Shown: piece after piece, positions 1 to 64,000 of the stretch
How the letters are laid out: every line of letters begins with the position of its first letter
How positions within the stretch are numbered: position 1 is the stretch's first letter
Assembly (NCBI GenBank): GCA_028820695.1
Contig: JAPPIB010000055.1
Coordinates: 1-64,000 of the forward strand
Length of the DNA: 64,000 bases
DNA from: Acidiferrobacterales bacterium
Lineage (GTDB): Bacteria; Pseudomonadota; Gammaproteobacteria; Arenicellales; JAJDZL01
Direction of reading: 5' to 3'
Notes under the pieces: model-generated
The model's input: only the letters and a program-made list of their open reading frames with translations
Told to the model about the DNA's origin: nothing
Databases searched by the model: none
Made by a program: the position numbers and the translations under genes

Positions 1-335
<335 letters not shown>

Positions 336-413
336 GATTTCCCGAAGGAAATAAATCTTAGAATGGAGCGTTGACACAGACGAAACGCCCACACAATCTG
401 TATGGTTTCCAAT

Positions 414-426
414 TTATTAAAGAACA
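414..426 (-). promoter_or_regulatory. rRNA leader boxA antitermination element
   Basis: On the minus strand the leader reads TGTTCTTTAATAA, close to the enterobacterial boxA TGCTCTTTAACAA. It is followed about 15 bases later by CAGATTGTGTGGGC, which resembles the segment that follows boxA in E. coli rrn leaders. BoxA loads the NusB/NusE antitermination complex onto RNA polymerase transcribing rRNA. Position and order between the promoter and the 16S gene fit. Confidence 0.85.
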
Positions 427-459
427 AAAACCCCTGACCGAGCGATCAAGGGAGATAAA

Positions 460-487
460 AGTATATACCGAATCGCACACCTGTCAA
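460..487 (-). promoter_or_regulatory. Strong sigma-70 promoter of the rRNA operon
   Basis: The minus strand carries a perfect -35 box TTGACA (482-487) and a -10 box TATACT (460-465), separated by 16 bases. Directly upstream (488-510) is an A/T-rich tract that resembles an rRNA UP element. Transcription would start near 453 and give a leader of roughly 120 bases before the 16S gene. Only one promoter was recognised; E. coli rrn operons have two. Confidence 0.85.
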
Positions 488-510
488 CAAAAAAATATTT
501 TTATTTTTCT

Positions 511-875
511 GTGCGGCAAACTTAACGAATCGACAAACCCAAATTCCAGCTGACAAGTTCCCGGAAGTTTTTTGCCTGGAGTTCGATGAGAGCCAGGCAA
601 TGGAAGAATTTCAAATGCAGGTCGGTTTTCTTTGATCCAGGCACTCATTCCGATGTGGTAGAGACGGTCGGGGCTTTCGTCATGCCGGCGCGAGAGATGC
701 TGCCCTCTGTCAAAAATAGGCGGTGGCAATCAAGAGCTCATGAACAGGCATCCCCTGATCCGGCATCGTCGAACCAGCGGACTTGGGGCCCCTCTTGCCT
801 GCGATCAGCGTCCATGCATTGAAGTATCATTCATGGTGTCTCGGGAAGACGTTCATTAACGGTGATGGGTGGAAA
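511..875. other. Intergenic region upstream of the rRNA promoter
   Basis: About 365 bases lie between the rRNA promoter and the divergent HNH gene. Short open frames occur but none resembles a protein or has a convincing ribosome binding site. Fis sites or a second rRNA promoter could be here, but none could be recognised by eye. Confidence 0.5.
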
Positions 876-1754
876 ATGACAAAGGCAATTTTTACTATAA
901 AACAGCAATCGATTTACGACGACATTCCTGAATACCGCTACCATTTTCCGAATAGGTATTGGAAAACGGCAAGACAATCGATCAACGATTGGATTATTTA
1001 TTACGAACCGACCCGAGGAAACGGACGCGGGGCTTATTTCGCTATTGCGAGAGTTGACTCGATTGAACAGGATCCCAGGCGAGGCGATCATCACTACGCC
1101 TACGTATCCCAATATCTGGAATTTGACCAGCCTGTTCCGTTCAGGGAAGGGACGTTTTTTTACGAAAACGAACTTCGAAGTCCGGATGGCAAGTCAAACC
1201 CTTTGGCTTTTAGGAAATCGATTAGGCCGATCAGTGATTTTGAATACACTCAGATCATCGGCTCAGGATTCAATGAATTCAAAATTGATCACCACCAACC
1301 ACTAGAAGTATTGAGAATCACACCTGAAGAAGAGAATGAAAACTTTAAGCGGAGGATCATTCAGGAGGTCACCAACAGACCGTTTCGTGAAATCGCTTTC
1401 TCGAGGCAAGTGAAAAAAGCATACGACAATACATGTGCCGTGACCGGACTCAAAATTCTCAATGGTGGGGGAAGGGCCGAGGTTGAAGCGGCGCATATTC
1501 GCCCGGTAAACCACAATGGACCAGATTCAGTAAGGAATGGCATCGCTTTGAGCAAAACGGTGCACTGGATGTTTGATCGCGGCTTGATATCGATCGACGA
1601 CAACTTCACAGTTCTAGTAAGCGAGGGAAGCATTCCTGATTCAATGCTGGCCATGTTCGAGCATGATCGAAAGTTGCGAGAGCCCATGTCAAAGATCTAT
1701 GAGCCAAATCGAAAGTACCTGAAATATCATCGTGACAACATTTTCAAGGGTTAG
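876..1754 (+). CDS. HNH endonuclease, restriction-type, orphan
   Basis: The 292-residue protein has a C-terminal HNH nuclease domain: AAHIRP with H207, an NGIAL segment with N221 and HWMFD with H230, preceded by a Cys-containing strand around residue 187. Its first 80 or so residues (YRYHFPNRYW, DWIIYYEPTR, AYFAIARV) resemble the PUA/EVE-like domains found in front of HNH domains in predicted modification-dependent restriction enzymes; that assignment is by pattern only. The start at 876 was chosen over an upstream frame opening at 783 because homology begins there and GGTGG precedes it. No methyltransferase gene adjoins it. Its base composition looks more A/T-rich than the neighbouring core genes, which suggests transfer. 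A role in cutting foreign or modified DNA is inferred. Confidence 0.72.
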   Translation: MTKAIFTIKQQSIYDDIPEYRYHFPNRYWKTARQSINDWIIYYEPTRGNGRGAYFAIARVDSIEQDPRRGDHHYAYVSQYLEFDQPVPFREGTFFYENELRSPDGKSNPLAFRKSIRPISDFEYTQIIGSGFNEFKIDHHQPLEVLRITPEEENENFKRRIIQEVTNRPFREIAFSRQVKKAYDNTCAVTGLKILNGGGRAEVEAAHIRPVNHNGPDSVRNGIALSKTVHWMFDRGLISIDDNFTVLVSEGSIPDSMLAMFEHDRKLREPMSKIYEPNRKYLKYHRDNIFKG

Positions 1755-2129
1755 CAACGCCTGTTTACCGGGGATTAGTTGGTATCTGTCAGAAGACTCA
1801 TATATGCCAAGTCCATTCTCACCGGACCAGATTTTCGCTGACTTTGAATATAGCCATAAATTTCCTGCAAATATGTAACATTTGGTCACAATCAGGTTGG
1901 ATTGCAGGGCGTTGCGGCCATTCGTCCAGTCCGGTCGACGTGATCGTCACATGTGCCATGCGCATGACTCATGACCAAGGTCGCAAGAGCCGTAACGGTA
2001 CGAATTTCCACAACGAATGCGTGTAGTCGTATAAAATTCACACAAATCATTAATGTGGATGCCCTTGTTGGACAAGTCGTGCTGTGAGGGCTTTTGATTG
2101 CAAGTTCCCTGTACCAAACCATTATCAGA
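1755..2129. other. Intergenic region before tRNA-Gln
   Basis: This stretch of 375 bases holds no convincing gene. In many gammaproteobacteria ispE (and lolB) lie just upstream of tRNA-Gln/prs; here they are absent and the HNH gene occupies the place. Promoters for the tRNA and prs should be here, but no clear -35/-10 pair stood out. Confidence 0.5.
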
Positions 2130-2204
2130 TGGGGTGTAGCCAAGCGGTAAGGCACCGGATTTTGATTCCGGCATACCCAGGTTCGAATCCTGGCACCCCA
2201 GCCA
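2130..2204 (+). tRNA. tRNA-Gln (anticodon TTG), CCA encoded
   Basis: The 75-base sequence folds as a standard cloverleaf and is close to E. coli tRNA-Gln. The acceptor stem pairs TGGGGTG with CACCCCA, the anticodon stem CCGGA/TCCGG encloses the loop TTTTGAT with anticodon TTG at 2162-2164, and the T arm contains GGTTCGAATCC. The 3' GCCA is encoded. Its place immediately upstream of prs is conserved in gammaproteobacteria. Confidence 0.97.
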
Positions 2205-2278
2205 ATCAGTTGGCAGCTCAAACTCACTGACCATCAACATCAATTGACTGATATCCACCTGAGATTCGAGGTCCGCAC

Positions 2279-3229
2279 ATGTTGATTGAAAATATGATGC
2301 TTCTGACGGGTAACGCCAACCGTCAACTCGCCCTCTCAATAGCAGATTACCTGTCCGTACCGCTCGGAAATGCGACCATCGGTCGGTTCAGCGACGGGGA
2401 GATTTCGGTGGAAATCAGCGAAAACATCCGTAACATGGATGTTTTCATCATCCAGTCGACCTGCGCTCCAACCCAGGACAATCTGATGGAACTGCTGGTC
2501 ATGATCGATGCCGTCAAGCGTTCGTCAGCCGGTCGTATCACATCCGTCATACCTTATCTGGGGTACGCCAGACAGGATCGACGACCCCGCAATTCCCGCG
2601 TCCCGATCACCGCTAAGCTGGTCGCGTCCCTGATACACACCGCGGGTGCGAACCGCGTTCTCACCATGGACTTGCACGCCGACCAGATTCAGGGGTTTTT
2701 CGACATTCCGACTGACAACGTCTACGCCAGACCTGTCATCATCGGCGACCTGTGGAAACACCGTCCGGAAAACCTCACCATTGTCTCACCCGATGTCGGT
2801 GCGGTGGTGCGCGCCCGATCCATTGCCGAACAGCTTGAGGCACAGTTCGCAATCGTTGACAAACGAAGACCACGGCCCAATGTTGCCGAAGTGATGAACG
2901 TGATCGGTGACGTGGAAAATCGCACATGCGTCTTTATCGATGACATCGTTGACACCGCCAACACGCTATGCCAGGCAGCCGAAGCGCTCGCCCAAAGAGG
3001 CGCACTCGCGGTCAAGGCCTACTGCACACATCCTGTGCTGTCTGGCCAGGCAATTGAGCGAATCAGTGATTCGTGCATGGACGAACTGGTTGTATGCAAT
3101 TCGATAAATCTTTCCGAAGAGGCGAAAAAATGCGATAAAATTCGCACTCTTGATGTTTCACAGCTGATCGGAGAAGCGATACGCCGGATCTACATCGGCG
3201 ACTCGGTCAGTTCAATTTTTGTCGACTGA
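2279..3229 (+). CDS. prs: Ribose-phosphate pyrophosphokinase (PRPP synthetase)
   Basis: This enzyme makes 5-phosphoribosyl 1-pyrophosphate from ribose 5-phosphate and ATP, the precursor for purines, pyrimidines, histidine, tryptophan and NAD. The 316-residue length matches the family (315 in E. coli). Visible signatures are GRFSDGE near residue 40, the catalytic flexible-loop region [18 protein letters not shown], and the PRPP-binding loop [11 protein letters not shown] around residue 220. Internal ATG codons at residues 6 and 7 lie close to the conserved LLTGNAN, so a slightly shorter protein is possible. It is followed by rplY and pth as in related bacteria. Confidence 0.97.
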
Positions 3230-3271
3230 TTTATCAGGTCCGCTTCAAATCTATAGATAAGGAACTTGCAG

Positions 3272-3946
3272 ATGAGTACCAATTTCACACTCGACTTGAC
3301 GCCGCGGGACGAATTCGGATCAAGCAGCAGCCGCAGGTTGCGTCGAGCCGGCCAGGTGCCGGTGGTCGTATATGGCGCGGGTAAGAGTAACGCACACTTC
3401 ACAACCGATCACAACGCACTGATTCATAGTCTTGATACCGAGGCGTTCCATTCCGCGATTATCGACATCACCGAAAGCGGCAAGACACAAAGTGCCATTC
3501 TGCGGGAAGTGCAAATGCACCCGTATAAGACCCAGATCCTGCATATCGACTTGCAACGCGTCAGGGCGACCGAACAGATTAGCATCAGAGTACCGCTGCA
3601 CTTTGATGGTGACGATGTCGCACCGGGCGTCAAGACGTTCGGCGGCATTTTCTCGCGTTTGATCAACGATGTCGAGATTCTGTGTCTGCCGAAAGATCTT
3701 CCTGAGTATCTGGCAGTCGATGTCAGCGAACTCGAACTGAACCAGGCTGTGCACATCTCAGATATCGTTCTTCCGGAAGGTGTCGAGCTTTCGACCGCCT
3801 ATCAGGACAGCGATGATTTCGCAATTGCATCTGTGACGCCGCCGCGCGTGACCGTCGACGATCTTGATGAAGACGGAGAAGAAGAGATCGATCTGGAAGG
3901 CGAGCCAACCGAGGAGGCCGAAGCTTCAGATTCGACCGAAGATTGA
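3272..3946 (+). CDS. rplY: 50S ribosomal protein L25, long TL5/Ctc form
   Basis: The protein binds 5S rRNA in the large ribosomal subunit. At 224 residues it has both the N-terminal L25 beta-barrel domain (about 1-95) and the C-terminal TL5 domain (about 100-190), unlike the 94-residue E. coli protein. It ends in a very acidic tail of Asp and Glu residues. The ATG at 3272 is preferred to a TTG at 3266, because GGAA lies 8-11 bases in front of it. It sits 42 bases after prs. Confidence 0.93.
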   Translation: MSTNFTLDLTPRDEFGSSSSRRLRRAGQVPVVVYGAGKSNAHFTTDHNALIHSLDTEAFHSAIIDITESGKTQSAILREVQMHPYKTQILHIDLQRVRATEQISIRVPLHFDGDDVAPGVKTFGGIFSRLINDVEILCLPKDLPEYLAVDVSELELNQAVHISDIVLPEGVELSTAYQDSDDFAIASVTPPRVTVDDLDEDGEEEIDLEGEPTEEAEASDSTED

Positions 3947-4019
3947 TTTTGTATGTCCGCCCGCGGGGCGGTGAAATCGTCAGTTTGACAGGCTACTGCT
4001 GCGCCGGCAGCGGAATAAA

Positions 4020-4634
4020 ATGCAGACTCGGGCAATCATAGGGCTCGGCAACCCGGGCCGCCAGTACAAAGACACCCGGCACAATTGTGGATTTCGTTTC
4101 ATTGAACGGCTCGCATCACAGTGTCAGGTTTCGCTCAAGCTCAATCCGCGCCTTCAATGTCATCTGGTTCGTACAAGAATCAATGAGATTGCGGTCTGGC
4201 TGGTTCAGCCCATCACATACGTCAACCGAAGCGGATCTGCGTACCGTCTCGTCACCGACTACTACGAAATCGATCCAAAGGATACTATCGTCGTTCACGA
4301 CGAACTTGACCTTCCAACCGGAACCGTCCGCCTCAAGACCAAAGGAGGAGGCGGAGGGCACAATGGCATTGCAGACATCATCCAACACTGCGGTAGCAGA
4401 GAATTCCTGAGGGTCCGGATCGGAATTGGCCGGCCGCAATCCAGTGCGGCGACAGTCCCTTATGTCCTGAGCGTACCGCCGCAATCAGAGCAAGCCCTCA
4501 TTGACGATGCAATTTCCGATACGTTGCGGTCTTTGGATGACATAGTGACGGGAAAGTTGGCAATCGCAATGAATCGTCTGCACAGCCGTCCATCGGGCGG
4601 CGACGAAACGACCTGCACTGACGCTAGTCACTGA
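4020..4634 (+). CDS. pth: Peptidyl-tRNA hydrolase
   Basis: This essential cytoplasmic enzyme releases peptides from peptidyl-tRNA that drops off the ribosome. The opening IIGLGNPG, followed by DTRHNCG with the catalytic His21, is diagnostic. Asn11, the VNRSG segment and HDELDLP with its conserved Asp near residue 94 are also present, and GGGGHNG follows. The length of 204 residues is usual. The start has an upstream GCGGAA. The gene lies between rplY and ychF, the standard arrangement. Confidence 0.96.
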   Translation: MQTRAIIGLGNPGRQYKDTRHNCGFRFIERLASQCQVSLKLNPRLQCHLVRTRINEIAVWLVQPITYVNRSGSAYRLVTDYYEIDPKDTIVVHDELDLPTGTVRLKTKGGGGGHNGIADIIQHCGSREFLRVRIGIGRPQSSAATVPYVLSVPPQSEQALIDDAISDTLRSLDDIVTGKLAIAMNRLHSRPSGGDETTCTDASH

Positions 4635-4658
4635 CTGCACGCCGGGAGAATCGGAAGA

Positions 4659-5711
4659 ATGGGATTTCGGTGCGGAATCATAGGCGTGCCGAATTCCGGC
4701 AAGTCGACGCTGTTCAACGCGCTGACCGGCTCAACTGTCCCGGCGGAAAACTTTCCATTCTGCACCATTGACCCCAATGTCGGAACAGCCGCGGTACCGG
4801 ATGACCGACTGCAGGCGATCGCCGATACCGTCGGCGTTCCCACCGTCATCCCCGCTGTCATCGAGTTCGTTGACATCGCAGGTCTCGTCGAAGGCGCATC
4901 CCGCGGGGAGGGGCTCGGTAACCGGTTTCTCGCACATATCCGAGAAATGGACCTGATTGCGCATGTTGTCGGCGCGTTCGTCCGCGATAGGCGATGGCAG
5001 TCGGACATTGATGTGATCAGTCTGGAACTTATGCTTGCGGATCTTGAAACTGTGGAAAAGGCCGCGGACAAGGCGATCAGACGCTCTCGTACCGGAGACC
5101 GCAAACAGGCGAGACTTGCTGATGTTCTCGGCCGAATTGCAGTCGGGCTTGAAGGCGAAGTAGCCGTCCGTGATCAGATGCTTGAAGAGCATGACCGGCA
5201 GACGATCGGACATCTTTCCCTACTGACCGAAAAACCCAGCTTTCATGTACTGAATGTGTCCGAAAGTCAATTGGCAGAGCAGGATTTTGCACGGATACCT
5301 GAATTGAAAACACCTGTCATTTCAGTCTGTGCGAAGTTGGAGTTCGAACTCTCGCAGCTATCGCTGCAGGAACAGAATGCATTTCGCGAGGAACTCGGAA
5401 TAAAGGGGTCAGCACTCTCCGATGTAGTCGCGTGCGGCTACGGGGCATTGGGACTGAGGACCTTTTTTACCTTCAATGAAAATGAAGTCCGTGCCTGGGT
5501 GATTGCGAAGGGGACTACGGCACAACAGGCTGCCGGCAAGATTCACGATGATATGAAGCGGGGATTTATTCGGGCGGAAGTCATGTCATGCGAGGACCTG
5601 ATCTCACATGGCAGCGAGCACTCGGTTAAAATGGCAGGTAAGGTACGAATTGAAGGTAAATCATACGAACCGGAAGAAGGCGAAATCATTCGAATTCGAT
5701 TCAATAGTTGA
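4659..5711 (+). CDS. ychF: Ribosome-binding ATPase YchF (OLA1 family)
   Basis: YchF is a TRAFAC-class P-loop protein that prefers ATP and binds ribosomes; it is linked to translation and oxidative stress. The P-loop GVPNSGKST is at residues 8-16, the switch region has DIAGLVEGASRGEGLGN around residue 70, and NVSE replaces the usual NKxD guanine-specificity motif. A TGS domain occupies the last 85 or so residues. At 350 residues it is slightly shorter than E. coli YchF (363). It follows pth by 24 bases and its stop overlaps the proposed putA start. Confidence 0.95.
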   Translation: MGFRCGIIGVPNSGKSTLFNALTGSTVPAENFPFCTIDPNVGTAAVPDDRLQAIADTVGVPTVIPAVIEFVDIAGLVEGASRGEGLGNRFLAHIREMDLIAHVVGAFVRDRRWQSDIDVISLELMLADLETVEKAADKAIRRSRTGDRKQARLADVLGRIAVGLEGEVAVRDQMLEEHDRQTIGHLSLLTEKPSFHVLNVSESQLAEQDFARIPELKTPVISVCAKLEFELSQLSLQEQNAFREELGIKGSALSDVVACGYGALGLRTFFTFNENEVRAWVIAKGTTAQQAAGKIHDDMKRGFIRAEVMSCEDLISHGSEHSVKMAGKVRIEGKSYEPEEGEIIRIRFNS

Positions 5712-8700
5712 CTCCGACCGATCCATCTGCTGCCCATCCCGATGCATTACGCGCAGCCATAGGTAATGCGAATCGGCTTGATGAATCGAACATAGTACAT
5801 AACCTTCAACGCCGCCGTATCCTATCCCCCGATCAAGGTGCGCTCGCGCGGAAGAATTCTTTCGAAATAGTGCGTTCTATCCGCTCGGAGAGGAAATTCG
5901 GTGCGGTGTCCAGGTTTCTCACCGAGTACGGTCTGTCCTCTGCCGAGGGGGTCAGACTGATGTGCCTGGCCGAAGCGCTGCTTAGAGTGCCGGATAACGC
6001 AACAATCGATACCTTGATCAGGGATCGGATCTGCGCAGGTGACTGGAAGTACCATATCGGGAAGTCGGATTCCGCCATAGTCAATTTGTCGACCAGAGCC
6101 CTTGAACTGACCGCGGCTATAGTTGATCAACACGGCCATTCAGAAACCGACGGAGCACTGAGGTCCAAACTGCAGAAGCTTGTGGTGCCTGCCGTTCGTT
6201 TATGCGCCACCCGCATCACCCGGTTCAGCGCGAGCCAGTTCATTCTGGGCACAACGATTCACAAAGCCCTGGCCCGCAGCAGCAAGCGGACACGCCAAGG
6301 CTACCGTTACTCGTATGACATGCTGGGAGAAGCTGCAATGACATCCAAAGACGCCCAGCGCTACAGGGATGCCTACAGCGAAGCGATCCGGCTTCTCTCA
6401 CGTCGTAGTCAGACCAGTGACATCAGGGACAATCCAGGAATTTCGGTCAAGCTCTCTGCACTGACCCCGAGATTCCAATGTTCCCAAAGCAGTCTCGTGC
6501 TGCAATCACTGACAGATTCAGTCCTGGAGCTTGTGCGTCTTGCCAAAGATGCGAATATGGGCCTGAACATTGATGCTGAGGAAGTGGATAAACTCGACCT
6601 GACATTGGATGTGATCGAACGGGTACTGCAAAGCGAGTTGTTGAAGGACTTCAACGGCTTCGGTGTGGTTGTACAGGCATACTGCTTGCACGCCAGTGAG
6701 ATGATCGAATGGTTGCATGCGCTCGCAGAACGGTACGACCGTCGAATCATGGTGCGGTTGGTCAAAGGTGCATACTGGGACACCGAAATCAAGCACGCCC
6801 AGGTTCTCGGAGTCGAATCGTTTCCTGTATTCACGAGAAAATGTTCCACTGACGTATCCTTTCTCGCCTGCGCAAAGCGACTGCTGGAACTGAACGATCG
6901 CATTTACCCGCAATTTGCGACGCACAACGTACATTCGATCTGCTCCATCATGGCGATGGTGGGAAAGCATCAGCGGTTCGAGTTCCAGCGACTGCACGGA
7001 ATGGGTGAGGAAATCCACCGGGTCGGGCGGAAACTGTTCCGCTATCCATGCAGAATCTACGCACCGGTCGGCGCACACGAGGATTTGCTTGCGTATCTGG
7101 TCAGAAGGATTCTCGAAAACGGTGTCAACAGTTCGTTTGTCAATCAGATTGCGGATTCAGGCGTTGCGATCGAGACGATCGTGTCCGACCCGACAGATGC
7201 TGTCAGCAAACTCGAACATGCCATTGTGAATCCGAGTATCGACCAACCATCACAGCTGTTCGCACCCGATCGAATCAACTCCAGGGGCATTGACTTGGAA
7301 AGACGTTCCGAACTCGAGGCGCTCTACGACGGAATATCGCGATTTTCAGAGGTCAGATGGAGTGCAAAGCCAGGTCTGTCGACCACATCGGCGGACAGTA
7401 CAGCAATACAAGCACGCAATCCTGCGCGCCCTGATGATGTTGTAGGCACGGTCATCGAGACGTCTATTGACTCGATAGGCGATCTCATCTTGCAGGCACG
7501 AAACGGATTTCAGTCGTGGCACGCTGCATTGGCCGCGACTCGGGCCGAGGCATTGAACAGGCTCGCCGATCTCTACGAAGCCAGCGCACATGAACTGATC
7601 GCTCTCATGATTCGAGAGACTGGCAAGACCGTTTCGGACAGCATCGCGGAATTGAGAGAAGCAGTCGATTTTTGCCGATATTACGCGAATGAGGCCATGC
7701 GGCTCGAAAGTATTGCAAGCAGTGATGCCAGAGGCATTATCGTCTGCATCTCGCCCTGGAACTTCCCACTGGCGATTTTCACGGGCCAGATAACAGCCGC
7801 TCTGGCAGCTGGCAACTCCGTGCTTGCAAAACCAGCCGAACAATCCGCACTTACAGCGTCTGTTGCGGTCGATCTGATGCATCAGGTCGGCATACCGGAA
7901 AATGTCATACAACTGGTGCCGGGGAATGGAGAGACGGTCGGTGCCGCACTCGTTGGCGACAGTCGGGTTGACGGAATCTGCTTCACCGGCTCAACACAAA
8001 CAGCCCGGCTGATATTGAAAACCATGACTGAAAGCGGAAACTCACAAGCCCCGTTCATTGCCGAGACCGGCGGGCTCAATGCAATGATCGTAGATTCCAC
8101 CGCGCTGCCTGAGCAGGCCGTACGCGACATCATTGCCTCGGCTTTCGCAAGTTGCGGACAACGCTGTTCGGCCCTGCGCATGCTCTATGTACAGAAGGAT
8201 ATTGCGGACCGCCTTCTTGACATGCTGTTTGGCGCAATGGATGAGTTGAGGGTCGGTGATCCCTGGTTTGTGTCGACCGATGTCGGACCAGCCATTGATG
8301 AGGAAGCTCAACAGGCGCTTCTGAGCTATTGCAAGTCCATGACTGACGCGGGACATCTTATGCATCAGACATCTATTGCGAAACAATCACCCGGGTCTTT
8401 CGTGCCCCCTACCGCATTTCGGGTATCAGGAATCGAACAGCTCGAGGATGAGGTGTTTGGTCCGATTCTGCACATCGCCACTTTCGATTCGGCTGACATT
8501 CCCATGATCCTGCAGTCCGTAAACGCCCGGGGATACGGACTTACATTTGGTCTGCATACCAGGATTGAGGAAAGAGCCGAGACAATTTCCACTAATGTGG
8601 ATGCTGGCAACATTTACGTCAACAGAAATCAGATCGGTGCAGTAGTCGGGTCACAGCCATTCGGTGGGCGGGGACTGTCCGGTACAGGGCCTAAGGCAGG

Positions 8701-9409
8701 TGGCCCGTACTATGTCTCGAGAATGCGCGACTTCGGGCAATCTGACAATGGAGGGCGAATCGGGTGCGAAGCAGACCGCAGCGACCTCAGAGCACTGCTT
8801 GAGATGGTGGCGATGAGGCAGTCTGGCTGGATTAGCGAGCCTGACCGCTTTGACAGGCTCAACTCGGTTCTCGGCAATAGATCAGACCTCGTGCGATGCA
8901 TTGAATTCGCCAATCGGCATACGCCGCCGCTCCAGGAGTTGGATGGACCGACCGGTGAGCTCAATCATCTGCGCCTCGGTCCCAAGGGAGTTTTCATCTG
9001 TATTGGATCAATCGAGCATGTACTGCATGCTCTTTTGGCCGGCAACGCCGTCTTGGCCGTGAGAATCGACGATGCGTTGCTTGGAAAGTTACTGGAATCC
9101 GACTTGCCTGTGGTGTCAAGTGATGTCTTGCCTGACAAGAACACGTTGACGTATTCCGAACATTTGGCCGGTGTCGCGGTCGGCAACTGTTGCGCTGAAC
9201 TTAAGCGGAAACTGCGAATTGAACTGGCTGCACGCCTAGGACCAATTATCGGTCTCGTCACAGAGCGGAATGTCCCGTGGCAGTTCTGCTTCGAAAAATC
9301 AATCTGCACAGACATCACTGCCGGAGGCGGCAACGCCAGACTGCTTGTTGAATCTACCGACGCTCATCCGAATTCCAAATCGGAGACTCACCCGATCCGG
9401 GCCACATAA
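5708..9409 (+). CDS. putA: Trifunctional-type PutA: proline dehydrogenase and P5C dehydrogenase
   Basis: The 1233-residue flavoenzyme oxidises proline to glutamate. An N-terminal arm with LSSAEGVRLMCLAEALLR precedes the FAD-binding proline dehydrogenase barrel (about 130-490, with DAEEVDKLDL and APVGAHEDLLAYL). The aldehyde dehydrogenase domain follows (about 560-1000, SPWNFPL, FTGST and the catalytic Cys in SCGQRCS). A C-terminal ALDH-like domain follows (about 1010-1215), so this is a long PutA. The N-terminal ribbon-helix-helix DNA-binding domain of enteric PutA is absent, so it should not repress its own gene. The start is a TTG overlapping the ychF stop; no nearer ATG precedes conserved sequence. 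The last 12-19 residues look foreign, apparently read from a joined PIN gene on the other strand. Confidence 0.93.
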   Translation: MTPTDPSAAHPDALRAAIGNANRLDESNIVHNLQRRRILSPDQGALARKNSFEIVRSIRSERKFGAVSRFLTEYGLSSAEGVRLMCLAEALLRVPDNATIDTLIRDRICAGDWKYHIGKSDSAIVNLSTRALELTAAIVDQHGHSETDGALRSKLQKLVVPAVRLCATRITRFSASQFILGTTIHKALARSSKRTRQGYRYSYDMLGEAAMTSKDAQRYRDAYSEAIRLLSRRSQTSDIRDNPGISVKLSALTPRFQCSQSSLVLQSLTDSVLELVRLAKDANMGLNIDAEEVDKLDLTLDVIERVLQSELLKDFNGFGVVVQAYCLHASEMIEWLHALAERYDRRIMVRLVKGAYWDTEIKHAQVLGVESFPVFTRKCSTDVSFLACAKRLLELNDRIYPQFATHNVHSICSIMAMVGKHQRFEFQRLHGMGEEIHRVGRKLFRYPCRIYAPVGAHEDLLAYLVRRILENGVNSSFVNQIADSGVAIETIVSDPTDAVSKLEHAIVNPSIDQPSQLFAPDRINSRGIDLERRSELEALYDGISRFSEVRWSAKPGLSTTSADSTAIQARNPARPDDVVGTVIETSIDSIGDLILQARNGFQSWHAALAATRAEALNRLADLYEASAHELIALMIRETGKTVSDSIAELREAVDFCRYYANEAMRLESIASSDARGIIVCISPWNFPLAIFTGQITAALAAGNSVLAKPAEQSALTASVAVDLMHQVGIPENVIQLVPGNGETVGAALVGDSRVDGICFTGSTQTARLILKTMTESGNSQAPFIAETGGLNAMIVDSTALPEQAVRDIIASAFASCGQRCSALRMLYVQKDIADRLLDMLFGAMDELRVGDPWFVSTDVGPAIDEEAQQALLSYCKSMTDAGHLMHQTSIAKQSPGSFVPPTAFRVSGIEQLEDEVFGPILHIATFDSADIPMILQSVNARGYGLTFGLHTRIEERAETISTNVDAGNIYVNRNQIGAVVGSQPFGGRGLSGTGPKAGGPYYVSRMRDFGQSDNGGRIGCEADRSDLRALLEMVAMRQSGWISEPDRFDRLNSVLGNRSDLVRCIEFANRHTPPLQELDGPTGELNHLRLGPKGVFICIGSIEHVLHALLAGNAVLAVRIDDALLGKLLESDLPVVSSDVLPDKNTLTYSEHLAGVAVGNCCAELKRKLRIELAARLGPIIGLVTERNVPWQFCFEKSICTDITAGGGNARLLVESTDAHPNSKSETHPIRAT

Positions 9410-9727
9410 ATTCCAGTCTTCGTTTCGACTCACTGCATGAGTCCACAGCGAGGCTTCGCCGGTATCAAGAAATATATCGGGCACTCTTGTCAGCAGTCTA
9501 GCTCGTTCCTCATAAGTGACCGAATGGACTGCAGACAGTTCTTGTCGCAACTCGCGCACATTAATCTGCTGAACCTCACGCCGCTGATGATGGCCTGTCT
9601 GAGTTTCAATTACGCATTCCTCAACTGTTTCGACTTGATATCGACCGACAAATGCACGCCACAAACCAACCCGATGACATTCCAGGATTACATTTGTATC
9701 TACCAAAACAGAAGGTGGTCGTTGCAT
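9299..9727 (-). CDS. PIN-domain nuclease, toxin-like, C-terminus probably replaced
   Basis: The 142-residue protein opens with VLVDTN. The acidic residues expected of PIN ribonucleases are Asp10, Glu36 or Glu37 (VEECV), Glu91 (TGEAS) and Asp111 (CGPDR). This matches PIN proteins that pair with XRE/ImmA-type partners. From about residue 106 on the gene overlaps the 3' end of putA on the opposite strand. The usual closing segment of this family after CGPDR is not recognisable, so the C-terminus seems to have been lost in a deletion. It starts 9 bases after the ImmA remnant. Whether it still makes an active toxin is unclear. Confidence 0.62.
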   Translation of the reverse strand: MQRPPSVLVDTNVILECHRVGLWRAFVGRYQVETVEECVIETQTGHHQRREVQQINVRELRQELSAVHSVTYEERARLLTRVPDIFLDTGEASLWTHAVSRNEDWNLCGPDRVSLRFGIRMSVGRFNKQSGVAASGSDVCAD

Positions 9728-9736
9728 TGTCGCAAC

Positions 9737-10270
9737 TCAAAATTGAACGGGAGATTCAATTCCGTGTGCCGTGAACAAATCTGACAAATCTTCGATCGTC
9801 AGTCCAAGAATTTTGGCAACGCGACGTGCGGATATCAATCCTTGTTCGATGGCTAAGTTCAGAACTTTCATGAAGGGCGCCGAAAACAAGGCGGGCACGT
9901 CCCCTGAATCGGTCTGTCGACCATTATTACGCAACGCAACCGCAGGTAGCGAACGAGCCACGGACTGACTCAATTCCTTCAGTGCAACCAAGCGCCGGCG
10001 AAGTGCTGAGGATGTCACGTGAAAGTCATCCGCAACTTTGTTCAACCGCAATATAAGATCACTCTCAGATAGAATCGACCAACTACCGTAGCGACGTAAA
10101 GTCGCTGCTGGCATCAGCATGGCTGTCGCAAAGTTATTTGCCAGTTGTTCAGCGCGGCGGTCACTACTTCCTGAAGATTCCTTAGCATGATTCGGCGGCA
10201 TTGACTCCCACGTTAGTTTGTGAAATAACTCATGTGCGAGATTGAAGTGACGGCGGGCTTCCGAATCGCA
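9737..10270 (-). pseudogene. ImmA/IrrE-type metallopeptidase remnant
   Basis: Reading the minus strand from 10270 gives EARRHFNLAHELFHKLTWE, a clear ImmA/IrrE zinc-peptidase segment with HELFH (HExxH) at 10220-10234. It is followed by the family's AEQLANNFATAMLMP segment. An in-frame TGA stands at 10271-10273 and there is no start codon between it and the HELFH motif. The first ATG (10201) lies after the active site, so a protein made from it would be inactive. Upstream residues (LLLAVID) appear in another frame, pointing to a frameshift near 10270, and no helix-turn-helix domain is visible further upstream. Intact relatives carry an XRE domain and pair with a PIN protein, as here. Confidence 0.75.
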
Positions 10271-10711
10271 TCAATTACTGCGAGCAGAAGACAGTGCTTG
10301 TGCGGGCGCTTGTCCGAACGCTGACCGCTAGCGTTCATATTTCTGATTTCTTGCTTGAAATTGGTCATGTGCGCACGAATTGACAATGAAAAAGTGAAGT
10401 AAAATAACAACTTGAGATAGTTGATTTTTACCTCAATTCAATCGAATTCCATCCTTAAGCGATTACTTCAAAATTACCGATCGTTAGGTACGCTTCGGTT
10501 GGAACGACGGAATCATTGCGTAACTTGCAATTGACACGATACAGCAGGCACGACCATCCGCCTCGTTAGACCTTTCCCTGAAATACATTCTCAGGCATGA
10601 ACAATAGTGATCAGATACTGAACCAACATTGCCGCATGTGCGTCAGCAAAGAAATGACGGCTACTGTGGTCGGGAAATTCTAGAGGGGCAAATGACAGGT
10701 ACGAAAAGAGC
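10271..10711. other. A/T-rich region between the toxin-antitoxin remnant and gor
   Basis: The first 140 bases (to 10410) contain an open minus-strand frame that probably is a scrambled leftover of the ImmA gene's 5' end. The rest (10411-10711) is A/T-rich and shows no gene. A promoter for gor is expected here but no clear pair of boxes was found. Confidence 0.45.
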
Positions 10712-12058
10712 ATGAAAACTCAATACGACATGATTGTAATTGGTGCCGGGAGTGGTGGGATTGCCGCCGCGCGCCGGGCGAGCGAATACGGTGCGAGATG
10801 CGCCGTAATCGAAAACAAGAAACTTGGAGGCACCTGTGTCAATGTCGGCTGCGTACCGAAAAAGGTGATGTGGACGACCTCCAGAATTGCGGAAATGCTG
10901 GAAGATGCACCGGATTACGGTTTCCGTATCGAAAACAGAGGCTTTGAATGGGCGACAATCAAACGCGCCCGTGATGAATACATCGCTCGCCTGAACAGCA
11001 TCTATGCCGGCAATCTTGACAAGGCAAACGTCGATACGGTATTCGGCACCGCTCGATTCGACTCTGCGAATTCTATCGAAGTCAACGGCACTACCTACCA
11101 TGCTCCTCATATCCTGATTGCTGCCGGCGGGCAGCCGACGGTTCCCGACGTGCCCGGATCGGAACTAGCCATTACGAGCGATGGATTTTTTGAAATGGAA
11201 GATCTCCCGAGAAAAGTTGTGATCAATGGAGCCGGCTACATCGCAACTGAGTTCGCAGGAATGCTGAATGGATTGGGTAGTGAGGTTGTGATGGTTCTAA
11301 GGAAAGACCAGCTGCTGAGAGGATTTGATTCATCAATGACATCTGTCGTCACCTCACAGATGAAGCGAAGCGGCATCAAGATTCTCACCAATACCGCAAT
11401 TTCTTCGCTAAGGCAAGAAGCGTCAGGATTGGCTGTCGAGCTCAATGACGGGACATCAATCGTTGACGTTGACAAGTTTATTTTCGCTATCGGCCGCAAA
11501 CCGTGCACACAGGGACTCGGCCTGGAAAACACTGACGTCCGACTCAATTCGCGCGGATATATCGAAACCGATCAATATCAGAACTCCGCACAGCAAGGTG
11601 TCTACGCGGTCGGTGACGTAACCGGACGAGTTGCGCTCACGCCCGTGGCCATTGCTGCAGGCAGAAAACTATCCGACCGTCTATTCGGAGGGGTGACCAA
11701 CGCGCACCTTGACTATGACAATATACCCTCGGTCATTTTCAGTCACCCGCCCATCGGGACTGTCGGTCTGAGTGAGCAGGCCGCACGTGCCCAATATGGA
11801 GATGATGTCAGGATATACATCAGTGAATTCCAGAACATGTACTATCAGGTTACCCGTCGCAGTTCCCCGACACTAATGAAGCTGATAACGACGGGATCCG
11901 ATGAGAAGATAATTGGCTGCCATGTTGTCGGAGATTTTGCCGATGAGATCATTCAGGGTTTTTCGGTTGCGGTCAAGATGGGCGCACGTAAGCAAGACTT
12001 TGACAACACTGTGGCCATACATCCGACGGCTTCGGAAGAGTTGGTCACATTGAGATAA
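10712..12058 (+). CDS. gor: Glutathione-disulfide reductase
   Basis: This homodimeric flavoprotein uses NADPH to reduce oxidised glutathione. It begins with an FAD-binding GAGSGG and the redox-active disulfide GGTCVNVGCVPKK (around residues 38-50). The NADPH domain has GAGYIATEF followed by two arginines (LRKDQLLRGFD) that bind the 2'-phosphate and favour NADPH over NADH. The C-terminus has the catalytic HPTASEE. At 448 residues it has family length. Other members of the disulfide reductase family (dihydrolipoamide or mercuric reductase) fit less well. Confidence 0.93.
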   Translation: MKTQYDMIVIGAGSGGIAAARRASEYGARCAVIENKKLGGTCVNVGCVPKKVMWTTSRIAEMLEDAPDYGFRIENRGFEWATIKRARDEYIARLNSIYAGNLDKANVDTVFGTARFDSANSIEVNGTTYHAPHILIAAGGQPTVPDVPGSELAITSDGFFEMEDLPRKVVINGAGYIATEFAGMLNGLGSEVVMVLRKDQLLRGFDSSMTSVVTSQMKRSGIKILTNTAISSLRQEASGLAVELNDGTSIVDVDKFIFAIGRKPCTQGLGLENTDVRLNSRGYIETDQYQNSAQQGVYAVGDVTGRVALTPVAIAAGRKLSDRLFGGVTNAHLDYDNIPSVIFSHPPIGTVGLSEQAARAQYGDDVRIYISEFQNMYYQVTRRSSPTLMKLITTGSDEKIIGCHVVGDFADEIIQGFSVAVKMGARKQDFDNTVAIHPTASEELVTLR

Positions 12059-12103
12059 GCAAGATTATTGTGCAAGTGCTGCTTGATTCAGGGGTAAAGA
12101 ATA

Positions 12104-12484
12104 ATGACTAACCAAACCAAGTCTCAATTTGAAAACATTCAATCCGATGTGGTACTGGCCAAGGCTGTACTGAAAGCCTCAAAACAATTGGGACTGAAGC
12201 AGCAGGATCTGGCCAGAGTATTGGGGGTTCATCGAACATCCATCGGCCGACTCAATCAAAACCCTCGATTGGACCCGACCTCCAAACAGGGTGAACTGGC
12301 ATTGATCCTGATACGGGTAGCCCAAGCATTATTCGCATTGACGGGCGGCGATGAAGTGTGGATGAGGCGCTTCATGCATTCCCCCAACAGCATGACAAAC
12401 GGAATTCCTGCAAAGCAGATTGAGACTGTACAAGGTCTGACTGCTGTTCTTCGGTACGTTGATGCAATCAGAGAAAAAATATGA
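12104..12484 (+). CDS. Xre/MbcA/ParS-type antitoxin, orphan
   Basis: The 126-residue protein has a helix-turn-helix at about 28-55 (LGLKQQDLARVLGVHRTSI). The C-terminal half ends in QTVQGL-like and VLRYVDAI segments typical of the DUF2384 antitoxins that pair with RES-domain NADase toxins. The gene ends in ATGA. The overlapping ATG opens a frame reading MTIWHK, similar to the beginning of RES toxins, but it stops after 14 codons and no RES domain follows. The antitoxin is therefore an orphan; it could protect against related toxins or be a relic. Confidence 0.75.
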   Translation: MTNQTKSQFENIQSDVVLAKAVLKASKQLGLKQQDLARVLGVHRTSIGRLNQNPRLDPTSKQGELALILIRVAQALFALTGGDEVWMRRFMHSPNSMTNGIPAKQIETVQGLTAVLRYVDAIREKI

Positions 12485-12583
12485 CGATTTGGCACAAGTG
12501 TGATGGAGAAAAGCAGTTTCAATGACCCGCGCCATCGCTCTGTTGGTACTTCCAGTCAATGCACTCAAGCAAAGACAACGAGC

Positions 12584-13375
12584 CTATCGGTTAAAGCCAG
12601 ATCGATGAGCCCACCCGGTCATTCGGATTTCCAACCCAGCCATCAGCGCATACATGCCGATGCCTTCGACCGCCAGCGCGATAAGGCAGGCAAATACCAA
12701 CGGCACCTCAAAATTCGCCTGGGCTGTTAGCATCATATGACCGATACCTGAGTTCGCGGCAATGGTTTCTGACAGTACCGAGCCGATGAAGGCGAGTGTG
12801 ATGGCGACTTTGAGAGCGCCGAAAAAGTATGGCAATGAACGCGGGATGCCTACCTTGGTCATGATGTCCAGCTTCTTGGCTCCGAGCGCACGCAGAACAT
12901 CTTCCATTTCAGGTTCAATGGTTGCCAGACCCGTCGCAACGTTCACAACGATCGGAAAGAATGAGATCAAAAATGCCGTCAGCACCGCTGGCAGCCAGCC
13001 CGCGCCAAACCACAATACTAGAATGGGGACAACTGCGATTTTCGGGATTGAATTGAATCCAATCATCAGCGGATAAAGGCCCGAGTAGATTCGTTTGTCC
13101 CATCCGATAAACAGCCCCAACATCAATCCGAACACGATCGCCAGTCCAAACCCAGCGAGTGTCGTCCACAACGTCTGGATGGAATTCCACCACAGGGCAT
13201 CCGAAAACTCATACATCGCATATGTGATGTGGGTAGGTGCAGGGAGAATGTAGTACGGAATTCCAAATAATCGAACCGTAGCCTCCCAAATCAGGAAAAG
13301 CCCGATGGTACAAAGCCAAGGTGACAACTTGACCCAATCAATTTGAATGCCGTTTGATTCGGAACGATTTAGCAT
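12584..13375 (-). CDS. ABC transporter permease, NitT/TauT (SsuC) family
   Basis: This 263-residue inner-membrane protein has about six hydrophobic segments and the BPD-type permease EAA loop (VLRALGAKKLDIMTKVGIP) around residues 168-186, which contacts the ATPase. It is most similar in pattern to SsuC/TauC/ThiX permeases. It is the last gene of a three-gene operon and follows the ATPase gene by 6 bases. The substrate cannot be told from sequence. Confidence 0.88.
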   Translation of the reverse strand: MLNRSESNGIQIDWVKLSPWLCTIGLFLIWEATVRLFGIPYYILPAPTHITYAMYEFSDALWWNSIQTLWTTLAGFGLAIVFGLMLGLFIGWDKRIYSGLYPLMIGFNSIPKIAVVPILVLWFGAGWLPAVLTAFLISFFPIVVNVATGLATIEPEMEDVLRALGAKKLDIMTKVGIPRSLPYFFGALKVAITLAFIGSVLSETIAANSGIGHMMLTAQANFEVPLVFACLIALAVEGIGMYALMAGLEIRMTGWAHRSGFNR

Positions 13376-13381
13376 CTGAGT

Positions 13382-14173
13382 CTAACTGCGTGCTTCGGCT
13401 ATGTGGCCACGCAATTCCTGGGTAAGGTCCGAAAATTCCTTTTCATAGGTCACTTCGATCGAACGCGGCCTTGGAATCGGTACCTCGCGCGAGACGATGA
13501 TTCGTCCAGGCCTTGCGCTCATCACATAAACCGTGTCAGCCAAAAATACTGCCTCTCGCAGATCATGGGTAACCAGGATGGTGGTAAACTGCTTTTGCAG
13601 ATGAAGGTCGCGGATGACGCACCAAAGCTCCTCTCGGGTAAATGCATCCAATGCCGCAAACGGCTCATCCAGCATCAACAATTGCGGGTCGTGGATCAAT
13701 GCCCGACAAAGCGACGCTCTTTGCTGCATGCCACCGGACAGCTGCCAGGGATACTGGCCGCCCGCGCCGTCCAGACCCACCGACGCCAGCAGTTCGTCCG
13801 CCATCCGACGATAACTGGCGCGGTTTGTCCTGATTTTCTTTCGGTGAGGGTTGACAACCTCCATCGGAAGAAGCACGTTGTCACGGGTGAGCCGCCACGG
13901 CAGCATCACCGGGTTCTGGAACGCCATTCCAGCGATGGAGACAGGACCTTCGACCTGTCTGCCATCAAGACGTACCTCGCCTGTTGACGGAAAATGCAAA
14001 CCGGTTGCCAACTTCATCAGCGTGGACTTGCCACAGCCTGACGGACCGACTACCGCTATAAACTCTCCCTGATTGACCTGCAAATTGAGGTGCTCGACCG
14101 CCAATGTGCTCTCATTTCCGGATTGAGCGCTGTAGCGAAGCGAGACATCCTCAATTTCAACAAACGCATTCAA
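13382..14173 (-). CDS. ABC transporter ATPase, NitT/TauT (SsuB) family
   Basis: The ATPase energises the adjacent importer. It has a Walker A GPSGCGKST near residue 42, the signature LSGGMQQR, Walker B LLMLDEPFAALD and an H-loop TILVTHD. The length (263) is normal. It lies 5 bases downstream of the binding-protein gene and 6 bases upstream of the permease gene, so the three are almost certainly one transcript. Confidence 0.92.
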   Translation of the reverse strand: MNAFVEIEDVSLRYSAQSGNESTLAVEHLNLQVNQGEFIAVVGPSGCGKSTLMKLATGLHFPSTGEVRLDGRQVEGPVSIAGMAFQNPVMLPWRLTRDNVLLPMEVVNPHRKKIRTNRASYRRMADELLASVGLDGAGGQYPWQLSGGMQQRASLCRALIHDPQLLMLDEPFAALDAFTREELWCVIRDLHLQKQFTTILVTHDLREAVFLADTVYVMSARPGRIIVSREVPIPRPRSIEVTYEKEFSDLTQELRGHIAEARS

Positions 14174-14178
14174 TGTGA

Positions 14179-15183
14179 TTATTGAACCATTCTGTTTTCC
14201 GCTGCAGGCAGAAAGCTTCCATCAAAAATGTCCGCCCCGTTCGGTCGAGCCGTGAAATCATAGGTCAGGGCGATCTGGTCAATCGATCGTTCAAGTCGGT
14301 CCATGTCGACCCCGCCGATGCCATTCTGACGCACCTCATCAGTCACAATGTTCTGATCAAGCGCCATCTGCAACCGCTCCAGCTCAACTTCTTCTCGGGC
14401 CACATCGTTGTGATTGATGACATGCTTGACAGCACTTGCCGGGTCAGCGATCGTCGCCTGAAATCCTTTTATTGTTGCGCGCAGAAATCCTTTTACAGCA
14501 TCGGGGTTCGACTTTGCGAATTCAGGATTGACAATAATTACATTGCCATAAAGGTCGAGTCCGTAATTCCGCATCAGCAACACTGAAATGTCGTCCTCGG
14601 GTACCGCATTGGCCTTCAAGTTGATGAACGATGAGAACGAATAGCCGGTAATTGCATGAACGCTGCCTTGGGCAAGCATCGGCTCGCGCACTGGAAATCC
14701 TACGTTCTCGATGGTCACTTTGCTGGCGTCGATATCATTGGCTTTGACGAACGCTTTCCATTGAGCATAGGCGCCATCAGGAGCTGGCGCGCCAAGTATC
14801 TTGCCTTCGAGATCTTTCGGAGCATTCACACCAAGTGACTTGCGACCGACAACCGCAAACGGCGGGGCATTGTAGATCATGAATATCGCCATGACAGGCA
14901 AATCCGGGTTTTTATCGCGAAACTTTATCAGAGAGTTGATGTCTGAGTTCCCCATCTGATAGGTGCCGGATGCAACGCGTGGAATCGCATCAAGAGAGCC
15001 TTTTCCGGTGTCCATCTGAACATCAAGACCTTCGGCTTTATAAAGGCCTGTATCCCAAGCCAGAAGCAGTGGCGCGGCTGGCCCTTCCCACTTCCAGTCA
15101 TTGGCAAACTTAATTGAGGTTTCCGCTACTGCAACACCACAGAAAAATAATGCGAGTATCGGTACTAGGACTAACTTTTTCAT
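14179..15183 (-). CDS. Periplasmic substrate-binding protein, NMT1/THI5-like
   Basis: The 334-residue protein begins with a classical signal peptide (KK, a hydrophobic core, and an AVAE cleavage region near residue 20). The mature part has the NMT1/THI5-like or TauA/SsuA fold pattern: a WEGPAAPLLLAWDTGLYK start, VASGTYQMGNSD and DLEGKILGAP. Relatives bind taurine, sulfonates, nitrate or pyrimidine precursors of thiamine. No thiamine riboswitch was seen upstream and no sulfonatase gene adjoins, so the ligand is open. It is the first gene of the operon. Confidence 0.85.
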   Translation of the reverse strand: MKKLVLVPILALFFCGVAVAETSIKFANDWKWEGPAAPLLLAWDTGLYKAEGLDVQMDTGKGSLDAIPRVASGTYQMGNSDINSLIKFRDKNPDLPVMAIFMIYNAPPFAVVGRKSLGVNAPKDLEGKILGAPAPDGAYAQWKAFVKANDIDASKVTIENVGFPVREPMLAQGSVHAITGYSFSSFINLKANAVPEDDISVLLMRNYGLDLYGNVIIVNPEFAKSNPDAVKGFLRATIKGFQATIADPASAVKHVINHNDVAREEVELERLQMALDQNIVTDEVRQNGIGGVDMDRLERSIDQIALTYDFTARPNGADIFDGSFLPAAENRMVQ

Positions 15184-15340
15184 AATTTCTTTCTAATTTT
15201 ATTGACTGATTGTTCAAACCCGAATTCAAGTTGAACTGCTGAGTGAATTTTACCCAATAACTTCGGTAATGTAGTTTAAATGTTCGCAATGACGCGACTG
15301 AACAAGTTCGACCATTGAGACGCAAACCAGCCAGGAAAAG

Positions 15341-16183
15341 TCACAAAGCTTCGCGAACAGCGGCAATGACTGCAGCCGTCTCAGGTCTTTTGCGATGCCA
15401 GATGAAAAATGACTCGGCTGCCTGCTCCACCAGCATTCCCAAACCATCACTGGTCAGCTTCGCGCCACATTGTTTCGCTAACTTTTGAAATTGCGTCTGC
15501 GCTCGACCGTACATCATGTCATATGCCAGGCACGCATTCGTAAATGTGCCCGACGGCAGGTCAGGCGCATCGTGTGTCAGTCCACTGGATGTGGCATTGA
15601 TGACAATCTCGTAAGAGTGACTTGGAATGTCGTCCAGTCCACCGCCCGAAATCGGGCCTATTTCAGAAAATTGCCGGACCAGGTCAATGGCCTTGTCCTT
15701 TGTTCTATTCGCGACAAACAAGTGTTCGGGTTTCGCCGACAGGATTTCGCCGGCTACGCCGCGGGCCGCTCCGCCAGCACCGACAATCAGAATTCTTGCA
15801 GCATCCATGCTGACTCCAAGATTGTGCTGAATATCTGTGACAAGCCCGATGCCATCGGTGTTGTCCCCGCTTATCGTGTCCCCGAGTGATAATGTGTTGA
15901 CCGCGCCGGCAAGACGTGCACGGTCACTGAGTTCATCCGCCAGTTTCCACGCATTGAGCTTGAAAGGGACTGTGACGTTGAGACCTTGTCCACCGCCTGC
16001 GTAAAATCCGCTGACCGCCTGCTCAAAACCCCCTATGTCAACATGGACCGCACGATATTCGAGTGCGATGTCAAACTGCTGTGCAAACAAGTTATGAACC
16101 ATCGGGGATTTACTGTGCCCGATCGGATTGCCGAACACTGCATACAAAGACCTCCGTGGTCCAAAATCGAAGATGTCAGTCAT
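15341..16183 (-). CDS. aroE: Shikimate dehydrogenase
   Basis: AroE reduces 3-dehydroshikimate to shikimate with NADPH in aromatic amino acid synthesis. Key segments are GNPIGHSKSP, the catalytic Lys in NVTVPFK, GAVNTL, DNTDG and the nucleotide-binding GAGGAARG. The length of 280 residues from the ATG at 16183 matches the family; an upstream in-frame start at 16276 would add 31 unrelated residues. No clear ribosome binding site is visible for either. The gene ends 157 bases upstream of the ABC operon and may be independent. Confidence 0.94.
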   Translation of the reverse strand: MTDIFDFGPRRSLYAVFGNPIGHSKSPMVHNLFAQQFDIALEYRAVHVDIGGFEQAVSGFYAGGGQGLNVTVPFKLNAWKLADELSDRARLAGAVNTLSLGDTISGDNTDGIGLVTDIQHNLGVSMDAARILIVGAGGAARGVAGEILSAKPEHLFVANRTKDKAIDLVRQFSEIGPISGGGLDDIPSHSYEIVINATSSGLTHDAPDLPSGTFTNACLAYDMMYGRAQTQFQKLAKQCGAKLTSDGLGMLVEQAAESFFIWHRKRPETAAVIAAVREAL

Positions 16184-16369
16184 CGGTAAATACTGAATTG
16201 GTCTGAATTGACTATTAGTCGGTCCGACAGGTTTCAGCCAAGAGTTATACGACAACTGGAAAGCTGCTCGCGGCAAAACCGCAACCGAGCGCTTTGTGCT
16301 GGATGGGTTGCGGGCACTTCGACCGAGCAGTACATCTTCTCAGACCAACCCGCCTTGAATGCCTGAGGT

Positions 16370-18814
16370 TCACTGCGTTGAATCAGCCGCGAGTCGATCG
16401 TTGTCCGGATCATAAGGCGGTCTGTCCAGTATTCCAGCTGGGAATCTGTGTCCGATGATTTCCACTTCCAAGGACTGTCCGAAGGGCTCACATCTGCCGT
16501 CCAGGTACGCAAGCGCCAGTGAAAGTCCGGTACGGTGGCCGAAGGCTGCGGACGTCACAATTCCAATCACCTTGTCGTCCGCAAAAAGAGGATGAAGATA
16601 AAACGGGTCAATGTCTCCATCCGAATCAATCTGCAGCAACTCCATTCGCCAGCAGTCTTCTCGCTGGTGCCGACGAAGCATCGCATCGCGGCCGATGAAC
16701 TGCCTGTTTTCGGTTCTTACAAGATGTCCAAGACCTGATTCGAGTGGTGTTCGCTCCGTAGTCAGATCCATACCCCACGCCCGATACCCTTTCTCGAGTC
16801 TCATCGCGTCAATCGCAAAAGCGCCAAAATATCCGATTCCAAAATTTCGCCCTGCCTCAGTGAGCGCGGAAAAGATAGCCAGCGCGTCCGATCGGTGAAC
16901 ATGCAATTCCCACCCTGACTCTCCCGCATACGACATTCGAATCGCCAATAGCTTTCGTTTTCTGATTTCCAGCATTCTTCCAGTCAGCCAGGGAAACCCA
17001 TCCACAGACAGATCATCCGAGGTCAGTTCGTCGAGCAACTTTGCGGATGCCGGACCCATAAGTCCGATGACGCAGTAGTCTGATGTTTGCGACTCAACCC
17101 TGACATCCAATCCACGGGCACGACTGCGAAGCAATTCGAAGTCATGACGCAAAGCGGCGGCGGCAGACGTCAGGTAATAGTGATTCCTCGACTTTCGAAG
17201 TACCGTAAACTCGGAAAGTACACCGCCGGATCGACTCAATACGTGGATGAGGCCGACTCGACCATCACTCTGCGGCGGCCGGTTCGCACCAAGCGTATCT
17301 AAAAATCCATGTGCGTCGCCACCCGTCAGTGAAAACTTGCTCAAAGCCGTCATATCACATATGCCGACGCGTTCGGCAACAGTGCGGCACTCGCTGGCCA
17401 CGGCATCAAACCAGTTGGTTCTGCGGAAACTGTCGTTGGTGTGTTCTCGATTGCGTTCAGATCCAAACCAGTTCGGCCGCTCCCAACCGCAGGCAGCGCC
17501 GAACACCGCGCCGGTACATTCAAGCGGTGCATGAAACTCTGACTTCAGGCAAGGACGGCCCGCCGGTCGTTCCTCCCGCGGATAATGCACCGCAAATTGA
17601 TGGGCAAAACTTTCTTTCGCCTTCGCCACCCGATATCGGCGATCAGCATATTCACCGAAACGCCTTGAATCAACCGCAATCGGATCCATAGGAGGCTCAC
17701 CGCCAACGATCCACTGCGCGAGAAAGCGACCTGCGCCACCGCCCTCCATGACCCCCATTGAGGAGCCTGTGAGCAGCCAGGCATTGCGCAATCCGAAAGC
17801 AGGCCCGATCAGGGGATTGGCATCCGGGGTGAAGGTGATCGGGCCATTGACGACATTCCTGATTCCAGCCAACCCGAATGACGGTATCCTAGCGGATGCT
17901 GACTGGACAATGGTCTCCACCCGGTCGAAGTCAGGCGGCAGCAGGTCGGCACCGAAATGGTCCGGTATCCCGTCAACTGACCAGGGCTGCGCGTCGCGTT
18001 CGTACGGGCCGAAAATGAGCCCGTCCCGTTCCTGTCGGATATACCAGCTCTCTTCAGGGTCACGGATAATCGGTAAAGCCCGCTGCAGTGTCGCGACCTC
18101 ATGCATCGATTCGGTGACAAAATACTGATGGAGAACCGGAACAACAGGAAGATCGACACCCAACATGTCTCCGATCTCGCGACACCAGGTGCCAGCTGCG
18201 TTGATCACATGCTCACACAGTATTTCCCGGTTCGGAGTGATTACCCGCCATTCACCACTGAAGGTCGATTCGATCTCGACAACCGGATCGTTACGATAGA
18301 TCAGCGCCCCCTGCGCCCGGGCTCCGGAGGCAAGCGCTTGGGTGGCCTGGCTGGGATCGACGTTGCCATCTCCAGGCTCGTAAATTCCGCCAATCAACCC
18401 GTCAATATTGGCCAGCGGGTGCAACTCGCTCACTTCGTCCGGCGTAACAATATGGAATTCATGGCCGACAAACTGGCCGATTCCCTGAACGTGGCGAAAC
18501 TCATCCATACGATCGGCGCTGCGGGTAATCCTCAATGCGCCTGTTTTGCGGAAACCAGCACTCAGTCCTGTTTCCTGCTCAAGTTCCAGACTGTATTGAC
18601 GGATACTGTCGGCTCGCATCTGCATGATTGTGGCATTGTGGGCGAAGTGCGTACACAGGCCTGCCGCATGCCAGGTAGAGCCATGTGTGAGATCGCGTCT
18701 TTCCAGCAAGACCGAGTCTGTCCAGCCCAGTTTGGCGAGATGATACAGAACCGACACGCCCATGATTCCACCGCCAATGACAACTGTTCTTGCAGATGAT
18801 GTCACCGCTCTCAT
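16370..18814 (-). CDS. FAD-dependent dimethylglycine/sarcosine dehydrogenase-like protein (paralogue 2)
   Basis: The 814-residue protein fuses an N-terminal FAD oxidoreductase (GGGIMG near residue 14; STWHAAGL, where the His is the covalent FAD site in this family) to a C-terminal GcvT-like, folate-binding domain (about 450-800). Such enzymes oxidatively remove a methyl group from dimethylglycine or sarcosine and pass it to tetrahydrofolate. Its start overlaps the stop of the upstream paralogue by ATGA, so the two are translated together. It could form a complex with the paralogue or act on the next intermediate. The exact substrate is not determined. Confidence 0.85.
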   Translation of the reverse strand: MRAVTSSARTVVIGGGIMGVSVLYHLAKLGWTDSVLLERRDLTHGSTWHAAGLCTHFAHNATIMQMRADSIRQYSLELEQETGLSAGFRKTGALRITRSADRMDEFRHVQGIGQFVGHEFHIVTPDEVSELHPLANIDGLIGGIYEPGDGNVDPSQATQALASGARAQGALIYRNDPVVEIESTFSGEWRVITPNREILCEHVINAAGTWCREIGDMLGVDLPVVPVLHQYFVTESMHEVATLQRALPIIRDPEESWYIRQERDGLIFGPYERDAQPWSVDGIPDHFGADLLPPDFDRVETIVQSASARIPSFGLAGIRNVVNGPITFTPDANPLIGPAFGLRNAWLLTGSSMGVMEGGGAGRFLAQWIVGGEPPMDPIAVDSRRFGEYADRRYRVAKAKESFAHQFAVHYPREERPAGRPCLKSEFHAPLECTGAVFGAACGWERPNWFGSERNREHTNDSFRRTNWFDAVASECRTVAERVGICDMTALSKFSLTGGDAHGFLDTLGANRPPQSDGRVGLIHVLSRSGGVLSEFTVLRKSRNHYYLTSAAAALRHDFELLRSRARGLDVRVESQTSDYCVIGLMGPASAKLLDELTSDDLSVDGFPWLTGRMLEIRKRKLLAIRMSYAGESGWELHVHRSDALAIFSALTEAGRNFGIGYFGAFAIDAMRLEKGYRAWGMDLTTERTPLESGLGHLVRTENRQFIGRDAMLRRHQREDCWRMELLQIDSDGDIDPFYLHPLFADDKVIGIVTSAAFGHRTGLSLALAYLDGRCEPFGQSLEVEIIGHRFPAGILDRPPYDPDNDRLAADSTQ

Positions 18815-21255
18815 CCTCTCATTCGCATGCCGTCGGGGTCGTACGGCGCTTCAGGACAAACACGCGCGACATGGCTGACTCCGGCGATTTCAATCGTGAC
18901 AACCCGGTCGTGGATTTGCGCCAGTGATTCATCAGGCCCGCAACGAATCAACGCAAATGAAAGCAACTTGCCGGTCCTCGGTCCATATCCTCCTGAAGTC
19001 GTGAGACCGATCATCTCATCTTCAACGACAACTGGCTCATCATGCAACAGCAACGGACGCTCACCGGATTCGATCAGGACCTCCAACAGAACCAGACGCT
19101 GACGCAGTCCTGCATGAATCTGCCTCTGAAGCGCTTCCCGCCCCAAGAAATCGGACTTTTGCATGTTGACAGCGTGAACCAGTCCGGCTTCGAGCGGCGT
19201 CACATCGGGCCCCCAATCATGTCCCCAATGCCCAAATCTCTTTTCCAGCCGACAGCCATCGACTGCCAGAAGTCCGAGTTGCCCGATTCCCAAGTCACGG
19301 CCGGCAGCCAAAAACCTCTCATAAACCTGTGCCGCGAATTCGCGCCCAACATAGATTTCCCACCCAAGTTCGCCGACATAGCTGCGTCGAAGGGCGGCGA
19401 CGGGAGTGTCGGCAATTCTCATATGGCGACTGGTGCCGAATCTGAATGATTCACCTGAGCAATCCTCATCTGTCACACACTCCATAAGCTTCCGGGATTG
19501 TGGGCCCATGACGCCGATCACTGCTTCGGTGGTTGTCACGTCGTCCATTGATACCGATGGATATCCTTTCAGCATACGTCGCATGCGTCTAAGGTCCCGA
19601 TAGCGTATCGCGGCTGCTGATATGATTCGGAAATGATCCTCATCATGTCGCAAAACCGTCACATCGGCCTCGATTCCGCCACGCTCATTGAGCATGACGG
19701 TATAACGCGATCCACCCGGTTTGATGTCGACATCGGCAGCACAGAGAAACTGCAATGCATCCACACTGCCAGCCCCCCTCAGTTCGATCTTTGTGAATGG
19801 GGTGAAGTCTGTCAGCGTCACTGCGTCTTTCATCTGCCGCGCCTCGCGGGCGACATATCTCCACCACGGTTGTTCCGAGTAGGTATGAATGAGCTTTTCT
19901 TCCTGTCGGCTGTGCGCGAACCACAACGGACGCTCCCAACCGGCCATGGAACCGAAAACCGCACCCTTTCCCTGCAACAGCCCATGCAACGGCGTGCATC
20001 GCATATCCCTGCCATATTGCGGCTGCTTCAATGGCCAGTGCATCGCGAACTGATCGTTGACAGCCTCGCGCATGCGCTGCTTGAGAAAATGCGGTTCAGA
20101 CCATCTCGGGTCGGCACGTGCAACATCAACTTCCCAAAGATCGTAAGGCGGAGCGCCGTCCAGTATCCACCGGGCAAGCGCATGACCGACACCGGCTGAC
20201 GACATCACACCGACAGAATTGAATCCGGCGGCGACATAAAATCCCGCAACTTGTGCAGATTCTCCGATCATCGGTCGGGTGTCCGGGGTAAAGCTCTCCG
20301 GCCCGTTCATGAATGTGTGAACACCTGTGCTGCCGAGCGCAGGGACCCGGTTCAAGCCCGCACTCATGATCGGTTCGAAATGACTCCAATCCTCATCGAA
20401 CATGACAAACGGAATGTGAGGTCCGGATGAATCCGGATTCCATGTCTTGGCGTTGCGCTCAAATCCTCCCAACACCAACTTGCCTGTATCACCCTTGAGA
20501 TAGATGTCGGAATCAAGATCCCGGATCACAGGAACCGGGTCGGGCAGGCAATTCATCGTCTCAGTGACAATGTACATATGCTCAACCGCCTGCAACGGCA
20601 CCCGTACGCCGGCTGTTGCGGCCAGTTCCCTGGACCACAGACCAGCACACAGAACGACCCGGTCCGCAAAATACCGACGACCATCCTCGAGCACGACTCC
20701 CTTGACTGCGTCGTGCTCAACGATGAACTTATCAACGCCGCAACTGTCCTCGATTGTGACACCTCGACTCTTGGCACCGATCGCATAGGCAGAACACAGA
20801 TCGACAGGCGATACCTGTGCATCTTCGCCAACCCACATTGCACCGGTCAGATCGTCGGCACGGATGAAGTCGATCGCGCGGGACAATTCTGAAGGACTGA
20901 CAATCTGGGTGTCAAGACCTACCGCGGTGCCAACAGCACAGATTCTTCTCAACTCAGTCAGGCGTTCGGCTGTCTGCACCAGCCAATATCCGCCGGTGCG
21001 TCGGTAGCCGATCGACTGGCCGGTTTCCTGCTCAAGCCGCGGAAAAAGTTCTACCGCATGCATCGCTAGACGTGTCATGTTCAGCGACGAACGAAGCGGC
21101 CCGACAATGCCTGCCGCGTGCCAGCTTGTCCCACTGCCAATCTGATTTTTCTCAAACAGGCGAACAGAATGCTGTTTTTGCGCACCCAGATGATAGGCAA
21201 CCGAAAGTCCAACGGCACCACCACCAACAATGATGACATCCTCTCGATTGCTCAT
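18811..21255 (-). CDS. FAD-dependent dimethylglycine/sarcosine dehydrogenase-like protein (paralogue 1)
   Basis: It has the same architecture as its downstream neighbour: IIVGGGAVG for FAD at the N-terminus, GTSWHAAG with the probable FAD-linked His, and a GcvT-like folate domain from about residue 440. Starting at the ATG at 21255 gives 814 residues; a start at 21300 would add 15 residues before the conserved strand, and neither has a strong ribosome binding site. The tandem arrangement suggests two successive demethylations (for example dimethylglycine to sarcosine to glycine), but that is inference. The product is probably cytoplasmic. Confidence 0.85.
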   Translation of the reverse strand: MSNREDVIIVGGGAVGLSVAYHLGAQKQHSVRLFEKNQIGSGTSWHAAGIVGPLRSSLNMTRLAMHAVELFPRLEQETGQSIGYRRTGGYWLVQTAERLTELRRICAVGTAVGLDTQIVSPSELSRAIDFIRADDLTGAMWVGEDAQVSPVDLCSAYAIGAKSRGVTIEDSCGVDKFIVEHDAVKGVVLEDGRRYFADRVVLCAGLWSRELAATAGVRVPLQAVEHMYIVTETMNCLPDPVPVIRDLDSDIYLKGDTGKLVLGGFERNAKTWNPDSSGPHIPFVMFDEDWSHFEPIMSAGLNRVPALGSTGVHTFMNGPESFTPDTRPMIGESAQVAGFYVAAGFNSVGVMSSAGVGHALARWILDGAPPYDLWEVDVARADPRWSEPHFLKQRMREAVNDQFAMHWPLKQPQYGRDMRCTPLHGLLQGKGAVFGSMAGWERPLWFAHSRQEEKLIHTYSEQPWWRYVAREARQMKDAVTLTDFTPFTKIELRGAGSVDALQFLCAADVDIKPGGSRYTVMLNERGGIEADVTVLRHDEDHFRIISAAAIRYRDLRRMRRMLKGYPSVSMDDVTTTEAVIGVMGPQSRKLMECVTDEDCSGESFRFGTSRHMRIADTPVAALRRSYVGELGWEIYVGREFAAQVYERFLAAGRDLGIGQLGLLAVDGCRLEKRFGHWGHDWGPDVTPLEAGLVHAVNMQKSDFLGREALQRQIHAGLRQRLVLLEVLIESGERPLLLHDEPVVVEDEMIGLTTSGGYGPRTGKLLSFALIRCGPDESLAQIHDRVVTIEIAGVSHVARVCPEAPYDPDGMRMRG

Positions 21256-21817
21256 CACGGACAGGAACGTGAGAAAAAGACCTGATTCACCTGGGACCAA
21301 TCGTTGCGGTTGGTAAGTATGGAGTCAGTTCGATGTCCTTGAGTCCCTGAAAACTTCTGGATCATTGTCAAGTACTGGTACGTGTGGGGGACCTTCAACG
21401 GACTGCGAACAAATCGATCTCATTTTATTTCAATATCTCGATTCCATTTTCAAACTTCACTGCACCGGTCTCTTTATCCAACCCATGAATCCGCGCGGCA
21501 TCGTTTATTTTCTCTCAGCAGACCGCCGCGGTCCAAACATCAAGCCTGGTATCGTCGCTTGTTGCAGCCGATCATCAAAAAGTCTGGTCCTGTCCTTCGT
21601 GATAAATTACGCAACCCAAATCCGCGCCACCTTGCTTCCGTGGCAGGCCAGTCCTTTGAATCTGATAATATTACCGACTACGCGGATACACCACTTTTTG
21701 TTTTGCCGCAATTGACGAACACCGTTCGAAAATGCCTCGCAAGCGGTGGTGAGATTCGTTGAATAATCGGGGCCAGATTGGCGAAGTCATAAGTCCAGGA
21801 AGTTCTAAAGATCAGAC
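21256..21817. other. Divergent intergenic region between the dehydrogenase operon and nnrS
   Basis: About 560 bases separate the two divergent transcription units, so control sites for both are expected here. Open frames in the stretch lack family resemblance and ribosome binding sites. No operator, riboswitch or terminator could be recognised. Confidence 0.5.
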
Positions 21818-23002
21818 ATGCAGCCCTCCCGTCCAGTATTTTTTTCGCATGGTTTTCGCCCATTTTTTCTTTTCGCCGCGTTATGGGCCCTGCTCAGCAT
21901 GATGCTGTGGATTCTGATGCTTCTGGACTTCGTTACACTGCCGATTGCCGTTGACCCGATTTCCTGGCACGCTCATGAAGCATTGTTTGGCTACCTCAGC
22001 GCTGTTCTCGCTGGTTTTTTGCTGACCGCTGTTCCGAACTGGACTGACCGGCCACCGCTTGACGCCCGGATATTGCTGCTCCTGTTCCTATTGTGGATTC
22101 TAGGTCGAGTTGCAGTTCTGTTCGGAAGTTTTCTCCCGACTGTCTGGATTGGCGTATTTGACCTTTCATTTCTTCTAATGCTTGCACTCCTTATACTACG
22201 TGAAATTGGCGCAGCAAGAAATTGGAGAAATCTACCCGTAGTCGCCATCGTTGGCGTGCTTCTCGCAGGCAACGCGGTGTTTCACATTGAGGCGGCAAAT
22301 GACGCGTGCCCGGTATCGGGTTACGGAACACGAATCGGAGTTGGCGCAGCAGTAATGATGATTACACTGATTGGGGGAAGAATTGTGCCGGCGTTTACGG
22401 GAAACTGGCTGAAGCAGCACAATAAAATTGCAATTCCGGCAAGTTTCGGCTGGTTCGACATGTTGGCGCTTGCAACAACATTGATTGGACTGGTGGTTTG
22501 GATTGGCAGCCCTGCATCCGCGGTGACAGGGGTATTGCTGCTTGTTGCCGGGTTCATTCAAACCGTACGGCTGATTCGATGGAGGGGATTTGCAGCCGCG
22601 AGTGAGGCTTTGGTCTGGATTCTGCACGCAGGTTATGCGTTCGTTCCGCTTGGCATGCTGGCAATAGGATTTGTGCTACTGCAACAAAAGCACCAAGCCC
22701 TCGCGTCAGTTCAGCATCTGTGGATGGCCGGAGCGATTGGGGTCATGACACTCGCAGTCATGACTCGGGCCACGTTAGGGCATACCGGACGGCAACTCAC
22801 TGCAAATTCCGCAACCATCATTGTTTACCTGCTCGTGATCGTTTCCGTACTGATGCGAAGTGCCGTGGGAATGGCGCCAGACCATTCGATTGTGCTATGG
22901 ACCGCTTCATCATTTCTGTGGTGTGCAGGTTTTGCGATTTTCCTTCTCACCTATGGTCCAATGCTGACTCAACGTTCACAAAACACAGGTGCCATGCAAT
23001 AA
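21818..23002 (+). CDS. nnrS: NnrS family haem/copper membrane protein
   Basis: NnrS proteins are polytopic inner-membrane proteins with haem and copper that protect against nitric oxide stress. The 394-residue product has about twelve hydrophobic segments. It also has the family's opening FFSHGFRPFFLFAALWA and conserved histidines in WHAHEALFGY and in the TRATLGHTGR segment. It is the first gene of a plus-strand set followed by mttB after 98 bases, and may not be functionally linked to it. No NnrR-type site was identified. Confidence 0.88.
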   Translation: MQPSRPVFFSHGFRPFFLFAALWALLSMMLWILMLLDFVTLPIAVDPISWHAHEALFGYLSAVLAGFLLTAVPNWTDRPPLDARILLLLFLLWILGRVAVLFGSFLPTVWIGVFDLSFLLMLALLILREIGAARNWRNLPVVAIVGVLLAGNAVFHIEAANDACPVSGYGTRIGVGAAVMMITLIGGRIVPAFTGNWLKQHNKIAIPASFGWFDMLALATTLIGLVVWIGSPASAVTGVLLLVAGFIQTVRLIRWRGFAAASEALVWILHAGYAFVPLGMLAIGFVLLQQKHQALASVQHLWMAGAIGVMTLAVMTRATLGHTGRQLTANSATIIVYLLVIVSVLMRSAVGMAPDHSIVLWTASSFLWCAGFAIFLLTYGPMLTQRSQNTGAMQ

Positions 23003-23100
23003 TGACACGAGAATGTTCCTGTCAAAATTATTTTTCCACGTCATCCGACTGCTGTGCTCCGGTTCAGCCATCAGTCTGTGAATGAAGGGGAGTCGGAGTA

Positions 23101-24657
23101 ATGGTCAACCCGGATAAAAGTCAGCGGCCGACACGGAGAATCGGCGGTCGACGGGCTAAGCGCGACCGGCTCAGAAGCTTTGACGAACCGGGCTCCGGCA
23201 ATCCATACATCAAACGGAAAGTCGGTAAATTCTCACTGCTGGATGAGGAGAGCATCGAACTGATCGAATCGAATGCAGACCGAATTCTCGCAGAGGTCGG
23301 AATGGACTTTCGCGACGACCCCGAGACTTTGCAGATTTTTCGCGATGCAGGGTGTGACGTGCGCGGTGAGCGGGTGCGGTTTGAACCTGGCTTTTGCCGG
23401 CACATCATCCGCCAAAGCGCTCCGCGCAAGTTCATCCAACACGCCCGCAACCCCGCCAAATCTGTAATGATCGGCGGTGACAACTCATTATTCTGTCCCA
23501 GTTTCGGGCCACCTTTCGTGCACGACATCGACCGGGGGCGGCGCTATGCGACATACGAGGATTTCGAGAATCTGACGCGCATTCACTATATGCTCAACAG
23601 TGTCCATCATTCGGGCGGTGTGGTCTGCGAACCGGTGGACCTGCCCGTTCCTGTCCGGCACCTGTATATGGCGAAAGCCCACCTGACCCTGACCGATAAG
23701 CCATTCATGGGCGCTGTCACCTCACAGGAAAGAGCCGAGGATACTGTCGCCATGGTGAGACTGGTTTTCGGTGAGAAGTTCGTCGATGACAATTGCTGTC
23801 TTTACAGCGTGGTGAACACCAATGCGCCACTGGTCCTTGATGCCACAATGCTTCACGCGCTCAAGGTATACGCCCGCGCAAACCAGGCCGTCGTCGTCTC
23901 ACCATTTGTACTGGGTGGAGCGATGAGTCCCGTTTCGGTGGCGGCGACATTGGCGCAGGTACTTGCCGAGGTGCTTGCCGGGCTGTGCCTGATCCAACTG
24001 ATCCGTCCGGGCGCACCGGCGGTATTCGGTACTTTTTTCAGTCCGATCTCACTGCAGTCGGGAGCAACGACATTTGGAACGCCGGAGGGAATGCAGTTCC
24101 AGATGTGCGCTCGCTCACTGGCCGACCGGCTCGGTGTGCCGCTGCATTCAGTCGGTGCGCTTACAGCATCGAAAGTGCCGGACGCACAGGCCGCATATGA
24201 AAGTTCCACGCAATTGCTCGGATCCTTTCTCGCCGGCACCCACTTCATCATTCACGCAACCGGCTGCCTTGAGAGTCTGCTGACGACAGGCTACGAGAAG
24301 GTTATTATGGATGCCGATCGCTGTGCCATGCTTGAGGCATTTGCCAAGAATGTCGACTTCTCGGATGAGGCGCAGGCTTGGGACGCATTTCGCGAAGTCC
24401 AGCCAGGTGACCATTTTCTCGAATCAAGCCACACCCGGCGAAATTTTGAAACCGCATTCTTCCAGTCAGCAATTTCCGACAGCCGATCGTTTGAGCAGTG
24501 GGAGGCGGACGGCTCCACGTGGCAGCATGAGCGCGCCAACAAGATGTGGAAGAAGCTGCTTGCCGAATACCAGCCCCCGAACATCGCTGATGACCTGTCG
24601 GATGCGATAGACGATTTCGTCAGACGCCGGGAGCTGAAACTCAACAAACCTTCCTAA
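23101..24657 (+). CDS. Trimethylamine methyltransferase (MttB) family protein without pyrrolysine
   Basis: The 518-residue protein belongs to the MttB family (COG5598), which moves a methyl group from a quaternary or tertiary amine to a corrinoid protein. The frame has no in-frame TAG, so it is a non-pyrrolysine member; characterised ones act on glycine betaine, proline betaine or carnitine. No corrinoid-protein gene is nearby. The N-terminus is basic (PTRRIGGRRAKRDRL). It lies 13-18 bases upstream of the aminotransferase gene and opposite the tandem dehydrogenases, which supports a role in N-methyl compound breakdown. The substrate is unknown. Confidence 0.82.
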   Translation: MVNPDKSQRPTRRIGGRRAKRDRLRSFDEPGSGNPYIKRKVGKFSLLDEESIELIESNADRILAEVGMDFRDDPETLQIFRDAGCDVRGERVRFEPGFCRHIIRQSAPRKFIQHARNPAKSVMIGGDNSLFCPSFGPPFVHDIDRGRRYATYEDFENLTRIHYMLNSVHHSGGVVCEPVDLPVPVRHLYMAKAHLTLTDKPFMGAVTSQERAEDTVAMVRLVFGEKFVDDNCCLYSVVNTNAPLVLDATMLHALKVYARANQAVVVSPFVLGGAMSPVSVAATLAQVLAEVLAGLCLIQLIRPGAPAVFGTFFSPISLQSGATTFGTPEGMQFQMCARSLADRLGVPLHSVGALTASKVPDAQAAYESSTQLLGSFLAGTHFIIHATGCLESLLTTGYEKVIMDADRCAMLEAFAKNVDFSDEAQAWDAFREVQPGDHFLESSHTRRNFETAFFQSAISDSRSFEQWEADGSTWQHERANKMWKKLLAEYQPPNIADDLSDAIDDFVRRRELKLNKPS

Positions 24658-24675
24658 CGCACACGGAGCATGCCA

Positions 24676-25980
24676 ATGGACATCCATACCGACTGGACAA
24701 CATCAAATGTAATTGACAAGCGCGAGCGATATTACGCCGCCTCGCAAAGAAAGTTCCAACCTTACGAAAAACCGCTGATTATCAAGCGTGGCAGCGGACA
24801 ATATCTGTGGGACGAACATGACAATCGATACATCGACCTGCTGGCGATGAATGTGTGTGTGTCGGTCGGGCACTCCCATCCGGAAGTGAATCAGGCCGCC
24901 AGTGATCAGGCTTCAGCATTGTCCCACTGCACCACCATGTACTATCACCCGGTGCCGGCCCATTACTGTGAGGAGCTCGCCGCCACCATGCCACCGCAAT
25001 ACGAGTGGGTTGTCCATCTGACCAACAGCGGCGCTGAGGCTGTGGACCTGGCACTGATGATGGCTCGGACATATACAGGCAATAAGGACATCGTCGCACT
25101 GCAGGGCAGTTATCATGGCCCGACCTACGGCGCACAGTCGGTTACCGGTATCAGCGGTTTTCGGCACGACGTCGCGTTGCCGGGCAACGTTCAGTTCGCC
25201 CTTACACCGCATCCGTATCGCGGTGCGTTCGCAGATGATGTCGAAATGTATCTGGATTCCCTGGACGGCACGATTCAATTTTCCACATCCGCCAGGCTTG
25301 CCGGTATGATCATCGAGCCCATTCAGGGTTATGGTGGCGCAATTCCGATTCCGGCACGATATATTGAAGGCGCCGCGCAACGGATTCGATCGGCAGGCGG
25401 GTTGCTGATCATTGACGAAGTCCAGGCGGGGGTCGGCAGAACCGGAAAGAGCTTCTGGAGTTTCGACTGCCTTGGCGTTGTTCCTGACATTGTGGTCGCG
25501 GCCAAGGGGATTGGCAATGGCTACCCACTGGCAGCGGTCATTGCGCGTAGGGAATTTGCCGAGGCGATGGCCGATAAATTTCTTTTTCATACCTATGGTT
25601 CGAATCCAGTCAGCTGCGCGGCCGGGCGCGCAGTTCTGCGGATTATCGAAAGGGACAGACTGCAGGACAATGCAGACAAGGTCGGAAAGCTGTTGCTGGA
25701 AGGACTGAAGAGCGTGCAGCGAGACTACCCGGTGATCGGCGATGTTCGGGGAACCGGCTTGCTGATGGCAGTCGAACTGGTGAAAGACCCTGCCACCAAG
25801 GAACCGGCGAGCGACGAGACCGCTGCAGTATTCGAAAACACCCGGAAATACGGTTTGGTGACCAGCAAGGCAGCACCGCATAGAAATGTCCTCAGACTGG
25901 TGCCCCCGATGTGCCTGTCTGAGAAGGACGTACCTGTGATCGTTGATGCGATGGCACGGTCGTTTCATGACCTGAACTGA
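24676..25980 (+). CDS. Class III PLP-dependent aminotransferase
   Basis: The protein has the fold type I class III pattern: IIDEVQAGVGRTG around residue 245 and the PLP lysine in VAAKGIGNGYP near residue 275. At 434 residues it fits the AGXT2/GabT/omega-aminotransferase group. The ATG at 24676 was chosen over one at 24670 because GGAG lies 7 bases before it. It forms an operon with the MttB-family gene. An alanine-glyoxylate or beta-amino-acid transaminase role is possible; no specificity motif decides it. Confidence 0.85.
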   Translation: MDIHTDWTTSNVIDKRERYYAASQRKFQPYEKPLIIKRGSGQYLWDEHDNRYIDLLAMNVCVSVGHSHPEVNQAASDQASALSHCTTMYYHPVPAHYCEELAATMPPQYEWVVHLTNSGAEAVDLALMMARTYTGNKDIVALQGSYHGPTYGAQSVTGISGFRHDVALPGNVQFALTPHPYRGAFADDVEMYLDSLDGTIQFSTSARLAGMIIEPIQGYGGAIPIPARYIEGAAQRIRSAGGLLIIDEVQAGVGRTGKSFWSFDCLGVVPDIVVAAKGIGNGYPLAAVIARREFAEAMADKFLFHTYGSNPVSCAAGRAVLRIIERDRLQDNADKVGKLLLEGLKSVQRDYPVIGDVRGTGLLMAVELVKDPATKEPASDETAAVFENTRKYGLVTSKAAPHRNVLRLVPPMCLSEKDVPVIVDAMARSFHDLN

Positions 25981-25991
25981 TCAAGTCAGGT

Positions 25992-26363
25992 TCAGCCGGT
26001 AAAAAAGAACCCTCCGATGATGCGACTCGGGTGAAAAGTCAAAGCGCCGGCGACCAGGGCACCGATCAGACATCCGATCATCGCTGACAGGTGTGCGCGC
26101 CGGTTGCCCTGCCGGATCATATAGACCGCATAGACCATGGAGATCATGGTGAACGCCGACAGGGCGTGGATCCAACTCAGATCACCGTCGCCACTCAGAT
26201 CGCGTATATTGAAAGATCCGATCGCGGTCACAGACATCAGGACAACCCAGATCCGGCCAAGCAGTTTATGCCGTCTTGTGCCCTTGGACGAGGAGAGGAT
26301 TACGGTGCCGAGAAGCACCGCACCGACCGCTGCCGCAATATGAACCCCGATAATTGTCTGCAT
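25992..26363 (-). CDS. DUF2306-type small membrane protein
   Basis: The 123-residue protein has four hydrophobic segments and the DUF2306 pattern with HKLLGRIWV and HALSAFT, the His residues being typical. Function is unknown. The ATG at 26363 has AGCGGA in front; a TTG at 26384 would overlap the ubiA stop. It follows ubiA by 17 bases and is probably co-transcribed. It faces the aminotransferase gene end to end. Confidence 0.65.
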   Translation of the reverse strand: MQTIIGVHIAAAVGAVLLGTVILSSSKGTRRHKLLGRIWVVLMSVTAIGSFNIRDLSGDGDLSWIHALSAFTMISMVYAVYMIRQGNRRAHLSAMIGCLIGALVAGALTFHPSRIIGGFFFTG

Positions 26364-26380
26364 CGTCGTTCCGCTTCGAA

Positions 26381-27235
26381 TCAAAGGTAGGCGAGCACCA
26401 GTCCGCCAAACACCATCGCGCCAAACCAGCCGTTTCCAACAAAGGCTGCGAAAAACCTTGCTCGATCATTCGCCCTGCACGAATACTGATGCCAGACTGC
26501 GACCGCCGAGGCGCCACTGAGGCCAAGATAGTAGTACCAGTCCAGCTGTTCGATATAACCCACAAGTCCCAGGATCAGCAATGTCAGTAGCTGGCAGATT
26601 CCGATTGTCAGCCGATCACGCCGACCACTCAGTACGGCAAGAGATTTTACTCCGATACGCATATCATCGTCGCGGTCGACCATCGCATAGAATGTGTCGT
26701 ACGCACCGGCCCACGCGACATTGGCCGCCAGCAACAGCCAGCCGGACAACGGTACCGCGTCCAGGTGCGCTGCGAACGCGATCGGAATCCCCCAGCCAAA
26801 TGCGATGCCCAAATAGAACTGGGGCAGGTTGGTGAAACGTTTGAGAAAGGGGTAGGACGCGGCAAGAAACAGGCCTGCCGCCGCAAGCAGGATCGACAGT
26901 GTGTTCAGAAACAACACCAAAACCAGGCTGATCAGCGTCAGCAAAGCGACCAGGTACATGGCCTGGCGTACTGACACCTCGCCGGTCGCCAGCGGGCGAT
27001 CCTGTGTACGTTCGACATGCGGGTCGAAGTCCCGGTCCGCAAAGTCGTTGATCACGCAGCCACACGAGCGCATGACGAACACGCCGATTACAAGGATCAG
27101 GACAATGTGCGGCTCGGGTGACCCATCGCCGGCAATCCACGCTGCCCAAAGCGTCGGCCAAAGCAAAAGGAGACTTCCGATCGGTTTATCCACCCGCATC
27201 AGACGGGCATAGGCGCCGAGTCGTTCAGACAGCAC
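26381..27235 (-). CDS. ubiA: 4-hydroxybenzoate octaprenyltransferase
   Basis: UbiA attaches the prenyl tail to 4-hydroxybenzoate in ubiquinone synthesis at the inner membrane. Both Asp-rich motifs are present: NDFADRDFD with RTQDRPLA following (around residues 64-82) and YAMVDRDDD (around 190), plus about eight hydrophobic segments. Its length (284) is usual. The start overlaps the 3' end of recG by 11 bases. No ubiC gene accompanies it here. Confidence 0.94.
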   Translation of the reverse strand: MLSERLGAYARLMRVDKPIGSLLLLWPTLWAAWIAGDGSPEPHIVLILVIGVFVMRSCGCVINDFADRDFDPHVERTQDRPLATGEVSVRQAMYLVALLTLISLVLVLFLNTLSILLAAAGLFLAASYPFLKRFTNLPQFYLGIAFGWGIPIAFAAHLDAVPLSGWLLLAANVAWAGAYDTFYAMVDRDDDMRIGVKSLAVLSGRRDRLTIGICQLLTLLILGLVGYIEQLDWYYYLGLSGASAVAVWHQYSCRANDRARFFAAFVGNGWFGAMVFGGLVLAYL

Positions 27236-29318
27236 TGTATTCGCCCTCTCTCGGCGTCCAGCGTCGAATCAGTTCCTGTGCATTGTCGGGGTACTGATTC
27301 AGGATCAGCTGTGCCGCCTGATTGACTTCGTTGATCATATTCATGTCACGCGGCAATTCGGCAACCCGGAACAGCTGTGAGCCGGTCTGGCGGGTGCCGA
27401 GCAATTCACCCGCCCCTCTCAGCCTCAGGTCAGTTTCCGCAATCAGGAATCCATCGGTCGTCTTTTGCATCACCTCCAGACGCTTTTTTGCCGACTGCGC
27501 CAGCGGTGCCTTGAACAGCAGCAGGCACTTTGCCTGCTCGGCCCCCCGACCGACGCGACCGCGAAGCTGATGCAACTGCGAAAGTCCCAGTCTGTCGGCA
27601 CTCTCAATCACCATCAGACTGGCGTTGGGAACGTCCACTCCGACCTCGATCACAGTCGTGGCCACCAGTACATCAATCTTTCCGTCCCGGAATGACTTCA
27701 TGATTCGATCTCGGCGATCGCTCTTGAGACGACCGTGTACCAAGCCGATGCGGTACTGCGGCAGCGCCTTTTTGATCACCTTTTCCATTTCGACCGCAGA
27801 TTCAACATCCAGAACCTCGGACTTCTCGATGATCGGACATACCCAATAGACCTGCTGACCAGCTGTCCGCTGTCTCCTGGCTTGCTGCAGCGCATCGTGC
27901 CGGTTGGCAGATGCCATGATTTGCGTCTGCACAGGTTGTCGGCCCGGTGGTAGCTCGGTGATACTGGAAACATCCAGATCTGCATAAAATGTCATGGCCA
28001 GCGTGCGCGGGATCGGTGTCGCGGTCATCACGAGCTGATGAGGTACCAGATCGTCGCTGACGCCTTTTTGTCGGAATGCATAACGCTGTCCGACGCCGAA
28101 CCGGTGCTGCTCATCAACAATCACCATGCCCAGATTGTGGAATTCAACCTTCTCCTGAAACAGCGCGTGGGTGCCGACTACAATGTTCGCCTGCCCGGAC
28201 CGTATCGCCTGCTCGATTTCCTTTCGCTTTTTTGCTTGCAACCTGCCGGTGAGAAGATGAACCTGGATTCCGAGTGGCTCGAACCATCCTGTAAACGACT
28301 TCAGATGCTGTTCCGCGAGCAGTTCAGTCGGCGCCATGATCGCAATCTGAAAGCCTGAATCCACTGTCCAGGCAGCCGCAGCCGCGGCAACCAGCGTCTT
28401 GCCGCAACCCACATCGCCCTGCAACAGCCGCAGCATGGGAGCAGATTTTTTCAGATCATCAATAACCTCACGGATGACTCGGCGCTGTGAATTTGTCGGT
28501 TCAAAAGTCAGTGAATCCCGAAGGCGCCTCGAGAGGGTCCCTTGGGGTCGCAACTGCGGTGCGCCGACCGACTGACGCAGTTGCTTGTGCTTTCTTCGGG
28601 CAATCTGGAACGACACCAGTTCCTCGAATACAAGCCTGCGGACCGCCGGCTGATGATTTTCGGCGGCCTGCAACTCAAACTCACCCACAGGAGGTGCGTG
28701 CACGATCTGCAATGCATCCCTGAGACCTGCCAGATCATACTGCCGGCGTATCTGATCCGGCAGCGGGTCGGCAATATCCTGTTGCATGAACAAATCTATT
28801 GCGGACTTGACAAGGTCTCGCATCAGTCTCTGTCCAATACCCTCGGTCAGGCGATAGACCGGTGTGTAGCTGTCTCCATGAACTTCAGGCGGCGGGGAAT
28901 TGTAAACTGCGTATTCCGGATGCGCCATCTCGAACGCATTGCTGATCAGGCGAACCTCGCCGAAGCAGCGGATCCATGAACCGCTCTCCAGGTTATGTCG
29001 CTGCCTGGTGTTGAAATGGAAAAGACGCATGCGCATTGCGCCGGTGTCGTCCTGAATTTGTGTGACCAGGCTGCGACTGCGACCGAAATTGACTTGTACC
29101 TTGACGATTCGGCCGGTCGCCATGAAGACGCGTCCAGGGACGAGCTCGCCGAGCGGAGTTGACCTTGTCCGGTCCTGGTAACGGTATGGCAGATGAAGCA
29201 ACAGGTCCTTGATCTGGAAAACTCCGATTCTCTCCAGTGCGGATGCCAGCTTGTCGGTTACCCGCGGTAGGACTGAGACAGGCAGTTCTTCCGGATTTTG
29301 CTGGACCCCCGTCTCCAC
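27225..29318 (-). CDS. recG: ATP-dependent DNA helicase RecG
   Basis: RecG remodels stalled replication forks and branched DNA. The 697-residue protein has an N-terminal wedge/OB domain (about 50-200), Walker A GDVGCGKT near 305, the DEQH box (VDEQHRFGVGQR), and the helicase C motifs HQLRGRVGRG. The length matches the family (693 in E. coli). It lies between ridA (5 bases upstream) and ubiA (overlapping), which suggests a single rpoZ-to-DUF2306 transcript. Confidence 0.96.
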   Translation of the reverse strand: METGVQQNPEELPVSVLPRVTDKLASALERIGVFQIKDLLLHLPYRYQDRTRSTPLGELVPGRVFMATGRIVKVQVNFGRSRSLVTQIQDDTGAMRMRLFHFNTRQRHNLESGSWIRCFGEVRLISNAFEMAHPEYAVYNSPPPEVHGDSYTPVYRLTEGIGQRLMRDLVKSAIDLFMQQDIADPLPDQIRRQYDLAGLRDALQIVHAPPVGEFELQAAENHQPAVRRLVFEELVSFQIARRKHKQLRQSVGAPQLRPQGTLSRRLRDSLTFEPTNSQRRVIREVIDDLKKSAPMLRLLQGDVGCGKTLVAAAAAAWTVDSGFQIAIMAPTELLAEQHLKSFTGWFEPLGIQVHLLTGRLQAKKRKEIEQAIRSGQANIVVGTHALFQEKVEFHNLGMVIVDEQHRFGVGQRYAFRQKGVSDDLVPHQLVMTATPIPRTLAMTFYADLDVSSITELPPGRQPVQTQIMASANRHDALQQARRQRTAGQQVYWVCPIIEKSEVLDVESAVEMEKVIKKALPQYRIGLVHGRLKSDRRDRIMKSFRDGKIDVLVATTVIEVGVDVPNASLMVIESADRLGLSQLHQLRGRVGRGAEQAKCLLLFKAPLAQSAKKRLEVMQKTTDGFLIAETDLRLRGAGELLGTRQTGSQLFRVAELPRDMNMINEVNQAAQLILNQYPDNAQELIRRWTPREGEYSAV

Positions 29319-29323
29319 TGCAA

Positions 29324-29707
29324 CTACAGGGCCATGATGGCTTCCATCTCAACGCCTACGCCTTTGGGTAACGAGGCGACACCAATCGCCGCGCGAGCAG
29401 GATAGGGCTTGTCGAAATATTCCGCCATGACTTCGTTGACAATCGGGAAGTTTTCGAGGTCCACCAGGTAAACCGTCAGCTTGGCAATGTCATTCAGCTC
29501 TCCGCCGGCTGCTTCGGCCACAGCCTGAAGGTTCAGGAAGACGCGATGAATATGGGCACGGATGTCGCCTGCGGCGATGTCCTGTGTTGCCGGGTCGAGC
29601 GGAATCTGGCCCGAAATGTAGACGGTGTTGCCCGTTCTCACAGCCTGCGAGTAGGCACCAATGGCTGCCGGCGCCCGGTCAGTTGAAATTGTTTCCCTGG
29701 TTGTCAT
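29324..29707 (-). CDS. ridA: RidA enamine/imine deaminase
   Basis: RidA hydrolyses reactive 2-aminoacrylate-type enamines formed by PLP enzymes. The 127-residue product has AIGAYSQAV at the N-terminus, GQIPLDP, and the substrate-binding Arg in [14 protein letters not shown] with the closing Glu in GVEMEAIM. The ATG at 29707 was chosen because GGAGG lies nine bases before it; the longer frame to 29794 has no homology. It is within the spoT-recG block, as in pseudomonads. Confidence 0.93.
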
Positions 29708-29815
29708 CCGAAACGTCCTCCGGGGTGAGGCATTCGTGCCCGAATGCGAAAATAACCTGACAGGATATTGCAATGGAACCATCGATGGTCCCATATGTTC
29801 TGTCAGGCAAGGATT

Positions 29816-32038
29816 TTACGCCAACCTGTGTCTCTGAATATGGAATACGGAAGGCACTTTCTTGATCTTTCGAATAATCCTCGCCAGATGCTGACGGTCA
29901 GATACGTCAATGTCGAACTCCAATGTCACCGATCCTCCATCGGTGGTGACGATTCGGCAATCTCCGATATTCGCATCCGTAGATGCAATGTCTGTCGCAA
30001 TCTGTCCAAGCAGGCCGCTGCGATCTTCGGCATCAACTCGTATGGTCACGCGGAACACACCCTCGGGCCTGACAGTCCAGTAGAGTTTCTGCCAGCGTTC
30101 GGGAGGCAGTTTCGAATTGCGGACGTTGTTGCAGTCAGCGATATGCACGACGATGCCACCGCCCGCATTCCAGAATGCGACAATCGAATCATTGGGTATG
30201 GGGTTGCAGCACTTGGCGTATTGCACGACCATGCCTTCGGTACCATCGATTGACACCGACAGTACGTGGCGGAGGATTGGGTCGTCTGCCGAGGATTGAT
30301 CCGCGAACAACTGCTTCACAATCACCGGTGCGAACCGGCTCCCATTGCCGATTTCCTGAAGGATTGTCTTCCATTCGTCGAGATGCAGTCTCTTCGCCAG
30401 GCTATCCTTCATCTCGTCTGTAATGCTGGAATACTTTATTTTCTCACTCTTGAGTTCGTTTCTCAGCAGTCGTTCCCCCATCCTGACATAGTCTTGTGCG
30501 GTCTTGTCTTTCAGTGCCCGCCGAATCGCCATCTTTGCCTTTGCAGTGACCGCGAACTTTTCCCACTGCGGGTCCGGATTGCCGAATGCTCGCTTCTTTA
30601 TCTCAACCTGGTCGCCATCCTGCAGCACCGTATACAGTGGAACCCGCTCGCCGCCGATTGTGGCAGACTTGACCTGGTGTCCCAGATCGGTATGGACGGC
30701 ATATGCGAAGTCAATCACGGTCGCGCCTTTTTTCAGACGCTTGGACTCTCCTTTGGGCGTTACAACGAAAACGCTGTCAAAGTACAGATTGCGCTTGAGG
30801 CTCTCAAGGAACTCGCGTCCGACTTCATTGTGATTGACAGAATGATCCAGCAGATCCTTCAGCCATGGGATATCGCCGAGCGCGCGGATCTGCGACGGTC
30901 GGACATTGGTCTTGTAACTCAGGTGTGAGGCAATGCCATATTCTGCTATCTCATGCATCTTGCGGGTTCTGATCTGTATCTCCATTATGCGTCCGGACTC
31001 ATCATAGACACTGGTATGGAGTGAACGATAGCCGTTGATTTTCGGCATGGCGATATAGTCGTTGAACTCGCGCGAGAGCGGCTTATAGTTCTTGTGAATG
31101 ACACCCAGTGCGCGATAGCAATCATCCTCGCTGTCGAGTACCACGCGGAACCCGACAAGATCCTTGATCGAACTGAACGAGATGGACTGATTTGACTCGC
31201 GCTTGCGGCGCATCTTCTGATGGATGGCCGCGACATTTTTCTCGCGCCATGATACCTGTGCTGAGATTCCGTGTTCTTTCAGAATGCCGGTGATGGTCTT
31301 GACGTGGCGATTGATGGAGACTGTGGCTCGGGACTTGACGGTTTTTCTGATCGCGTTGGTGATGGTGCGGTAGCGGGAGGGGTAGATGGCCATAAAGCAC
31401 AGATCCTCAAGCCTCCGATGCCACTCATGCATGCCCATCATGTAAGCCATCGGAATGTAGATGTCGCGGGTTTGCCTGACAATTCTCTTGCGCTTGTCAA
31501 GGCGGTGCACATCCAGTGTTTCCAGATTATTCATCCGGTCGGCGAGCTTGATCAGGATCACCCGGATATCGCCTGCCGCGGCAACCAGCAAACGTCGGAA
31601 GTTCTCCGCCTCCACGTCATCCGGGTCCGTGAACTCCGTTCCGGTGACCTTGCTTACACCGCTGACCAGATTGGCGACATCTTCTCCGAATTCGCGACAG
31701 AGGGTATCCCAGGTCACTTCCGTGTCTTCCAGGGTGTCATGCAAAATGGCAGCCATGATTGTGTGGCTGTCCAGTTGGAGCTTGACGAGCAGTTCGGCGA
31801 CTGCCAGCGGGTGATTGATGAATTTTTCACCCTTGATCCGCCGTTGTCCGGCGTGGGCGGCTGCTCCTATCTCGTAGGACCTGCGAACCTCGTCGATTTC
31901 CTGTTTGTCAAGATACTCGGCCAGCAGGTCGCAGAGATTGTCAAACTGCCGTTTTTCCCTGTCTGGTATGCCAAGACGGCGATACAGTTCAATTAACTTG
32001 CTGCTCGACGTCTTGATCAGCTGGTTCGCTGTCGGCAT
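29816..32038 (-). CDS. spoT: Bifunctional (p)ppGpp synthetase/hydrolase
   Basis: This RSH protein makes and degrades the alarmone (p)ppGpp. The order is an HD hydrolase domain (HDTLEDT near residue 85), a synthetase domain with GYRSLHT (around 300), a TGS domain (about 400-460) and a C-terminal ACT domain. The hydrolase motif is intact; synthetase strength cannot be judged. The ATG at 32038 gives 740 residues but overlaps the rpoZ frame by 50 bases; no start between there and the conserved region is better. An overlap this long suggests translational coupling or an unusual start. Confidence 0.93.
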
Positions 32039-32318
32039 CCTCTGGTGTGTCGTCTTCGGTCTGCAGCTCTTCGGTTTCTTCCGATAGGAATTCCAAGGGA
32101 TTTGCAATGATGGGATTGTCGTCCTCGTCAAGAATGCTCGCGGTGACCAGGCCGTCGGCAATCTCGCGCAGGGCAATCACCGTATTCTTGTCATTGTCCC
32201 GGTCGACCAACGGTTCCGCACCGGCAGCCAGCTGCCGCGCGCGTTTGGTCGCAATCAGAACCAGCTGAAATCTATTTTCAACCTGTTCAAGGCAATCTTC
32301 AACAGTAATACGTGCCAT
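31989..32318 (-). CDS. rpoZ: RNA polymerase omega subunit
   Basis: The omega subunit helps assemble RNA polymerase and mediates part of the ppGpp response. The start [20 protein letters not shown] and the following KRARQL are diagnostic. At 109 residues it is longer than the E. coli protein (91), owing to an acidic tail of Glu and Asp. GAGG precedes the ATG by 6 bases. No gmk gene is upstream, unlike in E. coli. Confidence 0.95.
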
Positions 32319-32519
32319 TTTCTACCTCTGAGAGCTGCGTTGTCAGGAACTGACGGAAATGTGTCCAATGGGTTATCCAAATAATTATATATGTGTAAAT
32401 TTTCGGTATTCAAATTATTGTCGGTCATTCGGTCATTGCCGGTTCCTTGCGACAGGCATGTCGGCACTTCCGACAGTTCCTGATCAATCCCGGGTCATTG
32501 CACGATAAAATTGGACGTC

Positions 32520-33203
32520 ATGACTTCCAGCAGCCAAAACAAGATCAGTGTAAGGGTTTGGGACTTTCTGATCCGGACTTATCACTGGTTGCTGGCGGTA
32601 CTTGTTGCCGTCATGTATATCAGTGCCGAGTTTGGCAATTTCGATGTGCACATCCTGGCGGGCAAAAGTATCGCCATACTTGTGGCAGTGAGAATCGTCT
32701 GGGGTTTCATCGGCAGTTCGAACGCCCGGTTTTCGGCCTTATTCTTCCGCCCGCGCGAGTATGTAGCCTATATCGCGCAGCTTGGGCAGCGAAAACCCGG
32801 GTTCGGATTGGCACACAGTCCGATCGGGGCGCTGGCGGTGATTGCGATCCTTTCGATCATTTCGCTGCAGGTAGCGACCGGATTGGTTGCATCGGACATC
32901 GATGGACTGATCGAAGGTCCTTTTGCATACTATGTAGACTATGACACCAGTCGCTGGGCGACTGACCTGCATCATAGCAATGAGAGATTGCTGCTTTACA
33001 TCATCGGCCTGCATCTGGCAGCCAATGCGTTCTACTACTTCTACAAGAAAGACAATCTGATCAGTCCCATGATCACCGGAGTCCGAAAGATTCCATCAGA
33101 CCTTTCGTCAAATCAACCGGACATAGCGCCAACCTGGAAGGCTGTCGCGGTCATCGCGGTTTGCGCGACGATCATGCTGTGGCTGTTCGGCCGCTACGGC
33201 TGA
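32520..33203 (+). CDS. Cytochrome b561-type membrane protein
   Basis: The protein has four or five transmembrane helices with the b561 haem histidines in RTYHWLLAV, VHILAGK and DLHHSNERLLLYIIGLH. Bacterial b561 proteins move electrons between quinols and periplasmic or other acceptors. The ATG at 32520 is preferred over TTG 32511. It converges with the gene for a periplasmic cytochrome c', which might be its partner. It is divergent from rpoZ. Confidence 0.85.
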   Translation: MTSSSQNKISVRVWDFLIRTYHWLLAVLVAVMYISAEFGNFDVHILAGKSIAILVAVRIVWGFIGSSNARFSALFFRPREYVAYIAQLGQRKPGFGLAHSPIGALAVIAILSIISLQVATGLVASDIDGLIEGPFAYYVDYDTSRWATDLHHSNERLLLYIIGLHLAANAFYYFYKKDNLISPMITGVRKIPSDLSSNQPDIAPTWKAVAVIAVCATIMLWLFGRYG

Positions 33204-33253
33204 ACTGCTGTGCTGCCTTATGGGACTGGTATTGGATGGCCTGCGTCGTCCGA

Positions 33254-33751
33254 TCAGTGCTCATGCTTTTCGCGAAACGGCGTGTGACAGCCGCGGCATC
33301 CGTTTCCGCCCAACGCCTTGACGCTGGCGCCAATCTTTGCCTTGTCACCTGACTCGAACGCCATCTCGAGAGCCAATGCCGGCTCCACCAAGTCATTGGC
33401 AGCGGCGACGAAGTCGTCCCACTTCTCCCAGATTTCGGGTTTGGACTCGCTTTCCTCGATCTGTTCCATGCCGGTGCCGGTTGGGAAAAGATCGGGTATC
33501 CCGGGTGCATTTTCCGCAATTTCCGCGGCCATGGCACCCAGTTCAAGGGGTTCGCCATCGCCTCTTTTCAGAAAATTCGAGAACGCTTTCATAGCACTTC
33601 CCATACCTTTCATGAATTCGCTTCTGGCTTCCAGTACGGCCGCCACTTCCTCGGCAGACCCGACAGTCGGGGGTTCAGTTGCATGTGCGATCGATCCTGT
33701 CATACTTGACACAAGCAACACAATCATTGGAAGTTTGGTTGTCAGTTTCAT
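33254..33751 (-). CDS. Cytochrome c'
   Basis: The 165-residue protein begins with a signal peptide (about 24 residues, ending AHA-T). It ends with the single haem site CRGCH about ten residues before the C-terminus, the hallmark of class II cytochromes c. The body is a predicted four-helix bundle with SEFMKGMGSAMKAF in the first helix. Cytochromes c' bind nitric oxide, and the window also encodes NnrS. Its 3' end faces cytochrome b561, 50 bases away. Confidence 0.88.
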   Translation of the reverse strand: MKLTTKLPMIVLLVSSMTGSIAHATEPPTVGSAEEVAAVLEARSEFMKGMGSAMKAFSNFLKRGDGEPLELGAMAAEIAENAPGIPDLFPTGTGMEQIEESESKPEIWEKWDDFVAAANDLVEPALALEMAFESGDKAKIGASVKALGGNGCRGCHTPFREKHEH

Positions 33752-33784
33752 AGCTTGATCCCAATTTAAGTGAATTTACATCGA

Positions 33785-34426
33785 TTATAAGGACAGTCCC
33801 CTCGAATCTATATCCAAATCATCTGTCCGATCAGGTTGGATTGCGCGGATAGATTCCAGAATGGGTGCCGCCCAACCTTTATTGTTGCGAATCTCGTCCA
33901 GACCGAGGCCAGAGAACTCGTAAGGCAGTACCAACCAGCAATCCGTCTTGTTCACAAAGTAGTCAGGTGATGGACGGTCCGCCACCGGACGGTACCAGAC
34001 TGAGCACACACGGGTATCAGCCGGCATGTTCCGACGCAGTTTACGGTTAAGCTTTTCCCTCACAGCCTGGATGCTCAAACCACTGCTGAACACATCATCG
34101 ACCAATAGCAGTCGATGATTGCACTCCAGCCGATCTACCAGATATTCCAGTCCGTGCACTTGAATGCCCGCAGAATCACGAACCATTTCATTGTAGTGCT
34201 GCATGCCCTGATAGGATGTGCGAATGGCGATATGATCGGACTGGATACCAAAATACTGCAGACATTCCTGCACGACGATACCGACTGCACTGCCACCGCG
34301 CCAGATGCCGGCAATGAAGTCTGGCCGGAATCCGCTGTCAAAGATCTGACGTCCAAGCCGATAGCCGTCCAAAATCAGCGACTGCTCGTCAACGTACACT
34401 TTTTCGGCATTTGACGGCAGATTCAT
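33785..34426 (-). CDS. Phosphoribosyltransferase-like protein, atypical PRPP loop (paralogue A)
   Basis: The 213-residue protein is a type I phosphoribosyltransferase of the hypoxanthine/xanthine PRTase type. It shares FIAGIWRGG and DHIAIRTS with the second copy at 36680. The PRPP-binding loop is LLVDDVFSSGLSI, where the usual DTGxT is changed to SSGLS. It may therefore bind PRPP poorly, or act as a regulator. It has an extra C-terminal tail of about 25 residues. It lies 33 bases upstream of the cytochrome c' gene. Confidence 0.75.
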   Translation of the reverse strand: MNLPSNAEKVYVDEQSLILDGYRLGRQIFDSGFRPDFIAGIWRGGSAVGIVVQECLQYFGIQSDHIAIRTSYQGMQHYNEMVRDSAGIQVHGLEYLVDRLECNHRLLLVDDVFSSGLSIQAVREKLNRKLRRNMPADTRVCSVWYRPVADRPSPDYFVNKTDCWLVLPYEFSGLGLDEIRNNKGWAAPILESIRAIQPDRTDDLDIDSRGLSL

Positions 34427-34489
34427 AGACTCAATGGCTCTAATGAGCAGGCGAAGCTTATGATCCCTCGATAAAAAACGTTGGCACCG

Positions 34490-35455
34490 CTATGATTCTC
34501 GTGCGTTGTATGCAATCAGATTGACCACTTCGAATACCAAGGTGGCAGCGGCCAGCGAGGTCATCTCTGCGTGGTCGTAGGCTGGGGCAACCTCGACGAC
34601 ATCTGCGCCGACAATCTTCAGACTCTTCAGTCCTCTCAAGATATTCACCAGTTCCCGGCTGCTGAGTCCGGCAATTTCTGGTGTACCGGTACCGGGAGCG
34701 TGAGCCGGGTCGAGAACGTCGATGTCGATAGACAGATACAGCGGAACATCACCCACCCGATCGCGAATCCGCCTGGCAACGTGTTCAGGTCCCATTTCAT
34801 TTAACTCATCACAGTGAATGACCTTGAATCCCAACTCTTCGTCCTGGCGCAAGTCTTCGCTGCTGTAAAGCGGTCCGCGGATTCCCACATGCATCGAATG
34901 CTCATCATCAAACAGCCCCTCCTCAGCCGCACGCCGAAATGGTGTGCCATGCGTATAAGGCGCACTGAAGTAAGTGTCCCAGGTGTCCAGATGGGCATCA
35001 AAGTGCACGAGTGCGACCGGACCGTGGCGACGATGCATCGCTCTTAGCAGAGGAACCGCAATCGTATGGTCACCTCCTAGCGAGATGATTGTTTCGGCTT
35101 GGTCTAAAAACTCCGAAGCCGCGGACTCAATCTGCCCGATCGCCTCTTGTATATTGTACGGACTGCACGCCACGTCGCCGGCATCGGCAACCTGAATCTC
35201 GCGAAAGGGCTCGGTGCTGTATGCCGGATGAAAATTGTAGCGAAGATGACGCGATGCCTGACGAATCGCTTGCGGCCCGAACCGCGCGCCAGGGCGGTAA
35301 CTGGTTCCTGAATCGAACGGAATTCCAACAATCGCAACATCACAGTACGGCACATCGCGAATCTCGGGCAAACGGCAAAACGTGGATGGGCCGGCATAAC
35401 GCGGCACGATGGTACCCGATACGGGTTCAACAGGAGGATTCTTGCGATCAGCCAT
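34490..35455 (-). CDS. speB: Ureohydrolase, agmatinase family
   Basis: The 321-residue protein has all manganese-binding motifs of the arginase/agmatinase family: GGDHTIAVP, FDAHLDTWD and SIDIDVLDPAHAPGTGTPE. The last favours agmatinase, guanidinobutyrase or a related guanidino hydrolase rather than arginase. The start is the ATG at 35455; a TTG at 35476 would add 7 residues. It lies between a phosphoribosyltransferase and a TauD-type dioxygenase. The symbol follows the most common annotation and the substrate is not proven. Confidence 0.85.
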   Translation of the reverse strand: MADRKNPPVEPVSGTIVPRYAGPSTFCRLPEIRDVPYCDVAIVGIPFDSGTSYRPGARFGPQAIRQASRHLRYNFHPAYSTEPFREIQVADAGDVACSPYNIQEAIGQIESAASEFLDQAETIISLGGDHTIAVPLLRAMHRRHGPVALVHFDAHLDTWDTYFSAPYTHGTPFRRAAEEGLFDDEHSMHVGIRGPLYSSEDLRQDEELGFKVIHCDELNEMGPEHVARRIRDRVGDVPLYLSIDIDVLDPAHAPGTGTPEIAGLSSRELVNILRGLKSLKIVGADVVEVAPAYDHAEMTSLAAATLVFEVVNLIAYNARES

Positions 35456-35542
35456 AAGCAGTGGATTGCAGTTCAAGATTAGTCTTAAGTTCGTTCATTG
35501 TAGTAATTTGCGATCGATAGGGCTGAGAATAATCGATGGGCG

Positions 35543-36394
35543 TCAGCAACCGATTCTTTTGTCATTGATTACGGTAACCCGATGAACTGTACGCCGTGCC
35601 GGAAGGTAATCCCCGAGAGCGAAATGCATGGTGCACCGATTGTCCCAAATCGCCACCGTATCAGCAGTCCACTTGAATCGAAGTTGAAACTGGGGACGGG
35701 TAATGTGCTCAAAAAGGTAATTCAGCAGGTTTCTGGAATCTGACGCAGTCAGCCCCTCGACATGCACTGTAAATGCGGGATTGCAATACAGTATTGGTTT
35801 TCCGGTAATCGGATGATGTTTGACAAGCGGGTGTATGGCATTTCCCAACCGCTCGTGGGCCAGCGAAAGCGGGCGGGCATTTCCGGTTCGCTCGCCGGTC
35901 GTGAAATTGTTTCTGAAATCACCCATATCGTGAACCGCCCTCAGTTCGGCGATGTCGGACTTGACTCCGGCCGGCAGAGCGTCGTAGGCAGCGGTTAAAG
36001 ACGCCCACAACGTGTCACCGCCGACAGGCGGTATAACGCGAGAGTAAATTATCGACGCGGTTGGCGGGCTGTCTTTGAAAGTGAGATCCGTATGCCACAC
36101 ATCGGTATCTGGTGGAGAGTTTGCCGCGAAATCCAAGACCATGACGTGAGGGTGATCTTCCAGCGACGGGTAAACCGGGTGAGGCGGTTCAGGATCGCCA
36201 AGACTCTGTGCGAGGTCCAGATGACCCTGCGGTGTCATTTTCTGGTTGCGGAAGAATATGACCTGATAATCAATCAGCCATTGATAGACGGTGTCGTACA
36301 CCCGGTCGTCAAGAGGCCTGCAAAAATCCACGCCGGTGATTTCGGCACCGATGGCCGGAGTTAGTCTATGGATGCTGTATGGCTCTTGAGTCAT
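35543..36394 (-). CDS. TauD/TfdA family 2-oxoglutarate-dependent dioxygenase
   Basis: The 283-residue enzyme has the iron facial triad in WHTDLTF (HxD) and a distal His in CTMHFALGDY, followed by a RRTVHR segment whose Arg should bind 2-oxoglutarate. The family hydroxylates taurine, sulfonates, aryloxyacetates and other small acids, releasing sulfite or an aldehyde. The genomic neighbours (ureohydrolase, phosphoribosyltransferases) do not point to taurine, and the substrate is left open. It lies 67-88 bases upstream of the ureohydrolase gene on the same strand. Confidence 0.87.
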   Translation of the reverse strand: MTQEPYSIHRLTPAIGAEITGVDFCRPLDDRVYDTVYQWLIDYQVIFFRNQKMTPQGHLDLAQSLGDPEPPHPVYPSLEDHPHVMVLDFAANSPPDTDVWHTDLTFKDSPPTASIIYSRVIPPVGGDTLWASLTAAYDALPAGVKSDIAELRAVHDMGDFRNNFTTGERTGNARPLSLAHERLGNAIHPLVKHHPITGKPILYCNPAFTVHVEGLTASDSRNLLNYLFEHITRPQFQLRFKWTADTVAIWDNRCTMHFALGDYLPARRTVHRVTVINDKRIGC

Positions 36395-36679
36395 TGCCGA
36401 TTGGTTTGATACCGCTCATTTATCGGGTGAGCAAAAAGTTGCTGTTCGCTTGTAAGTTGAAGCGCGGTCCATGTTCTTCCTGGGGCCGCACATGCAACAC
36501 CCTTTGGATTGTAGACGGTTTCCGATGTAATTATTGACTGAAAGCCCAGAAAGTTACTTGCGGGTTGATACAGACTATCGTTGCGTCTCAACGTACCAAC
36601 GTTTTTCGAGCCGATCGCGGTCCATAATCACGACTGCTTTTCAGCACTTGCCAACAGAATCATAGACTAAAATTCTGAT

Positions 36680-37237
36680 ATGAGCGAGAAGGTTTATGTT
36701 CAGGCGCAGGATTTGCTTGACGACGCGGTGAGGCTTGGCGTTATGGTGGTCAACAGCGGTTTCAAGCCCCGTTTCATTGTTGGCATCTGGCGCGGCGGCA
36801 CACCAATTGGAATTGCTGTTCAGGAGGTGTTGGCATGGGCCGGCATCCAAACAGATCATATTGCGATTCGTACGTCCTCGTATGGTCATGCCATAGACCA
36901 GCGGGGCCAGCATGTACGCGTACACGGTCTGAACTACCTTGTAGACCATGTGAACGCCGAAGACAGCATGCTCTTTGTGGATGATGTATTCGATACAGGA
37001 CATACCATTGAAGCTGTGGTAAACAAGTTGCGTCGCAAGGCGCGGCTGAACACGCCGCGTGATATTCGTGTCGCAGTTCCCTGGTACAAACCCATGCGCA
37101 ACCAAACTGACAGGGTGCCGGAATACTACCTTCACGAGACTGATCAGTGGATCAAGTTTCCCCACTCCCTTGAAGGTTTGAGCGATCAGGAAATCAAGAA
37201 ATACCGACCCGAGATCTGGTCGGTCTTGAAGGAATGA
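36680..37237 (+). CDS. Phosphoribosyltransferase, hypoxanthine/xanthine type (paralogue B)
   Basis: The 185-residue protein has the canonical PRPP loop LFVDDVFDTGHTI around residue 95-107 and FIVGIWRGGTPIG near residue 35. It is clearly related to the minus-strand copy at 33785 but keeps the standard DTGxT. It is a likely purine-salvage or related phosphoribosyltransferase in the cytoplasm. It stands alone on the plus strand, divergent from the dioxygenase gene. The exact base is not determined. Confidence 0.82.
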   Translation: MSEKVYVQAQDLLDDAVRLGVMVVNSGFKPRFIVGIWRGGTPIGIAVQEVLAWAGIQTDHIAIRTSSYGHAIDQRGQHVRVHGLNYLVDHVNAEDSMLFVDDVFDTGHTIEAVVNKLRRKARLNTPRDIRVAVPWYKPMRNQTDRVPEYYLHETDQWIKFPHSLEGLSDQEIKKYRPEIWSVLKE

Positions 37238-37648
37238 GCGGCAATGCCAACCTGATTTCAAATCAACATCCAGAGTGCTGGATGCAGCTGAGTCAATTTG
37301 GATGAGTCACTTGAATCGACCGGAAACACGTCTCAAAATCGGCAATCATGGCGCTGCTCCAATCAAGATCAGAGGAACTGCAGGCACGCCCCGTCCCTGA
37401 CGAATGACATTCAACAGGTCTTGATCGACGCAATGGGAGAGCAATCACGGTTGAGTTCAGTTTTGCACACTCGAAAGAACGGTTCGATAACTTACTTTGA
37501 TGGTCATTGTAAAATTCAAATTCACTGGCATGCTGAGAGATCCCGATTCCCAATGTGATGAAAATAAACCGGGGCATGTACATGAATACAAGAATTCAAC
37601 TGCAATGACAACATATCGTGTTACTCATATTTATCGCCGGGCAAGGTG
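37238..37648. other. Intergenic region before bioF
   Basis: These 410 bases hold no recognisable gene; a minus-strand frame at 37293-37583 has no family resemblance. The biotin promoter should be here, but no BirA-type operator (an inverted repeat around TTGTAAACC) was recognised. Confidence 0.5.
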
Positions 37649-38812
37649 ATGCTGACACGTCTCCTTGACCGATACAGCGCCGAAATCGATCGTCTTGAGC
37701 AATCCAACCTAAGGCGCGAACTTGCAACGATCGGCGGCTTGGACTTCACCTCCAATGACTTTCTTGGACTGAACCGCGCCGAACCCATCCGGCTGGCGAT
37801 GCAACAGGCGCTCAATGACGGGGTTTCCCTGGGTGCGGGCGGCTCGCGTCTTCTTCGCGGAAACCACCTTGAGCACCAGCGACTCGAATCGCAAGCGGCC
37901 AGACTGTTCGGTAGTGAGAAAACGCTATTCCTGTCCAGTGGTTACACTGCGAATTTCGCACTGTTTACGACGCTGCCCGAAAAGCAGGACCTCGTTGTCT
38001 ATGATGCGCTGTCGCATGCCAGCATCCGTGAAGGGGTGTTCACCACGCGGGCCAAGAGCGTCAAGGCCCGTCATAATGACCCGGACGCGGTTGAGCGTGC
38101 GATTGTCAACTGGCGCAAATACAGTGCTCCATCGGCAGTTGCATGGATCGCGGTAGAGAGCCTGTACAGCATGGACGGCGATCGAGCGCCACTTAAGGAG
38201 CTGATCTCGGTCGCGGAGCGCTGCGATGCGATGCTGGTAGTCGACGAGGCGCATGCCACCGGAGTATTTGGCACGCACGGTCTCGGATTGACGGAACCCT
38301 ACCAGGGTTACAACAACCTGATCGTGCTTCATACATGCGGAAAGGCGCTGGGTGCGGCCGGGGCGCTGGTCTGTGCGTCGTCTGAGATCATTGATTTTCT
38401 TGTCAACCGGTGCCGTCCGTTCATCTATTCGACCGCACCGCCGCCAATCATTGCGATTGCGGTGGGAACATCGCTCACACTGCTGACGACGCAGCCGGAA
38501 CGACGACAGAAACTGCATCGGTTGATCGAAACCGCGAATCACGAACTTGAGCGGCTGTTCGGAATCACTGGCAGCGGCTCGCAGATCATTCCATTTGTGA
38601 TCGGTGAAGAGGCGCCCACCCGACAGGTGGCCCGAGAATTGCAGGATGCAGGATTTGACGTGCGGGCCATTCGGCCGCCGACCGTACCGTCGGGAACATC
38701 GCGACTTCGCATCTCGATCACACTGAACGTTACCGAACAAGACATCTGCAAGATGCTGCAAACCCTTCGCAAGATCATGGATCGACTTAAAGTCGAGCCA
38801 AAACCAATTTGA
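37649..38812 (+). CDS. bioF: 8-amino-7-oxononanoate synthase
   Basis: BioF condenses pimeloyl-ACP (or -CoA) with alanine in biotin synthesis. The protein of 387 residues has the alpha-oxoamine synthase pattern: LGAGGSRLLRG, SGYTANFA, DEAHATGVFG and the PLP lysine in HTCGKALGAAG. A GTG at 37646 directly before the ATG at 37649 could also start it; the AAGG before them is close to both. It is the first gene of bioF-bioD-bioA and is followed by bioD after 4 bases. Confidence 0.94.
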   Translation: MLTRLLDRYSAEIDRLEQSNLRRELATIGGLDFTSNDFLGLNRAEPIRLAMQQALNDGVSLGAGGSRLLRGNHLEHQRLESQAARLFGSEKTLFLSSGYTANFALFTTLPEKQDLVVYDALSHASIREGVFTTRAKSVKARHNDPDAVERAIVNWRKYSAPSAVAWIAVESLYSMDGDRAPLKELISVAERCDAMLVVDEAHATGVFGTHGLGLTEPYQGYNNLIVLHTCGKALGAAGALVCASSEIIDFLVNRCRPFIYSTAPPPIIAIAVGTSLTLLTTQPERRQKLHRLIETANHELERLFGITGSGSQIIPFVIGEEAPTRQVARELQDAGFDVRAIRPPTVPSGTSRLRISITLNVTEQDICKMLQTLRKIMDRLKVEPKPI

Positions 38813-38816
38813 GACG

Positions 38817-39476
38817 ATGACACACGCAACGCACAGCAATGCTCGCGGATTGTTGGTCACCGGTACCGATACCGGTATCGGCAAGACCGTAGTCAGCGCC
38901 ATGCTGGTGGACGCCATCGACGGCGCCTACTTCAAGCCGGTTCAGGCCGGGCTCGATGAGGAGACCGATACCGAGTTTGTACAACGTGTCACAGGCCTGA
39001 CACCCAATCGGATCATTGCCGAGGCCTATCGTCTGAATACACCGGCCTCCCCGCACCTTGCGGCAGCCATCGATGGCGTCGAGATCGACACCAGCCGATT
39101 GACATTGCCGCAGACATCATGCCCGCTTGTTGTTGAGGGCGCCGGCGGTGTCATGGTACCGTTGACTGCACAGGTGCCATACATTGAGATGTTTCGACGC
39201 TGGCAGTTGCCCACCATCGTCTGCGCACGCACCTCGCTTGGGACCATCAACCATACGTTGCTGACCATCGAGTCGCTGCGGCGCTGGTCAATCGATGTAC
39301 ACGGCGTGGTTTTCGTCGGAGACCCGCATCAGGAAAATGAGGCGATCATTCCGAAAATGGGCGAGGTCGCAAGACTTGGCCGGCTCCCATTCCTGGAATC
39401 ACTCGATATCGAATCGCTTCGTACTGCTTTTGCGCAAAACTTCGACATTGAACAGTTTACGAGGGTTCTCACATGA
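38817..39476 (+). CDS. bioD: Dethiobiotin synthetase
   Basis: BioD closes the ureido ring of dethiobiotin from 7,8-diaminopelargonic acid, CO2 and ATP. It has a P-loop TGTDTGIGKT near residue 16, FKPVQAG with the conserved Lys, and VEGAGGVMVPL. The length (219) is normal. Its stop overlaps the bioA start by ATGA, which indicates translational coupling. Confidence 0.95.
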   Translation: MTHATHSNARGLLVTGTDTGIGKTVVSAMLVDAIDGAYFKPVQAGLDEETDTEFVQRVTGLTPNRIIAEAYRLNTPASPHLAAAIDGVEIDTSRLTLPQTSCPLVVEGAGGVMVPLTAQVPYIEMFRRWQLPTIVCARTSLGTINHTLLTIESLRRWSIDVHGVVFVGDPHQENEAIIPKMGEVARLGRLPFLESLDIESLRTAFAQNFDIEQFTRVLT

Positions 39477-40741
39477 CAGAATCTGCATCACCAATCTGGC
39501 ATCCCTTCACGCAACATGCCCTATTTCCAGACTTTGTGGAGATCGAGCGTGCCGAGGGTGCGTATCTGTATACCGCGGACGGCCGGCAGATCATTGATGC
39601 CATCTCGTCGTGGTGGGTGATTACACACGGTCACTGTCATCCGACGATGCAGGATGCCGCTCGACGCCAGATCGAACGGCTGGACCAGGTGATCTTTGCC
39701 GGTTACACCCACGAGCCGGCGGAGGAGACCGGACGTCTGCTTGAAGAACTGACACCCGACGGTCTGGATTATGTGTTCTTCTCGGACAGCGGTTCAACAG
39801 CAGTCGAGGTCGCGTTGAAAATGGCGTTGGGGTACTGGCACCATCTGGGGTCTGACCGTCAACGGGTACTCGTTCTGGAACACAGCTACCACGGCGACAC
39901 CATCGGCACCATGTCGGTCGGGGAACGCGGTGTATTCAACCAGCCATACGACCCCTTGCTGTTTTCGGTTGAGCGCATCCCGTTTCCGGCCGAAGGCGAA
40001 GAGCAGAAAACCATTGACGCGCTTGAGCGCAGTTGTCGCAACAAGCCTGATGTCGCGGCGCTCATCGCGGAGCCATTGGTTCTCGGAGCGGGTGGCATGC
40101 TCATGTATGGGACACAGACCCTCGCCGAAATGAAGCGCGTCTGCGAAAGATATGACGTTCTGTTCATCGCCGATGAGGTGATGACTGCCTGGGGAAGAAC
40201 CGGTTCATTGTTCGCATGCGATCAGGCGGGCGTTGTGCCTGACATCGCATGCTATTCGAAAGGCATCACGGGTGGCTTTCTGCCGTTGGCCGTAACCATG
40301 TGCCATGAACGTGTCTTCCAGGCACACTACTCCACCGACCGTCGCCGGACGTTCTATCATTCGAGTTCATATACGGCGAACCCGATTGCATGCGCGGTTG
40401 CCGCCGCCAACCTCAAGATGTGGAAACAACCCGACGTGCTAGACCGCGTAAGCCGGGTCGCGGAAATGCAGAAACTCAAGTTATCGCAGCTGGAGGGCTC
40501 GCCGTGGCTGACGTCCCTGCGACGTCGTGGAACAATCGCGGCCATGGATGTACGGGTGCCCGACCGCGGTTACCTGTCAGAAATCGGTACCGAATTGTAT
40601 CTGAGGTTCCAGAAAAGCGGGGTCCTGTTGCGACCGCTGGGCAATACGATTTACGTACTGCCTCCGTACTGCGTCACGCTGGATGATCTCGACAGGATCT
40701 ACGAAATAATTTCGGATACGGTGTCAGGCTTGCTGGAGTAG
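39473..40741 (+). CDS. bioA: Adenosylmethionine-8-amino-7-oxononanoate aminotransferase
   Basis: BioA makes 7,8-diaminopelargonic acid, using S-adenosylmethionine as amino donor. The opening IWHPFTQH, the WWVITHGH segment and the PLP lysine in YSKGITGGFLPL are diagnostic for BioA among class III aminotransferases. The length (422) is typical. The 3' end overlaps the convergent diiron gene by 18 bases. The presence of BioA rules out a need for a BioU-type replacement. Confidence 0.96.
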   Translation: MTESASPIWHPFTQHALFPDFVEIERAEGAYLYTADGRQIIDAISSWWVITHGHCHPTMQDAARRQIERLDQVIFAGYTHEPAEETGRLLEELTPDGLDYVFFSDSGSTAVEVALKMALGYWHHLGSDRQRVLVLEHSYHGDTIGTMSVGERGVFNQPYDPLLFSVERIPFPAEGEEQKTIDALERSCRNKPDVAALIAEPLVLGAGGMLMYGTQTLAEMKRVCERYDVLFIADEVMTAWGRTGSLFACDQAGVVPDIACYSKGITGGFLPLAVTMCHERVFQAHYSTDRRRTFYHSSSYTANPIACAVAAANLKMWKQPDVLDRVSRVAEMQKLKLSQLEGSPWLTSLRRRGTIAAMDVRVPDRGYLSEIGTELYLRFQKSGVLLRPLGNTIYVLPPYCVTLDDLDRIYEIISDTVSGLLE

Positions 40742-41419
40742 CAGACTGTTTGCGGCTGATTCGAGGACGGGCTGATCCAGCAGTTTCTCGATTGAACCCA
40801 GCAGCCGTACGTAGAGCGACCGTTCCTGAACCCACAGTCGGCGTATCGTCCTGCGGTTGTAGTGTCCGTCACCATCCAGTCGCCTTGCCATGCTATAAAG
40901 GTGCCCCTGCTCCTCGGCCAGCAAACGCTCGAGAGAGATATCAAAGGTGTTGCGATCAAGCGCTTTCTGCAACAGGGAATACGCCCACACGGCACGGAAC
41001 TCGATCACCAGCGACATATAAAGATAAATCGTCCGGTAATTGGCACTGCGTCCGAACATCCGTACCATACCGGCTTCCAGCCGATTGAAGTAGGCTCGGG
41101 CTGATGCCGGCGCCAGCAGCGCGTCGGCCGAGTAGTCGATTTGCTGTTCGCATACACGCTCGGCATGCCGCTTGAAGAAAACTGCGTGACCGGTCTCTTC
41201 ATTGAGGTGTCGCAATGTCGGGTAGTCCATTGCAGACGCGTGTTGAGTTGCCATGATCTTGTAACTGCCGATGTGTTCCATGTACGACAGCGTGTTCAGA
41301 AACAGAACCGCGTTGTGCTCGTTTTCACACAGGCTCACGAATACCGACATGCTCCAATCGGTAAGATCCTCATTGCTGAGGGCAAACTCACTGACCAGTT
41401 CGTTAACAGCGACTGTCAT
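40724..41419 (-). CDS. Ferritin-like diiron protein coupled to bioB
   Basis: The 231-residue, mostly helical protein shows the four-helix carboxylate diiron pattern: Glu48 (SYMEHIG), E75-T-G-H78, Glu140 (LVIEFR) and E170-Q-G-H173. It has no signal peptide and is not one of the standard biotin enzymes. Its start overlaps the bioB stop by ATGA, so it is translationally coupled to bioB, and it overlaps convergent bioA by 18 bases. No bioC, bioH, bioG, bioI, bioW or bioZ gene is in the window. An oxygen-dependent step that supplies the pimeloyl group is an attractive inference. A role in BioB iron-sulfur repair, or an unrelated hydroxylase such as a MiaE-like enzyme, is also possible. Confidence 0.78.
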
Positions 41420-42426
41420 GACGCAACTTCTCTGTCAGCTGTCTCAATGAGGGCGGGTGGGTGGCTCGGCTTCGGCAACATGTCCTCGAGTCCCAGCTTG
41501 GCGAATAGCGCCTCATCGCGGTTGTATTCGACATTGTCGGTGGTCAGCAATCTGTCGCCAACGAATATCGAGTTTGCGCCGGCAAAGAAACAAAGTGCCT
41601 GGAGTTCTTCCGACATTGACCTGCGGCCGGCTGACAGCCGCAACATGGACCCGGGCAACATGATTCTCGCGACCGCGACGGTGCGGACGAACTCTATCGG
41701 TTCAAGTTGCTGTGCTTCAGCCAATGGTGTGCCTGGAATCGGCACCAGCATGTTGATGGGGACGCTTTCCGGCGGATGCTCCATGTTTGCCAGCACGGCC
41801 AGCATGCTGCCTCGATCCTGCTGGGATTCACCCATGCCCAGTATTCCTCCACAACAGACCTTCATTCCTGCCTCGCGCACATAGCCGATCGTCTGCAATC
41901 GGTCGTCGAATGTCCGGGTGGTGATAATCTGATCGTAGAATTCCGGTGATGTATCAACATTGTGGTTATAGAAGTCGAGGCCGGCCTGCTTGAGTCTGAT
42001 CGCCTGATCGCGGTTGAGCAGACCCAGTGTCATACAGGTTTCAAGACCGAGCGACTTGACTTCCGAGATCATCGCACACAGGCTTTCCATATGACTGGGT
42101 TTGGGGCCTCTCCACGCTGCTCCCATGCAGTAACGTGTTGCGCCGTCCTCTTTTGCCGCCTTGGCATCGGCGATAACGTCCTCAACCTTCATCAGCTTGC
42201 TGGCATCCACTTCCGTCTTGTAGCGAATGGATTGGCTGCAGTACTTGCAGTCCTCAGGACAGCCACCGGTCTTGATATTGACAAGTCTGCTTTTCTGCAC
42301 CTGATTGGGCGCGAAATTTTTCCGATGGATGGTTTGCGCCTGGTACAGCAGATCGTTGAAAGGCATGGCAAATAGTGCCTCTACCTGCTTGTCGGTCCAT
42401 GTCTGATTGTTGGCGATCCGGGGCAT
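41416..42426 (-). CDS. bioB: Biotin synthase
   Basis: BioB is a radical SAM enzyme that inserts sulfur into dethiobiotin. The radical SAM cluster motif CPEDCKYC is near residue 50, followed by SQSIRYKT and the family's [11 protein letters not shown] and RLSAGR segments. The length is 336 residues from the ATG at 42426; a TTG at 42450 would add 8. It leads a two-gene minus-strand unit with the diiron gene and is divergent from the molybdenum hydroxylase. Confidence 0.96.
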
Positions 42427-42614
42427 AGCGACAGCTTGGTTGCGTAACAATGTGGAGTTCGAATGAAACCGGCACAGTCGGTTTCAATGAGGCAATAATA
42501 TACTACCCTTGCAGCTTGGCCAAATTGCGATTTTTCCGTCGGCAAGGTTGCCTGATCGCGTCAGGCAGTCCCAACTTATTGATTTTCTGTGTACGGCAAC
42601 TCCTCTGATTGGAC

Positions 42615-44975
42615 ATGGACAACCCGAAGAGAACACAACGTGTCGAAGATTTAAGCCTCATTGTCGGACAGGGCAGTTTCGTCGATGATCTGCACGCGAA
42701 GGCACTTGGTGTCGGACATGTCGTACGGTCTTCGTATCCGCATGCTGAGATCTTGAATATCGATGTGGAAGTTGCAAGAGCCCTGCCAGGCGTTCAGCTG
42801 GTGGTGACTGCGGCCGATCTCGATGACGCGGGCTACGGCGATCTGCCCTGCGTCTCAAACCTCACCAACCGCGACGACAGCCCGATGTACAAACCCCCAC
42901 GGCCGGTTCTTGCACGGGACCGGCTGCGTTATGTCGGCGAACCAATCGCTTTCGTAGTTGCCGATACCATGCACGAAGCATTGGAAGCAGCGGAGTTGAT
43001 CGAGGTGGATGTGCGCGAACTTCCAGGCGCCTCAAGTACTGAAAAGGCCCTGCGCGCCGAAACCAGCATATGGGAGGGGGCGCCAGACAACGTCTGTTTT
43101 GACTCAAGCCACGGTTCAGAACAGAAAACCGAACAGTTGCTGGAACAGGCTGAACACGTGGTGTCGATCGAGGTGCATCATCCGAGGATGTCGGTCACCC
43201 CGATTGAACCTCGGGCGGCACTGGCCGAATATGATGCCGCGGGCGGTCACTACACGCTTCATGTCCAGACCCAGGGTGTGCACATGGTACGACGGGTACT
43301 GGCAACAGACGTCATGAAAATTCCGCTGCACAGCCTCAGGGTGATCACCCGCGATGTGGGCGGCAGTTTCGGCATGAAGATTTTTCCCTATCCGGAATAT
43401 GCACTGGTTCTCTATGCGGCCAAAAAGCTCGGCCGGCCTGTGAAGTGGACTGCGACAAGATCGGAGTCGTTCGTATCAGATGCCCACGGTCGGGCAAGAA
43501 TCGATCGCGCGCGACTGGGACTGGACGCGGAAGGAAAGTTTCTCGCAATTCAGATCGATGCTGAAGCCGATCTTGGAGCGAGTCTTTCGTATGTCGGTCC
43601 TTCGATCGCAGGCCAATATGCGTATACAGTCATGGGGCACAACTACAAGTTCGAGTCAGTGAACTATCGTTGCAAGGGCGTGTTTACCAACGCGACTCCC
43701 ACCGATGCGTATCGCGGTGCCGGCAAACCGGAGACGATATCCACGGTTGAACAACTGATCGACAAGGCGGCGATCGAACTGGGGATGGACCGTATCGAGC
43801 TTCGACGAAATAACTTTGTTCAGCCCGACGAGCTGCCGTATTTGATGCATAACGGTCAGGTGATCGACAGTGGGAACTTCAGCGCCCTGCTCGACCTTGC
43901 GCTGGAAAAGTCCGATTGGCATGGTTTTCTCAAGCGACGCAAGAATGCGTCCCAACGCGGCGTGTTGCGCGGCATAGGACTCGGCATGTATATGCATTCC
44001 ACCGGCGGCTCGAAAGACGAGACGGGCGAGGTCAGACTTTGCCGAGATGGCACGGTTCGTGTCACGACAGGTACGCAATCCGCAGGTCAGGGGCATCAGA
44101 CCGCGCTTGCGTCATTGGTGGCAGAAGCATTGCAGATTGATCTTTCGCGCATCGAGGTGGTACAGGGCGACACCGATGAGATTTTTTCAGGCGGCGGTAC
44201 CGGCGGCTCCTCGATGGTTGCGATTGCCGGAGTCACGGTTAGCAAAGCAGCAACCAAGATGCTGGAACAAGCTTGTGAAGCGGCTTCGCACCTGCTTGAG
44301 GTTTCGACAGCAGATATTGATTATGACCGCGGCGAATTCGTCATTGCAGGAACAGACCGTCGCGCAAGTCTGGTTGACATTGCACGGTTCATCGAAGAGT
44401 CTGGAGACGATCACCCCGGCTGCGTGGGATCGGAATCATTCGAGGGTACCAATACCACTCATCCATGCGGTGCCTATGTAGTCGAGATCGAATGCGATCC
44501 GGATACGGGCGTTGTCAGGATCATTCAGGCCGTCGGTGTGGACGACATCGGACGAATTCTGATGCCGGCAATCGCGGACGGCCAGCTCCACGGATCATGG
44601 GCCCAGTCGATCGGAACATCACTGATGGAGTGCATGCAGTATGATGAGGATGAGGAAGGACAAGTGCTTTCAGGCTCCCTGATGGACTATCAGCTGCCGC
44701 GGGCGGCGGATCTGCCGTTTTTCACGCTTGAGAAGAGCGCGACATTGTGCCGGACCAATCCGCTGGGCGTCAAAGGCGTGGGTGAGGTGGCAAGTCTCGG
44801 GGCGCCGGGTGCGTTGGACAATGCGATTTCAGACCTGCTTGGCAACGGTCTGGAGTTTGTATCGCTGGCCGGTCCCGCAACACCCCAGAGAGTCTGGCGG
44901 GTGATCCGGGAAATTACCTCACGGCAGCATCCAGGTGATCATTCACTGTTATCGCGGGCGACACGTCCGAGATAA
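42615..44975 (+). CDS. Molybdenum hydroxylase large subunit (xanthine dehydrogenase/CoxL family), solitary
   Basis: The protein of about 786 residues is the molybdopterin-cytosine-dinucleotide-binding large subunit of the xanthine dehydrogenase family. It has the opening RVEDLSLIVGQGSFVDD, PIEPRAALAEYD, GGSFGMK, GQGHQTALA and the catalytic Glu in GVKGVGEVASLG. It has TDAYRGAGKPE where CO dehydrogenase has AYxCSFR, so it is not a form I CO dehydrogenase. The usual FAD (medium) and 2Fe-2S (small) subunit genes are not next to it. They may be elsewhere. The ATG at 42615 is preferred over TTG 42609. The 3' end overlaps the convergent isomerase by 37 bases. Confidence 0.85.
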   Translation: MDNPKRTQRVEDLSLIVGQGSFVDDLHAKALGVGHVVRSSYPHAEILNIDVEVARALPGVQLVVTAADLDDAGYGDLPCVSNLTNRDDSPMYKPPRPVLARDRLRYVGEPIAFVVADTMHEALEAAELIEVDVRELPGASSTEKALRAETSIWEGAPDNVCFDSSHGSEQKTEQLLEQAEHVVSIEVHHPRMSVTPIEPRAALAEYDAAGGHYTLHVQTQGVHMVRRVLATDVMKIPLHSLRVITRDVGGSFGMKIFPYPEYALVLYAAKKLGRPVKWTATRSESFVSDAHGRARIDRARLGLDAEGKFLAIQIDAEADLGASLSYVGPSIAGQYAYTVMGHNYKFESVNYRCKGVFTNATPTDAYRGAGKPETISTVEQLIDKAAIELGMDRIELRRNNFVQPDELPYLMHNGQVIDSGNFSALLDLALEKSDWHGFLKRRKNASQRGVLRGIGLGMYMHSTGGSKDETGEVRLCRDGTVRVTTGTQSAGQGHQTALASLVAEALQIDLSRIEVVQGDTDEIFSGGGTGGSSMVAIAGVTVSKAATKMLEQACEAASHLLEVSTADIDYDRGEFVIAGTDRRASLVDIARFIEESGDDHPGCVGSESFEGTNTTHPCGAYVVEIECDPDTGVVRIIQAVGVDDIGRILMPAIADGQLHGSWAQSIGTSLMECMQYDEDEEGQVLSGSLMDYQLPRAADLPFFTLEKSATLCRTNPLGVKGVGEVASLGAPGALDNAISDLLGNGLEFVSLAGPATPQRVWRVIREITSRQHPGDHSLLSRATRPR

Positions 44976-45532
44976 CCGCCGTGATGGCGCTGTCCATACT
45001 GTTGTCGGGTGATGCCCTTGAGTTCCATCAGGGCCAGCGTGATCGCATCGGCGATCGCATTCATGACGGCGATGCTCGATGATGGCGTCAGGCCCAGCGG
45101 ACACGGCTCTACGATAGCGCCCATTTCAAGTATCACATCGCTGTGACCTCGAAGTTGAGAGTCCGCATGGGAAGTGATGCCGATCACCTTGCCCAGACCC
45201 AGGTGCCTGGCCAGTTGCAGCATTTCGATGACCTCGCGGGTTTTCCCGCTATTGGAAAAGGCGACGATGCAGTCCCCGTCGGCAATTACACCGAGATCGC
45301 CGTGTGCGGCCTCGCCTGGATGAAGATATACGGCTGGCGTGCCAGTTGAACAAAGTGTGACGGCAAACTTGTTTGCTATGATTCCCGCCTTGCCCATTCC
45401 GGTTGTCAGCACCTTGCCCTCACAAGCATGCAACAGATGAACTGCCGTCTCGTAGTGTGACGATACCTCGATGGACTGAATGGCTGATGCCTCAGCGTCC
45501 AGGACGTATCGTATTCGTTGCATGACATCCAT
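44939..45532 (-). CDS. SIS-domain sugar isomerase, KdsD-like, lacking CBS domains
   Basis: The 197-residue protein matches the SIS domain of arabinose-5-phosphate isomerase: TGMGKAGIIANKFA, LHPGEAAHGDLGVI, AFSNSGKTREV, and a closing HHGGYLGR. KdsD/KpsF proteins normally continue with two CBS domains (about 320 residues in all); here the frame stops just after GGYLGR. The stop lies inside the convergent molybdenum hydroxylase gene, with a 37-base overlap. It could make arabinose 5-phosphate for Kdo as some short SIS-only isomerases do, or be a truncated copy. Confidence 0.78.
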   Translation of the reverse strand: MDVMQRIRYVLDAEASAIQSIEVSSHYETAVHLLHACEGKVLTTGMGKAGIIANKFAVTLCSTGTPAVYLHPGEAAHGDLGVIADGDCIVAFSNSGKTREVIEMLQLARHLGLGKVIGITSHADSQLRGHSDVILEMGAIVEPCPLGLTPSSSIAVMNAIADAITLALMELKGITRQQYGQRHHGGYLGRVARDNSE

Positions 45533-45568
45533 TGACTTGGAACCAGCTGTAGATCAGGAATAGGTGAG

Positions 45569-45584
45569 ATTATAGGAAATTATA
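45569..45584 (-). promoter_or_regulatory. Two -10-like TATAAT boxes upstream of the SIS isomerase
   Basis: The minus strand carries TATAAT at both 45579-45584 and 45569-45574 in an A/T-rich tract 37-52 bases before the isomerase start. No good -35 box was found at the right distance, so this is a tentative promoter. Confidence 0.35.
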
Positions 45585-45742
45585 TCGGATAGTCATCAGA
45601 ATTTGTGTATATAGAAGTTTTTATTAACAATAACTTATATTCATGTTTTTGACAAGCGAGGCTCACTGGGATCGACCCTGCGATAGCCAACCGCCGGATA
45701 GACGTGTTGCAAGTGGTATCTGATCAATTCAGCATCTGTCGA

Positions 45743-48406
45743 TCAGAAATGCAGCGAAATATCCCGGTGGTGAGACAGACATGTGGCGACCGATTTGGCC
45801 AGCGCGAGCGGCAAGCGTCGTTGCATGCGAACACCAATGCTTTCGCTGATCTCGTCACGGTAGGCACTCAGCGGCTCCATCAACTCGGAACTTGCCTGCT
45901 GGCGCCAGTTGAGTTCTTCCAGATAGAGTTCCTTCGCAATCGCGACCTGGGCAAGCGCCTTGTCCCGGTCCGGATTGTCGCCTTTAAGCGCGCGCCTGGC
46001 TTTTGACAGCGCTGACTTGATGTGGCTGACACCTTCAAGCTCGGACAATTCGCTTTCCCGCGCCTTGATCATTTCCATTGCGTCAATTGCAGTTTCCCGC
46101 TTGACAATCTGTTCGACACTGTTGACAACCTCGGCGGCCTGTTCCAAGGCACCAACCTGCGTCAGCAGGGTGTGAAGGTGCCCGATTGGTTCGTACGACG
46201 CATCGGCGCCGCGGCGATACTGGCCGCGGGCAATCTTGTCTGCCTTGGCCAGCTCCTTATATTGATCGTGGCGTGATTGCCAGGTGTCCGAAAGGTTCAT
46301 TTTGAGTTCAGCCACTTGCGCTTCCAGTTCCTGAATGTGTTGTTCAAGCTTGATGATCTCTTCCTGGGATGGAGCGCCTTGACGCTGGAACCGATCCAGT
46401 AAATTGAGTTCGTCTTCAAGTTGGTCTTCCAGCCTGCGCAGGAACCGCTCTTCACGCCGATATTGTTGGTGTTCCGATCTGAACCCTTCGGAATACTCTT
46501 CAAGTGCGGCTGCGGCCAGCTGGCTTCGTTCAACATTTTCAAACACGGATGTCGCTTCGTCAAAACTGCTCGTAACCTTGTCCCGCAAGTCTTCCGGCAG
46601 CATGGAATAGTCAACACCGCGCATATCGTTGATCAAGGCGGTCAGCGACTGACGGTTGTTCACATAATACGGAAACAGATCCTCTTCCATGCAATACTGT
46701 AACTTTGGATTGACCGGGGGCGGCGCGGTCTCTGCGGTGAGATGCGTTCTATTTGGCATGTAGTTGACCAGGCTTGGAAAGTAACCGGCAATCGCGAGGC
46801 CCAACAGCTGAAGACCGATGAACGCCACGGCACCCTTGTATATATGCGTCGTCTTGACCGTGCGCGGCGCGACGCCGCGCAAGTAAAACAAGGCGAAGCC
46901 GAAAGGAGGTGTTAAAAACGACGTCTGGATATTGAGCCCAACCATCACCCCCAGCCAGACCGCCGTGATGTTGGCCGCCGGGTCGGAAAGCAGGATGGGT
47001 GCTACGATCGGAACGACGACCACTGCGATTTCAATGAAGTCAAGGAAGAATCCGAGCAGAAAAATGACCAGCATCACGACCAGGAACTGGGTCCAGAACC
47101 CGCCTGGCAGACCGGTCAGGAAGTGGCGTACAAGCTCCTCACCGCCAAATGCCCTGAAAGCCGATGTCAGCATCGCTGCACCGATCAGAATGATGAATAC
47201 CATCGACGTGGTCTTGGCAGTATCCACCATGACACTGACCAGTGTATTGTTCATCGTGTATGCGCGCCACACGCTCCAAACGAGTGCCGCCACAAACACC
47301 GCTACGGCTACGCCGGCGATGAGCACAGCCATCAGTTCCGCTTGGCTGTGGATGCTTTTGATGTTGAGTTTAAAAAACTGCAGCAGAACAACGATGACGG
47401 CAATCGACAATACGGCCATGATGGTCGGAGTAAATTGATGGCGATGTCCCTGGGTCAGCCGGTACCCGCCCATGATAATTGCACCCACGGCACCGATGGC
47501 ACCTGCCTGGTTGACAGTTGCAACGCCTAGAATGATCGATCCCAGAACCACAAAGATCAGTGACAGGGGCGGTATAAGTGACAACGCTATGCCCGTCGCG
47601 AATTTCATGTCATATTTACCGTCATAAGGGACGGGTGGCGCGGTTTTTGGTTTCAGCAGGGCAACGATCAGGATGTAGAGCATATAGAGACTGACCAGGA
47701 TAAGGCCTGGAATCAGGGCGCCCATGAACATGTCGCCGGCGCTGGCGGAGGTAATATCCAGCTCTGTCGGCAGCGAGAACTCCCCGGTCAGTTCCTTGTA
47801 ATTCGCCTTGCGTGTGGTGCTGGCCTGATCCGCAGCATTGGACAACTGGTCGGCGAGAATGATCAGCACAATAGACGGCGGTATGATTTGCCCGAGTGTA
47901 CCTGATGCGCAGATCGTGCCTGTAGCCAGTGGCCTGGAGTAGTTGTTTCGCAGCATTGCAGGCAGTGAAATCAGACCCATGGCGATCACCGTGGCACCGA
48001 GAATACCGGTGGTTGCGGCCAGCAATGCGCCTACAAATACGACGGAGATTCCGAGTCCGCCGGGAATCGGGCCGAAAAGGCGCGCCATGGAGACCAACAA
48101 GTCTTCGGCGATGCGCGAACGTTCCAGCATGATGCCCATAAAGACGAACAGCGGAATAGCAATCAGCGTGTCTCGCTCCACCTCCCAGTACAGGCTTCTA
48201 AAGTTGGTAATACCGGCGGTGAGCCATTGGGTTGGCCCATCCTGAGCGAAGTATGCAGAAGGATCGTCGGCAAAGAAATACCCCGAGACAGCTGCAAGTG
48301 AAATTGTGAATATGGCCGAGCCTGGCAGCGCGAATGCAACCGGAAAGCCGGAGCTCAGCGCGACGATCATCACAAGAATCAGAATGCACAGGAAAACCAG
48401 TTCCAT
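45743..48406 (-). CDS. TRAP transporter large permease (DctM) with long C-terminal coiled-coil extension
   Basis: The large permease of a tripartite periplasmic carboxylate-type importer drives uptake with the sodium or proton gradient. Residues 1-550 are the multi-helix DctM domain (SGFPVAF, GTICASGTLGQIIPPS, GLNIQTSFLTPPFGFALFYL); the usual DctM is about 430 residues, and this one has an extended middle. Residues about 551-887 are not membrane-spanning and contain long heptad-like stretches (about 640-710 and 770-845). No known domain was recognised there. It follows the small permease gene by 3 bases. The extension could tie the permease to a cytoplasmic or periplasmic partner. Confidence 0.85.
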   Translation of the reverse strand: MELVFLCILILVMIVALSSGFPVAFALPGSAIFTISLAAVSGYFFADDPSAYFAQDGPTQWLTAGITNFRSLYWEVERDTLIAIPLFVFMGIMLERSRIAEDLLVSMARLFGPIPGGLGISVVFVGALLAATTGILGATVIAMGLISLPAMLRNNYSRPLATGTICASGTLGQIIPPSIVLIILADQLSNAADQASTTRKANYKELTGEFSLPTELDITSASAGDMFMGALIPGLILVSLYMLYILIVALLKPKTAPPVPYDGKYDMKFATGIALSLIPPLSLIFVVLGSIILGVATVNQAGAIGAVGAIIMGGYRLTQGHRHQFTPTIMAVLSIAVIVVLLQFFKLNIKSIHSQAELMAVLIAGVAVAVFVAALVWSVWRAYTMNNTLVSVMVDTAKTTSMVFIILIGAAMLTSAFRAFGGEELVRHFLTGLPGGFWTQFLVVMLVIFLLGFFLDFIEIAVVVVPIVAPILLSDPAANITAVWLGVMVGLNIQTSFLTPPFGFALFYLRGVAPRTVKTTHIYKGAVAFIGLQLLGLAIAGYFPSLVNYMPNRTHLTAETAPPPVNPKLQYCMEEDLFPYYVNNRQSLTALINDMRGVDYSMLPEDLRDKVTSSFDEATSVFENVERSQLAAAALEEYSEGFRSEHQQYRREERFLRRLEDQLEDELNLLDRFQRQGAPSQEEIIKLEQHIQELEAQVAELKMNLSDTWQSRHDQYKELAKADKIARGQYRRGADASYEPIGHLHTLLTQVGALEQAAEVVNSVEQIVKRETAIDAMEMIKARESELSELEGVSHIKSALSKARRALKGDNPDRDKALAQVAIAKELYLEELNWRQQASSELMEPLSAYRDEISESIGVRMQRRLPLALAKSVATCLSHHRDISLHF

Positions 48407-48409
48407 AAA

Positions 48410-49462
48410 TCAGGCGTTTGCTCCTTCCGGCAAGTTTGGCTCGGCTGACTCATCGGATTCGGTTTCTGTCAGTTTCGACATATTCGAGAGAAAAAAGCTC
48501 ACGAACTGGATGGCCATGGTGACTGCGAATACGATCAGATAGACTGCCATGAAGTACTTGGTATACATGCCGAATCCGCTTTGCGAGATTTCATAGCTCA
48601 GCATCGGGCTGATAATGATGCTGCCGCGGCTGTTGGTTCCGAGTATAAGGATGGTCCAACAAAGCGGCAGTCCGAGTATCAGGGATCCAATGGCGTTGCT
48701 TGTTGCCTTGCCTCGCTCGGTGAAATTGGTGTAAAACACGTCGACTCGCACATGTCCGTCGTGCATGAGTGTGTACGCACTGGCAAACAAGAACAAACCA
48801 GCATACCAGAATCTTACAAGATCACCCTGAAATGCCTGCTCGTAAGAAAATACGAAGCGCGAGACGACGATGACAAACTCAGCGGCAACAATCATCAGCG
48901 CCAACCAAATAAAACCGATAGAACGATTGAACAGCGCAACTAGTGCTGCGACACAGATTAACGGATAGTGAATCCAAGTGCCGCGGAAAACTGAACGGCC
49001 AAGCTGTGTGGCCAAGTGATCGCCGAAAATGACAGGCAGGAATCCTTCCACCCTCAAAAATGAGATCAGTGCATCCGTGAATCCAATCAGAAAGATCGAC
49101 CAGAATGCTAGACGTGTGAAATAAGCAGCCAACGCGTCATAAAGTTCGGCATCGCTGTTCAAGTCCCGGTCAGGGGTGCGAAAAACCCACAAAACCGCCA
49201 AGACCAGCAGTGCCGCAGTAAATAGAAACTGAATCCAGCCGGTTACCAAGACAAGTCCTTCGATAGCCTTGAACTTATCGTCTTGGGCCAGGATCCCAAG
49301 GTGTGCAAGAAACCGACTGATGCCCGGCCAGTCAGTCCAATAGATGAAGAAGTTGTCGATGAGAAACAGCAATACCGCTGCAACCATTACGACAGATAAA
49401 GAACGTATAAGTCGCGGATGGCGGGCAGCGGTTTCCAGAAATCGGAACGGAGCAATTCGCAT
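48410..49462 (-). CDS. TRAP transporter small permease (DctQ), large form
   Basis: The small permease pairs with DctM in the inner membrane. At 350 residues it is well over the usual 160-230; about nine hydrophobic segments are visible and the DctQ core (FLFASAYTLMHDGHVRVDVFY) lies near residues 225-245. Both permeases are thus of the large type seen in TakP/mannitol-chloroaromatic-class TRAP systems. It lies 145 bases after the dctP gene, with a possible terminator in between. Confidence 0.85.
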   Translation of the reverse strand: MRIAPFRFLETAARHPRLIRSLSVVMVAAVLLFLIDNFFIYWTDWPGISRFLAHLGILAQDDKFKAIEGLVLVTGWIQFLFTAALLVLAVLWVFRTPDRDLNSDAELYDALAAYFTRLAFWSIFLIGFTDALISFLRVEGFLPVIFGDHLATQLGRSVFRGTWIHYPLICVAALVALFNRSIGFIWLALMIVAAEFVIVVSRFVFSYEQAFQGDLVRFWYAGLFLFASAYTLMHDGHVRVDVFYTNFTERGKATSNAIGSLILGLPLCWTILILGTNSRGSIIISPMLSYEISQSGFGMYTKYFMAVYLIVFAVTMAIQFVSFFLSNMSKLTETESDESAEPNLPEGANA

Positions 49463-49523
49463 AAGAATCCCGTTTCGGCGCGGGTCTTCGCTTGTGCAAT
49501 ATGAGTACAGGCTGTAAAACTGG

Positions 49524-49545
49524 AAAACGGGACCCTAAGGCCCCG
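49524..49545 (-). terminator. Intercistronic terminator or attenuator between dctP and dctQ
   Basis: The minus strand reads CGGGGCC-TTAG-GGTCCCG, a 7-pair stem with one G-U pair, immediately followed by TTTT. It sits between the binding-protein gene and the permease genes, where partial termination would give more binding protein than permease. The stem is more stable in the minus-strand RNA than in the plus-strand RNA. Confidence 0.55.
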
Positions 49546-49607
49546 CTTTCCCAGAAACATAAAGACCTGCTAGATAAATTCCGGTCAGGTTTCGCAATAA
49601 TTTGCGG

Positions 49608-50699
49608 TTAGACTCCGGTGACCCGATTGCGTTGACTCAGGTACTCCTGATCAGCAATTTTTTGCCAGCCACCGATATCGGACCGTGCACGCAGGAAGCT
49701 TTCATGAACTCGTCGGGCGAGGTCACTGTGTTCCACAGTTTCCGCAAACACCTCTTCTGCAGCTTCGCCGAAAGAGTCGTAGATGTCGTCGTTGAACTTG
49801 CGCAACTCTACACCCTGCTCATTGACCAGTTTCGTCAGAGATGCGCCGTTATTGGCGTTGAACTCGGCCATCATCACATCATTTTCCATTGATGCGGCTG
49901 CGTCAATCATGGTTTTATCGGATTTGGAGAGACTTTCCCAAAAATCCTTGTTGATGCCAGCGGCCAACATGGAGCCCGGCTCATGCATACCAGGATAATA
50001 GTAGTATTTGGCTGCTTCATAGAACTTCATCGCTGCATCATTCCATGGCCCGACCCACTCGGTGGCGTCAATTGCACCGGAAATCAGGTTTTCGTAGATT
50101 TGGCCACCGGGCAACGAGACCGGCGAGGCACCGAGTTTCGCCAAAACGTCCCCACCAAGACCCGGAATACGCATTTTGAGACCCTTGAAGTCATCAGCGC
50201 TTTCCATCTCCTTTCGGAACCAACCGCCCATTTGCACGCCGGTATTTCCGCACATCAGATTCTTCAGGCCGTATTCTCCAGCCAGTTCGTCCCATAGTTC
50301 CTGCCCACCCCCAAATCGGATCCAGGCATTCATCTCGGTATAAGTCAACCCGAATGGAACCGCTGTGAAATACGCCCATGCAGGGTGTTTACCTTTCCAG
50401 TAGTAGTCCGCGGCGTGATAAATCTGTGCGTTGCCGGAGGCTACCTCGTCAAAAGAGTCAAAGGCACCCACACGTTCCCCGGCGGAGAAATAATCAACTT
50501 GAAATCTGCCATCACTGATGTCAATCAGCCGTTGGGCAAATCTTTGCGCGCCAGTACCGAGACCCGGGAAGTCTCTGGCCCACGTAGATACGACAACAAT
50601 TGAGACTCGCTCCTGCGCAATTGCAGGTGCGGCCAGTGTGGAGACACCTGCAGCAGCGGCAGCAAGCGCACTGCCTTTCAATAAATCACGGCGTTTCAT
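49608..50699 (-). CDS. TRAP transporter substrate-binding protein (DctP, TakP-like)
   Basis: The 363-residue protein opens with a Tat-like signal (MKRRDLLKGSALAAAA, then APAIAQ cleavage near residue 28). The mature part has the DctP/TakP pattern with FRKEMESADDFKGLKMR and GGQIYENLISGAIDATEW. TakP-type proteins bind 2-oxo acids or related carboxylates. AGGAGG precedes the ATG by about 8 bases. The gene is first in the transport operon. Confidence 0.9.
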   Translation of the reverse strand: MKRRDLLKGSALAAAAAGVSTLAAPAIAQERVSIVVVSTWARDFPGLGTGAQRFAQRLIDISDGRFQVDYFSAGERVGAFDSFDEVASGNAQIYHAADYYWKGKHPAWAYFTAVPFGLTYTEMNAWIRFGGGQELWDELAGEYGLKNLMCGNTGVQMGGWFRKEMESADDFKGLKMRIPGLGGDVLAKLGASPVSLPGGQIYENLISGAIDATEWVGPWNDAAMKFYEAAKYYYYPGMHEPGSMLAAGINKDFWESLSKSDKTMIDAAASMENDVMMAEFNANNGASLTKLVNEQGVELRKFNDDIYDSFGEAAEEVFAETVEHSDLARRVHESFLRARSDIGGWQKIADQEYLSQRNRVTGV

Positions 50700-50741
50700 T
50701 TTGTGATCCTCCTCATAAAGAAATACATGAACAACGTTTGC

Positions 50742-50770
50742 ATTGTAATCGATAGTAATTGAAGGGTTAA
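50742..50770 (-). promoter_or_regulatory. Probable promoter of the TRAP operon
   Basis: On the minus strand TTAACC (50765-50770) and TACAAT (50742-50747) are 17 bases apart, and lie 43 bases before the dctP start. The -10 box matches five of six consensus bases; the -35 box matches four. Confidence 0.5.
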
Positions 50771-51194
50771 AAAATTCTCACGGGTTATCTGTCGACCCGG
50801 TTATGGTTCTGTCACGTTTTCATTGATTATCCTCGCGCTCAGTCCAACACTAGAAATTCAAGTTTCTCAGCTCGTGGTTCAACGACCTCGGTGACACAGG
50901 ATGCTGAGGCTGATCGAACTGTCGCCGCAGCGAAGCCTGGTTTGGGAATTATTGTCGCCGAGTTGCAAATTCGTGCGAGATTCAGTTCCTGACTGAATCA
51001 ACGTCGTTTCTGCAAAGTAAACATAAAAGATACAACCATTTATATGACGAACGATTCGATTTTTCGTAAATTTTGAGTAACGTCGGAAGACTTTTAATTA
51101 AAAAAAATACTTGCATTAATTTCATTTTCGTCAATAATGCTTATCCCTGCTCCAGAATAAAGTCCTGTTCGGTCCGCGATAGAAATCTCGAATA
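50771..51194. other. Intergenic region between the TRAP operon and trxA
   Basis: About 425 bases with no gene-like frame. The last 130 bases are strongly A/T-rich and should contain the trxA promoter; TTGCAT followed by TAATGC 18 bases later, near 51112-51141, is a weak candidate only. Confidence 0.4.
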
Positions 51195-51527
51195 ATGTCA
51201 GATTCAATAGTACACATCAGCGACACCTCATTTGATGAGGATGTCATCAATTCATCCATCCCTGTAATTGTCGATTACTGGGCGGAGTGGTGCGGTCCAT
51301 GCAAAATGGTCGCGCCGATTCTGGAGGAGGTTGCGGTCGAATATGCCGGGTCGCTGAAGGTGGCCAAACTTAATATTGACGACAATCCACTCACACCGCC
51401 GAAATATGGGATTCGCGGAATCCCGACACTGATGATTTTCAAGAATGGTGCGGTAGAGGCTACGAAAGTCGGTGCCGTCTCAAAATCTCAACTGACAGCG
51501 TTCATTGACGGAGCGATTAACAATTGA
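51195..51527 (+). CDS. trxA: Thioredoxin 1
   Basis: Thioredoxin reduces protein disulfides in the cytoplasm. The 110-residue protein has the active site WCGPCK (Cys33, Cys36) and the cis-Pro segment [10 protein letters not shown]. It differs from E. coli by having [12 protein letters not shown] rather than a TAPKYGIRG-type segment. The gene precedes rho, the arrangement conserved in gammaproteobacteria. Confidence 0.96.
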
Positions 51528-51545
51528 TCAAAGAAAGGTTATAAT
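51517..51545 (+). promoter_or_regulatory. rho promoter
   Basis: TTAACA (51517-51522) and a perfect TATAAT (51540-51545) are separated by 17 bases. The -35 box lies in the last codons of trxA. This would give a rho leader of about 150 bases; rho leaders are a known site of autoregulation by Rho-dependent attenuation. Confidence 0.7.
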
Positions 51546-51704
51546 TTCCGCCGCCAATTTAGAATTCCTAAATTCCAGCGGGTCGCAATCGACCACCAGT
51601 CTCTTCTCTGACATCTAAGTTACCTACTACTCACAAACACATTCTTAATTCTCGGCAGCGCCTGCTGCCATCTCACCTATTGTGTTATCACAGAGGCATT
51701 TTCT

Positions 51705-52973
51705 ATGGGAATCAGCTTAACCGAGCTAAAATCAAAATCACCAACTGAGTTGGTCGAAATCGCACGCAATGCGAACATCAACGGTGTGGGCCGGATGCGA
51801 AAGCAGGATCAAATTTTTGCCATCCTGAAGGCTGAGGCTCGAAGTGGCGGCAACATTACCGGCGAAGGCGTAATGGAAGCGCTCCAGGATGGATTTGGTT
51901 TTCTTCGATCACCATCAAGTTCCTATCTTGCGGGACCTGATGACATCTATGTATCGCCCAGTCAGATCCGGCGATTCAACCTGCGAACCGGAGACTCGGT
52001 ATCCGGACTGGTCCGACCGCCCAAGGACTCGGAACGATATTTTGCGTTACTCAAGGTCGAGAAGATCAACAATGAGCATCTGGACAAGGTCAAGGACAAG
52101 GTTCTGTTTGAGAACCTCACTCCGCTGCATCCGGATGCCCGCATGCGACTCGAATTGGGCAATGGCAGTACGGAAGACTTGACCGCGAGGATTATCGATC
52201 TTGTAGCGCCGATCGGAAAGGGTCAGCGCGGACTGATTGTTTCGGCACCGAAGACGGGGAAGACCGTCATGCTGCAGCAGATCGCCCATTCAATCACCGC
52301 CAACAATCCGGAAGTGGAGCTGATCGTGCTGCTGATCGATGAGCGCCCGGAAGAAGTAACCGAAATGCAGCGTTCGGTCCGCGGAGAGGTTGTCTCATCG
52401 ACTTTCGACGAACCCGCCTCACGACACATACAGGTGGCTGAGATGGTAATCGAAAAAGCCAAGCGTCTGGTTGAGCACAAGCGTGACGTAGTCATTCTTC
52501 TCGACTCGATCACACGACTCGCACGAGCGTACAACACTGTGGCCCCGGCTTCGGGTAAAGTGCTCACGGGTGGTGTTGATTCAAGTGCCCTGCAACGACC
52601 GAAGCGTTTTTTCGGTGCGGCAAGGAATGTCGAAGAGGGCGGAAGCATTACGATTCTCGCTACGGCGTTAATCGAAACCGGTTCAAAAATGGATGAAGTA
52701 ATCTATGAGGAGTTCAAGGGCACCGGCAATATGGAGATTCACCTTGATCGCCGTATCGCTGAAAAGCGGGTCTACCCCTCGATCATCATTGCGAAGTCCG
52801 GAACACGTCGGGAGGAGTTGCTCACAGAGCCAACTGAGCTGAAAATGATCTGGGCGATTCGTCGACTGTTGCATTCGCATGACGATATCGAAGCGATCGA
52901 GCTGCTGCTGGAGAGGCTTCGTGCAACAAAGACCAACGCGGAGTTCTTTGCTTCGATGAAACGAGCATCCTGA
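51705..52973 (+). CDS. rho: Transcription termination factor Rho
   Basis: Rho is the hexameric RNA helicase that ends transcription. The 422-residue protein has the N-terminal RNA-binding domain ([23 protein letters not shown]), Walker A APKTGKT near residue 180, Walker [17 protein letters not shown] and the Q-loop region [21 protein letters not shown]. Its length is the same as that of E. coli Rho within a few residues. Transcription from the promoter overlapping trxA is likely. Confidence 0.98.
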
Positions 52974-53122
52974 CGGGCCAATTGAGCTGTCAGGATTTTA
53001 CGACCGGGAAGAATTCGATCTGGTAACATATTGTCTCCTGTAATTCCGGTCAATGAGTCTTACGGCCTGGACAATATTTTTCGGGCACTGATCGAAAAAC
53101 CCAAACCAAGTATGTGAACCCC

Positions 53123-53323
53123 ATGAAACAAGGCATTCACCCTGATTACTCGACCATCAAGGTCACCTGCGTCTGCGGGAACAGTTTCGAGACAAGATCG
53201 ACCTTGAAAAAGGACCTGAACATCGAAATCTGTTCCGTCTGTCATCCCTTCTATACCGGCAAGCAGAAGATTATCGACACCGCCGGTCGAGTTGGACGAT
53301 TCAAGGAGAAGTACGGACTCTGA
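53123..53323 (+). CDS. rpmE: 50S ribosomal protein L31, zinc-binding form
   Basis: The 66-residue protein starts MKQGIHPDY as expected and has the four cysteines of the zinc (C+) form: CVCG and CSVC, followed by HPFYTGK. The GTG at 53114 would add 3 residues; the ATG at 53123 is standard. It follows rho, an arrangement found in many gammaproteobacteria. Confidence 0.95.
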
Positions 53324-53378
53324 GAGTTCTTCCTGTCATCGGCGAGTCTGGACCAGACTGTGATGACGCTCACGTATT

Positions 53379-54287
53379 GTGCCTGGCACACAACCCACCA
53401 CAATTTCAGATCATGTCGAATGGGCGCTCGCGCGTCTTGAGCAATCTGACTCGTTCTTCGGGCATGGTTGCGACAACGCCCGTGATGAGGCCATCTGGGT
53501 GACATTGCATGTGACCGGCCTGATTGATCACGAATACGAAGACGTCTGTCATAAAAAAGTAAGCCGTGAGCACAGTTCTGCGATTCAGGCACTGATCCAT
53601 GCCAGAATCAACTTGAGAAAGCCGCTTGCCTATCTGATTCGAGAGGCATGGTTCGCAGGACATGCGTTTTACATCGACGAACGCGTCATCGTGCCAAGAT
53701 CACATTTCGGAGACCTGATTCAAGACGGTTTCGCCCCCTGGATCAGCCCGCAGTCCGTGCGCCATGTATTGGACCTGTGTACCGGCAGCGGGTGTATCGG
53801 CATCGCGATGGCTTTGAAATACCCGGATGTGATTGTCGATGCAGTTGATATCGACCCTGATGCGCTTGATGTGGCCCGGATCAATGTCTCGCGCTTTGGC
53901 GTCGACAAGCGGGTGCGGCTGGTCGAGAGTGACCTTTTTGAACGTCTTGAGAGGAATCGTTACGACCTGATCGTATGTAACCCGCCTTATGTCAGCAGTA
54001 CTGACGCCGACGATCTGCCAGCGGAATACCACCACGAGCCGCGACTGGCACTGGAAGCGGCAGATGAGGGTCTGAAAATCGTAAAGAAGATACTTTGCCA
54101 AGCGATTCGGCACCTGTCCGACAACGGGCACTTGCTGATTGAGCTTGGCGGATCGGCACAGACTCTGGAGTCACAGTTCCCGGACATTCCGTTCTTGTGG
54201 CTGACTTCAAGAAGCGGCGAGTCGGTTGTATTGTTGATCAGTGCCGAGCAACTGAAGGTGTACGAGTCCAGATTCAGTCGGAACTGA
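53379..54287 (+). CDS. prmB: Ribosomal protein L3 glutamine N5-methyltransferase
   Basis: PrmB methylates a glutamine in ribosomal protein L3. The 302-residue protein has an N-terminal helical domain, PRSHFGDLI, the SAM-binding DLCTGSGCIGIAMA and the catalytic NPPYVS. The residues around PRSHF and the length fit PrmB rather than PrmC. The start is a GTG at 53379. It converges with the rubredoxin gene. Confidence 0.92.
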   Translation: MPGTQPTTISDHVEWALARLEQSDSFFGHGCDNARDEAIWVTLHVTGLIDHEYEDVCHKKVSREHSSAIQALIHARINLRKPLAYLIREAWFAGHAFYIDERVIVPRSHFGDLIQDGFAPWISPQSVRHVLDLCTGSGCIGIAMALKYPDVIVDAVDIDPDALDVARINVSRFGVDKRVRLVESDLFERLERNRYDLIVCNPPYVSSTDADDLPAEYHHEPRLALEAADEGLKIVKKILCQAIRHLSDNGHLLIELGGSAQTLESQFPDIPFLWLTSRSGESVVLLISAEQLKVYESRFSRN

Positions 54288-54300
54288 AGCTGGAACGCGG

Positions 54301-54471
54301 TTAGATCTCGATCATTTCGAAATCTTCTTTCACGGCGGAACAATCCGGGCACACCCAGGAATCCGGAATGTCTTCCCAACGTGTTCCGGGCTCGATTCCC
54401 TCTTCCGGCATGCCGAACTCCTCCTCATAGAGGAAACCGCACACCACGCACATATATACCTTGTAGTCCAT
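54301..54471 (-). CDS. Rubredoxin
   Basis: A short minus-strand frame encodes 56 residues with the two iron-binding CxxC pairs of rubredoxin: CVVCGFLY (Cys8, Cys11) and VCPDC (Cys41, Cys44). The intervening [15 protein letters not shown] is classical. It is a one-iron electron carrier in the cytoplasm. Its partner is unknown; rubredoxins serve alkane hydroxylases and peroxide or superoxide reduction, and a bcp gene is 1.4 kb away. It faces prmB, with stops 13 bases apart. Confidence 0.93.
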
Positions 54472-54563
54472 CGAAGGTCAGATTCGCCCTCAGATTCGTT
54501 TTGCTCAGGCTGATAGTCAGGATCGAAGGATCCGACCACTCAAGCAGGCGGCGGAAAGATGTA

Positions 54564-55031
54564 TCACTTGTCCTTGTCAGTTGGCGGAATGCCGTACATG
54601 TTCAGCATCTGCTGCTGCATGTCGGTCCAAAGTTTGAAATTCTTCTGTGTCATTTCGCTGACTGAAGACATGCCACTTGCGCTCAGCAGTTCGTTCAACT
54701 GGTCCTGATAGGCCTGCTGCTGGCCATTGACGATTGAAACGGTCTTGCTCAGATAGTCCGTAAATACACTCTGAAACGCGCCGCCATAAAACCGAATCAT
54801 CTGACTGAGAATTTCGGTCGTGAACATAGGGTGCCCCCCGAGTTCCTGTTCAGCGATCACCTGAAGCAGAACCTGTCTGGTAATATCATCACCTGATGTG
54901 ACATCAGTTACCGCGAACTCAACACCGTCCAGCACCAGCTGACGCACCTCCGACAGGTTCACATATTTCTTTTCTACAGTGTCATAAAGACGTCTGTTCG
55001 AATATTTCTTGATGACTCTTGGTTCGTCCAT
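54564..55031 (-). CDS. phaR: Polyhydroxyalkanoate synthesis repressor PhaR
   Basis: PhaR binds DNA and PHB granules and controls phasin genes. The start MDEPRVIKKYSNRRLYDT and the following YVNLSEVRQLV are the PHB/PHA accumulation regulator DNA-binding domain; a coiled C-terminal half follows (155 residues). The upstream part of the longer frame (to 55337) belongs to phaB on the same strand in another frame and is not part of it. It follows phaB by 7 bases. Confidence 0.92.
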   Translation of the reverse strand: MDEPRVIKKYSNRRLYDTVEKKYVNLSEVRQLVLDGVEFAVTDVTSGDDITRQVLLQVIAEQELGGHPMFTTEILSQMIRFYGGAFQSVFTDYLSKTVSIVNGQQQAYQDQLNELLSASGMSSVSEMTQKNFKLWTDMQQQMLNMYGIPPTDKDK

Positions 55032-55038
55032 GGCATGC

Positions 55039-55764
55039 TCAATACATATGCTGTCCGCCGTTGATGTCGATGGTCGACCCGGTAATGAACGATGCCTCCT
55101 TATCGACCAGAAACAGCACGCCCCTCGCAATATCCTCGGCGCGCCCCAGTCTCCCGACCGGAATCGTCTGAATAATCTTCTCAAGCACCCGTTCGGGAAC
55201 CGCGCGCACCATGTCTGTGTCGACGTATCCTGGTGCAATTGCGTTGACCGTAATGCCTTTGCCGGCACCTTCCTTGGCGAGTGCCTTGGTGAATCCGTGA
55301 ATACCGGATTTGGATGCTGAATAGTTGACCTGGCCATATTGGCCGGCTTGGCCGTTGATCGAGCCTATGTTGACGATTCGTCCGAATCCTCGCTCGCGCA
55401 TCCCTTCAATCACACAGCGGCACATGTTGAAACAGGACGAAAGATTCGTCTGCAACACCTCATTCCACTGATCAAAATCCATCGAATGAAGCGTTTTGTC
55501 CCGGGTGATACCGGCGTTGTTGACAACGATGTCAATATTGCCGAGATCTTCAGTAATCTTTGCAACGCCCGCCTGGCACTGCCCAAAGTCGCTTACGTCG
55601 AACTGATAGGTTGGAATTCCGGTTCTTTCGCTGAATGCGTGTGCGCGTTCAACATTGCCGGCATAGTTCGCCGCAACGTTGAATCCTGCCCCAGACAGCG
55701 CGATCGAAACCGCTTCACCGATACCTCTGGTACCGCCTGTAACGACGGCAACTTGTGAATTCAT
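55039..55764 (-). CDS. phaB: Acetoacetyl-CoA reductase
   Basis: PhaB reduces acetoacetyl-CoA to (R)-3-hydroxybutyryl-CoA with NADPH for PHB synthesis. It is a 241-residue short-chain dehydrogenase with TGGTRGIG at the N-terminus, NNAGITRD, the Tyr/Lys pair in YSASKSG and the PhaB-typical GQAGQYGQVNY. AAGGA stands 7 bases before the start. It forms an operon with phaR and complements phaEC at 58.8-60.7 kb. Confidence 0.93.
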   Translation of the reverse strand: MNSQVAVVTGGTRGIGEAVSIALSGAGFNVAANYAGNVERAHAFSERTGIPTYQFDVSDFGQCQAGVAKITEDLGNIDIVVNNAGITRDKTLHSMDFDQWNEVLQTNLSSCFNMCRCVIEGMRERGFGRIVNIGSINGQAGQYGQVNYSASKSGIHGFTKALAKEGAGKGITVNAIAPGYVDTDMVRAVPERVLEKIIQTIPVGRLGRAEDIARGVLFLVDKEASFITGSTIDINGGQHMY

Positions 55765-55855
55765 ATAGTCGTCCTTGATGTCAAGTTAAAAGTGATATTT
55801 TACCACTGCCGCGGCATGCTCAGCTCCCGCCAGACGTTGTCGAAGGTCAAGCCGG

Positions 55856-56326
55856 TCAGGCCATCTGAGATAATACTTCCAACACTCTTGCGGGATGAGC
55901 CGACGCTTTCGGAACCCGTTTCCAATGGTGAGCGATCCTGCCTTCGCGGTCAACGATCACTGTTGATCGGATCACGCCGATTGTCTTTATGCCATACATA
56001 TTTTTCTCACCGTACGCACCATATTCGCTCATGACCTTGTGTTGCGGATCACAGAGCAGGGTAAATGGCAAATTGTACTTGTCAACAAACTTGGCGTGGG
56101 ATTCGGCATCGTCCGGTGATACCCCGATCACTTCGGTACCAGTGTCTCGAATGTCATCCCACAGATCCCTGAAACCACATGCCTCCTTCGTGCAACCGGG
56201 TGTGTTGTCACGCGGATAGAAAAAGATTACAACGTTGTTACCTCGCAAGTCAGAAAGTGACACATCAGCACCGTCAGTCGACTTCAACGTAAAGTCCGGT
56301 GCGTTCTGCCCTATTGTTACAGTCAT
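55856..56326 (-). CDS. bcp: Thioredoxin-dependent peroxiredoxin Bcp
   Basis: Bcp reduces hydrogen peroxide and organic peroxides. The peroxidatic Cys is in TPGCTKEAC near residue 45-50 and the second Cys of that motif is present. The length (156) is right and GGAG precedes the ATG by 7 bases. It is on the same strand as phaB but separated by 91 bases. Confidence 0.95.
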   Translation of the reverse strand: MTVTIGQNAPDFTLKSTDGADVSLSDLRGNNVVIFFYPRDNTPGCTKEACGFRDLWDDIRDTGTEVIGVSPDDAESHAKFVDKYNLPFTLLCDPQHKVMSEYGAYGEKNMYGIKTIGVIRSTVIVDREGRIAHHWKRVPKASAHPARVLEVLSQMA

Positions 56327-56528
56327 CGTTCATCTCCAATTGTTTGTGATCAACTGAGTGTCAATTGGGAAAATCCAAGAGAAAACCCGAACCGGCACAG
56401 ATTCGTCAAATTGTATTACGCCAGCCACACTATGGGAATCAATCAGTTTTTTCGTATTGCGTCGGGTACGGGTTAGAAAAATTCTTGGCAATGATGTGAA
56501 CAGTCACAAAAAATTCTTGGTGACCAGA

Positions 56529-57142
56529 TTACCGGTTTACGAAACCAATTAAATCTTTTTGGCGCGGCCGGCAGCGTATCAGGTTGCCTTCGTGCAACCC
56601 GCGAATTTCTCTTTCCACATAGCGAATGACCTCTTCACGATCGTTCTCCGGAATTCCCGCTTCCACAGCCATCCTATCGATATCTTCCTGACAAATCGCT
56701 TTCAATTCCAAAACGCAATGCTGCACTGCGAACAAAAACGCGATAGGTGAGTGCGGCCTTACCAACAAGAACCTCAAATTCCTCTTCAATCGCATAAGGG
56801 GAATCGAGAGGCTGGCAGCTTGAGCGGGCCCATTCTGACAGGCATTTTCCTTAATCTGCCGGCCATAGATGGGTCTATGAGAAGACCATCTGCAAGCAGG
56901 GCGTGAATGTTGAATATATCCCGTTGATTGATCGAGATATCTGCCAAGTCATCAACAACATACTTTATGGCTTCCTGGTGATTGAGGATCATTATGGCTT
57001 CCCTTCGATCTCTATCAGGCGCTTCTTGCCCGAAGCGAATTAAACGTTCCGATTCAAGAATGTTATAGGTGTTTCCTTCCATCCGAGATGACGCCCACGA
57101 CAGATCTACAAGTATTCTGCGGCATGATGAAGCGGCAAAAGA
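56529..57142 (-). pseudogene. Fic-family (AMPylase) gene remnant with central deletion
   Basis: Reading from 57142 the minus strand has DLSWASSRMEGNTYN, ILNHQEAI and IHALLADGLLIDPSMAGRLR, the N-terminal inhibitory and Fic-N region of a Fic protein. A second piece (56529-56795, another frame) has EVIRYVEREIRGLHEGNL, like the C-terminal end of the same family. The middle with the catalytic HPFxxGNGR is missing. A TAG at 57143-57145 closes the frame upstream. It cannot be an active AMPylase. Confidence 0.7.
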
Positions 57143-57419
57143 CTAACACAAAATTGGTGTTTTCGTGTCCAACGATTTAGGATGGCAAGACAGTGCGACC
57201 CGCACATCGATGGTTGGCGATCGGGAACCCGAGTCAGCAAGGTTGGGCGAAAGATACTAAAACACTTGACAAGAGAAAGTGAAAACTTATTCAATAGAAA
57301 CCGAAGCCTGACGATGAGGCATGAGCTCGAGAGTCCAAACAAAGTCAGAGTGAGTTCTGACAGACACGAGTTGGTCGTTTTAGGTCCGAAAGTTTCAATT
57401 CTAACGTTGGTGGCAGATT

Positions 57420-58502
57420 ATGGATTCTTTAGCAACACTCATTAACGGCGTCAAACAAAATTTGATTACTTCAGTCAACGCGTACCCGAGCGAAGCGTCG
57501 GTTAGTGTACAGATTGTCATTCCTGTCTTGACCCACCTTGGCTGGGATACTACTGATCCAAACGTAGTGGTTCCTGAATATTCAGTCAACAATCGTAGGG
57601 TGGATTATGCGCTGATTGTTCCTAAAGTCAGTGCGAATCCCAGATGTATCATTGAGGTGAAGGCTCTTGGAAAAGTTGATGCGGATCAGCAGTTGTTCGA
57701 ATACGCATTTCATACCGGAGTAGCACTTGCATTCTTAACTGATGGCAGAGAATGGAGGGTTTACTTACCGATTGAGCCCGGCAGCTATCAGGAACGCTTG
57801 GTTAGAACTTTTGATTTTGCCGGCGGCGACGAAAATCAAATAGCCAATGATCTTCGTGAACTTTTGTCGTATGACAACGTAGCGTCTGGCAAGTCAATTG
57901 AAATTGCAAAAAACATCAAAGAGAAAATTCAAAATCGCAACCTCGCAAGATCCAAAATTAGCGAAGCCTGGGGAAATTTGACGTCTGGCGAAGAAGCAAT
58001 ATTTGTTGAATTTCTTATAGAGGAAACTTCGCGAATATGCGGGTTTGCCCCTGAACAACAAGATGTAATTCAATTTTTTGAGAATTTGAGGTCACCTTCT
58101 CAACCCACTTCACACGAACCACGCGTAAAACTATCTGGTGATAAATCAACGCGGACATCCACCTTCAAAGGAAAAATTACTTACTGCCTATTCGGAGAAG
58201 AATATACCGAGCCCAATTACGGATCAGCATATGTGAAAATAATGGAAGTCTTGGCTCCGCGCTTATCAACTCAAGAGTTGAAAAGTTTAAATTTCTTTTA
58301 TGAACGAAAGGCGGATATGCCGATATCAATGGTTAATCGTGCTCGCCCTGTTCGAAGTGGAAGTTGGTGGATAAGCACACATTCGAATACCAAAACAAAA
58401 TTCCGGCATATCAAAATAGTGTGCAATGAATTATCTGTCAAATTTCAATCTGAGGAAGGAGTCCTATTGCCTGATCCGAATCAATCGAAAAGTCGTTCCT
58501 AA
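57420..58502 (+). CDS. Solitary PD-(D/E)xK nuclease, type I restriction HsdR_N-like
   Basis: The first 130 residues resemble the N-terminal nuclease domain of type I restriction subunit HsdR: PVLTHLGW, Asp62 (RRVDYAL), Glu79-V-Lys81 (IIEVKAL) and Q91-x3-Y95, i.e. the D-ExK-QxxxY pattern. There is no helicase domain; the 360-residue protein continues into a variable linker and a C-terminal domain (about 245-345, FGEEYTEPNYGSAY, SWWISTHSNT) like that found in stand-alone relatives. No HsdM or HsdS is nearby. Base composition is A/T-rich compared with the core genes, which suggests recent gain. A defence role is inferred. Confidence 0.75.
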   Translation: MDSLATLINGVKQNLITSVNAYPSEASVSVQIVIPVLTHLGWDTTDPNVVVPEYSVNNRRVDYALIVPKVSANPRCIIEVKALGKVDADQQLFEYAFHTGVALAFLTDGREWRVYLPIEPGSYQERLVRTFDFAGGDENQIANDLRELLSYDNVASGKSIEIAKNIKEKIQNRNLARSKISEAWGNLTSGEEAIFVEFLIEETSRICGFAPEQQDVIQFFENLRSPSQPTSHEPRVKLSGDKSTRTSTFKGKITYCLFGEEYTEPNYGSAYVKIMEVLAPRLSTQELKSLNFFYERKADMPISMVNRARPVRSGSWWISTHSNTKTKFRHIKIVCNELSVKFQSEEGVLLPDPNQSKSRS

Positions 58503-58805
58503 GCAAAATTCTGACGTTTTGCAATCGAAGGCGGCTTACACTAACAATATCCGGAGCAGATTCGGTGCGCTCGTCTTGCTGATATAGTGGTGATGTAGCA
58601 GTCGGAAAGGTTGCTCCTTTTCGCAACTGAGTTCGCCAGGTCATTCTCAGTCGAACCAATCAACTATGTAGACAGCCATGGGCAACTATATTCACTCCAA
58701 ACTTCGGAAAGCATCCACCGTTGAGTTAAACAGAGCCATTGTGAATCATCATGGGAAGGATTGTGCGGTCGAACCAACCGACACGATTTCAAAAACCTGA
58801 TCACC
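58503..58805. other. Intergenic region before phaE
   Basis: About 300 bases separate the nuclease gene from the PHA synthase operon. No gene, clear promoter or PhaR operator could be identified. Confidence 0.45.
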
Positions 58806-59663
58806 ATGTTTAATCCTTGGGCAACACAAAACCCCACCGACATCTACTCAATGTGGACTAAAGCGTGGTCAAACGCATCGCCGGCTTCTCCGGTCTACGC
58901 GCAAATGCACGAGCTTGGCAACTTCTTCCGCTCTGTGTTTGAGGCTGGGCAGAGTCCATCCGACCAAGCTGCCAGACAACGGCAGATGGAACAGATGATG
59001 AGGCAGTTCACCATCAACCCGATCCCGCCAAACTTCCCGCCCATGATTGATGTCTCGAACTACAACCCCTGGCAGCAGTTCTTCGACCAAGGCAAGACGC
59101 TGATGCGCCCAACGTCGTTGGGCAGTCAACCGCCCGCTCTTGGAATCGGGCGAGAATACCAGGAAGACTGGACTGAGTTATTGCGGCTGCAGCACGAATA
59201 TGGATCCGCGTTGCGGGAGTTCACAGCAATGTTCGATAAATTCACAATCAGTGCCAGCGAACGCTTCATTGAGTCGATTTCGGACATGGACGAAAACATG
59301 GGATTCGAGGATGTCTGTCGACAGTGGATTGACTGTTGTGACAGTGAATTTCTGAAAGTCGCCGGCACTGAGGACTTTTGTGTGGCGTATGGCAATCTGA
59401 TCGACGCCAGCATGCGACTGCTTCGTCATGGAACCAAAATGCAGGAACAGTTGGCCACTATGGCGGGACAACCCACGAGAACCGAATTGGATGACCTTCA
59501 TCTGAAAAATTCGCAATCCACTGCGGAAATTGAGCAACTCAACCTTAAAGTTCAAGATCTGGAAAGACGTCTGAAGAGCGTGCAGGCCTCTCAACGCAAA
59601 AAGACATCGAGAGCGTCGAGCACACCGAAGCGGCCCTCTACCCGAAGCAAGAAGACGAAATAG
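58806..59663 (+). CDS. phaE: PHA synthase class III subunit PhaE
   Basis: PhaE is the regulatory subunit of class III polyhydroxyalkanoate synthase. The 285-residue protein lacks catalytic residues, has the PhaE FxQW-like and SERFIESISDMDENMGFEDVCRQWIDCCD segment around residues 155-183, a C-terminal coiled stretch and a very basic tail (KKTSRA..KRPSTRSKK). The ATG at 58806 was chosen since the preceding 15 codons do not match the family. It is followed by phaC after 9 bases. Confidence 0.88.
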   Translation: MFNPWATQNPTDIYSMWTKAWSNASPASPVYAQMHELGNFFRSVFEAGQSPSDQAARQRQMEQMMRQFTINPIPPNFPPMIDVSNYNPWQQFFDQGKTLMRPTSLGSQPPALGIGREYQEDWTELLRLQHEYGSALREFTAMFDKFTISASERFIESISDMDENMGFEDVCRQWIDCCDSEFLKVAGTEDFCVAYGNLIDASMRLLRHGTKMQEQLATMAGQPTRTELDDLHLKNSQSTAEIEQLNLKVQDLERRLKSVQASQRKKTSRASSTPKRPSTRSKKTK

Positions 59664-59672
59664 CAAAAACCA

Positions 59673-60728
59673 ATGCAGAATTTCGAAAAAATTATCGAGG
59701 AATCAGTGCAGTTCCAAACACGGCTTGCACAAGGCGCGCAGGTCGCGGCCGGACTCGGTGAGATTTGTGTGGGCTCGACACCCAAGGAACTGGTCGATCA
59801 GGTTGGCGGTTTGCGCCTGTATCGCTATCAGCCCTTTTCGGACACAGCGACAACCGCCAGTCCCTTGCTGATTATCTACGCTCTGGTTAATCGACCATAT
59901 ATTGTTGATCTTCATGAACAGCGATCGCTGGTACAAGGACTGCTCGCGGAGGGTATTGACCTGTATCTCATTGACTGGGGATATCCCGGGCCCGGCGACC
60001 GTCTTTTGAATCTCCAGCAGTATGTTTCTGTATTGATCGATCGGTGTGTAGACCGAACACTGCAAAACTCAGGCGCAAAGCAGGTGAATCTTCTCGGCAT
60101 ATGTCAGGGCGGCACCATGAGTCTTTGCTACTCGGCCCTCCAACCGCGCAAAGTGCGAAATCTGGTCACGATGGTTACACCCGTTGACTTCCACACTTCA
60201 GACAATATGCTCGCGCACTGGTTTCGCGAGATTGATGTCGACCTTTTGGTTGACACGATGGGCAACGTTCCGGGAACACTTCTGAACAGCATTTTCCTAT
60301 CGTTGAGACCCTACAAACTGGGTGTTGAGAAATACCTGGATTTTGTGAAGATTTCCGACGATCCAGAAAAGGTGGAGAACTTCATGCGGATGGAAAAATG
60401 GATATTCGACAGCCCCGATCAAGCGGGCGAGATGTTCCGCGACTTTCTCAAGAACTTTTTTCACGAGAACAGGCTGGTAACCGGAGGATTATCGATCGGC
60501 GGCCTGCCTGTTGATATGAAGTCTGTATCGCAACCATTGCTGAACATCTTCGCCAAACAGGATCATCTGGTTCCACCCGCCTCGTCGCAGGCGTTGAAAT
60601 ATCTAACCGGATCGAAAGACTGTTCCGAACTCGCCTACGATACAGGACACATAGGGATTTACGTCAGTGCCAAAGCCGGGCGCGACATTCCACAGAGAAT
60701 GGCAAATTGGCTTCGCGAGCGGGCCTGA
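59673..60728 (+). CDS. phaC: PHA synthase class III catalytic subunit PhaC
   Basis: PhaC polymerises (R)-3-hydroxybutyryl-CoA into polyhydroxybutyrate at the granule surface. The 351-residue alpha/beta hydrolase has the lipase-like box GICQGG with the catalytic Cys near residue 146. The catalytic Asp is in AKQDHLVPP and the His in DTGHIGIY near the C-terminus. The short length and adjacent phaE define class III. It converges with the SPOR gene, leaving 16 bases. Confidence 0.95.
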   Translation: MQNFEKIIEESVQFQTRLAQGAQVAAGLGEICVGSTPKELVDQVGGLRLYRYQPFSDTATTASPLLIIYALVNRPYIVDLHEQRSLVQGLLAEGIDLYLIDWGYPGPGDRLLNLQQYVSVLIDRCVDRTLQNSGAKQVNLLGICQGGTMSLCYSALQPRKVRNLVTMVTPVDFHTSDNMLAHWFREIDVDLLVDTMGNVPGTLLNSIFLSLRPYKLGVEKYLDFVKISDDPEKVENFMRMEKWIFDSPDQAGEMFRDFLKNFFHENRLVTGGLSIGGLPVDMKSVSQPLLNIFAKQDHLVPPASSQALKYLTGSKDCSELAYDTGHIGIYVSAKAGRDIPQRMANWLRERA

Positions 60729-60744
60729 CGCAGGTCTGGCCAAA

Positions 60745-61386
60745 TCAGTTCTTGATTCGGAACTTGATTGATGGAAATCCGATGCTGTCCAGAAATTCGG
60801 CGGCTTCGTGCAATACATTCAACTGGTCAAAGGGACCAAGTCGAACTCGGTAGAAGTCTCCCCGATCCTCGACAGTCACCTTCTGGATAAATGCCTGCTG
60901 GCCGCTCAGGGCAAGTTTTGCCTTGACCGCATCCGCATCCTCGAAGTTATTGAAGGAGCCGACTTGCAGTACATATTCGGAGCCTTCAGGTTCTGGCGGC
61001 AGCTGGACAGTTTGTTCCGGCTGCGTATTCTCACTTTCAGTATCTTCGGGCTGGGACACCTCGGCTGTCTGCTGTTTCAGTTCTGGAGCAACGACCTGGG
61101 GCAACACGTACTCATCTTCCAACAGAAACTGGTGATAGCCGAATTGAAGCTTTGATTGGGCGTCGGCTGTCGACTCTTCCTTTGTACCTTGCGACTCGGT
61201 CACACTGTCACTTTCTTCAACCCGGTCGAGCAGGCTCGCGATGCCGGCCCCGATATTCAAAGGTCTGTCTTCCATTGCGCCCATCGTCAGCACGGTGGAT
61301 ATCACACCGACTAGGATTCCCAGAATGAACAGGCCGAATCCTGACGACTTTCGCCGGTTGGTTTTTTTGTTCCGCTTACGCGACAT
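60745..61386 (-). CDS. SPOR-domain protein, FtsN-like
   Basis: The 213-residue protein has a short basic cytoplasmic tail (MSRKRNKKTNRRK), one transmembrane helix (about 15-38), an acidic linker rich in Glu and Gln, and a C-terminal SPOR domain (about 135-212, YVLQVGSFNN) that binds denuded septal peptidoglycan. The order argS, ftsN-like is conserved in gammaproteobacteria; FtsN activates cell division. Essential FtsN motifs cannot be confirmed by eye. Confidence 0.83.
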   Translation of the reverse strand: MSRKRNKKTNRRKSSGFGLFILGILVGVISTVLTMGAMEDRPLNIGAGIASLLDRVEESDSVTESQGTKEESTADAQSKLQFGYHQFLLEDEYVLPQVVAPELKQQTAEVSQPEDTESENTQPEQTVQLPPEPEGSEYVLQVGSFNNFEDADAVKAKLALSGQQAFIQKVTVEDRGDFYRVRLGPFDQLNVLHEAAEFLDSIGFPSIKFRIKN

Positions 61387-61618
61387 CGTGAATTATCCTA
61401 TCGAGCGGTTGGTCGGTATGCCTGTATCCTGATCTGACCGGTGAACGCCGGCCTGTTGCCAATGGATTTGCGCTGAGATAATGAGTTTGCGTTGGCTGCA
61501 CTGCGGTGTCGGGACTCGATAACTGCCTCAATGGAGACTGCTCCATTACCACTTGCATCGCTGGGAAACTATATATCATTGGGCGGTAAGTGTCAACTAT
61601 TTATATTTTATCAATAAC

Positions 61619-63352
61619 TTACATTGATGTGGGCGCGGACACCCCAATGATATCAAGACCGTTCGCAAGCACCTGCCGAACTGAATCAATCAAGTCAAGC
61701 CGCGCACAACGCAATGCGTCCGCACAGTCGAGAATTCTCTCCTTGTTATAAAAGGAGTGAAAGTCAGTTGCAACGTCCCTCAGATAATACGCAACCTGGT
61801 GTGGTTCATAGTCGTTCGCAGCGCTGTGGACCACGTCTGGAAAACGCGAAAGGCGTCGAAGCAGATCCAATTCCGAATCCTCTGTCAGCAGGGAATGGTC
61901 GCCGTCGGTTCGATTGAGACCGCGCTCGTGCAACTGTCGCACGACGCTGCAGATTCTTGCATGGGCGTACTGAACGTAATAGACCGGGTTCTCGCCGGTT
62001 TGCCGTTTTGCGAGTTCAAGGTCGAAATCAAGATGCTGCTCGGACTTGCGCAGGATATAGAAAAATCGCGCCGCATCCCGACCGGTTTCCTCAATCAGTT
62101 CCTTCAGCGACACAAACTCTCCGGTTCGTGTCGACATCGACGCCTTGACAGAGTCGCGATAAAGCGTTGCAAATTGAACCAGCAGGATCTGAAGCCGCTG
62201 TGGATCCTCGCCACAGGCCTCCATCGCCGCTTTCATCCGGGTGACATAGCCGTGATGATCGGCACCCCAGATATTGATCACAAGATCATAATCCCGTCTC
62301 AACTTATCCAGGTGATAGGCAATGTCGGATGCGAAGTAAGTGAGATCGCCGTTCGCCCGAACCACCACCCGGTCTTTCTCATCGCCGAATCCACTGGAAC
62401 GGAACCAGGTTGCGCCGTCCGCCTCGTAAAGAAAACCGCGCTCCCGCAATTGTCTGATCGCACGCTCTACATCACCGTGCTTCGACACCTGGCTTTCAAA
62501 AAACCACCGGTCGTGCTGAACTCCGAAACGCGTGAGATCGGACCGAATCATCTCCATCATGTCTGCGAGAACATCGTCGCGCAACTGAAAGTAGGCGTTC
62601 TCTCCCAAAAATTGTCTGGTGCAGCTGATCAACTCGGTCAGGACAGCATCCCCGTCTTCGAGTTGAACATCGAACCGGGCACAGTCCGAACACACAAGCG
62701 AAGCGTGCTGCCGGACTTTGAGATTCTGAGCGCTTTCAATGATGTATTCACCCTGGTAGGCGTTATCCGGAAGTTTGACATCAAGGTTATGGAGCTGCAG
62801 ATAACGGATCCAGACGCTTACACACAGGATATCCATTTGTCGGCCGAGATCATTCACATAGTATTCGGTATCCACGTGGTGGCCAGCCGCCCGCAACAAC
62901 CGTGCGAGCGCATCGCCGAAGGCTGCTCCGCGACCGTGTCCGACATGCAGCGGACCGTTCGGGTTGGCGGAGACGAACTCAAGCAGGATACGGCCGGCTG
63001 TGCCAGGTGATGACTTGCCGAAATCGTCACCGCGTTTGAGTATTTCGCCGACCAAGCCTGTCAGGGCCTGTTTCGCGATGAAGAAATTTATGAACCCGGG
63101 GCCGGCAATTTCGGTCCGTTCCAGAAATTGCGCCGACGGGAGGCTGGCCTGTATTCTTTCCGCCAGCTCACGCGGCTTCATACCGCTTGCACGCGCCATG
63201 CTCATTGCCACGCCGGTTGCGTAATCGCCTTGACCGGCACGACGTGACGCCTCGACCGGACAATGCTCGGGAACAGCTTCAGCCGACAGTTCTCCCGATG
63301 CCGCAAGATGTTCAATGGATTGCGCGAGCAGGTCCTGTATTTTCGCTTTCAT
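61619..63352 (-). CDS. argS: Arginyl-tRNA synthetase
   Basis: ArgS charges tRNA-Arg. The 577-residue class I synthetase has the N-terminal Add1 domain, the HIGH-like HVGHGRG near residue 125, a KMSKS-type MSTRTGEFV around residue 385 and an anticodon-binding DALR domain at the C-terminus. The length is the same as in E. coli. It lies 13 bases after priA and is probably co-transcribed. Confidence 0.96.
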   Translation of the reverse strand: MKAKIQDLLAQSIEHLAASGELSAEAVPEHCPVEASRRAGQGDYATGVAMSMARASGMKPRELAERIQASLPSAQFLERTEIAGPGFINFFIAKQALTGLVGEILKRGDDFGKSSPGTAGRILLEFVSANPNGPLHVGHGRGAAFGDALARLLRAAGHHVDTEYYVNDLGRQMDILCVSVWIRYLQLHNLDVKLPDNAYQGEYIIESAQNLKVRQHASLVCSDCARFDVQLEDGDAVLTELISCTRQFLGENAYFQLRDDVLADMMEMIRSDLTRFGVQHDRWFFESQVSKHGDVERAIRQLRERGFLYEADGATWFRSSGFGDEKDRVVVRANGDLTYFASDIAYHLDKLRRDYDLVINIWGADHHGYVTRMKAAMEACGEDPQRLQILLVQFATLYRDSVKASMSTRTGEFVSLKELIEETGRDAARFFYILRKSEQHLDFDLELAKRQTGENPVYYVQYAHARICSVVRQLHERGLNRTDGDHSLLTEDSELDLLRRLSRFPDVVHSAANDYEPHQVAYYLRDVATDFHSFYNKERILDCADALRCARLDLIDSVRQVLANGLDIIGVSAPTSM

Positions 63353-63365
63353 GCAGTTTGGAGAC

Positions 63366-64000
63366 TCACATCAAGTCGATAGGGTCGACATCCAGACTCC
63401 AGCGCAACTGGCCTCTTTGAGGAATTTTTCGCAGCATTTGGGTCCAGATCCCGAGAAACTCCCTCATTGACCTGGGATTTTCGCCCGATACGAGCAGTTG
63501 CGCCCGATGCCTGTTGGATATTCTCTGTATCGGGGACTGTACTATATCAAATAGCCTTATGCCGCAATGGGATTGAAGTCTCAGAATGCTTGTAGCGTTG
63601 TCAAATGCCTGGTTGAGAAAATCCAGCTCTTTTCCCGCTTTTGGAGAATTCGCGCGAAGTAACGCATAGTGGGAATAAGGCGGTTGTCTTGCCGCCTTCC
63701 TCCGATCCAGTTCTTGCGAGGAAAATTGGAGGTAATTGTGAGTCAGCAGGCTGGAAAACACCTCATGGTCCGGAAACAGCGTCTGTATATAGACGTCACC
63801 AGGTTTTTCAAATCGGCCGGCTCGGCCGGCAACTTGCAGTACTTGCTGAATCATATGCTCTGTCGCACGAAAGTCCATACTGAAAAACCCGGCATCGACA
63901 TTGAGGATGCAAACCAAAGTGACATTCGGAAAGTCATGCCCTTTCGACAACATCTGCGTGCCGATAAGGATGTCCACTTCGCGGTTGTGGATACGTTGGA
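63366..64000 (-). CDS. priA: Primosomal protein N' (PriA) helicase, C-terminal part
   Basis: PriA restarts stalled replication forks. The partial frame continues past the window end and holds the last 210 or so residues: the helicase segment LIGTQMLSKGHDFPNVT, GRAGR, and the C-terminal domain with ARQPPYSHYALLRA. The zinc-binding and Walker motifs are outside the window. The order priA, argS supports the call. Confidence 0.95.
   Translation of the reverse strand, partial: QRIHNREVDILIGTQMLSKGHDFPNVTLVCILNVDAGFFSMDFRATEHMIQQVLQVAGRAGRFEKPGDVYIQTLFPDHEVFSSLLTHNYLQFSSQELDRRKAARQPPYSHYALLRANSPKAGKELDFLNQAFDNATSILRLQSHCGIRLFDIVQSPIQRISNRHRAQLLVSGENPRSMREFLGIWTQMLRKIPQRGQLRWSLDVDPIDLM

Follow-up and report, generated by a model that had tools for sequence, protein, structure and literature searches.

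The locus studied here raises the question of why a DctM-type TRAP large permease should carry 326 residues past its membrane core, and what such a tail could do. It lies in the window, the 64,000-nucleotide stretch of DNA under analysis, in an operon in which the genes for DctM, DctQ, and DctP all occupy the minus strand (Table 1). The permease was recognized by the Pfam DctM model (PF06808) with an E-value of 4.7e-62 and 210.6 bits, passing the gathering cut-off of 23.8, in three stretches of which the best covers residues 11-186. Its score with the NCBIfam dctM subfamily model TIGR00786 was 256.6 bits, narrowly below the curated cut-off of 268.45. The AF2 model of the whole protein had a pLDDT of 81.3, with values of 71-94 for ten-residue blocks of the tail. 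When this model was compared with PpSiaM (7qha_B) by VIA-align, residues 6-561 took all 427 of the 427 PpSiaM residues (Z 33.0, rmsd 3.0), which indicates that the TRAP/DASS elevator fold is present over the whole M domain. The sequence identity is 21% to PpSiaM and 20-24% to the solved TRAP permeases. Because the PpSiaM alignment stops there, the membrane part ends near residue 561. In comparison with the solved DctM/SiaM permeases (PF06808; HiSiaQM, PpSiaQM, and IseQM), the core superposes and the operon with DctQ and DctP is shared, but the window protein adds two TM helices within the core and the 326-residue tail behind it. The additional core helices are supported by a phmmer gap at residues 314-392 against 9pym, by the AF2 helices, and by hydropathy; as the insert has an even number of helices, the topology is kept.

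Table 1. Features of the TRAP operon, with positions in the window.
Feature	Position	Strand	Basis or remark
DctM-type TRAP large permease	45743-48406	minus	887 aa open reading frame
DctM membrane core, residues 1-561	46724..48406	minus	Pfam DctM; Z 33 to PpSiaM and IseQM
Inserted pair of TM helices separating the two DctM repeats (residues 326-344 and 355-384)	47255..47431	minus	
C-terminal tail, residues 562-887 (326 residues), predicted periplasmic all-alpha domain	45746..46723	minus	
Tail start motif APPP-x-NP-x-LQ-x-C, residues 561-572, with invariant Cys572	46691..46726	minus	
Tail end motif C-x3-H-R-D-I-S-L-x-F, residues 876-887, with invariant Cys876	45746..45781	minus	
Oversized DctQ small permease, 350 aa	48410..49462	minus	Pfam DctQ match confined to residues 196-326
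Extension at the DctQ N terminus (residues 1-180) with about four additional TM helices	48923..49462	minus	hydropathy
DctP substrate-binding protein (SBP) of the TakP kind, 363 aa, TAT-like signal	49608..50699	minus	phmmer

A sequence-only reading of this DNA had described the C-terminal part of the permease, placed at 45743-47396, as a fused extension with coiled coils and no membrane segments. The fused tail is real, and the span corresponds to residues about 337-887, so that the tail is accompanied there by a stretch of the membrane domain. The lack of membrane segments was borne out, as no TM hydropathy was seen in residues 565-887 (best 19-residue mean 0.71). The tail is predicted to be all-alpha, with long helices at residues 605-675, 709-749, and 814-853 in the full-length AF2 model. 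Folded alone, it gave eleven helices with a pLDDT of 91.2 and a pTM of 0.80; the long helices of the earlier description are there, but for such a confidently modeled helical domain the term coiled coil is only loosely right. In the isolated tail, the last eight residues (327-334) fell under a pLDDT of 50, and in the full-length model the last block reached 74. The search of the tail alone against databases and structures, which the same reading had proposed, returned no confident match to Pfam, NCBIfam, or a PDB fold. Sub-threshold helical matches were obtained from the family models, and Foldseek gave no PDB match at E<=0.001 (best 0.19). The best VIA-align match (Z 10.4 over 92 residues) is within the range common for generic helix bundles, and fold searches with the whole model say little on the tail, as the core fills the match list. 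PDB sequence-profile matches to coiled-coil-type or similar helical proteins (best E 0.002) were set aside as composition. No DctP match (PF03480) was found in the 887-aa protein or in the tail alone. The start motif occurs as an SPPP variant in four loci; the last residues of the tail are highly conserved, and S884 and F887 are invariant. In locus L168 (genome G470), 245 residues follow the core instead of 334. Its tail has a shorter middle and retains the two cysteines together with a variant form of the C-terminal motif. Judging from this variant, the ends of the tail seem to matter more than its middle.

The side of the membrane on which the tail emerges can be approached through solved structures. 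Excerpts of PMC9352664 and PMC5812351 describe the M domain of HiSiaQM as TM2-11 plus two hairpins and place its beginning in the periplasm, respectively, and the former also mentions a natural fusion that joins a binding protein to M (M-P fusion). Ten crossings from a periplasmic start bring the end of M to the periplasm, and the two-helix insert of the window protein keeps this parity. On average, the loop preceding the last TM helix contains 2.05 K+R and the one following it 1.01. By parity with the solved TRAP structures, there is a strong case that the tail lies in the periplasm. Cys572 and Cys876 are cysteine in all 78 aligned proteins, and no other tail cysteine recurs. Exactly these two cysteines were found in 83 of the 84 complete tails from 87 loci, three cut tails having been set aside. 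When the tails were scored by motif, 79 of 80 had exactly two cysteines, as did the four SPPP-variant tails. The tail of L027 has both invariant cysteines and three more after it leaves the family frame. From this conservation we infer, with moderate confidence, a Cys572-Cys876 disulfide that would hold the far end of the tail at its base.

The distribution of the tail was examined by several searches. A scan of genome contigs with the full-length protein gave at least 575 confirmed relatives among at least 596 candidates, and the best 80 loci were kept. The tail was matched in all 80, of which three are cut by contig ends; as the query was full-length, the best 80 of the at least 575 relatives favor tailed proteins. 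Pairwise comparison of 78 aligned proteins (the window and 77 loci) gave a mean identity of 73% for the core and of 38% for the tail; in 77 of them the part from about residue 546 onward measures 330-345 aa. As a less biased check, the core alone was searched in 385 genomes of one class, that of G280; at most three candidates per genome were scored in the core search and at most five in the search with a tail profile. The core search gave 111 matches in 105 genomes. Thirty-three of them, in 32 genomes, are 58-74% identical. In 32 of these 33, the open frame has 838-960 aa and is matched by the tail profile (largest E 1.8e-26); the remaining one, G404, is truncated where its contig ends. The remaining 78 core matches are at most 53% identical, none of them lies in a frame above 737 aa, and none has a credible tail match. 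The 12 longest tailless frames (above 620 aa) end 3-5 residues after the core, in agreement with the earlier statement that the usual DctM protein ends after its membrane domain. The tail profile found 32 proteins in 31 of the 385 genomes, about 8% of the class-wide sample. Four weak matches elsewhere in these genomes (E 1e-4 to 6e-4) cover the helical middle only, and none is at the site of a listed core match.

A core tree of 48 rows was built from 34 tailed rows (the window, seven others, and one in three of the 80 loci with a short one left out) and 14 tailless rows. The tailed rows formed one group against the tailless ones, with support of 100/100, and this group recurred in each of the 200 bootstrap trees. 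Seven end branches of the tree (six tailless, one tailed) were flagged as long, with a warning that long branches meet. Among 398 genomes of the phylum, eight strong tail matches were obtained in seven genomes, and two weak ones (E 2.9e-5 and 8.9e-5) concerned the helical middle in frames of 309 and 372 aa. All eight strong matches are in frames of 885-903 aa that also hold the core, and the tail as a stand-alone protein was rejected on this ground. A search of 72,556 plasmid records with the tail alone gave nothing at E<=1e-5. We conclude that the tail is a fixed part of one DctM subfamily, which is found in many proteobacteria. The sequence-only reading had allowed for a common, already characterized part of the large TRAP permeases; the tail is indeed common, as a fixed part of this subfamily, but it has no Pfam or NCBIfam model that would characterize it.

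The small permease had also been called oversized, and this is correct (Table 1). Its N-terminal extension has predicted periplasmic loops at about residues 40-68 and 136-162. Four hydrophobic segments are present in the extension of the window protein and in 62 of 73 tailed operons, and three or five in the other 11. P, Q, and M are all complete in 73 of the 87 tailed loci; 13 of the other 14 reach a contig end, and L147 is without a P match. The DctQ open frames of the tailed loci (86 found) have 319-426 aa, except for two cut ones; these frames run from stop to stop, and the lengths are upper bounds. A profile of the extension, built from the window and 73 operons, matched three of three tailed DctQ proteins tested with E <=8.1e-45, among them that of L147, which is outside the training set. 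None of the 22 tailless DctQ proteins was matched (best E 0.0049). One to three other upstream hydrophobic segments are found in the stop-to-stop open frames of five of these 22 (L101, L134, L137, L140, and L167), which speaks against extra DctQ helices as such being exclusive to tailed systems. As a sequence family, the DctQ extension is confined to tailed systems in our sample.

The SBP of the operon was aligned to TakP (2hzk) by phmmer with an E-value of 1.5e-71, and it belongs to the same family as the SBP of the 2-oxoacid TRAP transporter TakPQM of Rhodobacter sphaeroides (PDB 2hzk/2hzl). The excerpted text of PMC1839085 gives Tyr100, Gln156, Arg177, Glu214, Trp215 (through its carbonyl), and Glu240 as the pyruvate and cation residues of TakP, and residues 326-365 as its C-terminal swapped helix. 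All six ligand and cation residues are conserved in the SBP alignment, which reaches TakP residue 352 of 365. Because the SBP is TakP-like and keeps these residues, the substrate is probably a 2-oxoacid such as pyruvate. The protein is also probably dimeric. Relatives of this SBP mostly occur without the tail. At E<=1e-40, such relatives were found in 167 of the 398 genomes, seven with the tail and 160 without. The tail is present in precisely those seven genomes whose best SBP is at least 59% identical to that of the window; the SBP next in rank is 53% identical. Nine tailless loci with an SBP relative were fetched; their DctM cores are 42-48% identical and show no tail match. A TakP-like SBP was rejected as a sufficient reason for the tail, since these tailless relatives use the same SBP family. 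L147, with its tailed QM pair, had no match to the window-type SBP within its fetched stretch. Clustering of 1749 flanking ORFs from the tailed loci revealed no constant neighbor beyond P, Q, and M, the top flanking family being present in 20 of 87 loci. An assignment of substrate or function from the neighbors was rejected on this basis. The common flanking families look like housekeeping genes by their sequences (parC-like, bioY-like), and some like antisense frames.

The divergence of the parts was compared over 74 operons (the window and 73 complete ones). Since the first run could have been a rate artefact, the mirror-tree analysis was run again with cubic terms, with thinning, and with the core and the fast columns of core, SBP, and DctQ as controls. 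With these controls, the tail covaried with the DctQ extension at r 0.347 (0 of 1000 permutations) and 0.368 (0 of 500). When the extension was split by predicted side into parts of unequal column number, the values for the tail were 0.316 for the periplasmic loops (56 columns), 0.240 for the TM part (87), and 0.148 for the cytoplasmic part (37). The corresponding values for the SBP were 0.263, 0.131, and 0.089. After thinning to 38 operons, the order of the parts was unchanged (0.301, 0.252, and 0.105). Between the tail and the SBP, with the DctQ extension controlled, no clear direct covariation was detected (r 0.053, 139 of 1000 permutations). The covariation signal was absent from the last 52 residues of the tail. 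Nor is it unique: for the two inserted core TM helices, values of 0.183, 0.244, and 0.154 were obtained against the tail, the DctQ extension, and the SBP, respectively. This covariation is a measure of shared divergence, distinct from contact. We infer with moderate confidence that the tail is close to the DctQ loops.

Among known systems, the TAXI-TRAP claw (DUF3394, PF11874; VcGluQM) offers the nearest comparison. In the excerpted text of PMC11574862, it is a periplasmic soluble domain predicted to dock the SBP, and the same excerpt of Davies et al. 2024 (PMC11574862) gives a claw-bearing extension of a TAXI permease as unreported for DctP-type TRAPs. Like the window tail as predicted here, the claw is a C-terminal addition to the permease, soluble, periplasmic, and present in only part of its family. 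However, it is mainly beta, lies between TM helices, and belongs to a fused QM protein, whereas the tail is all-alpha, terminal, and carried by an unfused DctP-type M. No DUF3394 match to the large permease was found at E<=1. The tail is thus no relative of the TAXI claw, although its position in a DctP-type permease is analogous. The window genome also encodes a claw-bearing fused permease (DUF3394, E 3.1e-53). The M-P fusion of Acidaminococcus intestini (G4Q5D7), as cited in an excerpt of PMC9352664, likewise has an extra domain on M; there it is the SBP itself, in contrast to the tail with its absence of a DctP match. No description of the tail was found in the open-access literature searched. 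The tail and its own DctQ extension are a real architectural variant of DctP-type TRAPs, undescribed in that literature.

We propose that the periplasmic tail and the DctQ extension brace QM and dock the TakP-like SBP, a reading that we believe and doubt in equal measure. The tail would leave the membrane at the normal end of DctM, on the periplasmic side, and would fold as an all-alpha body with long helices, closed by the Cys572-Cys876 disulfide. It would act jointly with the TM helices added to DctQ and with the periplasmic loops of these helices, and the two additions would enlarge the fixed (stator) side of the transporter. The resulting platform could dock and retain the probably dimeric 2-oxoacid SBP while the DctM elevator moves. 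Docking of the SBP is suggested with weak to moderate confidence, the TAXI claw serving as the precedent. The contact between tail and SBP is the weakest step, because no clear direct covariation of the two was seen once the DctQ extension was controlled. In a more specific form, which we regard as quite unlikely, the tail and the DctQ extension would make a disulfide-closed periplasmic cradle that keeps the dimeric SBP at the transporter, with one protomer loading as its partner supplies the elevator.

The missing tail-SBP signal is what would be expected if the tail only packed on the DctQ extension and stabilized the QM assembly with no touch on the SBP. The tail does covary with the DctQ extension and not independently with the SBP, and the window-type extension was recognized only beside the tail; we still consider such a pure brace unlikely, since the DctQ periplasmic loops covary with the SBP too (0.26) and a periplasmic body of more than 300 residues over the docking face would hardly avoid the SBP, to judge from the tripartite models in excerpts of PMC9352664. 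The last residues of the tail, conserved and yet of low confidence in the isolated model, as a partner-binding peptide might be, allow another thought: the tail may cross the periplasm to another envelope component, with the C-terminal peptide binding it. The spacing of I, L, and terminal F at the tail end presumably recalls the C-terminal signal of outer membrane proteins. Such a tether or partner recruiter seems very unlikely, because no neighbor gene other than P, Q, and M is constant (20 of 87 loci for the commonest flanking family), the last block is modeled more confidently (74) at full length, hinting at contact within DctM, and L168 combines a shortened middle with both ends kept, which is odd for a spanning arm. 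Of the three guesses in the sequence-only reading, namely regulation, clustering, and the binding of a partner, the last is best supported, and the periplasmic evidence disfavors cytoplasmic regulation. A regulatory or clustering tail in the cytoplasm would agree with a helical, charged sequence that has no membrane segment of its own, and helical charged tails regulate other transporters. It is extremely improbable in this case, as the M-P fusion and the parity of crossings in the solved TRAP M domains place the C-terminus outside, the charge bias of the last loop points the same way, and the tail has an invariant cysteine pair and no other recurrent cysteine. The combined brace and dock is the reading we retain.

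How cargo is delivered by TRAP binding proteins is still under study. The tailed subfamily is a natural experiment in this respect, as in about 8% of the class sample a large, probably periplasmic domain is paired with a DctQ addition of its own. The poorly understood Q subunit gains a testable extra role, and the tail offers a removable part for asking whether SBP docking limits TRAP transport. If the cradle were true, a diffusive binding-protein cycle would become a retained one, and the membrane-bound TakP dimer modeled in 2007 would gain its holder, at least in the tailed subfamily.

The tail of the large permease ends in the peptide H-R-D-I-S-L-x-F, in which the spacing of I, L and the terminal F presumably resembles the C-terminal signal of outer-membrane proteins. 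In a naturally short tail, reaching 245 residues past the core (locus L168, G470:C167), both cysteines are kept and the C-terminal motif is present as a variant. At locus L147 (G280:C4:26000-41680), a tailless DctQ-DctM pair lies about 1.3 kb upstream of the tailed one; no match to the TakP-like binding protein adjoins either pair.

Features in the window
Feature	Position	Strand
KdsD/KpsF-like protein, 197 aa, SIS domain only	44939-45532	(-)
C-terminal end of the tail, H-R-D-I-S-L-x-F	45746-45769	(-)

The KdsD/KpsF-like gene overlaps the end of a convergent ORF (42609-44975). Its product has 197 aa; the full-length family models matching it span 268-328 positions.

In the tailless relative L134 (G016:C1), the DctQ open frame at about 5771-8300 contains three hydrophobic segments upstream, the first two of which are separated by a long charged, helix-like stretch. 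This may be another way of meeting the need served by the tail, one in which the soluble helices sit on Q rather than on M.

A tailed operon was also found in a record titled Mesoflavibacter, of the Bacteroidota (L083, CP051228.1). The core tree placed its core with Alphaproteobacteria, and either the record may be mislabelled or the operon transferred.

The genome that carries the window's tailed permease also encodes a fused TRAP permease of 874 aa (L006, G000:C8:27424-29028), in which a DUF3394 claw domain covers residues 682-869 (E 3.1e-53). Judged by this domain, the fused permease is TAXI-type. The DUF3394 claw and the tail, which are unrelated to each other, are both added to the C-terminal side of a TRAP permease, and both are found in this one genome.
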